A stretch of 64,000 bases of DNA, from the NCBI RefSeq assembly GCF_017873815.1, contig NZ_JAGGKQ010000006.1, positions 62,001 through 126,000 on the forward strand, read 5' to 3'. Made by a program: the position numbers and the translations under genes. This DNA is from Halorubrum alkaliphilum. Lineage in GTDB: Archaea > Halobacteriota > Halobacteria > Halobacteriales > Haloferacaceae. The notes beneath the pieces are model-generated. The model had not been told where the DNA came from and did not search any database. It worked only from the letters and a program-made list of their open reading frames with translations. Shown in pieces: positions 1 to 64,000 of this stretch (positions are counted from its first letter, which is position 1; each line of letters begins with the position of its first letter).

Positions 1-1617
1 AAGCCGACATTCCACGACGAGATCGAGGTGTTCACCACGGCTGACCCCGACGATTACGATGACATCGACGGTGACGGTGCGGAGTCGCTCGGCGCGCTCG
101 AATCGAACGGACTCGATCGAAGCGTCGTGACGGAGGGCGACCGCGTCGTGCTGGGCTTCGAAGCGAGCGGCATCTGGGGCGCGCTCTCCCACTTCGCCGA
201 GGAGCGCGATGCGGGGCCCGTACAGTCCGGCGAGGAGATCGACCACGCCGTTCTGAGCGACCTCCTCGACGTCGATGAGGGCGTCTCCTTACGGGTTCGA
301 CAGACTAATCCAGGCCAGAATGAACGACGCTCCGAGGTCGACCTGACGGACGCCAACGCGGACGGTATCAGCCTGGTTTTGGCCGACGCGACCGAGGTGG
401 AAACGGGAGACAGCGGTTCGACCGCCGGCCGCTTCTATCTAGTGTTGGAGACGGGACCGGACGGTCCGTTCACCGAGACGCCCGAACCCGGCGACGAGTT
501 CGCCGTCGAGTTCGCGCTGGAGGGCGCGGAGGGCGAGCGGTACCGGTTCGACACCGACGGCAACGGCACGCCCCCGGCGTTTGATCCGGTGTCAGCGGAC
601 GACAACGGTGTTCCCGAGCAGTTCCCGTACTGGGAGTCGTCGGACAGTCGTGTGAGCGCAGACACGTCGTTCACCATTCAGGAGCGGTTCCTCCGGTACG
701 ACCACGTCACCAACGACGGGGATGTCCTCGTCGAAGCGGGCGAGGGAACTCTCACGGGGACGACGTCGATTCTCCCGGTGACGGAACTGTCCGCGGACTT
801 CGTGGACGACACCGGCGAGCCGATCCGGACGCTGTCGCCGCTAGAAATCGACGACGGCGAGTTCTCCATCGCTGGCGGTTTTGACGGAGCGTCGCCCGGA
901 ACGCAGCTGAACTATGAACTCTACGACGGTTCCTCGCTAAAGGACGCGCGCAACGTCGTCGTCGTAGACGACACGGACGATCCGGACCGGCTGACGATCG
1001 TGGACGCTCCCGCGAACGTCACCGTCGCCGAGGACGGGAACCTGTCCGCACTCGAGGTCGACGTTCGTAACGCCGGCGGGCTCGAGGGAGATGGTACCCT
1101 CACACTTGACGTCGATGACGGGAACGTCACGGGAACCCACGATCTGACCGTGGCTCCGAACGAGTCGATCCGCGTCGGGTTCTCGTCCGTAAGTACCCAC
1201 CTCGGACCTGGGGAGTATCCGTTCACACTTGCACTCCACGACGACGAACGGAACGGTACGCTGATCGTGGAGGAAGATCCCGCCAAAACTACCATCTCCG
1301 CGGACTCTGAGGAAGGGGATGGTGACTCGGATAGCTCCGAGGAAGGGGATGGTGACTCGGATGACTCCGAGAACGACGAGTCCGCCGAAGACGCGGAGGG
1401 AGATGGTGATTCGGATAGCTCCGAGGGCGACGAGTCCACAGAGGACGCAGAGGAGGACGACGGGGCCGGCGACACCGACGACGCGTCCGCGGACGAGGAG
1501 GACGCCCCTCCCGACGACACGCCGGCGACGCTCCTCCCGTTCGGGATCGGCACGCGGGAGGCGTTCGGCGGGACCGTCCTCGTCGGAGCCACGTATCTGC
1601 TCGGTCACTGGGTGTGA
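1..1617 (+). CDS. Surface/secreted acidic protein, 5' end cut off by window
   Basis: The reading frame is open from base 1, so the start codon and any signal peptide lie upstream; the GTG at 28 is only the first possible start inside the window. The visible 538 residues are strongly acidic. They resemble the beta-rich extracellular domains of haloarchaeal surface proteins, with a CARDB/Ig-like stretch around DNA 1000-1250. An Asp/Glu/Ser-rich tail follows (DNA 1300-1480) with repeated EEGDGDSDSSE-type units. A short hydrophobic C-terminal segment (DNA 1545-1605) probably anchors it in the membrane; I see no clear PGF-CTERM motif. Likely role is cell-surface; no enzymatic motif is visible. The family name is uncertain. 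Confidence 0.7.
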   Translation, partial: KPTFHDEIEVFTTADPDDYDDIDGDGAESLGALESNGLDRSVVTEGDRVVLGFEASGIWGALSHFAEERDAGPVQSGEEIDHAVLSDLLDVDEGVSLRVRQTNPGQNERRSEVDLTDANADGISLVLADATEVETGDSGSTAGRFYLVLETGPDGPFTETPEPGDEFAVEFALEGAEGERYRFDTDGNGTPPAFDPVSADDNGVPEQFPYWESSDSRVSADTSFTIQERFLRYDHVTNDGDVLVEAGEGTLTGTTSILPVTELSADFVDDTGEPIRTLSPLEIDDGEFSIAGGFDGASPGTQLNYELYDGSSLKDARNVVVVDDTDDPDRLTIVDAPANVTVAEDGNLSALEVDVRNAGGLEGDGTLTLDVDDGNVTGTHDLTVAPNESIRVGFSSVSTHLGPGEYPFTLALHDDERNGTLIVEEDPAKTTISADSEEGDGDSDSSEEGDGDSDDSENDESAEDAEGDGDSDSSEGDESTEDAEEDDGAGDTDDASADEEDAPPDDTPATLLPFGIGTREAFGGTVLVGATYLLGHWV

Positions 1618-1734
1618 TCGGAGCCGACGCGCGACGCGGCGTTCGGTTCCCGACGGCCGGTTCGCCGACAGTTCTCAACCCTGAGAACCGCGGGCGAGCG
1701 GTTAAGTGATCGCTGGACCCGACATCGAGTATAT

Positions 1735-2091
1735 ATGGTGACGCGAGTGCTCATCGCGGACGACTCGGAGTTCATGCGGAACCTCCTCCGGGAGATCCTC
1801 GAGGGTGAGTTCCAGATCGTCGGCGAGGCGGAAAACGGGGTCGAGGCCGTGAACATGTACGAGGAACACGGCCCAGACCTGGTGATGATGGACATCGTGA
1901 TGCCGATCCGGGACGGGATCGAGGCCACCACGGAGATCATGGAGGAGGATCCGGGTGCGACGGTGATCATGTGTACCAGCGTCGGCCAGGAGGAGAAGAT
2001 GAAGGCGGCCATCAAGGCGGGCGCGGAGGGGTACATCACGAAGCCGTTCCAGAAACCGAACGTGCTCGACGCCATCGGGTCGGCGGTATAA
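1735..2091 (+). CDS. cheY: Chemotaxis response regulator CheY
   Basis: A 118-residue single receiver domain. It has the full phosphorylation site: acidic pair D9/D10, phospho-acceptor D53 in VMMDIVMP, T81/S82, and K103 in ITKPF. Phospho-CheY is the output that reverses the archaellum motor; in haloarchaea it acts through CheF on the ArlCE switch proteins. The stop codon overlaps the ATG of the CheC gene by one base (TAATG), so translation is probably coupled. A TATA-like GTTAAG at 1701-1706 lies about 27-34 bases before the ATG, fitting a leaderless start. The adjoining archaellum genes support a chemotaxis rather than two-component role. Confidence 0.96.
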   Translation: MVTRVLIADDSEFMRNLLREILEGEFQIVGEAENGVEAVNMYEEHGPDLVMMDIVMPIRDGIEATTEIMEEDPGATVIMCTSVGQEEKMKAAIKAGAEGYITKPFQKPNVLDAIGSAV

Positions 2092-3293
2092 TGCGCGTCG
2101 ATGTTCGGGCGCTCGGGGCCTGTAATCGCCTCGCCGAGCGCGGGGCAGAGCGTGCCGCGGACGCGCTCGCCGATCTCACCGGGACCGACCTCGCGGTCGA
2201 GGTGACCGGCGCGAGCGTCGCCAGCGGCGAGGACCTCGCGGAGGCGTTCGCCGGCCGCGAGTCCATCGGCGTGAGCGTCGGACTCGACGGCGGACTGGAC
2301 GGGGAGGCGGTGCTCGCGTTCGACTCCCAACAGGCGGACGCCCTCCTCTCGCTGCTCCCCGGCGGCGCGTCGATGGGGCGGAGCGCCGTGACGGAGGTCG
2401 GGAACATCGCGCTCGGCGGGTTCCTCGACGGCTGGGCGAACTACCTCGGACAGGCGATCGACATGACCCCGCCGCGCTACTTCGAGGCGGACGGGGCGGC
2501 GGTCCTCCCCGATGGCGCGCTCGCCGGCGACGGCGTCTTCCTCTTCGAGAGCCGGCTGGACGCGACGACGACGGACCTCGACTTCTCGATCTACATGCTC
2601 CCGGACTCGGGTCCGTTCCGCGATCTCGTGGTCGGGAAGACCGCGACCGCGGCCACGCCCGGCGCGGAGGGGGCCGCCGAAGGGACGGGAGACGCCGGCA
2701 GCACCGTGGTCCCCTACGAGTCGCTGTCGACGTTCGCGTCGCTGGCGAAACGGGGGTCGACGAACGCCGCCGACAACATCGGGATGATGACCGGGCTCGA
2801 CACGACCGTCGAGGTGAGTCGACTCCGGTTCGTCCCCCTCGCGGACGTTCCCGCGGAGGTCGGCGTGGAGCCGCACGCTGGAACCGTCTTCGAGCTACAG
2901 GGCGAGCCCAGCGGCTACCTCGCGATCCTGTTCGAGGAGGAGTCGGCGGCCGCGGTCGCCGCCTCGATGCTCCCGACCGAGCCCGACGACCCGCTCGGCG
3001 ACATGGCCGAGAACGCGCTGTGTGAGCTCGGCAACGTCATGACGAGCGGGTTCATCGACGGCTGGGCGAACGTACTCGGCACGTCGATCGCCCACTCGCC
3101 GCCGGAGTTCGTCCACGACATCGGGTCGGCGACGATCAGCCCGATCGTCGCGGAGCTCGGTCGTCGACAGGACTACGGGTTCGTCATCGACGCGGCCATC
3201 CAGACGGAGGGCGTCCAGGCACAGTGTGACGTCTACGCGCTCCCCGACGAGCGGGAGCTGGCGGCCGCGCTCTCCCGACTCTCCGAGACATGA
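2091..3293 (+). CDS. cheC: CheC-type CheY-P phosphatase, tandem double domain
   Basis: This start (ATG at 2091) overlaps the cheY stop and gives 400 residues beginning MRVDVRALG. CheC proteins remove phosphate from CheY-P and are usually about 200 residues, so this is a tandem duplication. Each half has one intact catalytic helix: E102/N105 in TEVGNIALGG and E312/N315 in CELGNVMTSG, both followed by GxxDGWAN. The first helix of each half (residues about 7-30 and 213-234) lacks the Glu/Asn pair and is degenerate. Four-base ATGA overlap with cheD supports an operon, and CheC-CheD complexes are known in other systems. Confidence 0.92.
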   Translation: MRVDVRALGACNRLAERGAERAADALADLTGTDLAVEVTGASVASGEDLAEAFAGRESIGVSVGLDGGLDGEAVLAFDSQQADALLSLLPGGASMGRSAVTEVGNIALGGFLDGWANYLGQAIDMTPPRYFEADGAAVLPDGALAGDGVFLFESRLDATTTDLDFSIYMLPDSGPFRDLVVGKTATAATPGAEGAAEGTGDAGSTVVPYESLSTFASLAKRGSTNAADNIGMMTGLDTTVEVSRLRFVPLADVPAEVGVEPHAGTVFELQGEPSGYLAILFEEESAAAVAASMLPTEPDDPLGDMAENALCELGNVMTSGFIDGWANVLGTSIAHSPPEFVHDIGSATISPIVAELGRRQDYGFVIDAAIQTEGVQAQCDVYALPDERELAAALSRLSET

Positions 3294-3808
3294 GCCATCC
3301 ATCGTCGGCGGGCGGCCGGGATGCGTCCGGGTCGGCGCGGCGGGTCGCGGTCGGCGTCGGTGATCTCGCCGTCGTGGACGGCGACGCCGCGCTCACGACG
3401 AGCGGGCTCGGGTCGTGCGTCGCGGTCGCGCTCGTGGATCCGACCACGGGCGCACGCGGACTCCTCCACGCGATGTTGCCCTCGGCCGACGACTCACAGA
3501 GCTCTCGGCCGTCCGCCCGCCCGGCAAAATACGTCGACAGCGGCGTCGACGCGCTCATCGACGAGCTCGGCGCGGCCGGCGCGTCGCCGAACCGGTTGGA
3601 GGCGCGGCTCGTCGGCGGCGCGGAGATGCTCGATCTCACGGCCGCCGTCGGCCCCCGGAACGTCGAGCGAGCCGAGCGCGCCCTCGCCGACGCGGGGATC
3701 CCGATAGTCGCCCGTGACGTCGGGGACGGCGTGGGTCGAACGGTACGATACCGTCCGAACGGGGAGCTCGCGGTTCGGGCCGCGGACGGGTTTGAGCGGA
3801 CGCTGTGA
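3290..3808 (+). CDS. cheD: Chemoreceptor glutamine deamidase CheD
   Basis: A 172-residue CheD. The family deamidates glutamines in methyl-accepting chemotaxis proteins and often binds CheC. The catalytic Cys lies in GLGSCVAV (C43) and the His in LLHAMLP (H60), with the usual spacing. The start overlaps the end of cheC (ATGA). A stretch of about 100 bases separates cheD from the archaellum gene arlCE on the same strand. No methyl-accepting receptor, CheA, CheB or CheR gene lies inside the window, so the rest of the pathway is encoded elsewhere. Confidence 0.95.
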   Translation: MSHPSSAGGRDASGSARRVAVGVGDLAVVDGDAALTTSGLGSCVAVALVDPTTGARGLLHAMLPSADDSQSSRPSARPAKYVDSGVDALIDELGAAGASPNRLEARLVGGAEMLDLTAAVGPRNVERAERALADAGIPIVARDVGDGVGRTVRYRPNGELAVRAADGFERTL

Positions 3809-3911
3809 GGGGGTTTCGGGACGTAGCTTCCCGCCTCGATGCCAGCTGTGCTTTTCATGTCTGATATTTTGAGGGGTGGCTTGAAGTGTCCCGTGCGGGT
3901 GTATCACGATA

Positions 3912-5777
3912 ATGGGCCTCGAACTACCCGTGTGGGACGTCTCGACGGTCGGACTGGCAGTCGCCACGTTGGGGCTCGTCGGCGCGAGCGTTCTCGATCG
4001 GTTCCTCGACGACGACGGATCCGACGACGACGGTGGGATGGGCGGTGACGACGACGTCTTCGGCGGCGGTATGGGTGGCGGCGGTGGCGGTGGCGGCGGT
4101 ATGGGTGGCGGCGGTGGCGGTGGCGGCGACATGGGCGGTGGAATGGGGGGTGGCGGACTCGGCGGCGGCGGGGACGGTGGTGACGGCTTCGACGACTTCG
4201 ACGGAATGGACGAGTGGGACGACGACTTCGACGACGGTGGCGGCGGCGGCTCCGACACCGACGAGCTGGAGAACCGTCTCGACGACCTCGAAGCGGAGGT
4301 CGCGACCCTTTCCTCGACCGTGTCGACGGTCCGTTCCGAGAACGAGGAGATCTCCGAGGCGGTCGACGACATCGAGGAGGACGTGCGAAACCTGCTCGAC
4401 ATCTACGAGATGGTCACCCGCGGCATCAACCCGTTCGTCGACGAATCCAGCGGGTTCGAGGGTGTCGGCGGCGGTGAGGACTCCTTCGGACTCTTCGATG
4501 ACGACGAGGATGACGAGCCGGCGGACGAGGAACTCGACGACGACGTCGCCAGCGCCGACGCGGACGGGTTCTTCGACGAGGAACTGGTCGAACCCGACGA
4601 CGGCGGCTTCGACGATCTGGACGACGACGTGGACGACTCGGGGGAGGACGCCGACGACGAACTGGGTGACGAGTTCGACGACGAACTAGATGACGAGTTC
4701 GATGACGAACTGGGTGACGAGTTCGACGACCTCGATGGCGAACCGGACGCCGGCGACCCCGCCGACGCCGCGTCCGAGACCGAATCGGCGGACGAGGGAG
4801 ACGACATGAACGACGACGCAAAGAGTTTCAGCGAGTTGAAAGAAGAGTACGACGCCGGGGAGGCCGACTGGGCCGACGAGGCCGGCGGCGAAACGGCGGC
4901 GGACGACGACGATCCGTTCGAGGACGGCGATGGCCTCGACGAACTCGAGGACACCCCGGAGGGAGAAGACGCTCTCGACGACGAGTTCGGCGAGAGCCCG
5001 GCTGACACGCCGGAATTCGAGGACTCGACCGGGGTCGACGGCCACGCGGACGACGCGGGCCGAAACGCGGACGACGATACCGGTCAACGCTCGTCCGCGG
5101 GCGGACGGGGACCGGTTCCGGGGGGCGACCCCGCGGACACGGTCGACGACGGCTTCGAGTACGTCGGCGACGACGACCTCTCCGGAAGCGGTCGGAAGCC
5201 GTACCTCACCGAACTCCCCGCGGACTACGTCGGAGACCTGCTCGTGATGGAGTGGCTGGAGTTCCTCGTGAGCGAGAGCGACGTGACCGACGCGGTTCGA
5301 GCGATCCACTACTACGAGCGGATCGAGTGGGTCGGTCCCGACGCCGCGGCGCGACTCCGCGATTTCCTCTCCGGGTTCGGTACGGTCGACCGGAACCTGA
5401 TCGACCGGCCCGGGACGGCCGAACTGGTGCGGGAGCACCACACCCGGAGCCTGCGGTACATCACGCAACTCAACGGGACCAGCTCCCAGACCGTGCTTCT
5501 CGACCGGTGGGAGGACCTTGCCGGCGGCTCCCTCGTTCGCGGCGGCCCGCCGGCCCCGCCACGCGGAGGCCGCCGGGCTCGCGAGCGAGAACGGAACGGT
5601 CACTCGAACGGCACGTCGCGCCACGAGGGAAGCAACGGCCACCGCAACCGGGACGGGCACCGGGAACGGAATGCGGCCCACGACACCGACGGCGGTTCCT
5701 CCCGGCCGATGACCGATCCGGACCCGCGCCCCGACCACGGCGACCCGGCCGACGGAGGATGGGGAGATGGGCGTTAG
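3912..5777 (+). CDS. arlCE: Archaellum switch protein ArlCE (FlaCE) with glycine-rich linker
   Basis: A 621-residue fusion of the archaellum proteins ArlC and ArlE, which sit at the motor base and receive the CheY signal. Order: short hydrophobic segment (residues about 11-28), extremely Gly/Met-rich linker (about 39-89), ArlC-like coiled coil (about 116-176) with ISEAVDDIEEDVRNLLDIYE, long Asp/Glu-rich region with repeated DELGDEFD-type units (about 189-406), ArlD/E domain (about 429-526) with YLTELPADY and MEWLEFLV, then an Arg/Gly/Asn-rich tail. The predicted N-terminal membrane segment and the poly-Gly tract are unusual. It overlaps arlF by 11 bases. A TATA-like TGATATTTTG at about 3861-3870 precedes it. 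Confidence 0.9.
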   Translation: MGLELPVWDVSTVGLAVATLGLVGASVLDRFLDDDGSDDDGGMGGDDDVFGGGMGGGGGGGGGMGGGGGGGGDMGGGMGGGGLGGGGDGGDGFDDFDGMDEWDDDFDDGGGGGSDTDELENRLDDLEAEVATLSSTVSTVRSENEEISEAVDDIEEDVRNLLDIYEMVTRGINPFVDESSGFEGVGGGEDSFGLFDDDEDDEPADEELDDDVASADADGFFDEELVEPDDGGFDDLDDDVDDSGEDADDELGDEFDDELDDEFDDELGDEFDDLDGEPDAGDPADAASETESADEGDDMNDDAKSFSELKEEYDAGEADWADEAGGETAADDDDPFEDGDGLDELEDTPEGEDALDDEFGESPADTPEFEDSTGVDGHADDAGRNADDDTGQRSSAGGRGPVPGGDPADTVDDGFEYVGDDDLSGSGRKPYLTELPADYVGDLLVMEWLEFLVSESDVTDAVRAIHYYERIEWVGPDAAARLRDFLSGFGTVDRNLIDRPGTAELVREHHTRSLRYITQLNGTSSQTVLLDRWEDLAGGSLVRGGPPAPPRGGRRARERERNGHSNGTSRHEGSNGHRNRDGHRERNAAHDTDGGSSRPMTDPDPRPDHGDPADGGWGDGR

Positions 5778-6255
5778 CGTCTCCGCGTCCACGGCGATCA
5801 TCGTCGCCGGGCTGTTCTTCGCGTTCACCGCGTTCTACCCCGTCGCGGCCAACGGGTTCGACCGCGTCACGGACGCCCAACACGACGTGAACGAACGCGC
5901 GCTCGAACAGCAGAACACGGCGCTGACGGTCGAATCGGCCGAACTTCGGGATACGACCGACGACGGTGAGGCCGACGAACTCGTCGTGACCGCCACCAAC
6001 GACGGCTCGGTCGGGCTCGTCGTGAGCGACACGACGCTGCTCGTCGACAACGCGTACCTCGATGTGGGTTCGGATCCGGCGGTAACGACGAGCGTAGACG
6101 GCGTCGAGGACACCGACCTCTGGCTCGGCGGCGAGCGTCTCAGCGTCAGGATCGACGACGACGATGTCGACGTCTCGGAGGCGGACCGCGTCGTCATCGT
6201 CACCGAATCCGGCGTCCGCGACACGGCCGTCGTGACGGAGGCGGAGGGCAGCTGA
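5767..6255 (+). CDS. arlF: Archaellum stator protein ArlF (FlaF)
   Basis: A 162-residue protein with one N-terminal hydrophobic segment (STAIIVAGLFFAFTAFYP) and a beta-rich outer domain, the standard ArlF layout. With ArlG it anchors the rotating motor to the S-layer outside the membrane. The start lies inside the end of arlCE and the stop is one base before arlG, so the three are one transcript. Typical length for the family. Confidence 0.93.
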   Translation: MGVSVSASTAIIVAGLFFAFTAFYPVAANGFDRVTDAQHDVNERALEQQNTALTVESAELRDTTDDGEADELVVTATNDGSVGLVVSDTTLLVDNAYLDVGSDPAVTTSVDGVEDTDLWLGGERLSVRIDDDDVDVSEADRVVIVTESGVRDTAVVTEAEGS

Positions 6256-6256
6256 G

Positions 6257-6766
6257 ATGGCGAGCGTTCCCGTCTCACACCTGATCCTGTTCATCGCCAG
6301 TCTCGTGATCGCTGCGGGCGTGGTCGGTACGGTCACGACTGGCGTCGACCGCGTGAGCTCCGCCGTCGACGACGCCGGACTCGACGCGACGGAGCAGCTC
6401 CGGACCGACGTGACCGTCATCTCCGATCCGAACGCAGGGGTGTACGACTCGGACGCGGGCACCGACGGTAGCGTGACCCTATTGATAAAGAACACCGGCA
6501 CCTATCGGCTCGCGCCGGACGGGTCCGACCTCGACGTCGTGTTCGACGGTCGCTTCGTCCGGCCGGACGCGACGAGCGGGGAACTCGTCCCCGCCGACGG
6601 CGCGACGGCGTGGAGCCGCGGCGATGTCCTCGAACTCACTATCGATCTGGACGAGGTGGACGGCGTCGGAAGCCTCGAAGACGAAACCAGCGACCACCGG
6701 GTGTACCTCACGGTTAACGGCGACGAGGAGCTGTTCCAGTTCCGCGTGCCGGAGGGGGGTACCTAA
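6257..6766 (+). CDS. arlG: Archaellum stator protein ArlG (FlaG)
   Basis: A 169-residue protein with an N-terminal membrane segment (HLILFIASLVIAAGVVGTV) and a beta-sandwich outer domain. ArlG pairs with ArlF to form the stator contacting the S-layer. Its start is one base after the arlF stop and its stop is two bases before arlH, in the conserved order F-G-H-I-J. Confidence 0.93.
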   Translation: MASVPVSHLILFIASLVIAAGVVGTVTTGVDRVSSAVDDAGLDATEQLRTDVTVISDPNAGVYDSDAGTDGSVTLLIKNTGTYRLAPDGSDLDVVFDGRFVRPDATSGELVPADGATAWSRGDVLELTIDLDEVDGVGSLEDETSDHRVYLTVNGDEELFQFRVPEGGT

Positions 6767-6768
6767 CC

Positions 6769-7521
6769 ATGCCACGCGCAGACAACCTACTGTCGATCGG
6801 CTTGGGCGAGCGCGACCGACTGAACAAGGAGCTGGGTGGCGGTATCCCGCGCGGGAGCATCGTGCTCATGGAGGGTGATTACGGCGCGGGCAAAAGCGCC
6901 ATCTCCCAGCGGTTCGCCTACGGGCTCGTCGAGGAGGGCGCGTCGGTGACGTTGATGTCGACCGAACTCACGGTCCGCGGGTTCATCGACCAGATGCACT
7001 CGCTGGAGTACGACATGGTGAAACCCCTCTTACAGGAGGAGCTCCTCTTTTTACACGCGGACTTCGACTCCGGGGGAGCCTTCTCCGACGGCGACGGGGA
7101 GCGCAAGGAGCTGCTCAAACGGTTGATGAACGCGGACGCGATGTGGAACTCGGACGTGATCTTCCTCGACACGTTCGACGCCATCTTCCGGAACGACCCA
7201 ACCTTCGAGTCGCTCGTCCGGAAGAACGAGGAGCGACAGGCGGCCCTGGAGATCATCTCCTTCTTCCGGGAGATCATCTCCCAGGGGAAGGTCGTCGTGC
7301 TCACCGTCGACCCCTCGGCGGTCGACGACGACGCGATCGGTCCGTTCCGGTCGATCGCCGACGTGTTCCTCCAGTTGGAGATGATCGAGGTCGGCAACGA
7401 CATCCGCCGGCAGATCAACGTGAAACGCTTCGCCGGCATGGGCGAACAGGTCGGTGACACCATCGGGTTCTCGGTCCGCTCGGGGACCGGGATCGTGATC
7501 GAGAGCCGCAGCGTCGCGTGA
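6769..7521 (+). CDS. arlH: Archaellum ATP-binding regulator ArlH (FlaH)
   Basis: A 250-residue RecA/KaiC-like protein. Walker A is GDYGAGKS (residues about 36-43) and Walker B ends with D134 in VIFLDTFD. ArlH forms a ring around the motor ATPase ArlI and regulates assembly and rotation by ATP binding. The next gene is arlI, 76 bases downstream. Confidence 0.95.
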   Translation: MPRADNLLSIGLGERDRLNKELGGGIPRGSIVLMEGDYGAGKSAISQRFAYGLVEEGASVTLMSTELTVRGFIDQMHSLEYDMVKPLLQEELLFLHADFDSGGAFSDGDGERKELLKRLMNADAMWNSDVIFLDTFDAIFRNDPTFESLVRKNEERQAALEIISFFREIISQGKVVVLTVDPSAVDDDAIGPFRSIADVFLQLEMIEVGNDIRRQINVKRFAGMGEQVGDTIGFSVRSGTGIVIESRSVA

Positions 7522-7597
7522 CCCGACGCGCGAGTCGGCGTACGGCCGTCCCGGCGGTCGGGACGCGACCACCCACGACGGAAACTGAGAACGGGAC

Positions 7598-9271
7598 ATG
7601 ACCGAACACGGAACCGCGAAACCGTCGGACGAACTCCGGAAAGCAGCGATGCGTCGACCACACCTCCGCGAGCACCTCAAGGAGTTCAAACAGATCACCG
7701 GCGAGTTTCCCCAGTTCATCGAGGAGCCGAAAGACGAGTACGAGTCGAACCGCCCCAACGTGTTGTATCCGGTCGGGGGACCGATCTACTGTCACGTGTA
7801 CGGCGACCTCGGACAGGACACGAAGTACTACGCCATCGAGCCGGAGATGTCCGGTCCGCAGGCGACGGTGCTCAACGAGGTGAAAAACAAGCTGCTCACG
7901 GCCAGCGGCGGCCACGCCGCGCCCGACTCCGAGGCCGAGTACGACGATCTGATCGAGGAGCTGCTGGCCGACGTCACGCACATCCAGAGCGCACAGACCG
8001 GCTGGAAGCAGACAGTCTCGGAGCTGTTCAACATGGGGAAACTCTCCGTCACGGAGGAGACCTACGAGAACATCCGCTACCGACTCAACCGTGACATCGT
8101 CGGGCTCGGTCCGCTGGAACCGGTGATGCGCGACCCGGCGAACGAGGACATTCACGTCATCGGCCCCCACGAGTGTCACGTCGATCACGGCACGTTCGGC
8201 ATGTTGGAGACGACCGTCGACTTCGGGACGCCACAGGAGTTCGACAACTGGCTGCGCAATATGGGCGAACGGATCGGCGACCCGTTGTCCGACTCCGACC
8301 CCATCGTCGACTCCACGCTCCCCGACGGGTCTCGTATCAACATCATCTACTCCGACGACGTCTCGCTGAAAGGCTCCTCGCTCACGATCCGGCAGGGCGA
8401 CGACGTGCCGCTGTCGATCAACCAGATCACACACTGGGGGACGCTGTCGCCGGAGCTGTCGGCGTACCTCTGGCTCTGTCTCGAGAACGAACAGACGGTG
8501 TTCGTCGTCGGGGAGACGGCGTCCGGGAAGACGACGACGCTGAACGCGATCCTCTCGTACATCCCGAGCGACTCGAAGATCTACACCGCGGAGGACACCG
8601 CCGAGGTCATCCCGCCCCACAACACGTGGCAGCAGCTGTTGACGCGTGAGGGCGGCGGTGAGGGCTCCTCCGACGTGGACATGTTCGATCTGGTCGCCGC
8701 CGCGCTCCGGTCGCGTCCCGACTACATCATCGTGGGTGAGGTGCGTGGCGCGGAGGGTCGGATGGCGTTCCAGGCGGCCCAGACCGGTCACCCCGTGATG
8801 CTGACGTTCCACGCGTCCGACATCGTCTCGATGATCCAGCGGTTCACCTCCGAGCCGATCAACGTCCCCGAGACGTTCATGGACAACGCCGACGTGGCAC
8901 TGTTCCAGAACCGGGTGAAGCAGGGCGACGAGGTGTTGCGCCGGGTGACGAGCGTCCAGGAGATCGAGGGGTACTCGAAGGAGATGGACGGCGTCGTCAC
9001 CCGTGAGGTGTTCAGCTGGGACCCCGTCGAGGACGACATCGTCTTCCAAGGAATGAACAACTCCTACGTCCTCGAAGAGCAGATCGCGACCCTGCTCGGG
9101 TACGCCGACACCCGCGACATCTACGACGACCTCGATTTCCGCGCGGAGCTGATAGAACGGATGATCCAGGAGGGGATCATGGAGTACCACGAGGTCAACG
9201 AGGCGATCGATGCGTTCCAGCGTGACGGCGTCGAGGGGCTGCCCTTCGACATGCACCGGAACGTTCGGTGA
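7598..9271 (+). CDS. arlI: Archaellum motor ATPase ArlI (FlaI)
   Basis: A 557-residue type II/IV secretion-system ATPase that powers both archaellin export and rotation. Walker A is GETASGKT (residues about 305-312), the Walker B/Asp-box region is YIIVGEVRGAEG with E381, and the N-terminal domain is as long as in other haloarchaeal homologues. It lies between ArlH and the membrane platform ArlJ, with a four-base GTGA overlap to arlJ if that gene starts at GTG. Archaellin genes and the prepilin peptidase are not in the window. Confidence 0.96.
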   Translation: MTEHGTAKPSDELRKAAMRRPHLREHLKEFKQITGEFPQFIEEPKDEYESNRPNVLYPVGGPIYCHVYGDLGQDTKYYAIEPEMSGPQATVLNEVKNKLLTASGGHAAPDSEAEYDDLIEELLADVTHIQSAQTGWKQTVSELFNMGKLSVTEETYENIRYRLNRDIVGLGPLEPVMRDPANEDIHVIGPHECHVDHGTFGMLETTVDFGTPQEFDNWLRNMGERIGDPLSDSDPIVDSTLPDGSRINIIYSDDVSLKGSSLTIRQGDDVPLSINQITHWGTLSPELSAYLWLCLENEQTVFVVGETASGKTTTLNAILSYIPSDSKIYTAEDTAEVIPPHNTWQQLLTREGGGEGSSDVDMFDLVAAALRSRPDYIIVGEVRGAEGRMAFQAAQTGHPVMLTFHASDIVSMIQRFTSEPINVPETFMDNADVALFQNRVKQGDEVLRRVTSVQEIEGYSKEMDGVVTREVFSWDPVEDDIVFQGMNNSYVLEEQIATLLGYADTRDIYDDLDFRAELIERMIQEGIMEYHEVNEAIDAFQRDGVEGLPFDMHRNVR

Positions 9272-11013
9272 TCGCGATGGGGGTGAAACAGGCCGGCGAC
9301 GGACTCGCGACCGCGATGCGGCTCTCGGAGGAGATACTCGACTCCTACGAGAAGCTCGACATCTCGAAGCGCCAGTACGTCGGCTACGTCCTCGCCCCGG
9401 CTATCGTCGTGTTCCTGCTCACCGTTGCCGGCCTGTTCGTGCTCCCGCTTCCCTTGGAGGCGCGGATCCCGATCCCGATGTTCGGCGTGCTCACGCTGGT
9501 CTCGGCGATCATATACCCCAAGATCTACCTCAGCAGCGTCGAGAACCGCATCGACAACCAGCTCCACCTGGTGATGACACATATGACCGTGTTGTCGACG
9601 ACGAACATCGACCGAATGGAGGTGTTCCGGACGCTGGCAAAGGAGGAGGAGTACGGCCTCGCCGCCGAGGAGATCGGCCGCGTCGTCAGCCTCGTCGACA
9701 CGTGGAACCAGAGCCTCGACGACGCCTGCCGTCGCCGAGCGAAGGAGGTCCCGTCGGACGCGATGGCCGACTTCTTCGACCGGCTCGGCTACACGCTCGG
9801 GGCGGGCCAGTCGCTGGAGGACTTCCTCGTTTCCGAGCAGGACGTAATGCTCGCCAAGTACGAGACGCTGTACGAGTCCTCGCTGTCGAACTTGGAGGTG
9901 ATGAAGGACCTGTACATGTCGATGATCCTCTCGATGACGTTCGCGCTGGTGTTCGCGATCGTGCTCCCGATCTTAACCGGAAACGATCCGACGGCGACGG
10001 TCGCGGCCGTCATCGTGTTGTTCGTCTTCGTCCAGCTCGGCTTTTACGCGATGATCCGCGCGACATCACCGTACGACCCGGTCTGGTATCACCCCGACGA
10101 GCGTGCCCCCGGCGACCTGAAACTGTGGGCGTCGCTCGGGATCGGAGCGGGACTCTCCTTTCTCCTCATCGGGTTCACGGCCGCCGGCATGTTCGGGTAC
10201 GGCCCGGGGCTGCCGGGACTCCTCTGGTTCATCGACGACGTCAGGCTCCCGCTGTACCTCGCGGTACCCATCACCCCGCTTTTCATCACGGGTGTGGTCC
10301 TTCGACAGGAGGAGCAGGCCATCTCCGCTCGGGACCGGGAGTTTCCCTCGTTCGTTCGCGCGCTCGGCGCGACCGAGAGCGCGAAGCAGTCGACGACGAC
10401 GGACGTGTTGACGACGCTCCGTGACAAGGACTTCGGGGCGCTCTCTCCGGCGATCACGCGACTGTACCGCCGACTCAACATGCGGATCAGCACCGAGGGG
10501 GCGTGGCGGTCGTTCAGCCGTGACACTCGGTCGTATCTCATCCAGAAGTTCTCCGAGATGTACCTCGTCGGCCGGCGGATGGGTGGCGACCCACAGATGC
10601 TCGGCGAGCTGATATCGGAGAACATGAACGCCGCGAACCAGCTGCGCGAGCAACGCCGGCAGGCGGCCGTCACGTTCATCGGGCTGCTGTACGGGATCAC
10701 GGCGGCGGCGACGTTCGCCTTCTTCATCGGACTGGAGATCGTCGCCATTCTCGCGGAGCTGACGGCCGACTTCGAGCTCGACCAGATGGACATCGGCCAG
10801 ATCGTCTACCCCGGCGCGTACGACATCCCGCTCATCGAGTACCTCCTGTTGACGGTCGTGTTGTTCAACGCCGCGCTCTCCTCACAGATGATCCGGAAGA
10901 TCGACGGCGGCAACCCGGCGAACGGCTACATCCACTTCGTCCTCCTGACGTGGCTGGGGGCCGTGACCGCCATCGCGACTCGGACGCTGGTGAACGCGAT
11001 CCTCTCGATTTGA
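9268..11013 (+). CDS. arlJ: Archaellum membrane platform protein ArlJ (FlaJ)
   Basis: A polytopic membrane protein of 581 residues (from GTG at 9268) or 578 (from ATG at 9277). It carries two TadC/GspF-type domains, as in the ArlJ/FlaJ family. ArlJ is the membrane core around which ArlI turns. Hydrophobic clusters are visible near the N-terminus (residues about 38-95), in the middle (two groups) and as four segments in the last 120 residues. It is the last gene of the archaellum block. Confidence 0.94.
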   Translation: MIAMGVKQAGDGLATAMRLSEEILDSYEKLDISKRQYVGYVLAPAIVVFLLTVAGLFVLPLPLEARIPIPMFGVLTLVSAIIYPKIYLSSVENRIDNQLHLVMTHMTVLSTTNIDRMEVFRTLAKEEEYGLAAEEIGRVVSLVDTWNQSLDDACRRRAKEVPSDAMADFFDRLGYTLGAGQSLEDFLVSEQDVMLAKYETLYESSLSNLEVMKDLYMSMILSMTFALVFAIVLPILTGNDPTATVAAVIVLFVFVQLGFYAMIRATSPYDPVWYHPDERAPGDLKLWASLGIGAGLSFLLIGFTAAGMFGYGPGLPGLLWFIDDVRLPLYLAVPITPLFITGVVLRQEEQAISARDREFPSFVRALGATESAKQSTTTDVLTTLRDKDFGALSPAITRLYRRLNMRISTEGAWRSFSRDTRSYLIQKFSEMYLVGRRMGGDPQMLGELISENMNAANQLREQRRQAAVTFIGLLYGITAAATFAFFIGLEIVAILAELTADFELDQMDIGQIVYPGAYDIPLIEYLLLTVVLFNAALSSQMIRKIDGGNPANGYIHFVLLTWLGAVTAIATRTLVNAILSI

Positions 11014-11044
11014 GGTCGGATCGGACGCGCCACCCGCGTCCGGC

Positions 11045-11053
11045 AGATTTTAA
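11045..11053 (+). promoter_or_regulatory. TATA-like box for htpX
   Basis: AT-rich ATTTTAAC lies about 26-33 bases before the ATG at 11078, the spacing of haloarchaeal leaderless promoters. It separates htpX transcription from the archaellum block. Confidence 0.5.
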
Positions 11054-11077
11054 CGCGCAGAACCGCTATCGTTGAGT

Positions 11078-11947
11078 ATGCAATGGGACACGGATTGGGG
11101 GCTTCGTGGGCGGATGGCGTTCACGATGTTCCTCCTGTTCGCCCTCTACCTCGTGTTCGTCGGGTTCATCACCCTTTATTTCAGCAACAGTCTCTTCCCG
11201 CTGATCATGCTCGGCGGGTTCGCGATCGCCCAGTACTTCTTCAGCGATAAGCTCGCGCTCCGAAGCATGGGTGCCCGGGAGGTCGACCCCGATGAGTACC
11301 CCGAGTTACACAGAATGGTCGAACGTCTCAGCCAGCAGGCCGACCTGCCGAAGCCGGCGGTCGCCGTCGCCGACACGCAGGTCCCAAACGCGTTCGCGAC
11401 CGGCCGGAACAAAAAGAACGCCACGGTCGCGGTGACCACCGGACTCCTGCGTACGCTCGATGACGACGAGCTTGAGGGCGTCGTCGCCCACGAGCTCGCG
11501 CACGTCAAGAACCGGGACGTGATGGTGATGACCATCGCGTCGTTCCTCTCGACCATCGCCTTCTTCATCGTGCGGTGGGGCTGGCTGCTCGGCGGCAACA
11601 ACCGGCAGGGTGCGCCCGTCATCGTCGCCATTCTGGTGTCGTTGCTGGTGTGGATCGTCTCGTTCCTGCTGATCCGCGCGCTCTCGCGGTACCGCGAGTA
11701 CTCCGCGGACCGCGGTGCGGCGCAGATCACCGGGAAACCCGGGGCGCTCGCATCCGCGCTGATGAGCATCAACAGCGGGATGGAGCGCGTTCCGGAGGAG
11801 GACATGCGCGAGAGCGCCGAGATGAACGCGTTCTTCATCTTCCCCATCTCGAAGGGATTCATCGGCCGGATCGCCTCGACGCACCCGCCCTCGGAGAAGC
11901 GGATCGAGCGCCTCCGCGAGATGGAACGCGAGATGGAGACGGCCTAA
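11078..11947 (+). CDS. htpX: Zinc metalloprotease HtpX family
   Basis: A 289-residue membrane protease of peptidase family M48. It has two N-terminal membrane segments, a zinc site HELAH at residues 138-142, two further hydrophobic segments after it, and the downstream YREYSADR motif that supplies the third ligand. HtpX degrades misfolded membrane proteins. I chose the ATG at 11078 rather than the in-frame TTG at 11072 because a TATA-like box sits about 27 bases before it. The gene ends just before repeat copy A, after a possible T-run terminator. Confidence 0.93.
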   Translation: MQWDTDWGLRGRMAFTMFLLFALYLVFVGFITLYFSNSLFPLIMLGGFAIAQYFFSDKLALRSMGAREVDPDEYPELHRMVERLSQQADLPKPAVAVADTQVPNAFATGRNKKNATVAVTTGLLRTLDDDELEGVVAHELAHVKNRDVMVMTIASFLSTIAFFIVRWGWLLGGNNRQGAPVIVAILVSLLVWIVSFLLIRALSRYREYSADRGAAQITGKPGALASALMSINSGMERVPEEDMRESAEMNAFFIFPISKGFIGRIASTHPPSEKRIERLREMEREMETA

Positions 11948-11989
11948 GTCGGATCGGGTTATAAACGATCGCGGTCAGTCCTGATTTGA

Positions 11990-11999
11990 ACGTTTTTTC
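11990..11999 (+). terminator. T-rich tract after htpX
   Basis: CGTTTTTTCC occurs about 45 bases after the htpX stop. Archaeal transcription often ends at such T-runs without a hairpin. Position is suggestive only. Confidence 0.35.
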
Positions 12000-12014
12000 C
12001 GCTGAGCCGCACGG

Positions 12015-12381
12015 TTCCCTTATAAATCGGAGGGCAGGATGCTTCCCAAGTCCCAGCCGCTCATTTATAAATCGCTGATAGAGGCTCTTCGGTGAACACC
12101 TCCCAAAGCCCCAGTCGTGAGGGCGGCGCACGTTCGCTGCGGTCCTCACTCGGTCGCAGGCTCCCTCGTTGCGGTCCTTGCGTCACCTGCGCCGCCCTCA
12201 CGACTGCCCCTTTGAGTCCCACCCCGCACAGCAACCGCACCTCACGCCTCCCCAACCTCGTCAGGGGCGGTCGCCGGAACCGCTCGGCGACCGCCCCTGA
12301 CTCCCTCGCGCCGTCGGTTTGCGCCCTTAAAAGGGCGCAAACCGGGACGCGCCAACCGCATCGTTCCTTTATAAATGAACG
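12015..12381 (+). repeat. Modular intergenic repeat, copy A
   Basis: The roughly 500 bases between htpX and the next gene hold no credible gene but are highly structured. In order: two TATA-like TTATAAATCG boxes (12020 and 12065); the module CTCCCAAAGCCCCAG; a perfect 19-bp inverted repeat (12112-12130 and 12188-12206) enclosing a 57-base segment; a conserved core beginning CCCCTTTGAGTCCCACC (about 12207-12260); a perfect 16-bp-stem hairpin (12261-12276/12285-12300); a second perfect hairpin of 12 bp (12316-12327/12332-12343); and CGTTC-TTTATAAAT-GAACG at the right end. The same core recurs at 45065-45124 and, reversed, at 48747-48811. No transposase is encoded. Confidence 0.85.
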
Positions 12382-12447
12382 TCGCTGCCGGCGGTTCGCC
12401 GGTTCCCGCCTCGCCGGATCCGTCCGTCTGACGTGGTTTTTAATTCG

Positions 12448-12780
12448 ATGGGGGCCCACGGTCGTCGTGTGAGCGTCGTCGTCGCAGTGAAACCCTCCGC
12501 GCGGAAGCGCAACGCGAAGGTGGGGCGGCTCGTCTTCGAGGACGGCTCCCGCCATCCCTTCGAGAGCCGTGCGGCCGCCGAGCGCTGGGCCGACGACCTC
12601 TCGACCGGTGACGGTCACGTGTGGGTCGCCAGCGCACACCCCCGCGACGACGACGAGGCCGACCTCTATTTAGTCTCCCGCGCGACGAACGCCAAGTTGG
12701 AAGCGGCCTACGACAAGCGTCGGCGTCGCCTCCGCGGGAATCCCGAATCCGAACAGGAGTCGCTCGGCGGCCGGCTCTGA
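12448..12780 (+). CDS. Small conserved protein, function unknown
   Basis: A 110-residue basic/acidic mixed protein with no transmembrane segment. The body begins SVVVAVKPSARKRNAKVGRLVF and contains FEDGSRHPFESRAAAERWADD, which reads as a compact alpha/beta domain with normal haloarchaeal codon use. The real start may be the in-frame GTG at 12469, because a TTTTTAATT box at 12437-12445 lies about 27 bases before it, which would put the ATG at 12448 upstream of the transcript. I do not recognise the family with certainty. It is convergent with the haemoglobin gene. Confidence 0.7.
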   Translation: MGAHGRRVSVVVAVKPSARKRNAKVGRLVFEDGSRHPFESRAAAERWADDLSTGDGHVWVASAHPRDDDEADLYLVSRATNAKLEAAYDKRRRRLRGNPESEQESLGGRL

Positions 12781-12791
12781 GGACGACACAC

Positions 12792-13154
12792 TCACGCCTC
12801 GACGATCTCGTCGCGGAACCCCTCGACCGCCTCCATCACCGCCTCCCGGTCCGCCTCGTCCACCTCGAACTCGCGGAGTGCGTCGTCGAGGTGGCCCGCA
12901 ACGACGTCGAACTCCTCGTCGGAGATGCCGAGTCCCTCGTGAGCTTCCCCCATCTCCTCGCCCTCGTACTGCATCGGTCCCCCGGTCACGGCGCTCAGGA
13001 ACTTCGTCTGGTGGGAGCGCTGTTCGGCCATGTCGACATCGTCGAAGAACTCCGCGACGCGCTCGTCCGCGAGGACGCGATCGTAGAACTCGTTGACCAC
13101 CGCACCGACCGCGGGCTCGCCGCCGAGTCGTTCGTACAGCGTCGCCTCTGACAT
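12792..13154 (-). CDS. Group I truncated haemoglobin
   Basis: A 120-residue 2/2 haemoglobin starting MSEATLYERLGG, the usual family opening. Visible heme-pocket features are F23/Y24 in NEFYDRV (helix B), the distal region RSHQTKFL, the GGP turn, and the proximal H72 in EAHEGLGI. Such proteins bind oxygen or nitric oxide. A 7-bp inverted repeat, CATACCG/CGGTATG (13152-13158 and 13175-13181), spans the start codon and the expected core promoter and may be an operator. Confidence 0.93.
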   Translation of the reverse strand: MSEATLYERLGGEPAVGAVVNEFYDRVLADERVAEFFDDVDMAEQRSHQTKFLSAVTGGPMQYEGEEMGEAHEGLGISDEEFDVVAGHLDDALREFEVDEADREAVMEAVEGFRDEIVEA

Positions 13155-13181
13155 ACCGTATGCTCATCAGGGCGCGGTATG
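13152..13181 (-). promoter_or_regulatory. Inverted repeat across the haemoglobin promoter
   Basis: CATACCG and CGGTATG are separated by 16 bases. One arm contains the start codon of the haemoglobin gene, the other overlaps where the TATA box of a leaderless promoter would lie. This is a possible repressor site; it could also be chance. Confidence 0.35.
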
Positions 13182-13216
13182 GTTCTTTCCCCACACGAGT
13201 GCGGTCGCGGGTCGTC

Positions 13217-13438
13217 TCACGTCCCTGACCGGATCCGACGCGCCAGCGCGACGAGGCCGATGACCGCGAGTAGAAGCCACGAGCCGACGATGACCACGGC
13301 GACGAGCGGGACGACTCTGCCACGGCCGGGGGCCTCCGCGAGGAGGCCGACCCGTTCGGCACCGACGAGGAGAACGGTCGCGGCGACGGCGAATCCCAAC
13401 CGAACGAGAATCCCCCGAATCGTGTCGCTATCGGGCAT
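13217..13438 (-). CDS. Small two-helix membrane protein
   Basis: A 73-residue protein with two predicted membrane helices: ILVRLGFAVAATVLLVGAE (residues about 10-28) and LVAVVIVGSWLLLAVIGLVA (about 45-64). It ends in a basic tail ARRIRSGT, suggesting a cytosolic C-terminus. No functional motif is visible. It sits between the haemoglobin gene and tRNA-Ser on the same strand. The coding call rests on the hydrophobic pattern and clean ATG start. Confidence 0.65.
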   Translation of the reverse strand: MPDSDTIRGILVRLGFAVAATVLLVGAERVGLLAEAPGRGRVVPLVAVVIVGSWLLLAVIGLVALARRIRSGT

Positions 13439-13449
13439 GAAGAGTGGAG

Positions 13450-13534
13450 CGCCGAGGCGGAGATTTGAACTCCGGTGTCCGAATGGACAGTAGATTTCGA
13501 ATCTACCGCCTTGGCCAGGCTAGGCTACCTCGGC
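13450..13534 (-). tRNA. tRNA-Ser (anticodon CGA)
   Basis: Reading the minus strand, an 85-base class II tRNA folds cleanly. The acceptor stem is GCCGAGG/CCTCGGC with discriminator G. The anticodon stem-loop GTAGATTCGAAATCTAC presents CGA, reading UCG serine codons. The variable arm TGTCCATTCGGACA is long, as in serine tRNAs, and the T arm contains GGAGTTCAAATCTCC. No CCA is encoded and no intron is visible. Confidence 0.95.
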
Positions 13535-13643
13535 TCGTCTCCGGATTGGCGGGTTCGGATGTTATGGGTTTCGATCGTCGATCGGGTGGCGGTACGACGG
13601 CACCGCCGGCAACGCTTTTCGGTCCGGCCGTCGTGGGCCGTGT

Positions 13644-14606
13644 ATGGACGTCCCCGACGCTGCGGACACCTGTCGCCGCGCCATCGATGAGGTCGGATCC
13701 GCGGTCGTCGCCGACCGGGAGTTCCTCGAACGCGTCACGCTCGGGATCCTCGCTCGCGGCCACGTGCTCTTAGAGGACGTGCCCGGCACCGGAAAGACCC
13801 TCTCCGCGCGCTCGTTCGCGACCGCGCTGGGACTGGAGTTCTCCCGGATCCAGTTCACGCCGGACCTCCTCCCGAGCGACGTCACCGGCACGAACGTGTT
13901 CGACGAGGGCGACGGCTCCTTTTCGTTTTCGCCGGGACCGATCTTCGCGAACGTCGTGCTCGCCGACGAGATCAACCGCGCGCCGCCGAAGACGCAGGCC
14001 GCCCTGCTCGAAGCGATGGAGGAGGGACAGGTCACCGTCGACGGCGAGACACACGACCTCCCGGACCCCTTCTACGTCATCGCGACGCAGAACCCAGTCG
14101 AGAGCGAGGGAGCGTTCCCGCTTCCCGAGGCCCAACTCGACCGGTTCATGGTGAAGACGTCGCTCGGGTATCCCGACGAGGCGGGAGAGATCGAGATCCT
14201 CCGTCGCCGAGCCGGCCGGACCGACCGGAGCCCGGCCGTCGAGCGCGTGCTCGACGCCGAGGCGGTGGCCGAGCTTCGTAGCGTTCCGGAGACGGTCCGC
14301 GTCGACGACGACCTGCTCGGCTACATGGCGTCGCTCGCGCGGGCGACCCGCGAGGACCGCCGGGTCGAGGCCGGGGTCTCTCCCCGCGGCACACAGCGGC
14401 TGTTCGAGGCCGCTCGCGCCGCCGCGACGCTCGCCGGTCGGTCGTTCGTTACGCCCGACGACGTGAAACGCGTCGCGGAGCCGACGCTGGCTCATCGGCT
14501 GGTGATGACGCCGGACGCGACCGTCAACGACGTGGACGAACGCGACGTGATCCGCGACGTGCTCGATCGGATCGCGGTGCCGACGGTGGACCCGCCCGAG
14601 GCCTGA
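13644..14606 (+). CDS. MoxR-family AAA+ ATPase
   Basis: A 320-residue AAA+ protein. Walker A is VPGTGKT (about 46-52), Walker B is VVLADEINRAPP with D108/E109, and sensor region IATQNPVESEGAFPLPEAQLDRF is diagnostic of MoxR. MoxR ATPases act as chaperones that activate or insert cofactors in client proteins, usually encoded beside them with a DUF58/VWA protein. Here no DUF58 or VWA partner is adjacent; the neighbour, pyrE, is convergent. So this appears to be an orphan MoxR. Confidence 0.92.
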   Translation: MDVPDAADTCRRAIDEVGSAVVADREFLERVTLGILARGHVLLEDVPGTGKTLSARSFATALGLEFSRIQFTPDLLPSDVTGTNVFDEGDGSFSFSPGPIFANVVLADEINRAPPKTQAALLEAMEEGQVTVDGETHDLPDPFYVIATQNPVESEGAFPLPEAQLDRFMVKTSLGYPDEAGEIEILRRRAGRTDRSPAVERVLDAEAVAELRSVPETVRVDDDLLGYMASLARATREDRRVEAGVSPRGTQRLFEAARAAATLAGRSFVTPDDVKRVAEPTLAHRLVMTPDATVNDVDERDVIRDVLDRIAVPTVDPPEA

Positions 14607-14608
14607 CG

Positions 14609-15160
14609 TTACGACTCTCTGTCTCGATCGGCGAGCAGCTCCGACGCCGTGAGCAGCGACTCCAACTCGACGTCGTGATCGGCTAACAGCTCGGTTGCCC
14701 CCTCCTCGCGGTCGACGACGACGAGGACGCGGTCGACGACCGCACCCGCCTCTCGGAGCGCGTCGACTGCGTCGACGGCGGACTGGCCGGTCGTGGCGAT
14801 GTCCTCCAACACGACGACCTGCTCGCCGTCCGCCAGTCGCCCCTCGATCCGGTTGCCGGTGCCGTACTCCTTGGCCTGCTTTCGCGCGATCACGTACGGT
14901 CGGCCGAGCCGGTCGGCGGTCACCGCGACTAACGGGACCGCGCCGAGCGCAACGCCCGCGAGTTTCGCGTCCGGTTCCGCCAGCCGGTCGGCGAACGCGT
15001 CGGCGACCAGTCCGAGACAGTCGGGGTCGGTCTCGAAGCGGTATTTGTCGACGTAGTAGTCGCTCGTGCCGCCGTGTGAGAGTTCGAACTCGCCGAACCG
15101 CACCGCGTCCGCCGCCCGCAACGCGGCGATCAGGTCGGCCCGTCGCTCGTCGTCTATCAT
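14609..15160 (-). CDS. pyrE: Orotate phosphoribosyltransferase
   Basis: A 183-residue enzyme that joins orotate to PRPP to make orotidine monophosphate in pyrimidine synthesis. The PRPP-binding loop is [18 protein letters not shown]; the [18 protein letters not shown] region and [15 protein letters not shown] loop are typical of PyrE. I chose the ATG at 15160 ([10 protein letters not shown]), not the longer open frame. Homologues begin there, and the box GGTAATAAAC at 15182-15191 lies about 27 bases before it. It converges with moxR, leaving two bases between stops. Confidence 0.95.
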
Positions 15161-15181
15161 GTCCGAACGGGGTCGTGGCGC

Positions 15182-15191
15182 GGTAATAAAC
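15182..15191 (-). promoter_or_regulatory. TATA-like box for pyrE
   Basis: Minus-strand GTTTATTACC, centred about 27 bases before the ATG at 15160, supports a leaderless pyrE transcript. Confidence 0.5.
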
Positions 15192-15249
15192 CGGTCGGAA
15201 CGGTCGCGACGGAGCGGCGGGAGCCGAGGCGGAACCGGTGTCGTTCCCG

Positions 15250-18200
15250 TCAGTCCCGGGTCGGGGGATCCGCGGCCGGGAGCCGGAGCCGGACGGTCGT
15301 CCCCTCGCCGTCGATCCCGGGCTCGAACCCGACCGTCCCGCCGTACGCCTCGACGACCCACGCGACGATCCACAGGCCGATCCCGGAGTTGTGTTTGAGC
15401 TGGGAGATCTCCGCGTCGCCCGAGACCACCTCGCGGATCTCCGTCGGGATCCCCGGCCCGTCGTCGGCGACGCGCACCGTTACCGCCCCGCGGACCGGGT
15501 CGTGTTCCGCGGTGATCGACACTCGGGGGGCGTCCCCCCTCGCGTGAACGATCGCGTTCTCGACGAGGTGATCGAGCACCCGGTCGAACCGGTCGTCCAC
15601 ACGGACCGTGACCGATTCGGGGACGGACACGTCGATCCGCGCGTCGGGGTGGTCCTCGGCGTACCGTGCCGCAACGGACTCCACAGCCGGTCGAACGGGG
15701 ACCGGTCCGGGTCGCTCGTTCGATCCCTGCTCGACGATCTCCTTGATCTCTCGTGCGCCATCCCCCAGTCCGGAGAGTCGCTTTGCCGTCGTCTCGATCC
15801 GATCGGCGTAGTCGGCGATCGTCTCGTCGTCGGTCCGGTCGGCGATCTCGCTCGCAAACCCGAACACGACGTTTAATTCGTTTCGGAGGTTGTGCCTGAG
15901 GATCCGGTTGACGACGCTCAGGTAGCGCTCGCGGTGTTTCCGGTCCGTGATGTCGGTGTAGATACCGAACGCGTACGTCTCGTCGGGCGCCTCATAGGTG
16001 AACCCACGGAAGAGGAACTCGCGGGGACCGTCGACCGTTCGCCGCCGGATCTCGTCGGTGACGTACCCCTCCTCACGGACGCGCCGATCGATCGAGGCCT
16101 CGCCCGTGGTTGAGCCGTCAGTCGGTGAGCCGTCAGTCGGTGAACCGTCAGTCGGTGAACCGTCAGTCGTTGACTTATCGGGGTCGAGACTGTCGTATCG
16201 GAGGTCAAGATCGCCGATCGGTCGTCCCCGAAGCGCGGCTTCGTCGTAGCCGAACTGCGACTCGAACGCGGGGTTGACGGACTGGATCGTCGTATCGTCC
16301 GCCCCGTGAACGACCTCGATGACCGGATCGGGGAGTCGTTCGAACAATCGGTTGAACCGACCGCGCTCGCGGGTGAGCTCGGTCCGGGTTCGGTACAGGT
16401 CGGTCGTGTCGACGAGCGATCCGACGACCTCGCCGGATCCGTCGTCCAGCAGCGATAGCCGGAGTTCCCCTCGCCGTCGCCCGTCGCCTTCCCCGTGGTC
16501 TCGAACCGTCCCGTTTACGGGGTGTTCATCGCTGAGTCCCCCGTTTCCGACGGCTCGTCTCTCGACAGTCACGTCGATCGCGAGCGTCTCGGCACCTCCG
16601 TGCTCCCCGTTACGCCCGAGCGACGTGATCGCCTCGTCGACCGTGTGTGTCCCGCCCTCCCCGGTCGAGAGGGCGTCGTGTGTGTCCGGGTCCGACAGCT
16701 GGCCCCCGAGCGACTGCCCGATGAGCGTTTCGCGGTCGACGCCGAGCCACGCCGCGAACGGGGCCGTGGCGTACGTCACGATCCCGTCCGAGTCGAGCAC
16801 GCACACCATGTCGTCGACGTTCTCCAGTGCCGACTCGTAGGTGTGAAGCCGACGCTGTCTGTCGACCCGGTCGAACGCGGCGGTCGCGGTCGTCGCCAGC
16901 AGCTTCACGACCGAGAGGTCGTCCTCGTCGAACGCGTCCGTCTCCGGTGACCCGACCGAGAACACGCCGTGGGTCCCGAGCGGGACCGCGATCACGGATC
17001 GGACCTCTCCGTAGTCCCGGCCGTCGTCCCGCTCGGTGACGTCCGGGCTGACGACGTGCTCGCCGGTTTCGAGCGCTTCACCCGAGGTGTCAGCCCCGAT
17101 CGGCCGCGGCCCCCACTCTCCGAGCTGATCCGCCGCCTCGTCGCTCCACGTCACGACCTCCAGCGTCCCCGCGTCCTCGTCGTACAGCTCGACGCCGTTG
17201 GTCTGATACCCGAGCACGTCCCTCGCGGCACCGACCAGTTGCGTTGCGACCTCCTCGGCGTCCTCGGCGCGCTGGAGTCGCTCGGCCGTCCCGAGCAGCT
17301 GCTCCAACCGCTCCTCACGACGTTTTCGGTCCGTAACGTCGGTGAAGAAGACGGAGAGACCGTCTTCGGAGGGGTACGCCCGGACGTTGGTCCAGAGGTC
17401 GAGCGGCTCGTAGTGATCCTCGAAGCTGACCGGCTCCTGTGTCGTCATCGCCTTCCGATAGGCGGACTCGTACTGCTGCCCGAGGGCGTCGGGGAACTCG
17501 CTCCAGACGTGTGTCCCCACGAGGGCGTCCGCGTCGCGATCCAGCAGCGCGGCCGCCTTCTCGTTCACGTAAGTGAACTTCCAGTCGTCATTGAGCGCAA
17601 AAAACGCGTCGTCGATCCGTTCGAGCGTGTTCTCCAACCGCGTCGTCGCTGCCTCCCGTCTGTCCCGTGCCTGTTGGCGCTCGAACTCCTGACCGAGCCA
17701 CTCGGCGAGCAGCTCGACGAACAGCCGCTCGTCGTCCGTGAACGAGCGGTCACGCGTCTCCTCGTCGGCGAAACACAGCGTTCCGAGAATTTCACCCTCG
17801 GCCACGACTCGCCCGCCGATGTACGTCTCCAGCCCGAATAGCTCGTAGGCCGGGTCGTCGCTCCAGCCGTCCTCTTCCGGGTTCGTGAACGCCGTCGTTC
17901 CGCCGTCCTCGATCGTCCGGCGGCAGTACGTCGTCTCCAGCCCGACGGTGCCGTCGGGACTGACCATGTCCGCGTCGATGAACGACTGAAACAGCTCGTC
18001 GGCACCGAGCTGTTGGGTGACCTCGAACCGGTCCGCCTCGATCCGCGAGGTAAATCCGATCGTCAGATCGAGGCGCTCGCGGCCGATCTCGAGGAGCCGA
18101 TCGATCTTCGTCTCGATGTCGGTCGACCGGTCCGCGGTGGCGCGGAGAAACCGTTCGAGGAACTCGTCGTTGGTGTTCCGGCCCGTGGTCCGCTCGTCAC

Positions 18201-18576
18201 CCGTAGGGGGGTCGACCCGCCCGACTCGATCGGCAAGCGTCTCGCCGTCGGCTGCCAACCGCCGTCCGGAGACGTACGTGGCGTCGTGTCGTCCGGCGTC
18301 GTTCGCGGCGTCGACGTCGTCGTCGACGGTGTACGTGAGCACCGACGCGTCCGGGAACCGCTCGCGAACCCGCCGGAGCCGGGCCGTTCGTGCGGTCTCG
18401 TCCGTCACACCGCCGTCGTCCAAGCGGACCACGACGAGGTCGCGCTCGCCACCCGCGTCCTCCGGGCTCCCCGGGGCCTCGGAGACGTCGGCGATCGTTC
18501 GCGTCCCGTCGGGGAGCTCGCCCCACGGCTCGTCGACCGGGGTTCCGACGTGTACCGGTCGACCCTCAGTGTCCAT
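15250..18576 (-). CDS. Multi-PAS/GAF sensor histidine kinase (1108 aa)
   Basis: A large soluble sensor kinase without membrane segments. Approximate order: degenerate receiver-like region (1-105), GAF (150-300), PAS (305-420), GAF (420-570), PAS (575-740), PAS (745-890), then dimerisation/phospho-acceptor helix with H in [13 protein letters not shown], and ATPase domain with N box [15 protein letters not shown] and GIGLWIVAW. Its input could be a small molecule, redox state or light; no canonical LOV cysteine motif is visible. A five-residue repeat TDGSP occurs four times between PAS domains (DNA 16111-16170). No response regulator gene is adjacent, so the partner is unknown. Confidence 0.9.
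16111..16170 (-). repeat. 15-bp coding tandem repeat (TDGSP)x4
   Basis: Four consecutive 15-base units of the type TGAGCCGTCAGTCGG encode a Thr/Asp/Gly/Ser/Pro linker inside the histidine kinase. The third and fourth units differ by one or two bases. The length is in frame, so expansion or contraction would change only linker length. Confidence 0.9.
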
Positions 18577-18809
18577 CCCTCACCCCCCGACGATCCCGTC
18601 CGAGACCGGTCGATCCGTGGCGCGGAAGCGACCCGTCCACGGATCCACAGGAGGGTCGATCGGTCGTTTCGAGCACGACCCGTAGTTCCGTCACCGAGAT
18701 AATAACCGTTTCCCGCGAATAGTCAGATCCGATATTCGGATCCGGTCGTTCGGGGAGCTCTTCGACAGTCGATCGATTCGTCCGTCCGGTGGGATCGATA
18801 CGTCCCGTG
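18577..18809. other. Intergenic region between kinase and KDG kinase
   Basis: This 233-base gap holds no gene. It contains an AT-rich GATAATAACC (about 18697-18706) and a perfect 6-bp inverted repeat GATCCG-ATATT-CGGATC (18726-18742). It must contain the promoter for the minus-strand histidine kinase. Confidence 0.5.
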
Positions 18810-19766
18810 TTACCGGTCGATACCGCTCTCGCCGTCGGCGACGCGTTCGACCTCGTCGGGCGTCACGACCGCGAGATCGCCGTCGACGGTGCGTTTCAGG
18901 GCCGCGGTCGCGGCCGCCCATTCGAGCGCCGCGGCGACGTCCCCGCCCGCGATCCGCTTCGCGAGGAAGCCGGCGACGAACGCGTCGCCCGTCCCGATCG
19001 CGTCGTGGGTGTCGGCGTCGAACACGCCCTGCTTCTCGACCGATCCGTCCCGGAGCGCGACCGCTCCCTCGGCACCTCGGGTGACGACCACGCAGTCGAA
19101 GCCGTGTTCGGAGGCGAGGCCGTGGGCGATCTCGACGGCGTCGCCCTCGCGATCGAGGACGTTTCGCGCGTCACGCCGCGGGACGAACAGCACGTCGACG
19201 TGCTCGAACAGTGATTCGTAGGCCTCCCGCGCGGCGGCTCGGTCCCACAGCTTCGACCGGTAGTTCAGGTCGAACGAACGGGTTACGTCCGCCTCGCCCG
19301 CCGCCCGCAGCAGCGCGGTCGTCGTCTCCCGGGTCGTCTCGGAGAGCGCTGGAGTGATCCCGGTCGTGTGGAAGTGGGTCGCCGACTCGAAGACGCCGGT
19401 CGGCAGCTCCGCGGGCTCGACGGTCGTGATCGCGGCGTCGGCCCGGTCGTAGATCACGTCGGTCCCGCGCGGCTCCCCGCCGTGTTCGAGGTAGTAGGTC
19501 CCGACGCGACTCCCGGCGGGGTCCGCCCACGCAACCCCGGTCCGGACGCCGTGACTTCGGAGCTCGCCGACGACCCGCCGACCGAGCGGGGAGTCGGGAA
19601 GCTTCGAGAGCCACGCGGCGTCGGCAGCCAAGCGGGCAGCGCCGACCGCGACGTTGCTCTCCGCGCCGCCGGCCTGTACGTCGAACTCGCGGGCGGTCTC
19701 CAGACGGTCGCCGCGCGGGGGCGAGAGCCGGAGCATCGTCTCGCCGAACGTCACCAGATCCGTCAC
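18810..19766 (-). CDS. kdgK: 2-keto-3-deoxygluconate kinase (PfkB family)
   Basis: A 318-residue ribokinase-fold sugar kinase. Haloarchaea break glucose down by the semiphosphorylative Entner-Doudoroff pathway, where this enzyme phosphorylates 2-keto-3-deoxygluconate (KDG). Visible motifs: [11 protein letters not shown] at the N-terminus, [15 protein letters not shown] (substrate glycines), and the catalytic-base motif [10 protein letters not shown] near residue 258. I chose GTG at 19766 (encoding [11 protein letters not shown]) because the upstream in-frame extension is Arg/Gly-rich and unlike the family; the start is therefore fairly but not fully certain. No other pathway gene is adjacent. 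Confidence 0.88.
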
Positions 19767-19910
19767 GCCGACCACCCGGCCGACGCGGTCGTTCCCGTGT
19801 CCATACCCGGCGATCCACACCGGAGTATCAAAGGAGCCCCGATCCGAGCGACCCACTCCCGAAACGGCCGCCCGGTCATCGCTCGCGGATCCCGCGGGAG
19901 CCACGACCAC

Positions 19911-20546
19911 TTATATATCGTTGTCGGCGAGCGCGTCGGCGACCGAGACGAACGCGACGCCCGCACGCTCCGCGGTGACGCCGTCGCTGGCGGAGTCGCC
20001 GACGAAGACGGTTCGATCCGGGTCGGCGTCGATGGCATCGATCGCCGCAAGCAGGGGTTCCGGGTCGGGTTTGTGCGTCCCGACGGAGTCGCGGCCGACC
20101 ACCGCATCGACCGCGTCGTCAAGCCCGTGCGTTTCGAGTGCGATCCGACAGGCCGCCTCGCAGTTGAGCGAACAGACCGCGGCGGGGCGGGTGTCTTCCC
20201 TCGACAGAAGCCGCTCCCCGAGCGGGAACGGGCGGGAGTCGGCCGCGCCCTCCCGCTCGTGAGCCGCGATCGCCTCCTCCACTGCCGCAGCGATCCCGTA
20301 CTCCTCGGCCGCATCCAACAGCTTCCAGAGATCCTCCGTGGGCGGTATCAGTGCCTGTTGGGCGTACGCCGCGGTGACGTCCTCGGCGACGCGATCCCAG
20401 TCGACGGCGAGTTCGAGAAGGGTTCCGTCCAGATCGTACACGACCGCGTCGGCCGCGGCGAAGGCGTCCGAGCCGACGCGACCGTCAGCTCCGGTGAGGG
20501 TGTCGGCTTCGGAATACGGGTCAGCGTCGGGAAGCGAGTCGGTCAT
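19911..20546 (-). CDS. HAD-superfamily phosphatase
   Basis: A 211-residue haloacid dehalogenase-type hydrolase. Motif I is YDLDGT with nucleophile D38 and D40, motif III includes HKPDPEPL, and motif IV is FVGDSASDGVTA. It resembles phosphoglycolate phosphatase/sugar-phosphate phosphatases; the substrate cannot be told from sequence. Its ATG overlaps the stop of the acyl-CoA dehydrogenase gene (ATGA), so the two are co-translated. Confidence 0.88.
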   Translation of the reverse strand: MTDSLPDADPYSEADTLTGADGRVGSDAFAAADAVVYDLDGTLLELAVDWDRVAEDVTAAYAQQALIPPTEDLWKLLDAAEEYGIAAAVEEAIAAHEREGAADSRPFPLGERLLSREDTRPAAVCSLNCEAACRIALETHGLDDAVDAVVGRDSVGTHKPDPEPLLAAIDAIDADPDRTVFVGDSASDGVTAERAGVAFVSVADALADNDI

Positions 20547-21703
20547 TCGGTATCGAGGACGCCCCGGGCGATGATCTTCTTTTGGATCTCCGTCGTCCCC
20601 TCGTAGATCTCCGTGATCTTCGCGTCGCGGTAGAGCCGCTCGACATCGAACTCGCTAACGTAGCCGTAGCCGCCGTGGATCTGGATCGCCTCGTTGGTGA
20701 CACTCATCGCCGTCTCGCTCGCCGTGTACTTCGCCTTCGAGGCCATTACTCGGTTGTCCTCGCCCGCCTCCGCCTGCCGACACGCCTCGCGAACGAGCAG
20801 CCGGGAGGCGGAGATGTCGGTCGCCATCTCCGCGAACTTGTGACGAATCGCCTGTATCTCGCCGATCGGTCGGTCGAACTGCTCGCGCTCGAAGGCGTAC
20901 GCTTTCGCCTCGTCGAACGCCGCCTGCGCGAGCCCCACCGCCTGTGCGGCGATGCCGATCCGCCCACCGGTGAGGATTCGGAACGCCGCTGAGAGCCCCT
21001 TCCCCTCCTCAGTGAGTCGGTTCTCGGCCGGGATCCGACAGTCGTCGAAGGAAACGGAGGTCGTATCTGAGGCTCGCAGTCCCAGTTTCTCCTCTTTGGG
21101 ACCGACGGAGAACCCCCCAGCGTCCATCGGGACGAGGAACTGCGTTATCGAGCCGGGGTCGTCGGCGTCGGTCTTCGCAAAGACGATGGCGACCCCGCCG
21201 CGAGCCCCGTTCGTGATCCACTGTTTCTCGCCGTTCAGGACGTACTCCTCGGTTTCCGGGTCGTACTCGGCGGTCGTCGACATTGCCGCCGGGTTCGAGC
21301 CGGCGTGAGGCTCGGACAGACAGAAGGTCCCGACCGGGCGACCGTCGACCATCTCCGGAAGCCATCGCTCCTGCTGGCTCTCCGTGCCGAACGCCGCGAT
21401 ACAGGAGGTGGCGAGACAGTGGACCGACAGCGCGGTGGCGACCGCGAGCGTCCCGTAGGCGAGTTCCTCGTTGACGACGGCGTAGGTCGTCTCATCGGCG
21501 TCGAAGCCGCCGTACTCTTCGGGAACCGTGAGGCCGGTCAGTCCCAGCTCCGCCAGTCCGTCCCAGACGTCCTCGGGGAACGACGCCTCGGCGTCCGCCT
21601 CCCGAGCGATCGGTCGGATCTCCTCAGTGGCGAACTCGTGGACGAGGTCGCGTATCGCCGCCTGTTCGTCGGTGAGCGCCGACCCGACGCGTGCGCCAGT
21701 CAT
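20543..21703 (-). CDS. Acyl-CoA dehydrogenase
   Basis: A 386-residue FAD enzyme that makes the first double bond in beta-oxidation of acyl-CoA. Signature regions: CLSEPHAGSNPAAM, ITNGARGGVAIVFAK, and C-terminal QIHGGYGYVSEFDVERLYRD followed by IYEGTTEIQKK, whose Glu is the usual catalytic base in this family. I chose ATG at 21703 (MTGARVGSAL). The longer open frame upstream is not conserved-looking. It is followed by the HAD gene with overlapping codons. Its chain-length preference is unknown. Confidence 0.93.
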   Translation of the reverse strand: MTGARVGSALTDEQAAIRDLVHEFATEEIRPIAREADAEASFPEDVWDGLAELGLTGLTVPEEYGGFDADETTYAVVNEELAYGTLAVATALSVHCLATSCIAAFGTESQQERWLPEMVDGRPVGTFCLSEPHAGSNPAAMSTTAEYDPETEEYVLNGEKQWITNGARGGVAIVFAKTDADDPGSITQFLVPMDAGGFSVGPKEEKLGLRASDTTSVSFDDCRIPAENRLTEEGKGLSAAFRILTGGRIGIAAQAVGLAQAAFDEAKAYAFEREQFDRPIGEIQAIRHKFAEMATDISASRLLVREACRQAEAGEDNRVMASKAKYTASETAMSVTNEAIQIHGGYGYVSEFDVERLYRDAKITEIYEGTTEIQKKIIARGVLDTE

Positions 21704-21767
21704 GTACCGGCGTTCGGTCTCACATGGAAAAAGGTGAGCGATCAGTCGTGCCTGGCTGACGCGTCCC

Positions 21768-22982
21768 TCACCTCCCGCGGAACCACTCGACGACAGTATC
21801 GGGGTCAGCGGTGAGACCACCACCCTGCGCGAACGTCGGACCGCCACCCCCGCCACCGCCGAACGCTTCGGTCACCGCGTCGACTGTTTCCCCGGCGTCA
21901 ACGCCTGATTCGGGAGTTGTAGCGACGACGACGAACGGCGCGTCACCGGTTCCAACCGCTGCGATGGCAGCACGGCCATCGTCATCCAGACCGCTGGACA
22001 GAGTCGCCTCGGCCGGCTCCCGGAGGTCGTTCGGCTCGGCGTCGTCGACGGTCCCGATCGCCCACCTCGTCCCGTCGACCTCGGTCGCCGAAAACTCCCG
22101 AAGTCGCGTGCGGAGGAGTTCCCGCTCCGCCTCGCGGAGATCGGACTCCAGCCGATCGACCTCCTCGCGGAGCCGCGTCGCCGTATCCGGGAGGTCGTCG
22201 ACGTTGGTATCGAGCGCTGCTGCCGACTCCAGTGCGGCCGCATGAACCGCGGCGGTCCGGTCGATGGCGGTCGGGCCGACCGCGAACTCCACGCGAGTCA
22301 CGCCCTCGCCGGGGTTCGATCGGTCGAGAGTCGCAATCGGGCCGATCTCCGCGGTGTTCGCGACGTGTGTTCCCCCGCAAGCGGCGACATCCCAGTCCTC
22401 GACGGTGACGACCCGGACCGCCTCGCTCCCGCTCATTGCGCCCTCCTCGGTCTTGGTATTAAACGCGATCCCCTCGACGTTCCGAGCCTCGCTCTCGGAG
22501 AGTGTTTCCCACGAGACCGCCCGGGACTCCCACACTGCCCGGTTCGAGAGGCGTTCGAGCTCGACGAGGTCGTCGTCGTCGAGCGGTTCGGCAGTCGTCA
22601 GGTCAACACGGACCTTCTCCGGCGAAATGTCGAATCCGGCGTATCCAAGATCCTCACAGATGCGTCTCGCCGCGCCGTAGAGGACATGTGAGGCGGTGTG
22701 TGCGCGAGCGCAGTACGTCCGGAATGTGTCGTCAACGACACACGCGACCGTCTCCCCCACGTCGATATCGACGGGATCTGTGAGCACGTGGACGACCTCG
22801 CCATCTGCCTCGCGAACATCTTCGAGGAGTGTTCCTCCGATGGTTCCCCGATCGGACGGTTGACCGCCTGATGCGGGGTAAAAGTACGTCTCTTCGAGGA
22901 CTATTTCCTGACCATCGACGCGTTTGACGGTCGCCTCAAACTCGCGGACCTCGGGATTCGCCGGTGCGCGTGATACGGTCAT
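21768..22982 (-). CDS. alaX: Alanyl-tRNA editing protein AlaX, long form
   Basis: A 404-residue stand-alone editing enzyme that hydrolyses mischarged Ser/Gly-tRNA(Ala). It has the GGQPSDRG motif, zinc/active-site HTASH (H95, H99) and CGGTH (C202, H206), then a coiled coil and a C-terminal oligomerisation region rich in glycine, as in AlaX-L and the AlaRS C-terminus. I chose the ATG at 22982. The alternative ATG at 23009 falls within a TATA-like box (minus-strand CTATATG, 23008-23014), placed correctly for a leaderless transcript starting at 22982. Confidence 0.92.
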   Translation of the reverse strand: MTVSRAPANPEVREFEATVKRVDGQEIVLEETYFYPASGGQPSDRGTIGGTLLEDVREADGEVVHVLTDPVDIDVGETVACVVDDTFRTYCARAHTASHVLYGAARRICEDLGYAGFDISPEKVRVDLTTAEPLDDDDLVELERLSNRAVWESRAVSWETLSESEARNVEGIAFNTKTEEGAMSGSEAVRVVTVEDWDVAACGGTHVANTAEIGPIATLDRSNPGEGVTRVEFAVGPTAIDRTAAVHAAALESAAALDTNVDDLPDTATRLREEVDRLESDLREAERELLRTRLREFSATEVDGTRWAIGTVDDAEPNDLREPAEATLSSGLDDDGRAAIAAVGTGDAPFVVVATTPESGVDAGETVDAVTEAFGGGGGGGPTFAQGGGLTADPDTVVEWFRGR

Positions 22983-23007
22983 ATACCGGTACACATCCCG
23001 ATCGAAC

Positions 23008-23014
23008 ATATAGT
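23008..23014 (-). promoter_or_regulatory. TATA-like box for alaX
   Basis: Minus-strand CTATATG lies 26-32 bases before ATG 22982 and overlaps the upstream candidate ATG at 23009, arguing that the shorter protein is made. Confidence 0.5.
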
Positions 23015-23053
23015 ACGCGCCGCCGGTGGCGCATCATCGGCAGATAGAGCGGG

Positions 23054-23093
23054 AGCCTACTCAGATGGAGCGGGCCTACTCAGATGGAGCGAG
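23054..23093. repeat. Direct repeat at the histidine kinase 3' end
   Basis: GCCTACTCAGATGGAGCGG is followed by a near-identical GCCTACTCAGATGGAGCGA. The right-hand copy contains the last codons and stop of the kinase ending at 23076; the left-hand copy duplicates them beyond the stop. Confidence 0.8.
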
Positions 23094-24923
23094 TCGCTCG
23101 TCAGGTGCCAGTGGGAGTCGGATCGTAATCTCGGTACCACGCGGCTCTCGGGTAGTGACGGTGATGTCGCCTCTGGAGCGTTTGGTCATCCAGTAGACAA
23201 CCCATAGACCCAGTCCACTGCCATGTGAGAGCGTCTCGATGGCGGTTCCGGATTCGAGAACGTCTCTGTCGAACTCCGAGATACCAGGTCCGTTGTCTCG
23301 GACGGTGAGGGTACCCCACGACCCGTCGACGGCGAGCTCGACGTGGACACGAGGATCGTCGCTGTCGTTGTGGATCACGGCGTTGGTCAACAGCTCCTCG
23401 ATCGCAACGTCAATCGGGTCAATCGCGGACACGACGAGGTGGTCTGGACCCGTAACGTCGATCTGCGCAGTGGGCCACTCCTCGCGCAACTCCGTCGTGA
23501 GACGCCGGACGATCTGTCCGAGATCTATCGAACTCGGCGTGTATCGTTTGTTGAGAACACTGGTAATATCTCGTGACTTTTCGCTCGTCGTCACCAGTGC
23601 TTCCGCCCGGTTGACGATAACGTCGGCGAGTTCACCGTGTTCAGCCTCAAGATCCTCACTAAGCTGTGTTGCCCGACCATGAATCACGTTCAGATCGTTC
23701 CGGATGTTGTGCCGGAGAACGTTATCGAGCACGTTGAGTTGACGGGTTCGCTCCTCAAGATCCGTTACGTCCCGACAGATCGCAAACGTACCGGCGAGCT
23801 CACCGTCCTCGTAGTACGGGTACCGAGTCGTATAGAAGATCGCTTCCTTGTCGCTGTGCTCGAAGGTCGGTTCGACGCTGTACTTCACCGGTTCCTCCGT
23901 CTCCATCACCTCTTGTTTCCGTTTGGCGATCGTCGTCGCCGTCTCCGGGTCCATGAACGCGTACTCGTTGGCATCGAGCAGCTCGTCTCTAGACAGGCCG
24001 GCAAACGAACAGAGTGCGTCGTTGACGAGCTGAAATTCCCCGTCTCGGGTTTGGACCATGATCGGGTCATCGAGCCGTTCGATGATGTCGCGGTACACCG
24101 AGAGCCGGCCTTCGAGCTGTTTTCGCTCGGTGATATCGTTCTGGACGGCGACGAACGCTTTCGGCTCGCCGTCCTCGATGATAGGCGCGATCGTTTGATC
24201 GGCGACGTACTGTGAACCGTCGCGGCGTTCGTTGGTGATCTCTTGACGCCACGTGTTACCGGCGGCGAGCGTGTCCCAAAGCTCCTCACCGTAGCCAGTA
24301 CTCGACTCACCGGGGGTAAGCAGGTCGGCGGATTCGCCGATAACGTTGTCTCGGTCGTAGCCCGTGACGGATTCAAACGCGGGATTTGCGTACCGTATGG
24401 TCCCGTCCATGTCGTTCATCGTGATCGCGTGACCCGAGGCCTCCACGGCTCGTTTGAACAGTTCCAGCGCCTCAGTTCGCTCCTTGAGACACAGCGATTG
24501 GGCACGGAGGCGAACGAGCGCTCCGATTCGCCATTCCAACTCGGCTTTTTTGATCGGCATCGAGACCACCTCGTCGGCGGTTTTGAACACCACACTGTCG
24601 GCTATCTCTCCACGGTCGGTTTCGATAAGCGACAGATCCGCCTCGGGCACGAGCAAGAGACACGGCAGCAGAACCGGGTCTGCCTCGCGTTTTCGGGTAC
24701 GAAGCGTTTCAGCATGGGTTCGTAGCATCTCCCCGTCGAGGATACAGCAGTCGAACGTTGCCGTTTCAATCGGCTGGTTCGGGTCAGCCAGTGTGTACCG
24801 GTCGTGTCCTTCGACCCACTCTCTCACGAGGCGCTGGTTCCCCTCATCGGAGAGCAGCGGGCGCAGCGACGGCGCTTCGATCCCGATATCCTCCGGTTCG
24901 TCCATGAGGGACAGGTCAATCAT
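23076..24923 (-). CDS. PAS-domain sensor histidine kinase, partner of KaiC-like gene
   Basis: A 615-residue soluble kinase. It has an N-terminal receiver-like region (about 1-140), PAS (about 150-270, RYANPAFESVTGY), a second PAS (about 278-395), the phospho-acceptor helix VLRHNIRNDLNVIHG, and ATPase motifs LLTNAVIHN, DNGPGIS and GSGLGLWVVYW. The receiver-like part lacks a clean DD...D...K set, so it may be a pseudo-receiver. GAGGTGA ends eight bases before the ATG and can act as ribosome binding site. It lies 213 bases downstream of a KaiC-like ATPase on the same strand, suggesting one signalling unit. Confidence 0.9.
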   Translation of the reverse strand: MIDLSLMDEPEDIGIEAPSLRPLLSDEGNQRLVREWVEGHDRYTLADPNQPIETATFDCCILDGEMLRTHAETLRTRKREADPVLLPCLLLVPEADLSLIETDRGEIADSVVFKTADEVVSMPIKKAELEWRIGALVRLRAQSLCLKERTEALELFKRAVEASGHAITMNDMDGTIRYANPAFESVTGYDRDNVIGESADLLTPGESSTGYGEELWDTLAAGNTWRQEITNERRDGSQYVADQTIAPIIEDGEPKAFVAVQNDITERKQLEGRLSVYRDIIERLDDPIMVQTRDGEFQLVNDALCSFAGLSRDELLDANEYAFMDPETATTIAKRKQEVMETEEPVKYSVEPTFEHSDKEAIFYTTRYPYYEDGELAGTFAICRDVTDLEERTRQLNVLDNVLRHNIRNDLNVIHGRATQLSEDLEAEHGELADVIVNRAEALVTTSEKSRDITSVLNKRYTPSSIDLGQIVRRLTTELREEWPTAQIDVTGPDHLVVSAIDPIDVAIEELLTNAVIHNDSDDPRVHVELAVDGSWGTLTVRDNGPGISEFDRDVLESGTAIETLSHGSGLGLWVVYWMTKRSRGDITVTTREPRGTEITIRLPLAPDERLAPSE

Positions 24924-25136
24924 CGCTCGGTCACCTCACGCTCTTCGGATACTGGATCTCTATCCGTCCGACATCAAGTAGTATGCTACTCCTGTCCACT
25001 TCGACGGAAGCGCTGGCCGGTGTTCTCCCCGAACGACGCACGTCCGGACGGCCGTCTCGCGCCACGCGTTCGACGGGTATGGGGTCAGGGTTCAGTTGTA
25101 TTGTCGTGACCATTGTTCGAGTACTTTGACGTGAGA
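24924..25136. other. Gap between KaiC-like and kinase genes
   Basis: No gene is visible in these 213 bases. On the minus strand they contain an AT-rich ATACTACTTGATG (about 24974-24986) that could start a separate kinase transcript, and the GAGGTGA ribosome-binding sequence just before the kinase ATG. Confidence 0.4.
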
Positions 25137-26609
25137 TTACGACCGGTCCTGCTCGGCGTCTCCGCTACCGGTGCCGCCGTCGGTCCAGTCCGGCGTTCCG
25201 GTGAGGATGCCACGAAGCTGTGAAAGCGGCTCTCCAACACGGATTCCGTCTCCCGTGATTTCGAGTTCGCGAAGGCCGCGTTCGAAGTCACTCGTCCGCA
25301 TCTTGAGCGTCCCGATAACCTTCCGTAGCTCGCCACGGTACTCAACGTGACGCAGGAACACGATGTTGTCCGCGAGATTGCTCGTCCGCTCTTCGGTCGC
25401 GTGGAACTCTCCGGTGATGTTGTGGACCTCATTCACGAGTATCGTGGAAACGCCGGCTGCGCGCAGGTACCGGCCGACCCGTAATAGGGCCCCAGTCGTG
25501 TCGTCAAGCCCTCGGAGGTTCTCTTGGAACCCCTGTGACCCGTCGATCATCACAACCTCGGTTCCCGATTCAACGGTCTCGCGGACGAACTGCTCGAACT
25601 CTCCGATGGTGTACGCCTCGGGAGGGATCTCTACTATCGACATCGCGCCGCTGTCCAGCGCGTCCTGTAGCGGCAGGCCGATGGCATCTGCCCGCTTGCG
25701 GATAGTTCGCTCCGCCTCTTCGAACTGGAACAACGTGGCCTGTTTGCCGTTGACCGCCGCCTGTGTGAGAAACTGGAGGCCGGTCGTGGTTTTGCCAACG
25801 CCTGTCGGACCGCTGAGTATCGTCACTGTTCCGTGGTCTAACCCACCGTGAAGCAGCTCGTCGAGCTCCGTGACTCCCGAAGAGAGTGTCCCCGGCTCTA
25901 TCTCCCGCTCCTGTTCATCGGGGACGAGCGTCGGCCAGACTGTCAGCCCCTCGTCGGTGATGTCGTAGAAATGCGTTCCGCGTCGGAACGACGACCCGCG
26001 GAACTTCGAGACGGAGACCGCTCTGCTCTCCGGTGTCACGTCGAGCGAAACCACGGCGTCGACGAGAAACTGAAGGTCGTCGTCAGTGACCGAGCCGCCG
26101 GCCTGTGAGGTGAGCATCACCGTCGCGTCCAGGTCCTTGAGGTAGTCGAGAAGCCCGAGTATCCCTGAGCGAAACTGTCGTTCGTCGGCGGTAAGATACC
26201 GGAACTCCGTGATCGGATCGAGCAGCACACGGTCCGGTTCGAGTTCGTCGACCGTTTCGCGTAGCGTCGCGATGAAACTCGGCTGTTCGACCTCGGACGA
26301 CTCGAAGACGCTGTAGGAGTTTCGCTCCGAGAACTGCTCTTGGGTCGGTGAAAGGTTGTGAAACCGTATCCGGTCGGCGTTCAGTCCGAACGCGTCGGCC
26401 GTCTCCTCGACGTACGACTGTGGCTCACCCATGTTGACGTACAGCGCCGACTCTCCGGCGTCGATCCCAGCCGAAAGGAAATGGAGGCCAAAGATGGTCT
26501 TCCCCGAACCGGGCGAGCCTCGAACGAGCACGTTCCGGCCGCGAATGAGCCCGCCGTTGAGAACCTCGTCCAAGCCGGGAACGCCGGTGGACGTCCGTTC
26601 GATCGACAT
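25137..26609 (-). CDS. Double-domain KaiC-like ATPase
   Basis: A 490-residue protein with two KaiC/RecA domains. Walker A of domain 1 is GSPGSGKT (about 31-38); of domain 2 GPTGVGKT (about 265-272). Domain 2 keeps the paired glutamates seen in KaiC (FQFEEAER), but domain 1 has NMGEP instead. In the KaiC phosphorylation region, RTSNLADNI keeps a serine where cyanobacterial KaiC has S431 but has Asn in place of T432. No kaiA or kaiB is nearby. It may be a signal-processing ATPase coupled to the adjacent kinase. A TATA-like AACTTAAC (26631-26638) lies just upstream of the ATG. Confidence 0.9.
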   Translation of the reverse strand: MSIERTSTGVPGLDEVLNGGLIRGRNVLVRGSPGSGKTIFGLHFLSAGIDAGESALYVNMGEPQSYVEETADAFGLNADRIRFHNLSPTQEQFSERNSYSVFESSEVEQPSFIATLRETVDELEPDRVLLDPITEFRYLTADERQFRSGILGLLDYLKDLDATVMLTSQAGGSVTDDDLQFLVDAVVSLDVTPESRAVSVSKFRGSSFRRGTHFYDITDEGLTVWPTLVPDEQEREIEPGTLSSGVTELDELLHGGLDHGTVTILSGPTGVGKTTTGLQFLTQAAVNGKQATLFQFEEAERTIRKRADAIGLPLQDALDSGAMSIVEIPPEAYTIGEFEQFVRETVESGTEVVMIDGSQGFQENLRGLDDTTGALLRVGRYLRAAGVSTILVNEVHNITGEFHATEERTSNLADNIVFLRHVEYRGELRKVIGTLKMRTSDFERGLRELEITGDGIRVGEPLSQLRGILTGTPDWTDGGTGSGDAEQDRS

Positions 26610-26691
26610 AAACGGGCTACTACCTACGCCGGTTAAGTTCTTTCTTCGAACCAGTAATGGATCGATCCCTTCCCCGGGCGTGGGGCTGGAG

Positions 26692-27105
26692 TCACGATGC
26701 TGCCAGCAGCTTCAGTCGAAGCTCGCGCTCGTCGATCTCGTATTTAAATGCCGGGTGGTCGTCGATCAACACGTACGGGACGCGCTCGCCGTACTCCTCG
26801 GCGAGTTCGGGATCGGCGTCGACGTCGACGAGATCGAGCTCGACCGCGACGCCGAGGTCGTCGGCGACGCGCTCGATCGTCTCGCGGGCGACGACACACA
26901 ACGAACAGTTCTCGCGCGTGTAGATCGTGACCGACACCGGGGACTGATCGTCGGCGTCCGCGCCGGTACCGCCCTCGCCGGCTCCCGCAGTGTCCGTATC
27001 GTTCACGCTCGAAGGCGGGTCGCGAGCGGCGAGAGGGTTTCGGTTCGGGCGACCGCCCGCGAGGTCACCGACCGCCCCGACACCTCCCCCGGTCGGACCG
27101 CCCAT
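26692..27105 (-). CDS. Glutaredoxin-like thiol protein
   Basis: The folded part is about 80 residues: VTIYTRENCSLCVVARETIER carries a CxxC redox centre, followed by VPYVLIDDHPAFKYEIDE, the pattern of the thioredoxin/glutaredoxin-like DUF836 group. The first 50 residues are Gly/Asp-rich and probably disordered or non-coding. The true start may be the GTG at 27006 (MNDTDTAGAG) rather than the ATG at 27105, which lies inside a 20-base tandem repeat. Likely role is thiol-disulfide exchange; partner unknown. Confidence 0.8.
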   Translation of the reverse strand: MGGPTGGGVGAVGDLAGGRPNRNPLAARDPPSSVNDTDTAGAGEGGTGADADDQSPVSVTIYTRENCSLCVVARETIERVADDLGVAVELDLVDVDADPELAEEYGERVPYVLIDDHPAFKYEIDERELRLKLLAAS

Positions 27106-27150
27106 TCGACGGTCAGACCGCCCATTCGACGGTCGGACCGCTCACTCGCC
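27091..27150. repeat. 20-bp tandem repeat at the end of a membrane protein gene
   Basis: Three units of the type GGTCGGACCGCCCATTCGAC (27091-27110, 27111-27130 and a diverged 27131-27150). The third unit contains the stop codon of the gene ending at 27142. The first unit contains the upstream candidate ATG of the glutaredoxin-like gene. Confidence 0.85.
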
Positions 27151-27345
27151 GTCCGGCTCCGCCGTGAACTCAACGTCGCCCGCGATCACCGCGCTCGCGA
27201 TGACCGCGACACCGACGAGTAGCGCGACGACCAGCGTGGTCAGCGTCACCGTCAGCGCGTCCCCGCCGATGGCAACGCCGACGAACGCCCCGACGGTCCC
27301 GCCGACGCCGCCAGCGATCACCGCGAGCGTCTTCCCCTCGCTCAT
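27142..27345 (-). CDS. Small membrane protein, two helices
   Basis: A 67-residue protein starting MSEGKTLAVIAGG. It has two hydrophobic segments: a Gly/Val-rich one (residues about 7-29) and VTLTTLVVALLVGVAVIASAV (about 33-54), ending in an acidic tail. A TATA-like box (minus-strand CTTATATG, 27368-27375) sits about 27 bases before the ATG, supporting a real leaderless gene. Function unknown. Confidence 0.7.
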   Translation of the reverse strand: MSEGKTLAVIAGGVGGTVGAFVGVAIGGDALTVTLTTLVVALLVGVAVIASAVIAGDVEFTAEPDGE

Positions 27346-27367
27346 GCGCCGGTGTTACCTCAACTGA

Positions 27368-27375
27368 CATATAAG
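27368..27375 (-). promoter_or_regulatory. TATA-like box for small membrane protein
   Basis: Minus-strand CTTATATG lies 23-30 bases before ATG 27345, consistent with a leaderless haloarchaeal promoter. Confidence 0.5.
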
Positions 27376-27441
27376 CGTTCGTGCCGGGTTCTCTCAGTTG
27401 ATAACGGACGTCTCGGCCCCGCGGACGCGAGGCGTCCGGGA

Positions 27442-28452
27442 TCAACGCGGATATTGTCGGCCCAACTCGATGCCGTCGGTCGGTTCCGTGTCGGATCCCT
27501 CGTCGTTCGATCCGTCGTCCGGAGTTCCGCCTGCCGACTCCGGACTCGCCGACTCGTCGCCCGGACTCACGCTACCGGTTCGGTAGCCGGCCATGTCGAG
27601 CGTGACGTACTCGAAGCCGAGATCCGTCAGGTGCTCGTGGACCGCGTCCGCGAAGGCCGGGTCGAGCGCGCGTTCCAACTCGTCGGGCGCGATCTCGACG
27701 CGCGCCAGCCCGTCGTGGTCGCGGACGCGGAACCCTTCGAACCCCCACTCCCGAAGCAGTCGCTCGGCCTTCTCCACCCGCGAGAGACGCTCCTCGGTCA
27801 CTTCGAGACCGGTGGGGATCCGCGAGGAGAGACACGCCATCGACGGCTTGTCCGCGACCGACAGCTCGTATGCCTCGGCTATCGCTCGCACCTCCGCCTT
27901 CGTGATCCCGGCGTCCAGCAGCGGGGAGGCGACGTTCAGCTCCTCGACCGCGCGGAGTCCCGGCCGGTGTCCCTCACCCGGGTCGTCCGCGTTCGTCCCG
28001 TCACAGACGGTCCCGATCCCGAGTTCGTGGGCCCGGTCGTACATCCGTCCGAGCCGCATCGTCCGGCAGTGGTAACACCGGTCGCCGTCGTTGGCGACAA
28101 AGTCGGGGTCGTCGAGCTCCGAGAACGTCACCGTGTCGTGGCGGATCCCGATCTCCTCGGCGACCGTCCGGGCATCGTCGAGCTCCGCAGCCGGGAGCGT
28201 CTCGCTGCGGGCCGTACACGCAACCGCGTCGTCGCCGAGCGCGTCGTGTGCCAAGGCGGCGACCACCGACGAGTCCACGCCGCCCGAGAAGGCGACCAGC
28301 ACTCCCTCGCGGTCGGCCAGCGCGTCGCGAGCCGCGCGCGCCTTCGCGGCAGTGTCGGGATCGAGGGACTCGCCGGTCCCGACTCCCTCGTCGTCCGTCC
28401 CGTTCCCGCCGACGGCGAGCCGGTCCCCGACCGTAGGAGCGTCCTGGTTCAT
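27442..28452 (-). CDS. larE: LarE-type ATP-dependent sulfur transferase (PP-loop)
   Basis: A 336-residue PP-loop enzyme. The ATP-binding loop is SGGVDSS (residues 56-62). LarE adds sulfur to the nickel-pincer cofactor precursor used by lactate racemase and related enzymes. Three cysteines are positioned like those of the cluster-binding LarE proteins: C126 and C129 in RCYHC, and C207 in SMACLSSRIP. The single-cysteine type loses its own cysteine sulfur; the three-cysteine type binds a [4Fe-4S] cluster, so this one is probably of the latter kind (inference). No larA, larB or larC is in the window. The C-terminal 40 residues are acidic and probably disordered. Confidence 0.87.
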   Translation of the reverse strand: MNQDAPTVGDRLAVGGNGTDDEGVGTGESLDPDTAAKARAARDALADREGVLVAFSGGVDSSVVAALAHDALGDDAVACTARSETLPAAELDDARTVAEEIGIRHDTVTFSELDDPDFVANDGDRCYHCRTMRLGRMYDRAHELGIGTVCDGTNADDPGEGHRPGLRAVEELNVASPLLDAGITKAEVRAIAEAYELSVADKPSMACLSSRIPTGLEVTEERLSRVEKAERLLREWGFEGFRVRDHDGLARVEIAPDELERALDPAFADAVHEHLTDLGFEYVTLDMAGYRTGSVSPGDESASPESAGGTPDDGSNDEGSDTEPTDGIELGRQYPR

Positions 28453-28561
28453 GGGTCGCGTTCGGCGGCGGCGGAAAAAAACGCGTCGGCGTCGGATCGG
28501 GAGGCGATATCACGTCCGCGACCCCTATCCTTTTGCGCGTTGCCGCGATACCGACGTATGA

Positions 28562-30574
28562 ATGGAGCTGGAGGCGATCCCCGGCGTCGGCGAGAAGACG
28601 GCGCGGGCGCTGCGCGCGCTCGACGATCCCGAGGCGACCGTGGAGTCCGGCGACGTCGCCGCCATCGCCCGCGCGCCCGGTGTCAACGAGGCGCGAGCGG
28701 CCCGCGTCGCCCGCGGCGCGATCCGGAAACGGCACGACGACGCCGGCCGCGTCCTGGCGACCGACCGCTCCCGGGAGGTGTACCGCGACGCCCTCGGTCT
28801 GCTCACTGAGCGCGCGGTCACCGACTACGCCGAAAAGCGGCTGGAGACGTTCTACCCGAGCGGTTCGGGCTCGCGGATCGCCGAGGCACAGGCGTTCGCC
28901 GCGGACGCGATGGACTACGATCCGGATCCGACCGTTCTCGACGCGCTCGCGGGCGTCGAGCCCCTGACCGACCCCGCGACCGTCCGCGTCCGGGACCGGT
29001 GTCTCGCGACCGCCGACGCCGAGCGATACGCGGAAGCGGAGGCCGCGGTCCCCGAGCTCTCCGTCGAGACGGTCGAGGACGCCCGCGACATCGCCGAGCT
29101 CGCGCGGTCGTACGCGACCGTGATCGTCCTCGACGAGAGCTTTGCGGGGATGGACGTCGAGGGCGACGTCCACGTCCGGCCGGACGCGCTGGAGACGCCC
29201 GCCGAGACGGTACCCGAACGCCTGCTCGCCTTCTTCGCCGAGAACCGTGACCGACTGGAGGCCGCGATCGGAGTCCACGAGGCGGCCGGTATCGCGGCGG
29301 ACGCGCCGGCCGACCTCGACCGACTGCGGGACGCACTCGCCAGACTGGACGACGACGGGACGATCGTCGGCGACGCGGAGCTGACGCGGCTGACCGACGC
29401 GGTCGACGACCTCGACGCCGCGGTCTCGACGGCGGAGTCCGTCGCCGACGATCGCCTCCGGGAGGCGATCCGCGAGCGCGACGTGACCATCGAGGGGACC
29501 GACTTCCTCTCCCTCGTCGAGCAGGGCGCACGCGTCGACTCGCTTCTGGATCGGGAGCTCGCCGACGAGTACGACGCGGCGATGGCGAGCGCCCGCGACC
29601 ACCTCGTCGACGCGCTGGAGCTGGAACCGGACGAGGCCGAACTCGCCGGCCGCGTCTTCGGCGGCGACCCTTCGTTCCCCGTCGATCACGACGAGACCGC
29701 CGTCTCCCGGCTCGAAACCGAACTCGCCGCCGCCCGCGACCGCCGGGCTGCGCGCCTAAAGGCCGAGCTCGCGGACGACCTCGGCGATCTCCGGGAGCCG
29801 GTCGAAGCGCTGGTGCGAGACGCTCTTGAACTCGATGTCGAGCTGGCGGTCGCCCGGTTCGCCCGCGACTTCGACTGCGTGCTGCCGGAAGTGGTCGGTC
29901 CGGACGAGGACGGGACGGCGGAGGGTGGTGAGACCGCGGGGTTCCGGATCGAGGGCGGTCGCTCGCCGCTGCTCGACGTCGAGTTCGCCGAGGTCGACCC
30001 CGTCGACTACGCGGTGTCAGGGACAACGCTGCTCTCGGGGGTGAACTCCGGCGGCAAGACCTCGACGCTGGATCTGGTCGCCCTGGTCGTCGTGCTCGCA
30101 CAGATGGGGATGCCGGTTCCGGCCGAGTCGGCGACGGTCGAGCGCTTCGAGGAGATCCACTACTACGCGAAATCGCAGGGCACCCTCGACGCGGGCGCGT
30201 TCGAGGCGACGCTCCGGGACTTCGGCGACCTCGTCGAGGGAGCGGACGGTCGGCTCGTCTTGGTCGACGAACTGGAGTCGATCACGGAGCCGGGCGCGTC
30301 CGCGAAGATCATCGCCGGCATCCTGGAGGCACTCGACGGGCAGGACGCGACCGCGGTGTTCGTCTCGCATTTGGCCCGCGAGATCCGCGAGGCGGCCGAC
30401 TTCGATATCGCGGTCGACGGGATAGAGGCCGAAGGGCTCGTCGACGGCGAGTTGCGGGTGAACCGCTCGCCGAAGAAGGGACACCTCGCGCGGTCGACGC
30501 CGGAGCTCATCGTCGAGAAGCTCGCCGGGGACCGCGAGAGCGATTTTTACGGGACGCTCCTTGAGAAGTTCTGA
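28562..30574 (+). CDS. MutS-related ATPase with N-terminal helix-hairpin-helix
   Basis: A 670-residue protein. The start MELEAIPGVGEKTARALRAL is a helix-hairpin-helix DNA-binding motif, repeated as IARAPGVNEARAARVAR. The middle is helical and acidic. The C-terminal third is a MutS ATPase with Walker A GVNSGGKTST (about 493-502), Walker B LVLVDELES (about 564-572) and ATAVFVSHL. It lacks the mismatch-recognition domain I and a C-terminal Smr nuclease, so it is not classical MutS1. It belongs with archaeal MutS5-like proteins; role in recombination or repair is inferred. It converges with mgtE. Confidence 0.85.
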   Translation: MELEAIPGVGEKTARALRALDDPEATVESGDVAAIARAPGVNEARAARVARGAIRKRHDDAGRVLATDRSREVYRDALGLLTERAVTDYAEKRLETFYPSGSGSRIAEAQAFAADAMDYDPDPTVLDALAGVEPLTDPATVRVRDRCLATADAERYAEAEAAVPELSVETVEDARDIAELARSYATVIVLDESFAGMDVEGDVHVRPDALETPAETVPERLLAFFAENRDRLEAAIGVHEAAGIAADAPADLDRLRDALARLDDDGTIVGDAELTRLTDAVDDLDAAVSTAESVADDRLREAIRERDVTIEGTDFLSLVEQGARVDSLLDRELADEYDAAMASARDHLVDALELEPDEAELAGRVFGGDPSFPVDHDETAVSRLETELAAARDRRAARLKAELADDLGDLREPVEALVRDALELDVELAVARFARDFDCVLPEVVGPDEDGTAEGGETAGFRIEGGRSPLLDVEFAEVDPVDYAVSGTTLLSGVNSGGKTSTLDLVALVVVLAQMGMPVPAESATVERFEEIHYYAKSQGTLDAGAFEATLRDFGDLVEGADGRLVLVDELESITEPGASAKIIAGILEALDGQDATAVFVSHLAREIREAADFDIAVDGIEAEGLVDGELRVNRSPKKGHLARSTPELIVEKLAGDRESDFYGTLLEKF

Positions 30575-30608
30575 GACCGGAGTCAGGTACGAGAGGGCCG
30601 CAACCGAG

Positions 30609-31868
30609 CTACAGCAGCACCGCCTGCGCCAGTCCGAGGAAGACGAAGAAGCCCAACACATCGGTGGCGGTGGTGATGAAGATCGTCGCGGACGTCGCCG
30701 GGTCATAGCCGAGTCTGTCGAGTATCAGCGGGGTGAGGGCACCGAAGAACCCCGCGATGACGAGGTTTGCGACCATCGAGACCCCGATGACCGCGCCGAG
30801 CAGGAGCCCGAACTCCCCGAACGAGAACGCGATGGCGATCACCGCGACCAGCGCGCCAGTAATGAACCCGTTGACCGCCCCGGCAGCAACCTCGTTCACG
30901 ATGACGCGTTTACCGGTCGAGAGCGAGACTTGGCCGAGCGAGATGCCGCGGACGGTGACCGCCATCGCCTGCGTCCCGGCGTTGCCACCCATTCCGGCGA
31001 CGACCGGCATGTAGGCGGCGAGGATCGCGACGGCGGCGATCGTCGATTCGAAGAGGCCGACGACTGCTGCGGCCATGAACGCCGTACCGAGGTTGAGAAT
31101 CAGCCACTTGTACCGCCGTCGGACCTTCTCTGCGGGCCCGTCAAGGACGCCCTCCTCCTCGGAGACGCCGGTGAGGTCGTACAGGGTTTCGCCGGCCGCC
31201 TCGTCGATCAGTCTGAGGAGGTCGCTGGCGTGGATCACGCCGAGGATATCGTTCTCCTCGTCGAGTACGGCGACCGTCCGCTCGCTGTTCTGACGGAACA
31301 CCTCCAACACCTCCTCGTCCTCGCGGTCGTACCTCACCGACGGCGTCTCCTGGATGTAGTCGGTGACCGGCTCCGAGTCCGAATCCGCAACCGAGAGCGC
31401 CGCGCCCGGTAGCTCGCCGAGCAGCTCCCCGTCATCGGTGACGAAGATCGTCGGCACGCGGCCGGTCCGGTCCTCGAACTGGCGCACTCGCTCCGTCACC
31501 TTCCCGAACGATCGGTCGGCGTCGACGGTGACGTAATCGAGATTCATCACGCCCGCCGCGCTCTCCGGGTCGAACGACAGCAAAAAGTCGACCTTCTCGC
31601 GTCGGCTGCTATCGAGCGTCGCCAGCAGCGTTTCGCGGGTCGACTCGTCGACGTATCCGAGGACGTCCGTGATCTCGTCGGGGTCGAGGCGATCGACGAA
31701 CGCCTCCAACTGCGCGGGACTGAGCCCGTTTGCGACCGTGTCTCGAACACTTTCGGCCAGTGCGAAGAACACGTCTCGCCACTCCGACTCCGGAAGGCCG
31801 GTAAACGCCGTCGCCGGCTCCGAAGACATCGATATGGCCTCCAGTCTGTCCGTCCGATCGCTGTCCAT
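30609..31868 (-). CDS. mgtE: MgtE-family magnesium transporter
   Basis: A 419-residue protein in the standard MgtE order: cytosolic helical N domain (to about residue 120), a CBS pair (about 125-245) ending GVIHASDLLRLIDE, then five membrane helices with the pore signature PVVAGMGGNAGTQAM. It conducts Mg2+ and closes when the CBS domain binds magnesium. I chose ATG 31868 (MDSDRTDRLEAI), because a GTTTAGTG box on the minus strand lies about 27 bases upstream; MSSEPATAF at 31829 is an alternative. Confidence 0.92.
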   Translation of the reverse strand: MDSDRTDRLEAISMSSEPATAFTGLPESEWRDVFFALAESVRDTVANGLSPAQLEAFVDRLDPDEITDVLGYVDESTRETLLATLDSSRREKVDFLLSFDPESAAGVMNLDYVTVDADRSFGKVTERVRQFEDRTGRVPTIFVTDDGELLGELPGAALSVADSDSEPVTDYIQETPSVRYDREDEEVLEVFRQNSERTVAVLDEENDILGVIHASDLLRLIDEAAGETLYDLTGVSEEEGVLDGPAEKVRRRYKWLILNLGTAFMAAAVVGLFESTIAAVAILAAYMPVVAGMGGNAGTQAMAVTVRGISLGQVSLSTGKRVIVNEVAAGAVNGFITGALVAVIAIAFSFGEFGLLLGAVIGVSMVANLVIAGFFGALTPLILDRLGYDPATSATIFITTATDVLGFFVFLGLAQAVLL

Positions 31869-31969
31869 ACACCGTCCCCAATAGCCGCACACTAAACGAT
31901 GCCGTCTCCGACAGAGCCATCACGGTCGGCGGTCGAGTCGTGGGTCCGACGACGGCTCACACCCGAGGG

Positions 31970-31978
31970 TTAAAATAT
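31970..31978 (+). promoter_or_regulatory. TATA-like box for ridA
   Basis: TTAAAATAT lies 23-31 bases before the ATG at 32001, a good match for a leaderless haloarchaeal promoter. Confidence 0.55.
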
Positions 31979-32000
31979 CGACATTGAGTCGAAGGGGACG

Positions 32001-32384
32001 ATGAAAGAGATCACCAGCGACGACGTTCCGGCGGCGCTCGGGCCGTACTCACAGGGGATCATCAGCGGCGACACCGTCCACGTATCGGGGAAGTCCGGCG
32101 AGGACCCCGAAACCGGCGAGCTTCCCGACACGGTCGCCGAGGAGACGAAGGCAACCCTGCGAAACGTGGAGACGGTTCTCGAAGCCGCCGGGACGACCGC
32201 CGACTCGATCGTGAGCGCGACCGTCTATCTCACGGACATGGACGACTACGACGAGGTGAACCGGGGGTACCGTTCGTACCTGAGCGAGCCGTATCCGGCC
32301 CGGACCTGTGTTGAGGTGTCCCGGCTGCCCGCGCCGATCTCGGTCGAGATCACGGTCACCGCTGAGCTCGACGACGGAAGGTAG
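32001..32384 (+). CDS. ridA: RidA-family imine deaminase
   Basis: A 127-residue RidA/YjgF protein. These trimers hydrolyse reactive 2-aminoacrylate and other enamines/imines. The substrate-binding arginine is R101 in YPARTCVEVSRLP, with AALGPYSQGI at the N-terminus and the acidic residue in ISVEITVTAE. In the loop usually reading SGQxPxDPETGEL the sequence is SGKSGEDPETGEL. Preceded by a clear TATA-like box. Confidence 0.93.
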   Translation: MKEITSDDVPAALGPYSQGIISGDTVHVSGKSGEDPETGELPDTVAEETKATLRNVETVLEAAGTTADSIVSATVYLTDMDDYDEVNRGYRSYLSEPYPARTCVEVSRLPAPISVEITVTAELDDGR

Positions 32385-32436
32385 GCGGAGTGGCTCCGGC
32401 GACGAAAAGTAGCGGTCGATTCCGGCGACCGACTGC

Positions 32437-35388
32437 TCAGTCGTCGTCCGCGACCGCCGGCTTTCGTCGGTCGTTCCGGGGGCCTTCGAGGTCGACATCG
32501 GGGAGGAGGTCGCGGAGGTATCGACCGGTGTGTGAGTCGTCGTCGTGAGCGATCGATTCGGGCGTGCCGCTCGCGACGAGTTCACCGCCGCCCTCGCCGC
32601 CCTCGGGACCCAGATCGATCACGCGGTCGGCGTTCTTAACGAGGTCCAGCTCGTGTTCGATGACGACGACCGTGTTGCCGCCGTCGACGAGCCGGTGGAG
32701 CACGTCGATCAGCTTGCGTTCGTCCTCCTTATGAAGGCCCGTCGTCGGCTCGTCGAGCAGGTAGAGAGTGTCGCCGGTCGCCTTCTTCCCGAGCTCCTCG
32801 GCGAGCTTGACGCGTTGCGCCTCGCCGCCCGAGAGCGTAGTAGAGGGTTGGCCGAGCTCCATGTAGCCGAGCCCGACGTCTTTTAAGAGTTTGAGTCGGC
32901 GCTGGAGCCCCTGGTGGCTCTCGAAGAAGTCGTACGCCTCCTCGACGCTCATGTCGAGCACGTCGGCGATGGTCGCGCCCTTATAGGTGACGTCGAGCGT
33001 CTCGTCGTTGTACCGCGCGCCGCCACACTGCTCGCAGGGGACGTACACGTCCGAGAGGAAGTTCATCTCGATCTTGACGGTACCCTGTCCGCCACACTCC
33101 TCACAGCGGCCGCCCTTCACGTTGAAGGAGAAGCGCCCCTTCTTATACCCCCGCCGCTGGGCGAGTTTGGTCTCCGCGAACAGCTCCCGGACGTAGTCGA
33201 ACACGTCCGTGTACGTCGCCGGGTTCGACCGGGGCGTCCGGCCGATCGGCGACTGGTCGATGAGCCGCACCGTCTCGATCCCCTCGATCCCCTCGATCGT
33301 GTCGTGCTCGCCGGGGTCGACCGAGGTGTTGTCGTTCATCTCGCGGACGAGCCCCTTATATAGTATGTCGTGGACCAGCGTCGACTTCCCGGAGCCGGAG
33401 ACGCCGGTGACGGCCGTGAGCGTCCCGAGTGGAATCGGGGCGTCGAGATCTGTTAAGTTGTGCTGGCGCGCCCCTCGCACGACCAGCTCGCCATCGGGGT
33501 CGCGCCGCTCGTCGGGGACGGGGATCGCCTTTCGTCCCGAGAGGTAGTCCGCGGTGATCGACTCGTCGGCGTCGACGATGTCGTCGAACTCGCCCTGCGC
33601 GACGACCTCGCCGCCGCGCTTGCCGGGGCCGGGCCCCATGTCTATCACGTGGTCGGCGCGCCGCATCGTCTCCTCGTCGTGTTCGACGACGACGAGGGTG
33701 TTTCCGAGATCCCGGAGCCCGGTGAGCGTGTCGAGCAGGCGGTCGTTGTCGCGCTGGTGGAGCCCGATCGACGGCTCATCGAGCACGTAGAGCACGCCGA
33801 CGAGGCCAGAACCGACCTGCGTCGCGAGTCGGATTCGCTGGCTCTCGCCACCGGAGAGCGTCGACGCCTCGCGGTCGAGCGTGAGGTATTCGAGCCCGAC
33901 CTCCTCCATGAAGCCGAGCCGCGCGCGGATCTCTTTTAATATCTCCTCGGCGATCTTGGTGTCGCGCTCGCTCAGGTGCTCCTCCATCCCCTCGAAGTGT
34001 CGCCGTGCGTCGCCGATCGACAACCGGTTCACTTCGGTGATCGGTGTACCGTCGACAAGGACGTGTCGCGACTGCTCTTTTAAACGGGTCCCATCACACT
34101 CGGGACAGGTCGTCACCGCCATGTACTCCTCGATGTGCTCGCGGGTCGACTGGGAGTCCGTCTCGACGTGGCGGCGTTCGAGGTTGGGGATGACGCCCTC
34201 GAAGCGCTTCTCCTTCCGGCGCGTCCCGTTCTTCGTCTGGCGGGTGAACACGACCTGTCGGTCCGTCCCGTAGAGGAACTGCCGGCGAACGTCCTCGTCC
34301 AGCTCGTTCCACGGCGTGTCGGTCGAGACGCCGAAGTGGTCCGCGACGTTGTCGATCCGGGTCCGGTAGTACGACCGGTTGTACGACCACGCCTCGAAAA
34401 CGTTTTTGAGAGGTTTCTCCGGGTCCTCGATCACGAGGTCCTCGTCGACTTCCTTCGTCGAGCCGATCCCCTCACACTCGGGACACGCGCCGTACGGACT
34501 GTTAAACGAGAACGACCGGGTCTCGATCGCCGAGAACTGGAAGTCGGAGTTGGGGTTGCCGAGTTCCTCGGAGAACTCGACTTCGAGCCTATCGTCGCCG
34601 TCGGCATCCGCCGCGAGCGACCCGGTCGACCGGGTGTTGGAGGCGAAGGGCACGTCCTCGGGCGGATCGGGAACGATCAGCTTGAGCGCACCGTCGGCCT
34701 CCTCTAGGGCGGTCTCAACCGAGTCCGTGATCCGCGAGCGGGCGTCCGGCGACACTCGGACCCGGTCGACGACCACGTCGATCGTGTGGTCGTAGTTCTG
34801 GTCGAGGTCGGGGTCGTCAAGCGTGAGATCCGTGGGCTCGCCGTCGACCTCGACGCGGGCGTACCCGTCGCTCACCAGCTCCTCGAACAGCTCCTCAAAC
34901 GCGCCCTTCTGGTCGCGGACGACCGGTGCGGCGATCTTCGCGCGGGTCCCCTCGGGCAGTTCGAGGATCTGTGCGACCATGTCCTGTGCCGACTGCTCGC
35001 CGACCGGCTCGCCGGTGACGGGATCGTACTGCGTGCCGACTCGCGCGTACAGGAGTCGGAGGTAGTCGTGTAGCTCGGTGACCGTCCCCACCGTCGACCG
35101 GGGGTTGTTGGCGGCGTTCTTTTGGTCGATGGAGATGGCGGGCGAGAGTCCCTCGACGGCCTCCACCTGCGGTTTGTCCATCTGCCCGAGGAAGTTGCGC
35201 GCGTACGCCGACAGCGACTCGATGTACCGTCGCTGCCCCTCGGCGTACACCGTGTCGAACGCGAGCGACGACTTACCCGACCCTGAGAGGCCGGTGACGA
35301 CCGTGAACTCCTCGCGCGGGATCCGGACGTCGAGGTCCTTGAGGTTGTGCTCCTCCGCACCGCGGACCTCGATGTAGTCCTTGCTCAT
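32437..35388 (-). CDS. uvrA: UvrABC excinuclease subunit A
   Basis: A 983-residue damage-recognition ATPase of nucleotide excision repair. It carries two ABC modules: first Walker A GLSGSGKSSLAF near residue 35 and signature TLSGGESQRIRLA, second Walker A GVSGSGKSTLVHDIL and signature TLSGGEAQRVKLA. Zinc-binding cysteines are seen in CPECEGIG, CPECDGTRL, and the CEECGGQG...CEQCGGARY pair. Length is full for the family. Bacterial-type UvrABC is standard in haloarchaea; uvrB and uvrC are not in this window. Confidence 0.97.
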   Translation of the reverse strand: MSKDYIEVRGAEEHNLKDLDVRIPREEFTVVTGLSGSGKSSLAFDTVYAEGQRRYIESLSAYARNFLGQMDKPQVEAVEGLSPAISIDQKNAANNPRSTVGTVTELHDYLRLLYARVGTQYDPVTGEPVGEQSAQDMVAQILELPEGTRAKIAAPVVRDQKGAFEELFEELVSDGYARVEVDGEPTDLTLDDPDLDQNYDHTIDVVVDRVRVSPDARSRITDSVETALEEADGALKLIVPDPPEDVPFASNTRSTGSLAADADGDDRLEVEFSEELGNPNSDFQFSAIETRSFSFNSPYGACPECEGIGSTKEVDEDLVIEDPEKPLKNVFEAWSYNRSYYRTRIDNVADHFGVSTDTPWNELDEDVRRQFLYGTDRQVVFTRQTKNGTRRKEKRFEGVIPNLERRHVETDSQSTREHIEEYMAVTTCPECDGTRLKEQSRHVLVDGTPITEVNRLSIGDARRHFEGMEEHLSERDTKIAEEILKEIRARLGFMEEVGLEYLTLDREASTLSGGESQRIRLATQVGSGLVGVLYVLDEPSIGLHQRDNDRLLDTLTGLRDLGNTLVVVEHDEETMRRADHVIDMGPGPGKRGGEVVAQGEFDDIVDADESITADYLSGRKAIPVPDERRDPDGELVVRGARQHNLTDLDAPIPLGTLTAVTGVSGSGKSTLVHDILYKGLVREMNDNTSVDPGEHDTIEGIEGIETVRLIDQSPIGRTPRSNPATYTDVFDYVRELFAETKLAQRRGYKKGRFSFNVKGGRCEECGGQGTVKIEMNFLSDVYVPCEQCGGARYNDETLDVTYKGATIADVLDMSVEEAYDFFESHQGLQRRLKLLKDVGLGYMELGQPSTTLSGGEAQRVKLAEELGKKATGDTLYLLDEPTTGLHKEDERKLIDVLHRLVDGGNTVVVIEHELDLVKNADRVIDLGPEGGEGGGELVASGTPESIAHDDDSHTGRYLRDLLPDVDLEGPRNDRRKPAVADDD

Positions 35389-35529
35389 TCTGGTCGCGTG
35401 TTACGCCCGCGCGCGGGAATACTCGTCGGTCTCGGCGATCCGACGGCGCGACTCTCGGCGATCCGACGGCGTGGATATCGACGGTCCGGCGAACCAACGA
35501 GCGTCGTCCGGAGCCGCCGAGGGCGGCGG

Positions 35530-37764
35530 CTACCGACCGATGACTTCGGCGGGCGGCGAGAGGTTCCGCCGGCCGCCGAAGGTGATCAGGAACAGGACGC
35601 CGATGCCGACGCCGTACGCTATCATCAGCGGGATCGTCGCGAGGAACATGGTGATCACGTCCGCGGGAGTGAACACCGCCGCGACCAGCAGGATCCCGAC
35701 GGTGACCTCGCGCCAGCGACCACGGAAAGCGTCGTAGGGAACGCCCGCCTTGTTCAGGAGCACCATCGCAACGGGGATGTCCGCGAGGAAGCCGATTCCG
35801 ACGGTGGTGAAGATGACGAGCCACATGAAATCGCTCACCTGATACGTGATGAGCATGTTCGCGCTCGCGGCGTCGGTGATCAGCCACCCGATTATCGCGG
35901 GGGCGATGTAGCTGTAGCCGAGCGCGAATCCGCCGACCAAGCCGGCAAACAGCGCGCCGGTCCAGACGTACACCTGTCGCGCTCGTCCGGCGACGAACCC
36001 GCGGTCCCGCAGCGCCGGCCACGCGTAGTAGAGTATCACGGGGAATACGGCGACGATGCCGAGGAGAATGGAGAACTTCACCATGAAGATCAGCGCCTCG
36101 ACCGGGTGAAGCGTGATGATCTCTATCCCCCCGTCGACCGACTCCGGGACGCGAGATTCGAGGTCCGCCCGGACCGCTGCGAGCCCGCCGAGGTAGAGCC
36201 ACGTGAACGCCAGCGTCATCACGCCGCCGAACACGGCGACGAGGCGGAACGACCGCGACCGCAACGAGCCGAGGATGAACTTGATATCGGTGTAGTACCC
36301 GCCGATGTCCTCCTCGGCGTCGTCGTCCTCCGCGAACTCCGAGAGGAACGTCGAAGAGGCCCGCGAGGACCGGTTTCCGATCGTCCCGAGGAGGCCGGCG
36401 TCGTCGGTGTCGTCGCCGGAACCGCCGGAGCCGCCGCTTCCGTCAGCTGTACCCTCCGCGTCCCCGTCCGCGTCGTCGGCTCCGTCGTCGCCCTCGTTCG
36501 CCTCGTCGAACCGGTCGAGGATCGCCTGTGCCTTCTCGGGATCGTCGTCGTCGATCGCGGCCTGCGCCCGGGAGAGCGACTCCTCCTCGCCCATCTCCTC
36601 GAACGGTTCGACGGGAGCCGCACGGATCCCGGCGGCGTCGAGTTCGTCGAGGTCGATCGCGGTCGGCTCGCCGTACTGGTATCCCGCGCTCGTGGCGTCG
36701 AGGTCGGTGTAGACGGCCCACAGGACCGCGAGGAGCCCGAACGCGAGCGCCCAGCCGATCGCGTAGACCGCGGCGGCCGTCACGGGGTCCACGCCGAGCC
36801 CCTCACCGGGCGCGAGAAAGCGCCAGTCGCTGCCGGCCCACCGGAGGAGGTCGTTAACGGCGGTTCGACCGCCGTACTCGTAAAAGGCGTACACGACTGC
36901 GCCGCCGAACACGGCCGCGGCGAGCACGACGTTCCAGTGGTTCCTGACCGCCGCGGGCACGTCGATCCGGTCGGAGCTCCGCTTCGTAGTGACGACGAGC
37001 TTCGCGAGATAGAGGCTGAAGCCGTACAGCGCGGTGAGCGGGAACGCCCACATCAGCTGGGTGAACGGGTCCGGCGGCGAGAAGAACGCGCCGAAGACGA
37101 AGATCGCGAGGACTGCGTACTTCCAGTTGTCGCGGAACGTCTCGTACTGGACGATCTCGGCATAGGAGAGGCCGGTGACCAACAGCGGCATCTGTCCCGC
37201 GAGCCCGAAGGAAAGCGAGAGGAAGACGATGAACTCCGTCCACATCACGATCCCGTAGGTCGGCTGGATCCCGGCTTCGAGACCGAAACTGGCCAAAAAG
37301 GAGAACATGATCGGGAAGAATCCGTAGATCCCGTAGGCGACGCCGACGGCGAACAACACCGTTCCGAGGAGACCGATGACCGCGAGTTTCCAGCGTGGAA
37401 CGGGCGAGTCGGGCCACATCCCGCGACTCCGGAGCTCGTGGCGAGTCACGAACACGAGCGCCGGGATCGTGACGAGCGCACCGACGATCAGCCCGATCTT
37501 CGCCTGAAGGAGGATCACCTCGAAGGGGGTGGTGGCGATGACGTCGAGCTCCTCGGCGACGGCGGCGGACATGTTCGCCTCCGTGATGTCGTAGAGGAAC
37601 TCCCAGACGTACACGCGGAGCGCCCAGAACGTGAGGAGGAAACCGATGAAGAAGACGACGAACACCTTTTGAAGGTCCTTCTGTATCGATCGAAGGAACG
37701 CCTTCGCCGAGTCGCGACCGTCCGCGAGCGACTGTTGGGTGTCCTCGTCGAGGGCACTCGCCAT
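35530..37764 (-). CDS. tatC2: Twin-arginine translocase TatC2 (two-domain TatCt)
   Basis: A 744-residue protein holding two TatC domains in tandem, a form found in haloarchaea, which export most secreted proteins folded through the Tat pathway. The first TatC domain is at about 1-270, then extra membrane helices and an acidic Gly/Ser linker (about 348-488), then the second TatC domain with TFAFLADIPVAMVLLNKAG-like helices near the end. I chose ATG 37764 (MASALDEDTQQ) because the longer frame begins with a basic stretch overlapping the tatC1 promoter. It is divergent from tatC1. Confidence 0.93.
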   Translation of the reverse strand: MASALDEDTQQSLADGRDSAKAFLRSIQKDLQKVFVVFFIGFLLTFWALRVYVWEFLYDITEANMSAAVAEELDVIATTPFEVILLQAKIGLIVGALVTIPALVFVTRHELRSRGMWPDSPVPRWKLAVIGLLGTVLFAVGVAYGIYGFFPIMFSFLASFGLEAGIQPTYGIVMWTEFIVFLSLSFGLAGQMPLLVTGLSYAEIVQYETFRDNWKYAVLAIFVFGAFFSPPDPFTQLMWAFPLTALYGFSLYLAKLVVTTKRSSDRIDVPAAVRNHWNVVLAAAVFGGAVVYAFYEYGGRTAVNDLLRWAGSDWRFLAPGEGLGVDPVTAAAVYAIGWALAFGLLAVLWAVYTDLDATSAGYQYGEPTAIDLDELDAAGIRAAPVEPFEEMGEEESLSRAQAAIDDDDPEKAQAILDRFDEANEGDDGADDADGDAEGTADGSGGSGGSGDDTDDAGLLGTIGNRSSRASSTFLSEFAEDDDAEEDIGGYYTDIKFILGSLRSRSFRLVAVFGGVMTLAFTWLYLGGLAAVRADLESRVPESVDGGIEIITLHPVEALIFMVKFSILLGIVAVFPVILYYAWPALRDRGFVAGRARQVYVWTGALFAGLVGGFALGYSYIAPAIIGWLITDAASANMLITYQVSDFMWLVIFTTVGIGFLADIPVAMVLLNKAGVPYDAFRGRWREVTVGILLVAAVFTPADVITMFLATIPLMIAYGVGIGVLFLITFGGRRNLSPPAEVIGR

Positions 37765-37880
37765 ACGGCGACCGAGGGCCGTGGTCGTTATCAACCTTTT
37801 CGACCGTCGCCGCGTCCGGTGCGCCCACGGCGTTTCTCGGGTTCGAGGTGAGGGGGACGCTCGTCGCCATCCGAAAAGGC

Positions 37881-37888
37881 CTATAATC
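37881..37888 (+). promoter_or_regulatory. TATA-like box for tatC1
   Basis: CTATAATC lies 24-31 bases before the tatC1 ATG at 37912, within the divergent tatC2-tatC1 control region. Confidence 0.5.
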
Positions 37889-37911
37889 ACCCGGTCGCGT
37901 AGATGAACTGA

Positions 37912-39015
37912 ATGGACGACTCGGACCGGTCGCGTGGGGAGCCCTCAGATCCCGAGGGTGACCCGAACACCGCCGACGGGACGGTCGACAGCGACGACGC
38001 CGACGGGACGGTCGACAGCGACGACGCGAACGAGTCGGACACGGTCGAGACGGAGAGTTCGCCGGAGGTCGCTCCCGAGATCGATTCCGGAACCACGTCT
38101 ACAGCGCAGGACGGTTCCGGCGACGCCGACGAGACGACCGACACCCTCGACGCACACGAGCCGGGAAGCGCCGAGAGCCTCGGGGACGGTGGTACTCCCG
38201 CCACGGTCGAGGACGCGGCCGGCGCGGCGACGGTCGAGGACGGCGACACCGGTGACGGGTCGACCGCGGACGACGAGGCGTTCGAGGGGATAGAGGGCCC
38301 CGAGACGGACGAGGAGATGCCGCTCGCGGCGCACATCGAGGAGATGATGCGACGGATCGCGGTCGTCTTCCTGCTCGGCGGGCTGGCGACGCTCGTCGTC
38401 GTGACGGAGTCGACGGCGCTCATCAACTACTTCTGGGACTACCACATCCCGGCACCGTTGGAGAACCGGCCGCGGCTGTACGCCCCGCTCGAACTCCCGC
38501 TCACACGATTGAAGGTGGCGGGGATCGCCGGCGTCGTCGTCGGCCTCCCGGCGTTCGTCTACCAGACGTACCGGTTCATGAAACCCGGGCTCTACGAGAA
38601 CGAGCGCCGCTACTACCTCGCGGCCGTCCCCACGAGCCTCGTGCTCGGGGGGCTCGGGGTCGCGTTCGCACACTTTCTCGTGTTGCCCGCGATCTTCTCG
38701 TATTTCACGACGTACACCTCCGACGCGGCGACGATCGCCTTCGGGCTCGCGGAGACGTTCAACCTGATCGTGATCATGCTCGCGTTCATGGCGATCGTCT
38801 TTCAGATCCCACTGTTCATCATGCTCGCGATCATGATGAACCTCGTCACCCGAGTCTGGCTGGAGGACAAACGCCTCATCTTCTGGGGCGCGTTCCTCGG
38901 CATCGCGTTCCTGTTCAGCCCCGATCCGACCGGGATGGCCCCGATCATCGTCACGCTCACGATGATCGTCCTCTTCGAGGGGACGCTGGCTATCCTCCGC
39001 TGGACCGGAAACTGA
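37912..39015 (+). CDS. tatC1: Twin-arginine translocase TatC1 (TatCo)
   Basis: A 367-residue single-domain TatC. The first 135 residues are a very acidic, Thr/Ser-rich and probably disordered cytosolic extension with the repeat DGTVDSDDA twice. The TatC core follows with MPLAAHIEEMMRRI (the family's conserved N-terminal EEMR-type motif), six membrane helices, the SVL-type KPGLYENERRYY loop and the final FSPDPTGMAP region. TatC recognises the twin-arginine signal of exported proteins, such as the Tat-signal protein encoded next (39052-39633). Confidence 0.94.
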   Translation: MDDSDRSRGEPSDPEGDPNTADGTVDSDDADGTVDSDDANESDTVETESSPEVAPEIDSGTTSTAQDGSGDADETTDTLDAHEPGSAESLGDGGTPATVEDAAGAATVEDGDTGDGSTADDEAFEGIEGPETDEEMPLAAHIEEMMRRIAVVFLLGGLATLVVVTESTALINYFWDYHIPAPLENRPRLYAPLELPLTRLKVAGIAGVVVGLPAFVYQTYRFMKPGLYENERRYYLAAVPTSLVLGGLGVAFAHFLVLPAIFSYFTTYTSDAATIAFGLAETFNLIVIMLAFMAIVFQIPLFIMLAIMMNLVTRVWLEDKRLIFWGAFLGIAFLFSPDPTGMAPIIVTLTMIVLFEGTLAILRWTGN

Positions 39016-39051
39016 CGGTCGAAGCGCCGGAATGCGGGTCCGGTACGTCCA

Positions 39052-39633
39052 CTACTCGGCTGCGAGCGACTCGTACACGTTCGCCGCGACGGTCGCGGAC
39101 TCGAACGCCAGCTCCAACAGGCCGTTCCACTCCGCGTCGGTCAGCGCGGCCACCGTCTGCCCGTCGAGGTCGACGCGGCGGACCTCCTCGCCGTCGAGCG
39201 TCATCGACACGGCGAACGACGCCGGATCGTCCGCGGCGGCCGTGGCTTCGAGCCGCTCACGGAACGCCCCGTGACCGTCCGGCGACAGCGCCACGTACAC
39301 GAGGTGCTCGTCGTCGGCCTCATCGCTCCCGTCGCGGTCGTCAGCGCCGTCACCGTCGTCGGGAGTCTGGACGTGATCGAGGTCCGCAGCATCGAAGAGA
39401 AACGGGTCGTCCTCATCGTTTCCGTCCTCATTTGCGCCACCACGGTCGCGTTCGTCACTGGCGACGAGCACTGCTTCGAAGGGCGCGTCGGGGTCGACGG
39501 GGGTGGCTCCGCCGGCTTCGCCGTCCGCGTCGTCCGCGTCGTCGGTCACGGCCGCCGCGCCGACGAACCCGACGACACCGAGGCCGCCGGCCACTCCGAG
39601 TCCGGCGAGCATGCCGCGTCGAGAGAGTTCCAT
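39052..39633 (-). CDS. Secreted protein with Tat signal, function unknown
   Basis: A 193-residue acidic protein. The N-terminus MELSRRGMLAGLGVAGGLG is a twin-arginine signal (SRRGML), so the protein leaves the cell folded; there is no lipobox cysteine directly after it. The mature part contains HLVYVALSPDGHGAFRERLEA and FAVSMTLDGEEVRRVDLDG, a small alpha/beta domain I cannot assign. I chose ATG 39633 over a GTG six bases upstream. A TTTTAGTT box on the minus strand lies about 26 bases before it. It converges with tatC1. Confidence 0.78.
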   Translation of the reverse strand: MELSRRGMLAGLGVAGGLGVVGFVGAAAVTDDADDADGEAGGATPVDPDAPFEAVLVASDERDRGGANEDGNDEDDPFLFDAADLDHVQTPDDGDGADDRDGSDEADDEHLVYVALSPDGHGAFRERLEATAAADDPASFAVSMTLDGEEVRRVDLDGQTVAALTDAEWNGLLELAFESATVAANVYESLAAE

Positions 39634-39720
39634 ACCCACGGTCCTGTGTCGGACAACTAAAACGTTACACGCCGATACTCGCGGCTGATAATCGTCGCGC
39701 GGCGCGGGAGCGTCCGCGCG

Positions 39721-39789
39721 TCACTCGCCGCCGAACGTGAGCGTCACTCGCCGCCGAACGTGAGCGTCACTCGCCGCCGAACGTGAGCG
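39721..39789. repeat. 23-bp tandem repeat x3 at the nicotinamidase 3' end
   Basis: Three perfect units (39721-39743, 39744-39766, 39767-39789) start TCACTCGCCGCCGAACGTGA and end GCG. The last unit is the true 3' end of the gene with its stop codon; the other two repeat the codons for LTFGGE and the stop beyond the gene. Confidence 0.95.
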
Positions 39790-40345
39790 AGTCGCGAGTC
39801 GCGGTCTCGCCGAACAGCCAGTCGGCGTGCTCGACCGCGTACTCGCGGTGCTCCTCGGTGATGTACCCGAGCGCGTCCTCAACGACGACGGGTCGGTAGT
39901 CCCGGAGCCCGGCGCTACCGGCGGTGTGGAGCACACAAACGTTCGCGAGCGTCCCACAGATCAGGAGATCGTCGATCCCGCGAGCGTCGAGGTATCCTTC
40001 GAGATCGGTCCGGTAGAAGGCGTCGTAGGTGTGTTTCTCGACGACGTGATCCTCGCCACGCACGTCGAGCGCGTCGACCAGCTCCGCGTCCCACGACCCC
40101 TCGACGACGTGTTCGCCCCAGCGGTCGAACTCGTCGTAGTAGTGGGTGTCGTCGAACTGCTCGGGCGGATGAACGTCGCGGGTATATACAACGCGCGCAC
40201 CGGCGTCGCGGGCGCGGTCGACGAGGTCGGCGACCGGATCGATCGCGGCCTCGCTCGGCTCGGCGTAGAGGCTCCCGTCGGGGTGACAGAACCCGTTTTG
40301 CATGTCCACGACGACCACCGCGGTGGCGTGCGGATCGTACGGCAT
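39767..40345 (-). CDS. pncA: Nicotinamidase (isochorismatase-fold cysteine hydrolase)
   Basis: A 192-residue hydrolase. The catalytic triad reads D14 (VVVDMQNGF), K104 (VVEKHTYDAF) and C137 (GTLANVCVLHT). D57 and H59 (RDVHPPEQFDDTH) give the metal site typical of nicotinamidases. These enzymes turn nicotinamide into nicotinate; a nicotinate phosphoribosyltransferase, which uses that product, is encoded 1.9 kb away, which favours nicotinamidase over isochorismatase. The 3' end is triplicated in the DNA as a perfect tandem repeat. Confidence 0.88.
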   Translation of the reverse strand: MPYDPHATAVVVVDMQNGFCHPDGSLYAEPSEAAIDPVADLVDRARDAGARVVYTRDVHPPEQFDDTHYYDEFDRWGEHVVEGSWDAELVDALDVRGEDHVVEKHTYDAFYRTDLEGYLDARGIDDLLICGTLANVCVLHTAGSAGLRDYRPVVVEDALGYITEEHREYAVEHADWLFGETATRDSLTFGGE

Positions 40346-40426
40346 GTCCCGTGGTTCGTCCGCCGATAAATAAAACGTACAGGGAGCACGGACAAACTAC
40401 TTACCCGACGGCTCGTAAGCGGTCAT

Positions 40427-42124
40427 ATGCGACGGGTTCTCACCCTTTCGGTGGTGGTCGTCACGGTCGCCCTCCTCGCGATCGGCACCGGTGCCGCCGC
40501 CGTCGGAGGGGCCGCCGTCGGCGGCGAGGGCTCCGCGTCGACGAACTCGGTCGCGGAGACCGCGGCCGAATGCGAGACGACCGACGACAACGATCTGATC
40601 GGCTGTTGGAACGGGACCCACTACGGCGACGACTTCGATATCGATCAGGGCGACGGGCTGACCGAGCCGGAGCTCGAAGCGCTGACACACCGGAAGATGG
40701 CCCGAGTCGAACACCTCCGTGAACGTCCCTTCAAGGAGGAGGTGACGGTCGACACCATAACCCGCGAGGAGTTCCAGGCCGACCGAGCCGACGACGGCGA
40801 GCCGACGGACGCCGACCGCGAGTTCAACCGCTGGAACGATCAGGTGTGGAAGGCGCTGTTCGTCGTCGGCGAGGACGACTCCTCGGCCGAGGCGATCGAC
40901 GCCGTGTTCGGCGGCGCGGTCGGTGGGTTCTACTCGCCGGCCGAGGAACGGGTCGTCATCGTCGTCGACGAGGGTGAGGCCCTCCAGATCGACGGGTCGA
41001 CGTTGGTTCACGAGCTCGCCCACGCGATGCAGGACCAGTATCACGACCTCGGCGACCGGCGATACGTCGGTGACACCCAGGACGCCGACCTCGCCGTCGA
41101 CGGGATCGTCGAGGGGGAGGTCGTCCACCTTGAGGAGCTGTACGACGAGCGATGTGAGGAGAACTGGACGTGTCTCGGCGAGCCCGACGAGGAGGCCGGT
41201 GGAGGTGCGGGCGACCTGAACTTCGGTATCCTACAGACCGTCCTCCAGCCCTACTCCGACGGCCCGTTCTACGCGGCGGAACTGGTAGAGGAGCGGGGCT
41301 GGGAGGCGGTCAACGACACGATGAACGAGCCGCCCGAGAGCACTTCGGAAGTGATCCACCGCGACCCCGACTACGAGACGACCGACGTCGAGTTCGAGGA
41401 CACCGCGGAGGGCGACTGGGAGACGTACTCGAACCAGGGCGTCGACGGTGCGGAGACGACGGGCGAGGCGTCGATGTTCGTGATGTTCTGGTATCAAGCG
41501 TATCAAGCGGTTCAGGCGGGTGAGCCCTCCCCGACGTTCGATGCCAACACCCACTTGGCGACGGATGAGACTCTCGCGACCCGAAACGCGTACAACTACG
41601 CTCACTCCTCGACCGACGGCTGGGCGGGCGACGAGCTGTACCCCTACCGCAACGACGCCGGCGACGAAGAGCGCGACGGCTACGTCTGGGTGACGGAGTG
41701 GCAGACCGAGGCGGACGCGGAGGAGTTCCACGAGACGTACCTCCGGATGGTCGATCATCACGGTGCCGAACGCCTCGACGACGGCGTTCTCGACGTCGCT
41801 GACGGCGACTTCCGGGGCGCGTACGGCATCGAGCGCGACGACACGACCGTGACGATCGCTCACGCGCCCACCGCTGACGGCGTGTTCGACCTCCGTCCCG
41901 AACTCGATCCCGACGGTGTCGACGACGTAAACGGTGAGAACGCCGGTGACGGGCTTGGGAGCTCCGATCCGAACCTCGGCGACGGCAACGAGGGGGACGG
42001 CGAGGGGGACGACGAGTTCGCCGACGGTGAACCGTTCGACGGGGCCGTTCCGGGTCTCGGGGTCGTCGTCGGCCTCGTCTCGCTCGTCGGGGCCGCGCTC
42101 CTCGCTCGCCGCTCCCGATCGTAG
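40427..42124 (+). CDS. Hvo_1808-type surface protein with HExxH motif
   Basis: A 565-residue exported protein. It has a Sec-type signal (residues 1-25), a large acidic extracellular domain with a metallopeptidase-like STLVHELAHAMQDQYHDL (H195, E196, H199) and a downstream EGEVVHLEELYDE that could supply the third ligand, then an Asp/Gly/Glu-rich stalk and a C-terminal anchor PGLGVVVGLVSLVGAALLAR. The last part resembles a PGF-CTERM sorting signal, which archaeosortase replaces with a lipid. A TATA-like ACTACTTACC (40395-40404) precedes the ATG. Proteolytic activity is inferred, not known. Confidence 0.86.
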   Translation: MRRVLTLSVVVVTVALLAIGTGAAAVGGAAVGGEGSASTNSVAETAAECETTDDNDLIGCWNGTHYGDDFDIDQGDGLTEPELEALTHRKMARVEHLRERPFKEEVTVDTITREEFQADRADDGEPTDADREFNRWNDQVWKALFVVGEDDSSAEAIDAVFGGAVGGFYSPAEERVVIVVDEGEALQIDGSTLVHELAHAMQDQYHDLGDRRYVGDTQDADLAVDGIVEGEVVHLEELYDERCEENWTCLGEPDEEAGGGAGDLNFGILQTVLQPYSDGPFYAAELVEERGWEAVNDTMNEPPESTSEVIHRDPDYETTDVEFEDTAEGDWETYSNQGVDGAETTGEASMFVMFWYQAYQAVQAGEPSPTFDANTHLATDETLATRNAYNYAHSSTDGWAGDELYPYRNDAGDEERDGYVWVTEWQTEADAEEFHETYLRMVDHHGAERLDDGVLDVADGDFRGAYGIERDDTTVTIAHAPTADGVFDLRPELDPDGVDDVNGENAGDGLGSSDPNLGDGNEGDGEGDDEFADGEPFDGAVPGLGVVVGLVSLVGAALLARRSRS

Positions 42125-42203
42125 CGGAAAGGGCGCGGGAACGATCGCTCGGCTCGTCGTCGACACGGATGACTTTTCGTGGCTGCCGGTCGAACCGATC
42201 GAT

Positions 42204-43370
42204 ATGACCGACTTCGAGTTCGACATCGTCGACGACGAGGCGATCCGCGGCGGCCGGGCGACGGACGCGTACTTCGACCGGACGACGGCTGCCTTGGAGC
42301 ACGCCGGACGCAACCCCGAGGTCGTTGCCGAGGTGACCGCCGACCAGTTCCCGAACGGCGAGTTCGAGCTGTTCGCGGGACTGAACGACGCGGTCGCGCT
42401 GCTCGCCGGGCGTGGCCTCGACGTCCACGCGATCCCCGAGGGACGGTTGTTCGACGGCGGCCCGGTGATGCGGATCGAAGGGTCGTATCGGACGTTCGCT
42501 CGGCTGGAGACCTCGCTTCTGGGCTTTCTCTCACATGCCTCCGCGATCGCGACCGCCGCGCTCGACTGTCGAGTCACGGCACCCGACTCGCAGCTGCTCT
42601 CCTTCGGCGCGCGTCACGTCCATCCGTCGATGGCCGCCGCGGTGGAGCGGTCGGCGCTCGTCGCGGGATTCGACGGCTTCTCCCACGTCGCCGCCGGCGA
42701 CCTGATCGACCGTGAGGCGTCGGGGACGATGCCGCACGCGCTCGCCATCTGTTTCGGTCGGGGGAACCAAGAGGCGGCGTGGCACGCCTTCGACGAGGCG
42801 GCCGGCCCCGACACGCCCCGGATCGCGCTGTGTGACACCTACACCGACGAGGTGGACGAGACGCTCAGGGCGGTCGAGACGCTCGGCGACCGGCTCGACG
42901 GGATCCGTCTCGACACGACCGGATCGCGCCGGGGCGATTTCGAGCACATCGTTCGCGAGGTCCGGTGGGAGCTCGACGCTCGGGGGCACGACGACCTCGA
43001 CGTGTACGTCTCCGGCGGACTCGGTCCTGCCGACCTCCGTACGCTCCGCGATCACGTCGACGGGTTCGGCGTCGGCGGCCACGTCTCGAACGCCGACCCC
43101 GTCGACTTCGCGCTCGACATCGTCGAGGTCGACGGTGAGCCGGCGGCTAAACGCGGCAAACTCTCCGGAACGAAGCAGGCGTACCGCACGGCCGACGGCG
43201 CGCACGCGGTCGGGCTGGTCGACCGGGACGCTCCCGAGGGATCCGAACCCCTGTTGGAGCCCGTGATCCGCGACGGCGAGGTCATCGACGGGGGCGCGTT
43301 CTCGCTCACGGCGGCGGCGGAGCGGGCGCTCGCGGACGCGGAGCGGGTCGGATACGGGGGAAGGAACTGA
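42204..43370 (+). CDS. pncB: Nicotinate phosphoribosyltransferase
   Basis: A 388-residue enzyme joining nicotinate to PRPP to make nicotinate mononucleotide for NAD salvage. It has FGARHVHPSMAAAVERSALVAGFDGFSH, GIRLDTTGSRRGD, and the phosphate-binding VYVSGGLGPADLR and FGVGGHVSNADPVDFALD. I chose the ATG at 42204 (MTDFEFDIVDDEAI); the frame is open further upstream but runs into the preceding gene. It acts after the nicotinamidase encoded nearby on the other strand. Confidence 0.94.
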   Translation: MTDFEFDIVDDEAIRGGRATDAYFDRTTAALEHAGRNPEVVAEVTADQFPNGEFELFAGLNDAVALLAGRGLDVHAIPEGRLFDGGPVMRIEGSYRTFARLETSLLGFLSHASAIATAALDCRVTAPDSQLLSFGARHVHPSMAAAVERSALVAGFDGFSHVAAGDLIDREASGTMPHALAICFGRGNQEAAWHAFDEAAGPDTPRIALCDTYTDEVDETLRAVETLGDRLDGIRLDTTGSRRGDFEHIVREVRWELDARGHDDLDVYVSGGLGPADLRTLRDHVDGFGVGGHVSNADPVDFALDIVEVDGEPAAKRGKLSGTKQAYRTADGAHAVGLVDRDAPEGSEPLLEPVIRDGEVIDGGAFSLTAAAERALADAERVGYGGRN

Positions 43371-43420
43371 GCGGCGGGATCGAGCCGAGAAAAAGCTACT
43401 GAGACCGTTCTTTTGGGCCG

Positions 43421-44023
43421 CTACAGCTCCTCAACTGCGCCGCCGTCGGGGCGCTCCCGGAACACCTGCCCCTCGATGAGCGTCACCATGGTGTCGTCCT
43501 CCTGCCAGGCGGTCGGCGATATCCTCGCCTTTCGGCAGGCTCGCGAGAGGAACTCCGCGCCGGACCAGCCGTTCTCGACGGGGACCGTCGGGTAGAGCCA
43601 GCCGTGGTCGTTGCCGCCGTCCACCGCGACGCCGTGGGTGCCGATCCGAAGGTCTTCGAGCGGATCGTTCGTCAGAACGGTGTTGGAGACGACGAACACG
43701 GAGACGGTGATGTTGTCGAGCTCCTTAGGCTCGACCTCGGAGCCACACGAGTCGTCGGAGGCCGCCTTGATCGCGGCCTCGACGATGGCGTGGCCGAGCT
43801 GATCGGAGGTCTCCCACGCGCCGGCACAGCCGCGCAGTCGCCCGCGTCCTCGGGTTGATTCGAGCCGGACGAACGCGCCGGTTCTTGCGTAAAACGCCTC
43901 ACGCATGCTTCCGGGCTGTTCGCGTTGCCCGTTTCGAACGAACGACACGACCGCCTCGCGTGCGAGTTCGACCGCTCGTGCACCGTCGTCATACGACAGC
44001 TGAACGGTCTGTGCCTCGGACAT
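43421..44023 (-). CDS. AMMECR1-domain protein (TIGR00296 family)
   Basis: A 200-residue protein with the full AMMECR1 fold. It contains RGRGRLRGCAGAWETSDQLGHAIVEAA (the RGCxG signature region), AASDDSCGSEVEPKELDNITVSV and NDHGWLYPTVPVENGWSGAEFLSRAC. The family is conserved from archaea to humans, but its reaction is unknown; in archaea it often lies near Memo or radical SAM genes, which is not the case here. I chose ATG 44023 (MSEAQTVQLSY) over one two codons upstream. Confidence 0.9.
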   Translation of the reverse strand: MSEAQTVQLSYDDGARAVELAREAVVSFVRNGQREQPGSMREAFYARTGAFVRLESTRGRGRLRGCAGAWETSDQLGHAIVEAAIKAASDDSCGSEVEPKELDNITVSVFVVSNTVLTNDPLEDLRIGTHGVAVDGGNDHGWLYPTVPVENGWSGAEFLSRACRKARISPTAWQEDDTMVTLIEGQVFRERPDGGAVEEL

Positions 44024-44200
44024 ACACATTTCTAACGGTGCTGACGACTTGAACGCTTCCCTTGGACGTGAAGATCCGTGATCGACCGAGTATCCTCGAA
44101 TTCCGCCGTCTATTCGGGTGTCCGGCGGTTTCAGGACGTGAGAGAGCGTTCACGGCGTCGCGTGTGGGTTCGGTCCCGAAATCGACCCGCCACCGAACCC

Positions 44201-44208
44201 CTTATTTT
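44201..44208 (+). promoter_or_regulatory. TATA-like box for RNase P RNA
   Basis: CTTATTTT lies 20-27 bases before the predicted 5' end of the RNase P RNA at about 44228, the right spacing for an archaeal core promoter. Confidence 0.6.
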
Positions 44209-44227
44209 CCGGCGTCGGCTACGGTCG

Positions 44228-44550
44228 AGCGGACAGAGGGAGCCCGACTCCCGTGCCGTTGGCATGAGGAAAGTCCCCCCACCGGCCGGACGGGCGACCG
44301 GGCACACGCTCGGAGTCGGAGACGGCTGGCTCTGGAACAGCAACGACACCCCCCACCTCGACCCGTGATTCGTGCGAACCGACCCGTAAGGGAAGGGAGC
44401 TAACCCGATGAGGTTCGACGGGTGGGAACGGATGGAACGGCGAATCCTCGCCGGTGCAAGTCCGCGGCCATTAGGTAGTCCGGCCACGGCCGCAGACGCT
44501 GAGCCGAATGTCGGGACGAACCGAAGGGGGCTTACTCCCCTCAGTCCGCT
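44228..44550 (+). ncRNA. rnpB: RNase P RNA
   Basis: The catalytic RNA that trims tRNA 5' ends. The universal CR-I block GAGGAAAGTCC is at 44266-44276 and CR-V (GGGGGCTTAC) at 44526-44535. They pair as helix P4: AAG-U-CCCCC with GGGGGCUU, leaving the conserved bulged U. The ends pair as P1: AGCGGAC (44228-44234) with GTCCGCT (44544-44550), extended by GAGGGAG with CTCCCCTC. Between them are GGTGCAAGTCCGCGG and the AGACGCTGAGCCGAATG stretch seen in archaeal P RNAs. Length (about 323) fits archaeal type A RNA. Ends are set from P1 pairing and the TATA position and may be off by a few bases. Confidence 0.93.
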
Positions 44551-44799
44551 TATAAGGGCGACTGGCGAGTCCACGCGTCGGATCGTCGTCGTGGATCCCG
44601 TTCGAACATGAGACGATCGTCTCACCCCGTAGTCGGGATCCGTTCATCGGTGAGCGATGTCGGGAGTATATCGAGCATACTGAGACGGTGGTGTTTATAA
44701 GCGAGAGAGTGATGTTGCTGGCGGCGGTTTATAAGTGAATGACTCCGCGAGAAACAACTCACACGTTCCACCCACTCGTGTATAAGTCTGCGACTGCGG
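44551..44799. other. AT-rich flank between rnpB and repeat copy B
   Basis: No gene is visible. The stretch holds several TATA-like words, including TTATAAGG (44550-44557), GTTTATAAGCGAG (44693-44705), GGTTTATAAGTGAAT (44727-44741) and GTGTATAAGTC (44779-44789), spaced tens of bases apart. They may be promoters or remnants of repeat ends. Confidence 0.5.
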
Positions 44800-44804
44800 A
44801 TCGA

Positions 44805-45190
44805 TGGTGACGATCTCCAAAGCCCCAGCCGTGTGAGCGGCGTAGGCGTTCACGAGAGCTCCGCTCTCGTGAGCCAATCAGAACGCTGCGCGTTCTGATG
44901 ATGACGCAAGCAGCGTGGCGCGGAGCGCCACGGGCAGCCGGCGGCGCCGCCGCCGGCGACACCGCAACGAGGGAACTTGCGACCGAGTGAGGAGCGCAGC
45001 GAGCGTACGCCGCTCACACGGCAGCGAGGCGCTCCGCGCCTCTGGCAGCCGGACGTAGTCCGGCGACTGCCCCTTTGAGTCCCACCCGGCACAGCAACCG
45101 CACCTCACGCCTCCCCAGCCTCGTCGGCGGCGCCGCCGCCGGCGACCTCGCGCGCGTTTCTCGCGCGCGCCACCGCCTCGTTCAGTTATA
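44805..45190 (+). repeat. Modular intergenic repeat, copy B
   Basis: Same family as copy A, same core direction. Order: TATA-like TGTATAAG (44780), CTCCAAAGCCCCAG, inverted-repeat arm 1 (44829-44844), a 161-base inner segment, arm 2 (45006-45021; a perfect 16-bp match to arm 1), a GC hairpin module, the core GACTGCCCCTTTGAGTCCC (45065 on) through CCTCACGCCTCCCC, a GGCGGCGCCGCCGCC palindrome, and TTCAGTTATAAGC at the right end. The inner segment contains two hairpins (CACGAGAG/CTCTCGTG and ATCAGAACGC/GCGTTCTGAT). Relative to the core its ACCGCAACGAGGGA stretch runs opposite to that of copy A. No protein is credible inside. Confidence 0.85.
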
Positions 45191-45310
45191 AGCAATAGTC
45201 GCTACCGCTCAAGTCTCTTTTAAACACGATCTCGTCGTCACCGATTTGGGAGATTTACTCCCGACATCAGTCAAAACTGGTCCGCATCGGTCGACCATCC
45301 GGATCGCTAT

Positions 45311-46216
45311 TTATATGCCGAAGATCATCGCCGCGCCCTCCGCCAGTTCCTCGAACTCGTCGGCGTACGCCACGGCGACGTATAGGAGCGTGAAGATCAC
45401 GGCGTTGTGGAGGCCGTGTAACAGCGCGGGGACGACGATGTTGTCGGTGTACTCGTACACCGCACCGAACACGAGACTGGGGAAGAAGAGGACAGCGATG
45501 GTCGTCAGCCGACCTTCCAGCCCGCCCGTCAGCGCGATCACGTGGACGGCGGCGAAGATCGCGGAGGCGATGGCGATCGCGGGGACCGCCGAGATCGACT
45601 CCCGAAGCCGACTCTGGACGATCCCACGGTACAGCACCTCCTCGGCCGGGCCGATCACGAGGAACGAGGCGGCGATCAGAAGCGGGATGATCGCCGGGTT
45701 CTGCATGGCGATCTCCGCGCTCTGGTTCGCCGCCGGCTCCGGCCCGAGCAGCTGGAGGATCGTGGAGATGACGACCACCATCACCAGTATCAACACCCAG
45801 CCGCCGACGACGAGCCCGATCTCCTTGAGGCTCGGCCGCCGGACTCCGAGATACGAGACGATCCCAGAGCGGTCGAACCCGCGGTGCCGCAGGTACCCGA
45901 ACGCGACCCCACCGAACGCGACGTACTGGCCCAACAGCAGCGAGAGCCCCAGACTCACCGCGAGGGAGAGGCCGCCGATCGCCATTCCTACTCCGGAGAC
46001 GACGAGACTGAACAGGAGGACGAACACGATCCCGAGCGTCCCGAGCCCGACCGCGACGCCGACCGCACGAAGCGGCGAGTCCGAGACGGTCCACGGGCTC
46101 GACGGATCCACGCCGGCCGATCCGGATCCGTCCGCCCCAGCGTCTCGGGCGTCCTCGGTCCCACCCCACCCGACGTCGTCCGACTCACGTCCGCCGTCCT
46201 CGGAGGGATCGCTCAT
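45311..46216 (-). CDS. CPBP-family intramembrane metalloprotease
   Basis: A 301-residue membrane protein of the CPBP/CAAX protease-like family. An acidic N-terminal tail (1-48) is followed by about eight hydrophobic segments. The family motifs are GPAEEVLYRGIVQ (E192, E193, R197), FAAVHVIAL (H225) and the last VPALLHGLHNAVIF. Eukaryotic relatives cut prenylated proteins; prokaryotic ones are often linked to peptide processing or immunity. No bacteriocin-like gene is adjacent. It lies just beyond repeat copy B. Confidence 0.9.
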   Translation of the reverse strand: MSDPSEDGGRESDDVGWGGTEDARDAGADGSGSAGVDPSSPWTVSDSPLRAVGVAVGLGTLGIVFVLLFSLVVSGVGMAIGGLSLAVSLGLSLLLGQYVAFGGVAFGYLRHRGFDRSGIVSYLGVRRPSLKEIGLVVGGWVLILVMVVVISTILQLLGPEPAANQSAEIAMQNPAIIPLLIAASFLVIGPAEEVLYRGIVQSRLRESISAVPAIAIASAIFAAVHVIALTGGLEGRLTTIAVLFFPSLVFGAVYEYTDNIVVPALLHGLHNAVIFTLLYVAVAYADEFEELAEGAAMIFGI

Positions 46217-46306
46217 TGTTCAGTGTAGGTGCCGTTCACTCAAAGGTCTGTTCGTCGGTTGGCGGTTTGCCGGTTCCCCTGTCGAGCGCACCGTCGCCAG
46301 CCGCCC

Positions 46307-46864
46307 TCATCGACGCGTTAGCTCGTACCACAACACGGCGGTCACCGCCCGTCCGTCCCGGAGCCCGTCGTCGACGACGGCTTCGAGCAGGTCGTCGTAC
46401 GGAACGACGTCGACGGAGATCGATTCGTTGTGATCGAGGTCGCGCTCGGCGGTCGGCTTACAGCCCGTCGCGAGCACGTGGTGGTGGACGGCGTTCGCCA
46501 TTCCGTTCGTCGGCTCGACGGTCGTCAGGCGCTCGAAGGACTCGGCCTCATAGCCGGTTTCCTCGGCGAGTTCGCGGGCGGCCGCCCGTTCGAGGTCGAC
46601 TCCGTTTCCGTCCCCGTCCTCCGGCTCGATCGTTCCGGCCGGGATTCCGCGATTGGTCCGGCCGATCGCCTGTCGCCACTCGTCGATGACGACGACGTCG
46701 CCGTCGGGCGTCAACGGCAGCACCACGACCGCGGGCGGCTCGTCGACGTAGTGGAAGCCGTCGGTGTCGCCGTCCGGGAAGCGGACCTCGTCACGGCGCA
46801 CGTCGAAGCCGGGACAGCGGTAATCAATTTCGGTACCGAGCGTCTCCCACGCCAGATCGTCCAT
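46307..46864 (-). CDS. Nudix hydrolase, ADP-ribose pyrophosphatase-like
   Basis: A 185-residue Nudix protein. The Nudix helix ends AAARELAEETGYEA (about 95-107). The box starts at GIPAGTIEPEDGDGNG and carries a short Gly/Asp insertion before the helix, so the usual GX5EX7REUXEEXGU spacing is stretched. The N-terminal VVVLPLTPDGDVVVIDEWRQAIGR resembles ADP-ribose pyrophosphatases. Substrate is inferred. A minus-strand CTTTTAGG box (46887-46894) lies about 27 bases before the ATG. Confidence 0.87.
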   Translation of the reverse strand: MDDLAWETLGTEIDYRCPGFDVRRDEVRFPDGDTDGFHYVDEPPAVVVLPLTPDGDVVVIDEWRQAIGRTNRGIPAGTIEPEDGDGNGVDLERAAARELAEETGYEAESFERLTTVEPTNGMANAVHHHVLATGCKPTAERDLDHNESISVDVVPYDDLLEAVVDDGLRDGRAVTAVLWYELTRR

Positions 46865-46944
46865 ACTTCCTCTCCGTGGGCAGCGACCTAAAAGCGCTGT
46901 CTCGTTCGAACAGTCCTGTCCGGCGGTGCCGCGCCCCGACGCGA

Positions 46945-48372
46945 CTACGACCAGTCGCCGAGCGAGGCCTGTCCCTCGTCGTCCTGTTCCGCCGGATCCG
47001 GGGCGGGCTCATCGTCGTCGGTCCGCGGCTCCCCGCCGATCCAGTCGGTGATCTGCGCTCCCACGTCGTTGCGGCTCGCGGGGTGTTCCCTCCGCGTACC
47101 GCCTCTATCACCGTCCTCACCGGCCTCAAACCCGGCCAGCGTCGCCTGGTCGCTCTCGGCGAAATCGAGCTTCGAGACGCGGACACCGAGCTTCCGGACG
47201 CGGTCGTCGTCGAACTCATCGAGCAGGTCGAGTGCGACGGATTCGACCAGATCGGGATCGTCGACCGGGCCGGGGAGGCTCCGCGCCCGGGTGTTGACGT
47301 CGAACGGGGGCTCGACCGCCTTGATCCCGATGGTGCGGTAGAGACAGCCCCGCTCGCGGGCCCGGCGTGCCACGTCCGCGGCCAATGCCGCGACGGTCTC
47401 TCGCTTCTCCGCCTCGTCCGCGGTCGCCGGCAGCGACGACTCCCGTGAGAGGCTCTTGGGGAGTCCCCGCGGCGTGACCTCGCGGTCGTCCTCGCCGCGG
47501 GCGCGTCGCGAGAGCTCACGCCCGCGGTCGCCGAGTTCCGCCGCCAGCGTCTCCGGGTCTGCCGCCGCCACGTCGCCCGCGGTTTCGATCCCAAGATCCG
47601 CGAGCGCGCGCTCCGTCACTGGCCCGACGCCGTGAAGCGCCGCCGTCGGCAACGGCGCGAGGAACGACGCCACCGTTCCGGGCGGCACAACAACCAGCCC
47701 GTCGGGTTTATCGGCGTCGCTCGCGACCTTCGCGGCCGACATGTTCGGCGCGACGCCGACGCTGGCGGGCACGCCGGCCTCCCGCTCGATCCGTTCTTTG
47801 ACGTGTCTGGCGTACCCCTCGGCGAGCGTTCGCGCCGCGGCGGGGCCGGCCGCGGTGCTCGGCGGGAGCCCGTCGACCGCCTCGGTCGTCGCCTCCGGTC
47901 CGGAACCCGTACCCGCGGCGTCCCACGCGGTTCGGTCGGTGACATCGAGGTACGCCTCGTCGATGCTCACCTCGCGGACGACGTCCGCGCAGTCGTGGAG
48001 AACATCCTTGACATCGCCCGCAACCTCCTTATAAAAATCGAGGTCGACGGGACGGTAGTAGCCGGTCTCGCCGACCTCCTCCCCGGCAGTCGCGTCGGCG
48101 GTCCCGCGTCTCGGGAGTCGTTCGAGCGCCTCGGAGATGGGCATCGCGCTCTCGACGCCGAACTCGCGGGCCTCGTAGCTCGCGGTCGCGACCGCGCCGA
48201 CGGTGTCTCCGGGCTCGTAGCCCATCCCGACGACCAGTGGCTCTCCACGGAGTTCGGGGTCGCGCAGCCGCTCACAGGACGCGTAAAAGCAGTCCATGTC
48301 CACGTGGAACACGACCCGATCGGGCTCGTCAACCCCCTCCGTGTCGGTTCCGGGGAGCGTCCCGCCGTCCAT
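46945..48372 (-). CDS. dinB: DNA polymerase IV (Y family)
   Basis: A 475-residue translesion polymerase. Catalytic acids are in FHVDMDCFYASCE (D25) and VSIDEAYLDVTD (near residue 137). Further motifs are SVGVAPNMSAAKVASDADKPDGLVVV, the helix-hairpin-helix ALHGVGPVTERALADLGI, and a little-finger domain. The C-terminal 50 residues are acidic and end DDEGQASLGDW, close to the QxxLxxF-type PCNA-binding peptide (QASLGDW). Length is a little above the family norm because of acidic insertions. Its promoter region abuts repeat copy C. Confidence 0.95.
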   Translation of the reverse strand: MDGGTLPGTDTEGVDEPDRVVFHVDMDCFYASCERLRDPELRGEPLVVGMGYEPGDTVGAVATASYEAREFGVESAMPISEALERLPRRGTADATAGEEVGETGYYRPVDLDFYKEVAGDVKDVLHDCADVVREVSIDEAYLDVTDRTAWDAAGTGSGPEATTEAVDGLPPSTAAGPAAARTLAEGYARHVKERIEREAGVPASVGVAPNMSAAKVASDADKPDGLVVVPPGTVASFLAPLPTAALHGVGPVTERALADLGIETAGDVAAADPETLAAELGDRGRELSRRARGEDDREVTPRGLPKSLSRESSLPATADEAEKRETVAALAADVARRARERGCLYRTIGIKAVEPPFDVNTRARSLPGPVDDPDLVESVALDLLDEFDDDRVRKLGVRVSKLDFAESDQATLAGFEAGEDGDRGGTRREHPASRNDVGAQITDWIGGEPRTDDDEPAPDPAEQDDEGQASLGDWS

Positions 48373-48579
48373 CGGTCGCCGATCCGCGCTCCGCGCCCTT
48401 AAGAGCGCGCCACGCGCGGTGGAAGTGGACCTGCCAACGCGGTTCCGGTGTCGTCGACTCCGTCGAATGCTTATAGGTGATACGTCCCGATCCGATCCGT
48501 ACGAACGTGGTGGCGACGGATATCGAGAGTGAATCGCTCAGATCGGCGGCGACGAGATCGTAATTAAAAACGGAACGAG

Positions 48580-49080
48580 CGGCGGCAGTGTACGTTTATA
48601 CACGGCCGGTGCGGTCGGCGCGCCCCGGTGAGCGCCGCGGCGCGGCGCTCACCGCCGGCGCGAGGTCGCCGGCGCTCCGCGCCGGCTGCCAGAGAATCTT
48701 CGATTCTCGCTGGAGCCCGGAACGGCGCTTGTAAGCGCCGTTCCGGCGAGGTTGGGGAGGCGTGAGGTGCGGTGCGGCCGTGGGTCGGGGCGGGACTCAA
48801 AGGGGCAGTCGCGGGACTACGTCCGGCTGCCCGAGGCGCGGACCGCCTCGCTGCCGTGAGGCAGTCACAGATGTTCACGAGAGCGGAGCTCTCGTGAGCC
48901 AGTCAGGACGCGGCGCGTTCTGATGATGACGCAAGGACCGCAACGAGGGAGCGAAGTGACCGAGTGAGGACCGCAGCGAACGTGCGCCCGCCTCACGGCT
49001 GGGGCGTTGGAGGTCGTCACCGTCGATCCGTAGTCAACCCCTTATAAGCGATCGGCTGGGGCGTTGGAGGTATTCGCCAC
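48580..49080 (-). repeat. Modular intergenic repeat, copy C (reversed)
   Basis: Same family as copies A and B, with the core on the minus strand (48747-48811 reads as the complement of CTGCCCCTTTGAGTCCC...CTCACGCCTCCCCAACC). Other parts: TTTATACACGG at 48595, GC-rich palindromes (GGTGAGCGCCGCGGCGCGGCGCTCACC; GGAACGGCGCTTGTAAGCGCCGTTCC), inverted-repeat arms GCCGTGAGGC/GCCTCACGGC (48853-48862 and 48990-48999) enclosing the same inner segment as copy B, and CTGGGGCGTTGGAGGT, which occurs twice (48998-49013, 49056-49071), so the left-end module is duplicated. TATA-like CTTATAAGC (49041) and GTATAAAC (49099) follow. No gene is credible here. Confidence 0.85.
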
Positions 49081-49237
49081 CGACCCGCCAGCAACGACGT
49101 ATAAACAGCCGTCAGGACGCAACTCGCGCGTGACGACGGGCCACGTCGGTGCCGAGACGTCCCGTGTTCGGTGACGGCGGATCCACGTCTGATACTCGGG
49201 ACGATACCGGTTTACCGCCTGATGTCGTACATCGACC

Positions 49238-51088
49238 ATGAGCGAACGGATCGACGTGTTACACGTCGACGACGACCCCTCGGTACTGGATCTGGCCGAG
49301 GCGTACTTCGATCGCGAGTTGGAGTCCGTCTCGGTGACGACCGTGACGGAGCCAAGCGCGGCGCTGGACCGGCTTGCGGAATCGTCCTTCGACTGTCTCG
49401 TTAGCGACTACGATATGCCGGGCATGAACGGACTCGAGTTCTTCGAGGCGGTCCGCGAGGATCATCAACACGTCCCGTTCGTGCTGTACACCGGGAAGGG
49501 AAGCGAGGAGATCGCGAGCAGGGCGCTCAACGCGGGTGTCACCGGCTACTTCCAGAAAGGGGGTCCTGAACAGCTCCAACGGCTTGCCAACCGAGTCGAG
49601 CAGGCGGCCGACGAGTACCAGACCAAGCAGGCGGCGAACCGCTATTCGACGGTGCTTACGGCGCTCGGCTATCCCATCTACGTCGTCGACGAAACTGGGA
49701 CCTTCGAGTACGTCAACGAGGCGTTCGCGGAGCTGACCGGCTACGACCGCGAGGAGATCATCGGTAGCAAGCCGGGACTGATGAAAGACCGGGACGCGGT
49801 CATCGAGGCGGAAAACCGACTCGGCACGATACTCTCGAGTGACGGCCCGGACGTCCAGCGGTTCCCTGTCGATATCCACCCGAAGGAGGGCGATCCGATC
49901 CCGTGTCGCGACCACATGGCCGTGTTGCCCTACGAGGGCGAGGAGTTCGAGGGCAGCGTCGGGATCCTCCGTGATGTCTCCGAGGAGGCGGCCCGACGTG
50001 ACGAGTTGGAAACGAAACAGCGGGCCCTGGACGAGGCACCGGTAGGAATCACGATCACCGATCCGGAACAGCCGGACAACCCGATGACGTACGTCAACGA
50101 CCGGTTCGTTGAGATGACCGGCTACGACCGCGAGGAGGCTGTCGGAGTCAACTGTCGGTTCCTCCAAGGACCCGAGACCGACGAAGCGGCGATCAGCGAG
50201 CTTCGGGACGCGATTGAAGCCGAGGAGTCGACCAGCGTCGAACTGCTGAACTATCGGAAAGACGGGACCCCGTTCTGGAACCGTGTCAGCGTCGCCCCGA
50301 TCCGCGAGGACGATGACGGTCCTGCCACCGGCTGGGTCGGGTTCCAGGAGGATGTCACGGAATTTAAAGAGCGCGAGGAGGCACTTCGACGGCAGAACGA
50401 ACGCCTCGACGAGTTCGCGGGGATCGTCTCTCACGACCTCCGGAACCCGCTCAACGTCGCTCAGGGGCGCGTCGACCTCGCTCGCACGGAGACCGGAAAC
50501 GACCACCTCGACGCCGCAAGCGACGCGCTCGGTCGAATGGAGACTATCGTCGAGCACACGCTGGCGCTTGCGCGCGAGGGACGGAGCGTCGGAGAGACCG
50601 AACCGGTGTCCGTCGCCGAGGTCGCGACCGAGAGCTGGGAGGCGGTCGACACGGGTGACGCCGCTCTCGATATCACCGCCGAACGATCCGTCTCCGCGGA
50701 TCCATCGAGACTTCGGAACCTCTTCGAGAACCTGATACACAACAGCATCGAACACGGGTCGACCGAGACCGCCCCCGAAACAGCCGCCGGCTCGCTCGAC
50801 GGTTCGACCGTTTCGACGGAGTCCGCCCCCAGCGTCACCGTCCGGATCGGCGACCTCGAGGACGGGTTCTACCTCGCCGACGACGGCCCCGGGATCCCGG
50901 ACGGGATACGCGACGGGCTGTTCGAGCCCGGAGAGAGCGGGGCGGAATCGGGAACCGGTTTCGGACTGGCGATCGTCAAGGAGATTGCCAACGCGCACGG
51001 CTGGACGGTTCACGCGACCGACTCCGAAACGGGTGGTGCGCGATTCGAGATCCGCGGCGTCGACAGACCTCGGCTCGCCATCGACTGA
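49238..51088 (+). CDS. Receiver-PAS-LOV histidine kinase (blue-light sensor)
   Basis: A 616-residue soluble kinase. The N-terminal receiver domain (1-125) has D11-D13, phospho-acceptor D57 and K107 (GYFQKGG). A PAS domain (about 130-250) follows, then a PAS domain (about 262-376) with every LOV hallmark: GVNCRFLQ with photoactive C306, flavin-binding N338 and N348 in NYRKDGTPFWN, and Q370 in VGFQEDVT. The phospho-acceptor helix has H399 in IVSHDLRNPLNVA; ATPase motifs are ENLIHNSIEH, DDGPGIP and GTGFGLAIVKEI. LOV proteins form a flavin-cysteine adduct in blue light, so light sensing is a strong inference. No dedicated output regulator is adjacent. Confidence 0.93.
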   Translation: MSERIDVLHVDDDPSVLDLAEAYFDRELESVSVTTVTEPSAALDRLAESSFDCLVSDYDMPGMNGLEFFEAVREDHQHVPFVLYTGKGSEEIASRALNAGVTGYFQKGGPEQLQRLANRVEQAADEYQTKQAANRYSTVLTALGYPIYVVDETGTFEYVNEAFAELTGYDREEIIGSKPGLMKDRDAVIEAENRLGTILSSDGPDVQRFPVDIHPKEGDPIPCRDHMAVLPYEGEEFEGSVGILRDVSEEAARRDELETKQRALDEAPVGITITDPEQPDNPMTYVNDRFVEMTGYDREEAVGVNCRFLQGPETDEAAISELRDAIEAEESTSVELLNYRKDGTPFWNRVSVAPIREDDDGPATGWVGFQEDVTEFKEREEALRRQNERLDEFAGIVSHDLRNPLNVAQGRVDLARTETGNDHLDAASDALGRMETIVEHTLALAREGRSVGETEPVSVAEVATESWEAVDTGDAALDITAERSVSADPSRLRNLFENLIHNSIEHGSTETAPETAAGSLDGSTVSTESAPSVTVRIGDLEDGFYLADDGPGIPDGIRDGLFEPGESGAESGTGFGLAIVKEIANAHGWTVHATDSETGGARFEIRGVDRPRLAID

Positions 51089-51090
51089 AG

Positions 51091-51098
51091 TATATAAG
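51091..51098 (+). promoter_or_regulatory. TATA box for zinc-ribbon gene
   Basis: TATATAAG lies 24-31 bases before the GTG at 51122, a strong leaderless-type promoter which supports the GTG start. Confidence 0.6.
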
Positions 51099-51121
51099 TC
51101 TCCGAGGAACGAACGACCGCC

Positions 51122-51400
51122 GTGCCCCGTGATCGCGTCCGCTGTGTCGAGTGCCGGGAACCGATCCCCGACGACACCCGCGTCTGCCCCCACTGTGATG
51201 CGGTACAGCCCTCCCCGCTCTTGGACGTCGCCACCGTCGTCGCCGGCGTGTTCGCGTTCGTCTTCGGCGCTATCCTCGCGTTGATGACGCTCGGAACCAC
51301 CCGGCTTGCCGGCTTCATGCTTCTCGTCGTCGGGTTCGGGCTCGGGGTCGGCGGTTACACGCGCCATATCGACCGACGGGCCGGCCGTCGGGGCCGATGA
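51122..51400 (+). CDS. Zinc-ribbon membrane protein
   Basis: A 92-residue protein starting at GTG. The N-terminal VRCVECREPIPDDTRVCPHCDA is a CxxC...CxxC zinc ribbon. Two membrane helices follow (about 37-57 and 60-81) and a basic tail RRAGRRGR. It looks like a membrane-tethered zinc-ribbon protein of unknown role, common in haloarchaea. The strong TATA box upstream argues that it is expressed separately from the LOV kinase. Confidence 0.82.
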   Translation: MPRDRVRCVECREPIPDDTRVCPHCDAVQPSPLLDVATVVAGVFAFVFGAILALMTLGTTRLAGFMLLVVGFGLGVGGYTRHIDRRAGRRGR

Positions 51401-51528
51401 ATCGACGGCTCCGGAGGTCCAGCGGCCGGAGATCCGAGAGTTTCGTGGCGGGGTATCCGGGACTCCCGGATCCGCCCGCCCGACCCGCGTCGTGACCTTT
51501 TAAGACGGACCACCTCACACGTGACCGT

Positions 51529-52203
51529 ATGGTAACACCACTCGACGCCGGAGTCGTCGTCGCCGGCCTCCTCCTCGCGTTCGTCGGCGCGGCGGTGTCC
51601 GTGTACGCCGTGACGCTGACCGGGTTCCTGATCGGTGCGGGTGCGGGATACCTGGCGGCTCCGAATCTGGTCGGACTGATCGCCGTCGACGGACTGATCC
51701 TCTCCGTCGCCGGCGTTGCTCTCGGAGGGCTTATCGGCGGGTTCCTCGCGTACGCGGGCCTCTCCGTCGCCGTCCTCGTCATCGGCGGGACGGTCGGCGG
51801 GTTCGTCGGGCGGTTCGCGGTCGGTCCGTGGTACGCGGCCGACGCGGCCGGACTCGAGGGCACCGCACTGCTCGTCGGCGCGACGCTCGCGGGGGTCGCC
51901 GTCGGCGCGCTGCTCGGCTTCGTGCTCACCCGGACGACGCTCGTGGTTTCGACCGCGTTCATCGGCGCGGCGCTCGGTTCCCGCTCGCTTACGCCCGAGG
52001 CGTTCTCGACCGCGGCCGAGGAGCTGGCGTTCGAGCCGATCCTCTTCGACCCGACTGCGATCCCGTTCCTCGCGGTGTTCGCGCTCGGCGTCCTCTCGCA
52101 GTTCGGGCTGTTCAAACTCGGCTACGTGACGAAACTCGTGGGGATCCTCCCCGGCGCGCGCCGCTGGACCGCGAGCGACGACGACGAGGGGACGCCGACA
52201 TAA
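51529..52203 (+). CDS. Polytopic membrane protein (DUF4203-like)
   Basis: A 224-residue protein that is almost entirely hydrophobic, with about seven Gly/Ala/Val-rich membrane helices and a short acidic C-terminal tail. The Gly-rich helix pairs (LIGAGAGYLAAP, VALGGLIGGFLAY, VIGGTVGGFVGRF) resemble the DUF4203/TMEM198-like fold. Function unknown. A CTTTTAAGAC box (51497-51506) lies about 27 bases before the ATG. Confidence 0.75.
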   Translation: MVTPLDAGVVVAGLLLAFVGAAVSVYAVTLTGFLIGAGAGYLAAPNLVGLIAVDGLILSVAGVALGGLIGGFLAYAGLSVAVLVIGGTVGGFVGRFAVGPWYAADAAGLEGTALLVGATLAGVAVGALLGFVLTRTTLVVSTAFIGAALGSRSLTPEAFSTAAEELAFEPILFDPTAIPFLAVFALGVLSQFGLFKLGYVTKLVGILPGARRWTASDDDEGTPT

Positions 52204-52237
52204 GACGGCCGACGCTCCCCTCCATCACACTTTCTCC

Positions 52238-53131
52238 CTATTCGTCGAGTGCGGTCTCCAGACGGTCGATCAGCGTCTCGTTGCCGACGTACAGCGGAAC
52301 GCGGTCGTGAAGCCCGTCGGGGTCGACGTCGAGGATCGACCCCGTCCCGTCGGAGGACGCGCCACCCATTCTCTCGATGACGTACGCGATGGGGTTCGCC
52401 TCGAAGGAGAGTCGGAGCTTTCCGTCGGGCGCGTCGGTCAGGGCGGGGTACGCGAACACCCCGCCGTACGTCACCACTTGGTTCACGTCGCCGACCATCG
52501 AGCCGCCGTACCGGAGCTTGAGCTCGTCCTCGACCTCGCGGGCGTACTCCCGGAACGCGTCGGTCCAGTCAGGAACCCGCCCGCCGAAGCCGTACACGGT
52601 CGGCTCGTCCGGAAGGGTGAGGTCGTCGTCGACGACGGTTCTGGTGACGTCACCGGAGGCGGCACGCGTGACGACCTCCTCGCGGACCCCGGACTCGTCA
52701 GCGACGACCATCGTCGTGATCGGGCCCAACAGGGTGTAGCCGGCGGCGACGAGGTCGTGGCCGGTCGCCGGTAGCGACCCCTCGTAGACCCCGACGACGG
52801 TGCCCATCGCGTTGTTCGACCGGAGGTTCGAGGAACCGTCGAGCGGATCGACCGCGACGGAGTAGCCCTCGCCGGCGTCGGTTGCGTCCGGACGCTCCTC
52901 GCTGACGTACGCGCCGACGCCGTCGACCGCGGTCAGCGCCTCGCCGAGGAGCTCGTCGGCGTACATGTCGCCCGCCAACACGGTCTCGCCGGACGGATTC
53001 TCGTCGTCGCTCTCGACCCGCCGGCCGGGCAGGGCGTCACGGATCGCCGGGGCGGTCGCCGCGACTGCGTCGAACACCGCATCGACGACGGAGTCCGGCT
53101 CGCCCGCGGCTTCGTTCGTATCGTCGGGCAT
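52238..53131 (-). CDS. fbp: Fructose-1,6-bisphosphatase (class I type)
   Basis: A 297-residue sugar phosphatase. The metal/substrate motif is DPLDGSSN (95-102), with YGGSMVGDVNQVV and LSFEANPIAYVIERMGG downstream, all typical of class I FBPase rather than inositol monophosphatase. It removes phosphate from fructose 1,6-bisphosphate in gluconeogenesis. The start lies three bases after the aldolase stop, so both enzymes are made from one transcript. Confidence 0.93.
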   Translation of the reverse strand: MPDDTNEAAGEPDSVVDAVFDAVAATAPAIRDALPGRRVESDDENPSGETVLAGDMYADELLGEALTAVDGVGAYVSEERPDATDAGEGYSVAVDPLDGSSNLRSNNAMGTVVGVYEGSLPATGHDLVAAGYTLLGPITTMVVADESGVREEVVTRAASGDVTRTVVDDDLTLPDEPTVYGFGGRVPDWTDAFREYAREVEDELKLRYGGSMVGDVNQVVTYGGVFAYPALTDAPDGKLRLSFEANPIAYVIERMGGASSDGTGSILDVDPDGLHDRVPLYVGNETLIDRLETALDE

Positions 53132-53134
53132 CGA

Positions 53135-53938
53135 CTACTCGCCCGCCCCGGTTTCCGCCATCGCCTCCTCCGTCGTGGCACCCTCGAAAACGACGAGTTC
53201 CAGCGCGTCGAGGATCTCGATCGGGTTGTCACGCTGGAAGACGTTCCGGCCGACCGCGAGGCCCTTCGCGCCGGCGTCCATCGATCGCTCGACGGTTCGG
53301 AGGAACGACTCGTCGTTCGTCTTCGACCCGCCGGACATCACGACCTTCGTCCGACCGGACATCCGGACCGTCTCCGCCATCGCCTCCGGCGAGCCCGGAT
53401 ACTTTACCTTCGCGATGTCCGCGCCGAGTTCGTGGGCGATCCGCGCCGCGTACGCGATGGTCCGGTCGTCGGTCTCGTTTCGGACGCCCTGTCCGCGCGG
53501 GTACGCCCACATGACGACGCCCAGATCGTGTTTGCGGGACTCCTCCTGAACCTCCCGGAAGTCCTCGGCCATTCCGATCTCGTTGTTCGCGCCGCCGTAC
53601 AGCGTGAAGCCGACCGCGTCGGCTCCGAGTCCCGCGGCGTACTCCGGCGTACAGTTGACCGGCGTGTCGGGTTCGCCCATCCAGAGGTTCGAGGTCCCGT
53701 TCGTCTTCAACAGCAACGACACGTCGTCGGCGTAGTCGGGGTAGTACGCCTCCGCGAGCCCCTTTTGAACGGCGATCGCCGTCACGGCGTCGTGCGTGGC
53801 CAGTTCGAACACGCGCTCGGGGTCCGCGGTCTCGGGGTTCGGATCGAAGTCGACCGGTCCGTGCTCCAAGCCGTGGTCGTACGCGAGGATCAGTGACTTT
53901 CCGTCTCGCGAGATCGCGTCGGTGGCGTGGGGAAGCAT
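53135..53938 (-). CDS. fba: Class I fructose-bisphosphate aldolase (archaeal type)
   Basis: A 267-residue TIM-barrel aldolase of the archaeal DhnA/FbaB type. The Schiff-base lysine is probably K177 in ADIAKVKYPGS; other motifs are ILAYDHGLEHGP and VVMSGGSKTNDESFL. The same family includes an enzyme of the alternative aromatic amino-acid pathway (ADTH synthase), but the immediate FBPase partner favours a gluconeogenic aldolase. A run CTTTTTTACTC on the minus strand (53960-53970) lies about 27 bases before the ATG, placing the operon promoter there. Confidence 0.9.
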   Translation of the reverse strand: MLPHATDAISRDGKSLILAYDHGLEHGPVDFDPNPETADPERVFELATHDAVTAIAVQKGLAEAYYPDYADDVSLLLKTNGTSNLWMGEPDTPVNCTPEYAAGLGADAVGFTLYGGANNEIGMAEDFREVQEESRKHDLGVVMWAYPRGQGVRNETDDRTIAYAARIAHELGADIAKVKYPGSPEAMAETVRMSGRTKVVMSGGSKTNDESFLRTVERSMDAGAKGLAVGRNVFQRDNPIEILDALELVVFEGATTEEAMAETGAGE

Positions 53939-54133
53939 CGACTACTACTCCACTCACACGAGTAAAAAAGCGTGGGGTCGTTTCGTCCCGATCGTTCGTC
54001 GGTAACTGGCGCATCACGGACTGAAACCCCCGGACATGGAGTTCCTAATGGAAGATTGTTTACTATGAACATAGGTAATTCGTTCGGCACTCGGTTCGCA
54101 ATACTTACCACCCGCGACCGGCCAGCAGTCGCC

Positions 54134-54991
54134 ATGCTCGAGCTATCCGAAGTCGAGGTCGTCGGCGTGGTCGGCGCGGGGACGATGGGCGCGGGGATCG
54201 CTCAAGTCGCCGCGACCGCCGGCTACGACGTGGTGATGCGCGACATCGAGGCCGAGTACGTCGAGAACGGGCTCGACAGCATCGACTCCAGCCTCGGTCG
54301 ACTCGACGCGAAGGACGCACTCCCGGCGGAGCCCGAGACGATCCGCGATCGGATCACGGGCACGACGGAGCTCGCGGAGCTCGCGGCCGCCGACGTCGTC
54401 GTCGAGGCCGCCGTCGAGGACATGGACAGTAAAAAAGGGATCTTCGCCGATCTGGATGCCGCCGTCAACGACGGGGTCGTCCTCGCGACCAACACGTCGA
54501 CGCTATCGGTCACGGAGATAGCGAGCGCGACCGACCGCGCCGACAAGGTGATCGGGCTCCACTTCATGAACCCGGTCCCGGTGATGGACGGCGTGGAGGT
54601 CGTGGTGGGCGAGCGCACCAGCTCCGAGGTCGTCGACTTCGCTCACGCCTTCGCCGAGGACCTCGGCAAGGAGACGTGGGAGTCCGACGACAAGCCCGGC
54701 TTCGTCACCAACCGAATCCTGATGCCGTGGATCAACGAGGGCGTCCGCGCGTTCGACGAGGGCGTCGCCGACAAGGGGGACATCGACCGCGGGATGAAAC
54801 TCGGCACCAACGTCCCCATGGGACCGCTCGAACTCGCGGACCACATCGGGCTCGACGTCGTGCTCAACGCCAGCGAGACGCTCCACGAGGAGCTCGGCGA
54901 CCGGTATAAACCCGCCTACCTCGTCAAACGGAAGGTCGCGGCCGGGGATCTCGGGAAGAAGACCGGTGAAGGGTTTTATAAATACGACTGA
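54134..54991 (+). CDS. 3-hydroxyacyl-CoA dehydrogenase
   Basis: A 285-residue NAD-dependent dehydrogenase of beta-oxidation or butyryl-CoA metabolism. The Rossmann loop is VGAGTMGAGIAQ near the N-terminus; the catalytic His/Asn are in GLHFMNPVPVMDGVEVV and NRILMPWINEGVRA. The ATG at 54134 (MLELSEVEVV) matches the family start, and AATACTTACC (54103-54112) sits about 27 bases before it. An upstream ATG at 54065 in the same frame would add 23 residues and is less likely. It could act with the acyl-CoA dehydrogenase at 20.5-21.7 kb, but the genes are far apart. Confidence 0.93.
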   Translation: MLELSEVEVVGVVGAGTMGAGIAQVAATAGYDVVMRDIEAEYVENGLDSIDSSLGRLDAKDALPAEPETIRDRITGTTELAELAAADVVVEAAVEDMDSKKGIFADLDAAVNDGVVLATNTSTLSVTEIASATDRADKVIGLHFMNPVPVMDGVEVVVGERTSSEVVDFAHAFAEDLGKETWESDDKPGFVTNRILMPWINEGVRAFDEGVADKGDIDRGMKLGTNVPMGPLELADHIGLDVVLNASETLHEELGDRYKPAYLVKRKVAAGDLGKKTGEGFYKYD

Positions 54992-55083
54992 GCCGGTCCA
55001 CCCGCGTGGAGCCGCCGGGATCACGGCCACCGGGATCACGGCTGCCGGGAAACGTCTAAGCCGCTCGCCGCCCGCGTTCGGGT

Positions 55084-55920
55084 ATGCAACCGATTTCGAT
55101 TCTCGGTCCCGACGCGAGCGACCTCGCCGACGCCCTCATACCCCGTCTCGACGGCCGGGTCGCGGTCGTCCGCGCGGGCGACGACCCCGTCGCCGACGGA
55201 GGTACCGGTGTGAACACGGAACCCACCGTTGTAACCGACGACCGCCCCGAAACCGCCGTCTCGCTGTCGTCGGACGGCTCGTGGCGGGGTCGAGGAACGG
55301 TTGACGGACTCGACGACCTTCTCGACGGGTTGGCACCCGATCACGACTACCTCGTTGCGGTCGGACACGACCGGCTCCGGCTGCCGACCGTGCTCTTAGG
55401 CCCCGACGCCGACCCGGCAGACACCCCCGGCGACGTGGTCGCGACGGGGACGGCCGCGGACGACGTCGACCTCGACGCCCTCGTCGACGCGCTCGATGCC
55501 GCCGAGCCGTGGGTTACCCGTGAGACGCTCGTCGATCGGGTCGAGGCCTCGCCGCGCGCAGAGCGCTCGGGTGCCATCGCGACGTTCACGGGACGAGTCC
55601 GCGCCCGGGACGGCCCCGACGACGATCGAACCACCCACCTCGCGTTCGAGAAGTACGAGGGGGTCGCCCGCGAGCGCATGGACGCCATTAGCAACGAGTT
55701 AACCGACCGGGAGGGGGTGTTCGAGGTCGAGATGTACCACCGGACCGGGGTGATCGAGGCCGGTGAGGACATCGTGTTCGTCGTCGTGCTCGCCGGCCAC
55801 CGCGTGGAGGCGTTCCGTGCCGTCGAAGACGGAATCGACCGGCTCAAAGACGAGGTGCCGATATTCAAAAAAGAGACCACGGAGTCCGAGGAGTTCTGGC
55901 TCCACCGCCCGAACGAGTGA
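55084..55920 (+). CDS. moaE: Molybdopterin synthase catalytic subunit MoaE with N-terminal MobB-like domain
   Basis: A 278-residue fusion. The C-terminal 140 residues are MoaE: SGAIATFTGRVR, LAFEKYEGVARERMD, HRTGVIEAGEDIVFVVV and FKKETTESEEFWLH, including the active-site lysines. MoaE transfers sulfur from MoaD to precursor Z to form molybdopterin. The N-terminal 125 residues are a degenerate alpha/beta domain that resembles the MobB-like extension seen in archaeal MoaE proteins but lacks a clear GKT Walker A. So nucleotide binding by this part is doubtful. Confidence 0.88.
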   Translation: MQPISILGPDASDLADALIPRLDGRVAVVRAGDDPVADGGTGVNTEPTVVTDDRPETAVSLSSDGSWRGRGTVDGLDDLLDGLAPDHDYLVAVGHDRLRLPTVLLGPDADPADTPGDVVATGTAADDVDLDALVDALDAAEPWVTRETLVDRVEASPRAERSGAIATFTGRVRARDGPDDDRTTHLAFEKYEGVARERMDAISNELTDREGVFEVEMYHRTGVIEAGEDIVFVVVLAGHRVEAFRAVEDGIDRLKDEVPIFKKETTESEEFWLHRPNE

Positions 55921-56331
55921 CGCGTCGGAATCCAGCCGGCGAGGACCACTGCTTCACGAGCGCGTTCCGCCCGTCCGCGAGCTTTTTTACCGCCCGTGAG
56001 CCCTTTTTAACCGTGCGTCGGTCGTCGTCTCCCCTCCGTCGAGCGCGCGCCCGGAGGGATCGCGTCGTCTCCCGCCGCGATCCCCGAGCGATCGTGTATT
56101 CGATCTGAAACGACCCGTCGCGGAGACTCAATCGCGCCGCCCGTCTCGGCACCGCTATTTAAGACCTCAAAAACTTCTATAAAATATCTAAGTGTTTCTA
56201 AGGTATTCATAAAACGTCCGTCAGACACGTTTTATCTTCGGGAGTTTCCGTAAACGGAACTGAAACTCCCTGAACGTCACCCAACGGTGTCGGCTTTATA
56301 TGATGCTCTCTCCCCAAGCGTGAGGTGTACT
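55921..56331. other. 411-base intergenic region with AT-rich island and hairpin
   Basis: No gene is visible. The left part has two T-runs (CTTTTTTACC near 55983, CCTTTTTAACC near 56002) that may terminate moaE transcripts. 56153-56220 is strikingly AT-rich for this genome, with many TATA-like words (CTATTTAAG, TATAAAATATC, CATAAAAC). A two-part hairpin lies at 56240-56270. A TATA-like GCTTTATATG (56293-56302) and GAGGTG (56322-56327) precede the next ATG. Confidence 0.6.
56240..56270 (+). promoter_or_regulatory. Bipartite hairpin upstream of DUF7123 gene
   Basis: GGGAGTTT (56240-56247) pairs perfectly with AAACTCCC (56263-56270); inside, CCG-TAAA-CGG forms a second small stem. It lies about 20 bases before the TATA-like box and 60 before the ATG. 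It could be an operator for a dimeric repressor or an upstream terminator. Confidence 0.45.
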
Positions 56332-56592
56332 ATGAGCGCGAGCACCAACCCCTCCACGAACGCCGATGCGACCGACACCCGAAGCAAGGAAGAGCGACTG
56401 AGACGGTACCTGCTCGACCGCGCCGAGGACGGCGAGATGTACTTCAAAGGGAAGTTCATCTCCGAGGACGTCGACCTCTCGCCGAAGGAGATCGGCGCGC
56501 TGATGGTAAAGCTCCGCGACTCCGCCGCCGACCTCACCGTCGAGAAGTGGTCGTACACGGGTGCGACGACGTGGCGGGTCGAACCCGCATAA
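56332..56592 (+). CDS. DUF7123 family small protein
   Basis: An 86-residue protein conserved in haloarchaea. KEERLRRYLLDRAEDGEMYFKGKFISEDVDLSPKEIGALMVKLRDS reads like a winged-helix domain, followed by EKWSYTGATTWRVEP. This suggests DNA binding, not proven. The ATG at 56332 is preceded at four bases by GAGGTG, a good ribosome-binding sequence, so unlike most genes here it probably has a leader. The TATA-like box GCTTTATATG is 30-39 bases upstream. Confidence 0.82.
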   Translation: MSASTNPSTNADATDTRSKEERLRRYLLDRAEDGEMYFKGKFISEDVDLSPKEIGALMVKLRDSAADLTVEKWSYTGATTWRVEPA

Positions 56593-56685
56593 TGGCGGGT
56601 CACCCGATCGTCGCTCGTACCGACTCCGACTGATCGCCCGCGATCCCGTCTCCCCGTTTCGCGCTTCGAAGCGCGTTCCCGCGTT

Positions 56686-56781
56686 CCCGTACCGTTCTTC
56701 GGCCCGCCTCCCGTACCGTTCTTCGGCCCGCCTCCCGTACCGTTCTTCGGCCCGCCTCCCGTACCGTTCTTCAGTCCACCC
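56686..56781. repeat. 24-bp intergenic tandem repeat x4
   Basis: Four units of 24 bases begin at 56686, 56710, 56734 and 56758. Each starts CCCGTACCGTTCTTCGGCCC and ends GCCT; the last is diverged at its 3' half. It lies between the DUF7123 gene and the site-2 protease gene, 75 bases before the protease ATG. The period is a multiple of three, so the minus strand has an 8-residue repeat, but that frame runs through real genes and is not credible. Confidence 0.93.
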
Positions 56782-56856
56782 CGGTCGTCCGCCGCCGCTC
56801 ACTCGGAAGCGTCCGACGACGCGGGGTTTATACTCGGCGACGGCCAACCCGAGATG

Positions 56857-58011
56857 ATGCCAGACCGCGAGGACGAGGGGACGCCGCGGATCCCCGAGGG
56901 CGTTCCTCGTCCGGATCCGCTCCGTACGTTCTTCCGGGTCGACGACGTCAGACGGGACGACGGCCGCGTCCGCTACGTCGGCGAGTCGTACGTTCCCGAG
57001 CGGGTGCTCCTCCGAAAGATCACCCCCGCGTTTCGGGAGGCGGGATACGACGTCGATATCGAGACGGTCGAGAGCGGACACGTCATCGTCGCGACCCCGT
57101 TCGACCACGGCCGTGCGGGGATCCCGTGGGTGAACGTCATCATGTTCGTCGCGACGGTCGTCACCACGCTGTTCGTCGGGGCAACCGGATGGTACTACGT
57201 CTCGTTCGCCGAGATCCAAGCGAACCCGTTGGTGATGTTACGGGCGTGGCCGTTCACCGCCGCCGTCCTCGGGGTACTGATGGTCCACGAGCTCGGCCAC
57301 TACGTCGCCGGACGCTACCACGGCGTGGACGTGTCGCTGCCGTACGTGATCCCGTTCATCTTCCCGTTCGGCACGCTCGGGGCGGTCATCCGGATGCGTG
57401 GCCGAATGCCTTCCCGGAAAGTGTTGTTCGACATCGGCGCGGCCGGCCCGATAGCCGGGCTCGTCGCCACCGTCATCGTTACGGCCGTCGGGCTGTCGCT
57501 CGATCCGATCCGGGTCCCTGCGGAGTTCGTGAACGGCTCCGGGACGATGATCCGCTTCAACAACCCACCCCTTCTGAACCTCATCGCCGACCTCCTCGGC
57601 CAGCCGACGACCTACGAGGACCCGACTCTCTCGACACATCCGGTCGTCATCGGTGGGTGGGTGGGAATGTTCTTCACGTTGCTGAACCTTCTCCCGGTCG
57701 GCCAACTCGACGGGGGACACATGGTTCGCGCGATGGCGGGGCCGCGTCAGGAGACGCTCGCCGCGCTCGTCCCCGGCGCGCTGTTCTCGATCGCCGCGTA
57801 CCTCTACTACTGGCGAGGGTTCGGGTTCGACGAGTCGGTCGGACTGTGGGCGTTCTGGGGGGTGTTCGCGCTCGTCATCGCGTTCAACGGCCCGGCGAAT
57901 CCCGCCGACGAGAACGGGCTCGGCTGGCCGCGGTACGCGGTCGGCGTTCTCACGTTCGCGGTGGGTGCGCTCTGTTTCCTACTCGTTCCGATACAGGTCG
58001 TGACGGCCTGA
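56857..58011 (+). CDS. Site-2 protease family (M50) zinc metalloprotease
   Basis: A 384-residue intramembrane protease. Zinc ligands are in MVHELGHYVAGRYHGVD and the second-site motif is PVGQLDGGHMVRA; the FPFGTLGAVIRMRGRMPSRKVLFDIGAAGPIAG region is typical of this group. Six to eight membrane helices follow a roughly 90-residue cytosolic N-terminal domain. Site-2 proteases cut membrane-bound regulators; the substrate is unknown. I chose the second of two adjacent ATGs (56857), as GGTTTATACT (56824-56833) lies about 27 bases before it. Confidence 0.92.
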   Translation: MPDREDEGTPRIPEGVPRPDPLRTFFRVDDVRRDDGRVRYVGESYVPERVLLRKITPAFREAGYDVDIETVESGHVIVATPFDHGRAGIPWVNVIMFVATVVTTLFVGATGWYYVSFAEIQANPLVMLRAWPFTAAVLGVLMVHELGHYVAGRYHGVDVSLPYVIPFIFPFGTLGAVIRMRGRMPSRKVLFDIGAAGPIAGLVATVIVTAVGLSLDPIRVPAEFVNGSGTMIRFNNPPLLNLIADLLGQPTTYEDPTLSTHPVVIGGWVGMFFTLLNLLPVGQLDGGHMVRAMAGPRQETLAALVPGALFSIAAYLYYWRGFGFDESVGLWAFWGVFALVIAFNGPANPADENGLGWPRYAVGVLTFAVGALCFLLVPIQVVTA

Positions 58012-58078
58012 GACCAATCCGAGGTACCGACATCGGCCGAACAGCAAGGTTCCCGCCCACGGGGATATCCGTTCGCTG

Positions 58079-59752
58079 TCAGTCGTCGCGCCGCTCTTTC
58101 ATCCCCTGTCTGGTGAACTGTGGGTTTCCGGGGATCCGCCGCTTCTTTCTGAACGACCGATACAGGGCGAGCGCGAGCGGAGTAGCCAAAAGCAGGACGA
58201 CGGCGGCCAGTCGTGGGTCCTCCGCGAACGCGTAGAGGATGGTCGCGGAGAGCACGCCCACCGCCAGCAACACGGAGTAGGCGATCCGCATCGCGAGCTT
58301 GTCGAGCACGCGCGAGTCGTCGTCGAGCGACACCTCGACGTGGAGGTCGCCGCGGTTCGCACGGTCGAGGAAGTCGTCGGCCTTCGGCGGCACGGTGAAC
58401 AACGCCTCCGTCGTACGCTGGACCTGCCTCCCGGCGTCCTGAGCCAGTTCCTTTGCCGTCTGCTCGTAGTATCCCTCCCGTTCGAGGTAGTCCGTCGCCG
58501 TCGAGATGAAGTCGAACTCGGGATCGAGCGTGACACATACGCCCTCGACGACGGTGGCGACCCGGAGGACTAATGCGAGGTTGCGCGGGAGTCGGAGCGG
58601 GAACTCGTAGATGGTCGATTCCACCTGCTCGATGATCTGGTTGACGCGGTACTGTTCGATGTCCTCGCCACGGGCGTCGGCGATAGCCAGCTCCATCACC
58701 TCGCCCATCACGTCGCGGTCGACCTCCGGCGAGAGCGTCCCCATGGATATCAGTGTATCGAGGATCGCGTCGGTGTCCTGTCTCGCGACCGCGACGTAGA
58801 ACTCCACGATCTTCTCTTGAATGAACGGATCGACGCGGCCGGACATTCCGAAGTCGTAGAAGATCACCCGCCCGTCGTCGTCGACGGCGAGGTTCCCCGG
58901 ATGGGGATCGGCGTGAAACACGCCGTCGTCGATGATCATCTGGAGGTAGACGTCCTGGAGTGTCCCCGCGACCTCGCTCCGGTCGAGCCCCGCGTCGTCC
59001 AGCTCGTCGATCCGACTGATCTTCGTCCCGCCGATGTACTCCATCGTGAGCACTCGCGGACCGGACACCGCCTCGTAGGCGGTCGGGATCCGGATGCGGT
59101 CGTTGTCGGCGAAGTTGCCGCGGATCTCCTCCAACATCTCCCGCTCGCGTCGGTAGTCCATCTCCTCGCGGATCGTCTTCGCGAACTCGTCGGAGAGGTT
59201 CTCCAGCGAGAACGCCCGTCCTCCCCCGATAAACCGTCGAACCAGCGGGAGCGACCACCGGATCGCCCGGAGATCGGCTTCCACCAGCTCCTCGATCCCC
59301 GGTCGACGGACCTTGATGGCGACCGGATCGCCCTCGTACGTCGCGGTGTACACCTGCCCGAGGCTCGCACCGCTTATGGATTCGGTGTCGAAATCGTCGA
59401 ACGTCTCATCGATAGGACCGATCTCAGCCTCTAATACCCGCTTCGACTCCTCCCAAGGAGCGGGGGGGACGTCGTCCTGGAGCCCCTCCAACACCTCGAT
59501 GTATGCGGGCGGGAGGATGTCCGGACGCGTCGACAGCAGCTGGCCGAGTTTGATGAACGTCGGGCCGAGCGTGAGCAGGGTGTCGAGGAGGACGTCGGCG
59601 CGTTCACGCTGAGTGGCCTCGTCGACGTCCCGGCTCCCGCCGAACAGAAAGAACCGCTTCCGGTCCCGCCAGTAGGCGATGATCAGCGGGAGGAACCGCC
59701 GGAGGACGACTAGAAACCGCCAGTACGCGCGGAAGTTGACCAGCGTCACCAC
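58079..59752 (-). CDS. UbiB/ABC1 (AarF) atypical kinase
   Basis: A 557-residue ABC1-family protein. It has KxGQ motif FIKLGQLLSTRPDILP, the Ala-rich loop ISGASLGQVYTATY, VAIKVRRPGIEEL, catalytic HADPHPGNL and VIFYDFGMSGR, and two membrane helices near the C-terminus (YSVLLAVGVLSATILYAFA and the following one). The family acts in quinone or lipid metabolism as an ATPase/kinase. The gene follows hsp20 on the same strand with three bases between, so it is co-transcribed with it. Confidence 0.94.
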   Translation of the reverse strand: MVTLVNFRAYWRFLVVLRRFLPLIIAYWRDRKRFFLFGGSRDVDEATQRERADVLLDTLLTLGPTFIKLGQLLSTRPDILPPAYIEVLEGLQDDVPPAPWEESKRVLEAEIGPIDETFDDFDTESISGASLGQVYTATYEGDPVAIKVRRPGIEELVEADLRAIRWSLPLVRRFIGGGRAFSLENLSDEFAKTIREEMDYRREREMLEEIRGNFADNDRIRIPTAYEAVSGPRVLTMEYIGGTKISRIDELDDAGLDRSEVAGTLQDVYLQMIIDDGVFHADPHPGNLAVDDDGRVIFYDFGMSGRVDPFIQEKIVEFYVAVARQDTDAILDTLISMGTLSPEVDRDVMGEVMELAIADARGEDIEQYRVNQIIEQVESTIYEFPLRLPRNLALVLRVATVVEGVCVTLDPEFDFISTATDYLEREGYYEQTAKELAQDAGRQVQRTTEALFTVPPKADDFLDRANRGDLHVEVSLDDDSRVLDKLAMRIAYSVLLAVGVLSATILYAFAEDPRLAAVVLLLATPLALALYRSFRKKRRIPGNPQFTRQGMKERRDD

Positions 59753-59755
59753 CCG

Positions 59756-60169
59756 TTAGGCGACGGTATCGTCCGTATCTCCGGTGTCTCCGACCGACTC
59801 GTCCGTGGCCTCGTCGCCGCCGTCGACCGGAATGCGCCGCGAGTCGCCCTCTATTCGCTTGGGGAGGACGACCTCGAGGACGCCGCGGTCCATCTCCGCG
59901 TCCGCCGCGTCGCCGTCGGCGTCCGGGGGGAGCGGGAGTTCGGCGTCGAGGAACAGCGGACGGTCCTCGCGCACGTATCGGAATCCCTCGGGGGTCGACT
60001 TCTCACGTCGCCCCTCGATCTCGATCCGACCGTCCTCGAAGAGTACCTCGGTGGTCTCCGCGGTCGCACCGGGGAGGTCGACGAGGAGGACGTACTCGTC
60101 GTCGGACTCGAGCAGGTCCGCAAACACCGCGTCCGGGAGGTCCCGGAGCGCGTCGCGTAGCGCTGACAT
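59756..60169 (-). CDS. Small heat shock protein Hsp20
   Basis: A 137-residue alpha-crystallin-domain protein: YVLLVDLPGATAETTEVLFEDGRIEIEG, then LPLPPDADGDAADAEMDRGVLEVVLPKR, with the usual GVLEV motif. The C-terminal tail is acidic and lacks a clear IxI. Such proteins hold unfolding proteins. First gene of a two-gene operon with the UbiB-like kinase. Confidence 0.9.
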   Translation of the reverse strand: MSALRDALRDLPDAVFADLLESDDEYVLLVDLPGATAETTEVLFEDGRIEIEGRREKSTPEGFRYVREDRPLFLDAELPLPPDADGDAADAEMDRGVLEVVLPKRIEGDSRRIPVDGGDEATDESVGDTGDTDDTVA

Positions 60170-60228
60170 ATAGGTAGTTACGGCGGCCGCGGCGAAAAAC
60201 CTGTGGTCATCGGTGTCGTCGCGGCGCG

Positions 60229-60963
60229 TCAGTCGTCGTCTTGATCGGGCGGCTTGGACCCCTCGAGCGACTCACCGATCCGCTCGCTTACGTCCTGTCC
60301 GGTCGACTCCCCCGGAAGGATGTCCCCTAAGGCTGCCCCGAACGCGGCGGCAGCCCAGATGACGGACACTCGCCCGATCGCCTCCACGGTCGTCGGACCG
60401 CCCTCAAAGAGTCGCCCCCAGAGGGCCATCGTCCCGACGGAGACGACGAGCGAGATGATCAACACCGCGACCAGCCGCCGCGGAAGGAACCCGAGGATTG
60501 GACTGGCGTCCTGGAGGTCCCGGAAGTCGGCGTAGTACAACAGCCCCCATGTCATCACGAGTACGAAGAGGACGTTCGCGACGAGGAACACCGGGATCCC
60601 GCCGACGAGCGTCCCGGCGAGCCACTCGGCGATGTCGAAGACGCCGTCTTCGACGAGGAGCGGAAGCGAGAGCAAGATTCCCCCGACGAATGACTCGGCG
60701 ATGTCACGGGTCGTGTACTTCGTGATCCGGGTGGTAAAGGCCCGGCTTCCCGGCATTCGTTCGACGAGTGAGATCGTCTGCCGTACCTTCTCGCGCTCGT
60801 GGGGCTCGTCGACCGTGTCCTTCAGCGCGTCCAACTTGGTCAAGAGATCGTTGATGTCGGGGTTCTCCCCGCCGGGGGCCGTCGCCGAGTCGGTGTCCGG
60901 GTTCGGCTCGGACCCCGGTCGGTTTCCGGGTTCAAGCGCGTCTCCGTCATCGTCCCTACTCAT
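60229..60963 (-). CDS. DUF2391-family membrane protein
   Basis: A 244-residue protein. The cytosolic N-terminal part is acidic, with a helical EPHEREKVRQTISLVERMP; the conserved AFTTRITKYTTRDIAESFVGGI precedes four to five membrane helices, the pattern I associate with DUF2391. An acidic tail ends it. Function unknown. It stands alone between hsp20 and the hydrolase gene. Confidence 0.8.
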   Translation of the reverse strand: MSRDDDGDALEPGNRPGSEPNPDTDSATAPGGENPDINDLLTKLDALKDTVDEPHEREKVRQTISLVERMPGSRAFTTRITKYTTRDIAESFVGGILLSLPLLVEDGVFDIAEWLAGTLVGGIPVFLVANVLFVLVMTWGLLYYADFRDLQDASPILGFLPRRLVAVLIISLVVSVGTMALWGRLFEGGPTTVEAIGRVSVIWAAAAFGAALGDILPGESTGQDVSERIGESLEGSKPPDQDDD

Positions 60964-61051
60964 GCCCGGTCAGTTATGCCCTCGGTTGAAAAAGCTGTAG
61001 GGCTGGCCGGCGACTGCCATTCGACACCAGCGACATGGGGCCATCACGCGG

Positions 61052-61822
61052 TCACACTCGCTCGAGGAACTCGGCGAGCGCCGCGTTGAACGCGGTCGGC
61101 TGCTCCAGCATCGCGAGGTGGGCCGCGTCGGCGACGGTCGCGCGTTGGCAGTCCGGGATCCGATCGTCGAGATAGTCGTGGTACTCGGGGGGCGTGAGCC
61201 CGTCGTGTTCGCCGACGATCGCGAGCGAGGGGACATCGACGTCGTCGAGTCGATCACGGACGTCGAACCGGTGGCAGGTCAGGAAGTCGCGCTCCGTCAC
61301 GGCCCGTCCGCAGGCCGCCATTGCGGCGGTCGACTGCTCAGCGTACTCCTCGGGGGCGTCGTGAAAGAGTCGGTCGGGCTCGTGAAGCATCGAAACCGCC
61401 CGGTCGAAGTCGCTCGCGAGCGCATCGAGGAGCGGTTCGGCGACCGAGAGTTTCGCCCCGGTGCCCGCGAGCACGAGGCCGTCGAGCGCGAGGTCGCGTT
61501 CGAGCGCGATCCATAACGCGACGGCCCCACCCAGCGAGTTGCCACAGAGGACGGTCACGTCGGTCTCCTCGGCGACGGCGACGACATCGTCCGCGTACGC
61601 GTCTAGGGTTTCGGATCCCGGCTCAGTCTCGATGTCGTCGCTGTCTCCGTGTCCGGCGAGATCGAGCGCGATGACGGGGAACCGGTCGCTCAGACGGCTC
61701 TGTGCCGTCCAGACGTCCCCCGTGCCGCCGCTCCCGTGAATACAACAGACCGTCGGCCCGTCGCCGCCGCGATCGGAGACCCGATACGCCACGTCGCGGC
61801 CGCCGCGAGTGACCCGTTCCAT
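61052..61822 (-). CDS. Alpha/beta hydrolase
   Basis: A 256-residue hydrolase. The nucleophile elbow is CGNSLGG (S96), the oxyanion region HGSGGTGD, the acid in VGEHDGLTPP and the catalytic His in ADAAHLAMLEQP. The substrate cannot be told; the family includes esterases, haloperoxidases and C-C hydrolases. The ATG at 61822 is followed upstream on the minus strand by TTATATTTCACG (about 61843-61854), a suitable TATA-like box. Confidence 0.9.
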   Translation of the reverse strand: MERVTRGGRDVAYRVSDRGGDGPTVCCIHGSGGTGDVWTAQSRLSDRFPVIALDLAGHGDSDDIETEPGSETLDAYADDVVAVAEETDVTVLCGNSLGGAVALWIALERDLALDGLVLAGTGAKLSVAEPLLDALASDFDRAVSMLHEPDRLFHDAPEEYAEQSTAAMAACGRAVTERDFLTCHRFDVRDRLDDVDVPSLAIVGEHDGLTPPEYHDYLDDRIPDCQRATVADAAHLAMLEQPTAFNAALAEFLERV

Positions 61823-61980
61823 ACAGTTCGTGTGTCCGCGCGTGAAATATAAACCCCCGACGGCGGTCGGAGGTCGATGGCTCGGACGGCGAGCCCGGCC
61901 TCCCGTCTTCCGTTCTCCCCTGAACCGCTACACTACCGCTACTGTTATCGTTTCCCCCACGTCCGGCGATTTTGTACGAC

Positions 61981-61990
61981 ATATTTATAT
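61981..61990 (+). promoter_or_regulatory. Strong TATA box for the DUF7127-cdc48 operon
   Basis: ATATTTATAT lies 27-36 bases before the ATG at 62017, in an AT-rich stretch. A small palindrome CTAAC-TTGTA-GTTAG (62002-62016) sits directly before the start codon. Confidence 0.6.
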
Positions 61991-62016
61991 ACTCTGACGC
62001 CTAACTTGTAGTTAGC

Positions 62017-62268
62017 ATGAATCTCAATCAGACCCGATCGGCCGGCGACGACGCGTTGCTCCGCCGGTACGAGTACGAGGACGGGTGGGTCGTCGCCGCC
62101 GATCTGGGCGTCGACGGCGAGAACGTGAGCGTCGACACCGTCGGCGACACCGCGATCGTCGTGATAGCGGGCGACGGCGAACCGATCGAATCGGAGTTCG
62201 AACTCCCGGGATCGGCCGACAGTGTCGTCGTCGAGAACGGCGTCGTCACGATCGAGGGTGGACGATGA
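62017..62268 (+). CDS. DUF7127 family Hsp20-like mini protein
   Basis: An 83-residue acidic, beta-rich protein. [20 protein letters not shown] and [24 protein letters not shown] mimic the strands and GVLxI end of an alpha-crystallin domain. It overlaps the next gene, CDC48, by four bases (ATGA), so both proteins should be made in step. A role as an adaptor or co-chaperone for CDC48 is my inference. Confidence 0.82.
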
Positions 62269-64000
62269 ATCTCACGGTCAAGCCCTTAAAACAGAAGGAC
62301 GCCGGTCGCCGCCTCGCGGCGCTCGACCGCGTCGCGGCCGAGGAGCTCGACCTCTCGGGCGGCGACTTCATTCGCGTCGAGGGCACCGACGGGGCGGCCA
62401 TCGCTCGCGTCTGGCCCGGCTACCCCGAGGACGACGGCAGCGGCGTCATCCGCATCGACGGGAAACTCCGTCAGGAGGCGAGCGTCGGCATCGACGACAA
62501 GGTAACGGTCGAGTCCGTCGAGGTGAACCCGGCCGACCGGGTCACCATCGCGCTCCCTCAGCGACTCGGCGTTCGCGGCGACGTCGGTCGCTTCATCCGT
62601 GACAAGCTCGCGGGCCAGCCGATCACCGAGGGACAGACGGTTCGTATCCCCTTCGGGTTCGGCGTCATGGGTGGCGGCGGACAGGGGCAGGCCGTCCCGG
62701 TGAAGATCGCGGAGACGAGCCCGTCCGGAACGGTCGTCGTCACCGACTCGACGGAGGTCACGATATCCGAGAAGCCAGCCGAGGAGATCGTCGGCGGCGC
62801 GGACGCGCCCGGCGGAACGGGCGACGACGACACGCCGGACGTCACCTACGAGGACATCGGCGGGCTCGACGGCGAGCTCGAACAGGTCCGGGAGATGATC
62901 GAGCTCCCGATGCGGCACCCGGAACTGTTCACGCGGCTCGGAATCGACCCGCCGCAGGGCGTCCTGCTCCACGGTCCGCCGGGGACCGGGAAGACGCTGA
63001 TCGCGAAGGCGGTCGCCAACGAGATCGACGCCAGCTTCCACACGATCTCCGGCCCGGAGATCATGTCGAAGTACTACGGCGAGAGCGAGGAGCAGCTCCG
63101 TGAGGTGTTCGAGGAGGCTACCGAAGAGGCACCTGCGATCATCTTCATGGACGAGCTTGACTCGATCGCCCCCAAACGCGAGGAGGCCGGCGGCGACGTG
63201 GAACGGCGCGTCGTGGCCCAGCTGCTCTCGTTGATGGACGGGCTGGAGGACCGCGGCGAGGTCGTCGTCATCGGCGCGACGAACCGCGTCGACGCCATCG
63301 ACCCCGCGCTCCGGCGTGGCGGTCGATTCGACCGCGAGATCGAGGTCGGCGTCCCCGACCGCGACGGTCGCAAGGAGATCCTTCAGGTCCACACGCGGAC
63401 CATGCCGCTCGTCGACGGGATCGACCTCGACGAGTACGCGGAGAACACGCACGGCTTCGTCGGGGCCGATCTCGAGTCGCTCGCGAAGGAGTCGGCGATG
63501 CACGCGCTCCGCCGGATCCGCCCGCAGCTCGATCTCGAATCGGACGAGATCGATGCCGACGTACTCAACAGCATCCAGATCACCGAGAACGACTTCAAGC
63601 AGGCGATGAAGGGGATCGAGCCCTCCGCCCTGCGCGAGGTGTTCGTCGAGGTTCCGGACGTCACGTGGGACCAGGTCGGCGGCTTGAGCGACACCAAAGA
63701 ACGGCTCCGCGAGACGATCCAGTGGCCGCTGGAGTACCCCGAGGTGTTCGAGGAGCTCGATATGCAGGCCGCCAAGGGTGTTCTGCTCTATGGTCCGCCG
63801 GGCACGGGGAAGACCCTGCTCGCGAAGGCCGTCGCCAACGAGGCGGAGTCGAACTTCATCTCGATCAAGGGGCCCGAACTGCTGAACAAGTTCGTCGGAG
63901 AGTCCGAGAAGGGCGTCCGCGAGGTGTTCAGCAAGGCTCGCGAGAACGCGCCGACGATCGTGTTCTTCGACGAGATCGACTCGATCGCGACCGAGCGCGG
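62265..64000 (+). CDS. cdc48: CDC48/VAT AAA+ ATPase, 3' end beyond window
   Basis: The frame is open from ATG 62265 ([15 protein letters not shown]) to the window end, giving 578 residues of a protein normally about 740-750. Order: double-psi barrel and N domain (about 1-175), acidic linker, first AAA module with Walker A GPPGTGKT (237-244) and Walker [10 protein letters not shown] (D296/E297), second module with Walker A GPPGTGKT (about 511-518) and Walker [10 protein letters not shown] just before the cut. It unfolds proteins for the proteasome. Start fixed by the ATGA overlap with DUF7127. Confidence 0.96.

Follow-up and report, generated by a model that had tools for sequence, protein, structure and literature searches.

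An inverted stem in a dispersed, RNA-like repeat of Halorubrum: a rare event, most likely of strand switching between arms

Does a small DNA switch lie beside the RNase P RNA gene of Halorubrum alkaliphilum? In the window, the 64,000-nucleotide stretch of this genome that was analysed here, the first-pass annotation had described three copies (A, B and C) of a repeat, in each of which an inverted repeat encloses a shared core that runs one way in B and the opposite way in A and C, and had read the arrangement as a possible switch with a promoter-like border. Our analysis points to a different answer. We interpret copy B as one of about 56 RNA-like repeats in this genome that are bounded by terminal inverted repeats (TIRs). 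The contents of its stem underwent a single inversion within the lineage, likeliest by strand or template switching between the arms; we assign this reading a probability of roughly 0.7. The anchor sequence GTGGGACTCAAAGGGGCAG matches the window three times, against 0.02 matches expected, and the elements around these matches are as follows.

12104..12222, minus strand: stem and anchor of copy A, core canonical
12204-12222, minus strand: anchor of copy A (window pattern match)
44828..44847, no strand: arm of the inner stem of copy B, inversion breakpoint
44846..45004, no strand: inverted inner segment of copy B, including the core at 44962-45003
44850-44872, 44877-44899, 44914-44932 and 44937-44957: hairpins within the inner segment of copy B
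45003..45022, no strand: opposite arm of the inner stem of copy B, inversion breakpoint
45067-45085, minus strand: anchor of copy B, the conserved 5' foot of the hairpin (window pattern match)
48790..49014, plus strand: anchor and stem of copy C, core canonical
48790-48808, plus strand: anchor of copy C (window pattern match)

Arms around a shared core are present in all three copies, as had been claimed. The arms measure 20 nt in B (95% complementarity), 30 nt in A (12104-12133 and 12185-12214; 87%) and 17 nt in C (48853-48869 and 48983-48999; 82%, the first 10 nt perfect). When the copies are aligned on their anchors and flanks, the core ACCGCAACGAGGGA...GACCGAGTGAGGA keeps the canonical direction relative to the anchor in A and C, whereas B has it inverted, which bears out the reported opposition. 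The B element folds far above chance (z = -7.0), and none of 100 shuffles did as well.

What is the repeat as a whole? Its limits in B are given by the G000:C4 copy, the nearest paralogue, which is 94% identical across 620 bp and is flanked by unrelated sequence.

about 44651..45273, minus strand: whole TIR-bounded repeat unit of copy B; the G-rich (putative sense) strand is the minus strand
44651..44672, plus strand: terminal inverted repeat TGAGCGATGTCGGGAGTATATC of copy B
45247..45273, minus strand: terminal inverted repeat TGACTGATGTCGGGAGTAAATCTCCCA of copy B

The TIRs of B have the form TGA..GATNNCGGGAGT, and the TIR consensus TGAKYGATNNCGGGAGTRGGTCTCGCA is present in 76 ends. At the loci examined convergent TIR pairs lie 418-1195 bp apart; they enclose at most 1195 bp, which leaves an autonomous transposon between them improbable at these loci. 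Inspection of the repeat ends by eye showed no target duplication. Terminal inverted repeats and dispersed copies are traits of MITEs and short mobile repeats (SMRs), both of which have been described in Haloquadratum walsbyi, where the SMRs lack target duplications (PMC3119063). The Halorubrum repeat resembles these elements in its dispersal, its terminal inverted repeats and the absence of room for a transposase, but it differs in a longer composite structure, in a conserved RNA-like core and promoter, and in that no partner transposon was found from the TIR spacing at these loci. Overall, it looks like a TIR-bounded, intergenic mobile unit of 450-800 bp whose G-rich strand encodes a structured RNA.

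With up to three mismatches allowed, the anchor has 57 matches in this genome, against 2 for a reversed control pattern. A script run over the loci examined resolved 56 distinct copies, a count that is approximate because the genome is a fragmented draft and several copies lie near contig ends. Copies within a few hundred bases of a contig end were seen, for example, at C2:126, C8:92199 (of 92332), C11:83914 (of 84203) and C24:163 (among L001-L070, the loci of this genome), so the repeats probably break the draft assembly; some of these copies adjoin G runs and then C. Across the genus, anchor matches occur in 51 of 52 genomes, with tens in most, one to a dozen in a few, a maximum of 193 and none in one. 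An apparent bias of insertion strand in G001 was discarded as an effect of which matches were listed, the totals being 58:47. Relatives bearing GTGGGACTGAAAGGGGC are present in other haloarchaeal families, some of which carry two elements back to back in opposite orientation (L293-L298). The repeat has no match in Rfam, and the anchor was found neither in IMG/VR viral contigs nor in the full texts of papers. One of its sequences, GTGGGAYTGAAAG, may resemble haloarchaeal CRISPR repeats in their 3' half. The repeats look like an uncatalogued family of RNA-like repeats with relatives across the haloarchaea.

Was the inner segment of B truly inverted in place? The gene that adjoins B serves as a marker for the orthologous spacer.

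44232..44546, plus strand: archaeal RNase P RNA gene adjoining copy B (Rfam RF00373, 177.7 bits)

In the spacer between RNase P and the CAAX protease, the element is canonical in three species (G008, G035 and G044) and inverted in the window; G031 retains a decayed remnant there, and the locus offered no clean empty site bearing a target duplication. BLAST of the orthologous spacers gives matches in opposite directions for the flanks and for the inner part, and the same discordance is seen against paralogues. That an inversion between the arms took place, as the first-pass annotation had surmised, is thus upheld; the canonical orthologues also count against a switch. Copy C was not found at the orthologous Pol IV spacer in the other species checked. 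Could hairpin modules simply have been re-inserted in the opposite direction? Small palindromic modules are indeed gained and lost between copies. However, relative to L003 and to the L238 orthologue the inner segment of B is reversed as a whole, module order included and exactly to the arms, and we regard such re-insertion as very unlikely.

How common is the inverted state? In a census of the fetched loci, a sample of the copies in the genus, orientation was callable in 217 copies among the matches listed, of which 210 are canonical and 7 inverted. The ratio is 41 to 5 in this genome, and in other haloarchaeal families the core is canonical wherever it could be read by eye. B therefore shows a minority form, and the two orientations are not on an equal footing. 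The contrast recurs in a second orthologous pair, L172 being inverted and L052 canonical. The inverted copies fall into one group (L001, L002, L004 and L005, four of the five in this genome), whose similar arms could reflect one event or more, and three separate loci (L039, L145 and L172); the seven need at least four independent rare events. B and its nearest paralogue, which have diverged by 6% over 620 bp, have the inverted state in common, and the large flip must therefore be slow relative to substitution.

These observations bear directly on the switch, in which a site-specific recombinase would flip the segment and alter the expression of neighbours or of the repeat's own RNA, so that cells of one population differ. 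As in phase-variable invertons, inverted-repeat arms bound the segment and both orientations are known among the copies, and TATA-like boxes lie just beyond the arms. The promoter-like border was real in that TATA-like hexamers occur near the stem of B (at 44694, 44728, 44780 and 45186), but every one of them is outside the arms. No promoter was found between the arms of B, where AT runs within 44829-45021 never exceed 3 bp, and a TATA-like hexamer falls within the stem in just 4 of 245 copies. No recombinase was detected with Pfam among the eight neighbouring genes scanned (AMMECR1, QPRTase, CAAX protease, NUDIX, DNA polymerase IV, a PAS/response-regulator histidine kinase and two assigned to no family). 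The arms also vary in sequence from copy to copy and thus provide no common recombinase site. Unlike invertons, then, the repeat shows neither a recombinase among these neighbours nor an enclosed promoter, and its orientation is strongly one-sided. Set beside the canonical orthologues, the inversion common to diverged paralogues and the flipping of loops of 3 bp described below, this leaves the switch with hardly any credence.

If the repeat is not a switch, what does it encode? On the G-rich strand a conserved foot GGG-Y-GGGACTCRAAGGGGCAG is followed by a variable stem into which palindromes are inserted, by a second, matching foot CTGGGGCTTYGGAGG and then by a sequence containing TTATAA. Two further features of B belong to this layout.

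44817..44828, minus strand: conserved 3' foot CTGGGGCTTTGG, which pairs with CAAAG...CAG and leaves a GGG/GGG internal loop
45186..45191, minus strand: TATA-like box that precedes GAGGCGGTGGCGCG, a putative promoter for RNA from the G-rich strand

The foot pair CRAAG/CUUYG covaries from A-T to G-C (210 and 14 copies), and in other families a foot C-G pair becomes G-C. Among 143 distinct arm pairs, 90% of positions pair, compared with 68% when partners are shuffled and 36-50% when the arms are slid against each other. On the G-rich strand G-T mismatches exceed A-C mismatches by 42 to 13 (p 1e-4), or by 26 to 9 once the most variable pair is set aside. These counts include related copies, with identical arm pairs merged. 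The native orientation is more stable than its in silico flip on this strand in 155 of 189 canonical copies, and flipping B back in silico gains about 7 kcal/mol. A block GCGGTGGCGCG is present in 121 of 216 copies, where it lies about 160 bp upstream of the anchor, and in 75 of these a TATA-like hexamer comes just before the block. Stem covariation, the G-T excess, the folding bias and the upstream TATA block together favour an RNA on the G-rich strand, and judged from sequence the repeat most likely encodes such a structured RNA; its expression, and any cellular role, we infer. The alternative is a palindrome at the DNA level that is held perfect by mutation bias and has no RNA function, with the orientation bias due to descent. 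Template switching can by itself homogenise arms and yield compensatory changes (PMC8604942, PMC8794818), and arm homogenisation driven by mutation could mimic part of the RNA signal. Against this, the G-T over A-C excess is confined to one strand, canonical copies fold better on that strand and the upstream TATA block is conserved, and we consider a palindrome without RNA function possible but doubtful.

Some stems (L022, L025, L031, L033 and others) have tandem G-A/A-G mismatches in place of two pairs; the mismatch occurs in 63 of 188 copies at each of the two adjacent pairs and would suit sheared G-A pairs in RNA. In the window (44690-44830) and in L013, L019 and L054, a tandem repeat of the 3' foot with its TTATAA (GCTGGGGCTTTGGAGG...TTATAA) lies downstream of the copy and supplies alternative right arms at a spacing of about 60 bp. 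The four G-tracts of the foot (GGG-Y-GGG, GGGG and GGGG) are conserved in Halorubrum copies and in L279-L298, and all four are intact in 209 of 244 Halorubrum copies; conceivably they could fold into a quadruplex in which the stem serves as one of the loops. A bolder and rather unlikely extension would be a multi-copy, mobile RNA-gene family throughout the haloarchaea, whose conserved foot GGG-Y-GGGACTSRAAGGGG...GGGG folds as a quadruplex-duplex hybrid in molar potassium, with template switching flipping the nested hairpins of the family on all scales. In the accessible portion of a survey of repeated quadruplexes in archaea, the main repeat family is from methanogens and the foot motif is not described (PMC8044849).

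By what mechanism might the stem have been inverted? The small hairpins within the stem flip as well. Their 3-bp loops occur as reverse-complement pairs, namely GGA/TCC, GGC/GCC, TGC/GCA and TAC/GTA, of which GGC/GCC is reachable by a single substitution. More often than expected, the reverse complement is present too: for 4 of 5 loop types in one hairpin (p 0.017) and for 6 of 9 in another (p 0.0017), under a simple model that treats the few distinct loops as independent draws and leaves relatedness uncorrected. Between B and its paralogue on C4 one loop is TCC in one copy and GGA in the other, an exact reverse complement. Exact reversal of a spacer between intact arms and homogenisation of the arms by compensatory multi-base changes are both found in the repeat, and both are traits of template switching. 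Work on Saccharomyces reports that short inverted repeats undergo template switching, which homogenises their arms and turns the spacers around, TCC to GGA being among the examples (PMC8604942); the same process is reported to maintain hairpins in RNA genes (PMC8794818). The Halorubrum repeat is like these cases in that its arms stay complementary and its spacers, TCC/GGA and similar loops among them, are exactly reverse-complemented. It is unlike the yeast case in that a dispersed archaeal repeat is involved and flips are nested, the smallest of 3 bp and the largest of about 155 bp; the documented yeast spacers are only 2-5 bp, with arms longer than 9 bp (PMC8604942), and template switching across a 155-bp spacer would therefore be a large extrapolation. 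In the part of the literature on chloroplast trnH-psbA that was available, palindrome-associated segments likewise flip between and within species, but these are simple hairpins in a single-copy organellar spacer, with no nesting in a multi-copy element (PMC2903610).

A rare event of homologous recombination or cruciform cutting between arms of 10-22 bp, with no template switching, would also place the breakpoints at the arms, as observed. Haloarchaea are polyploid and actively recombine, which speaks for such an event. Yet the arms are short, and the 3-bp loop flips call for the same outcome in arms of 6-10 bp, where homologous recombination is implausible; recombination therefore seems to us an unlikely source of the inversion, if a conceivable one between the 20-bp arms. 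Based on these comparisons, we favour strand or template switching and propose the following sequence of events. The 3' part of the repeat is a long stem in which several small hairpins lie. This stem would have had its contents inverted once in the lineage of B, most likely when a strand or template switch took place between the two arms while they were folded or under replication, and the inverted form would then have passed by copying or conversion to at least one paralogue. The same switching may flip the 3-bp loops in the hairpins inside the stem and maintain the complementarity of the arms. Because the segment is built of palindromes, the flipped RNA is predicted to fold almost as well as the canonical one, and rare flips would therefore be tolerated.

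What are the implications for the haloarchaea? In place of a possible switch, the locus provides a natural record of hairpin evolution. The family is dispersed and reaches hundreds of copies per genus, and in it both the homogenisation of arms and the inversion of spacers can be counted, for lengths between 3 and about 155 bp. The analysis also points to an apparently uncatalogued RNA-like repeat, of which most Halorubrum genomes carry tens to about 190 copies and which has relatives across the haloarchaea.
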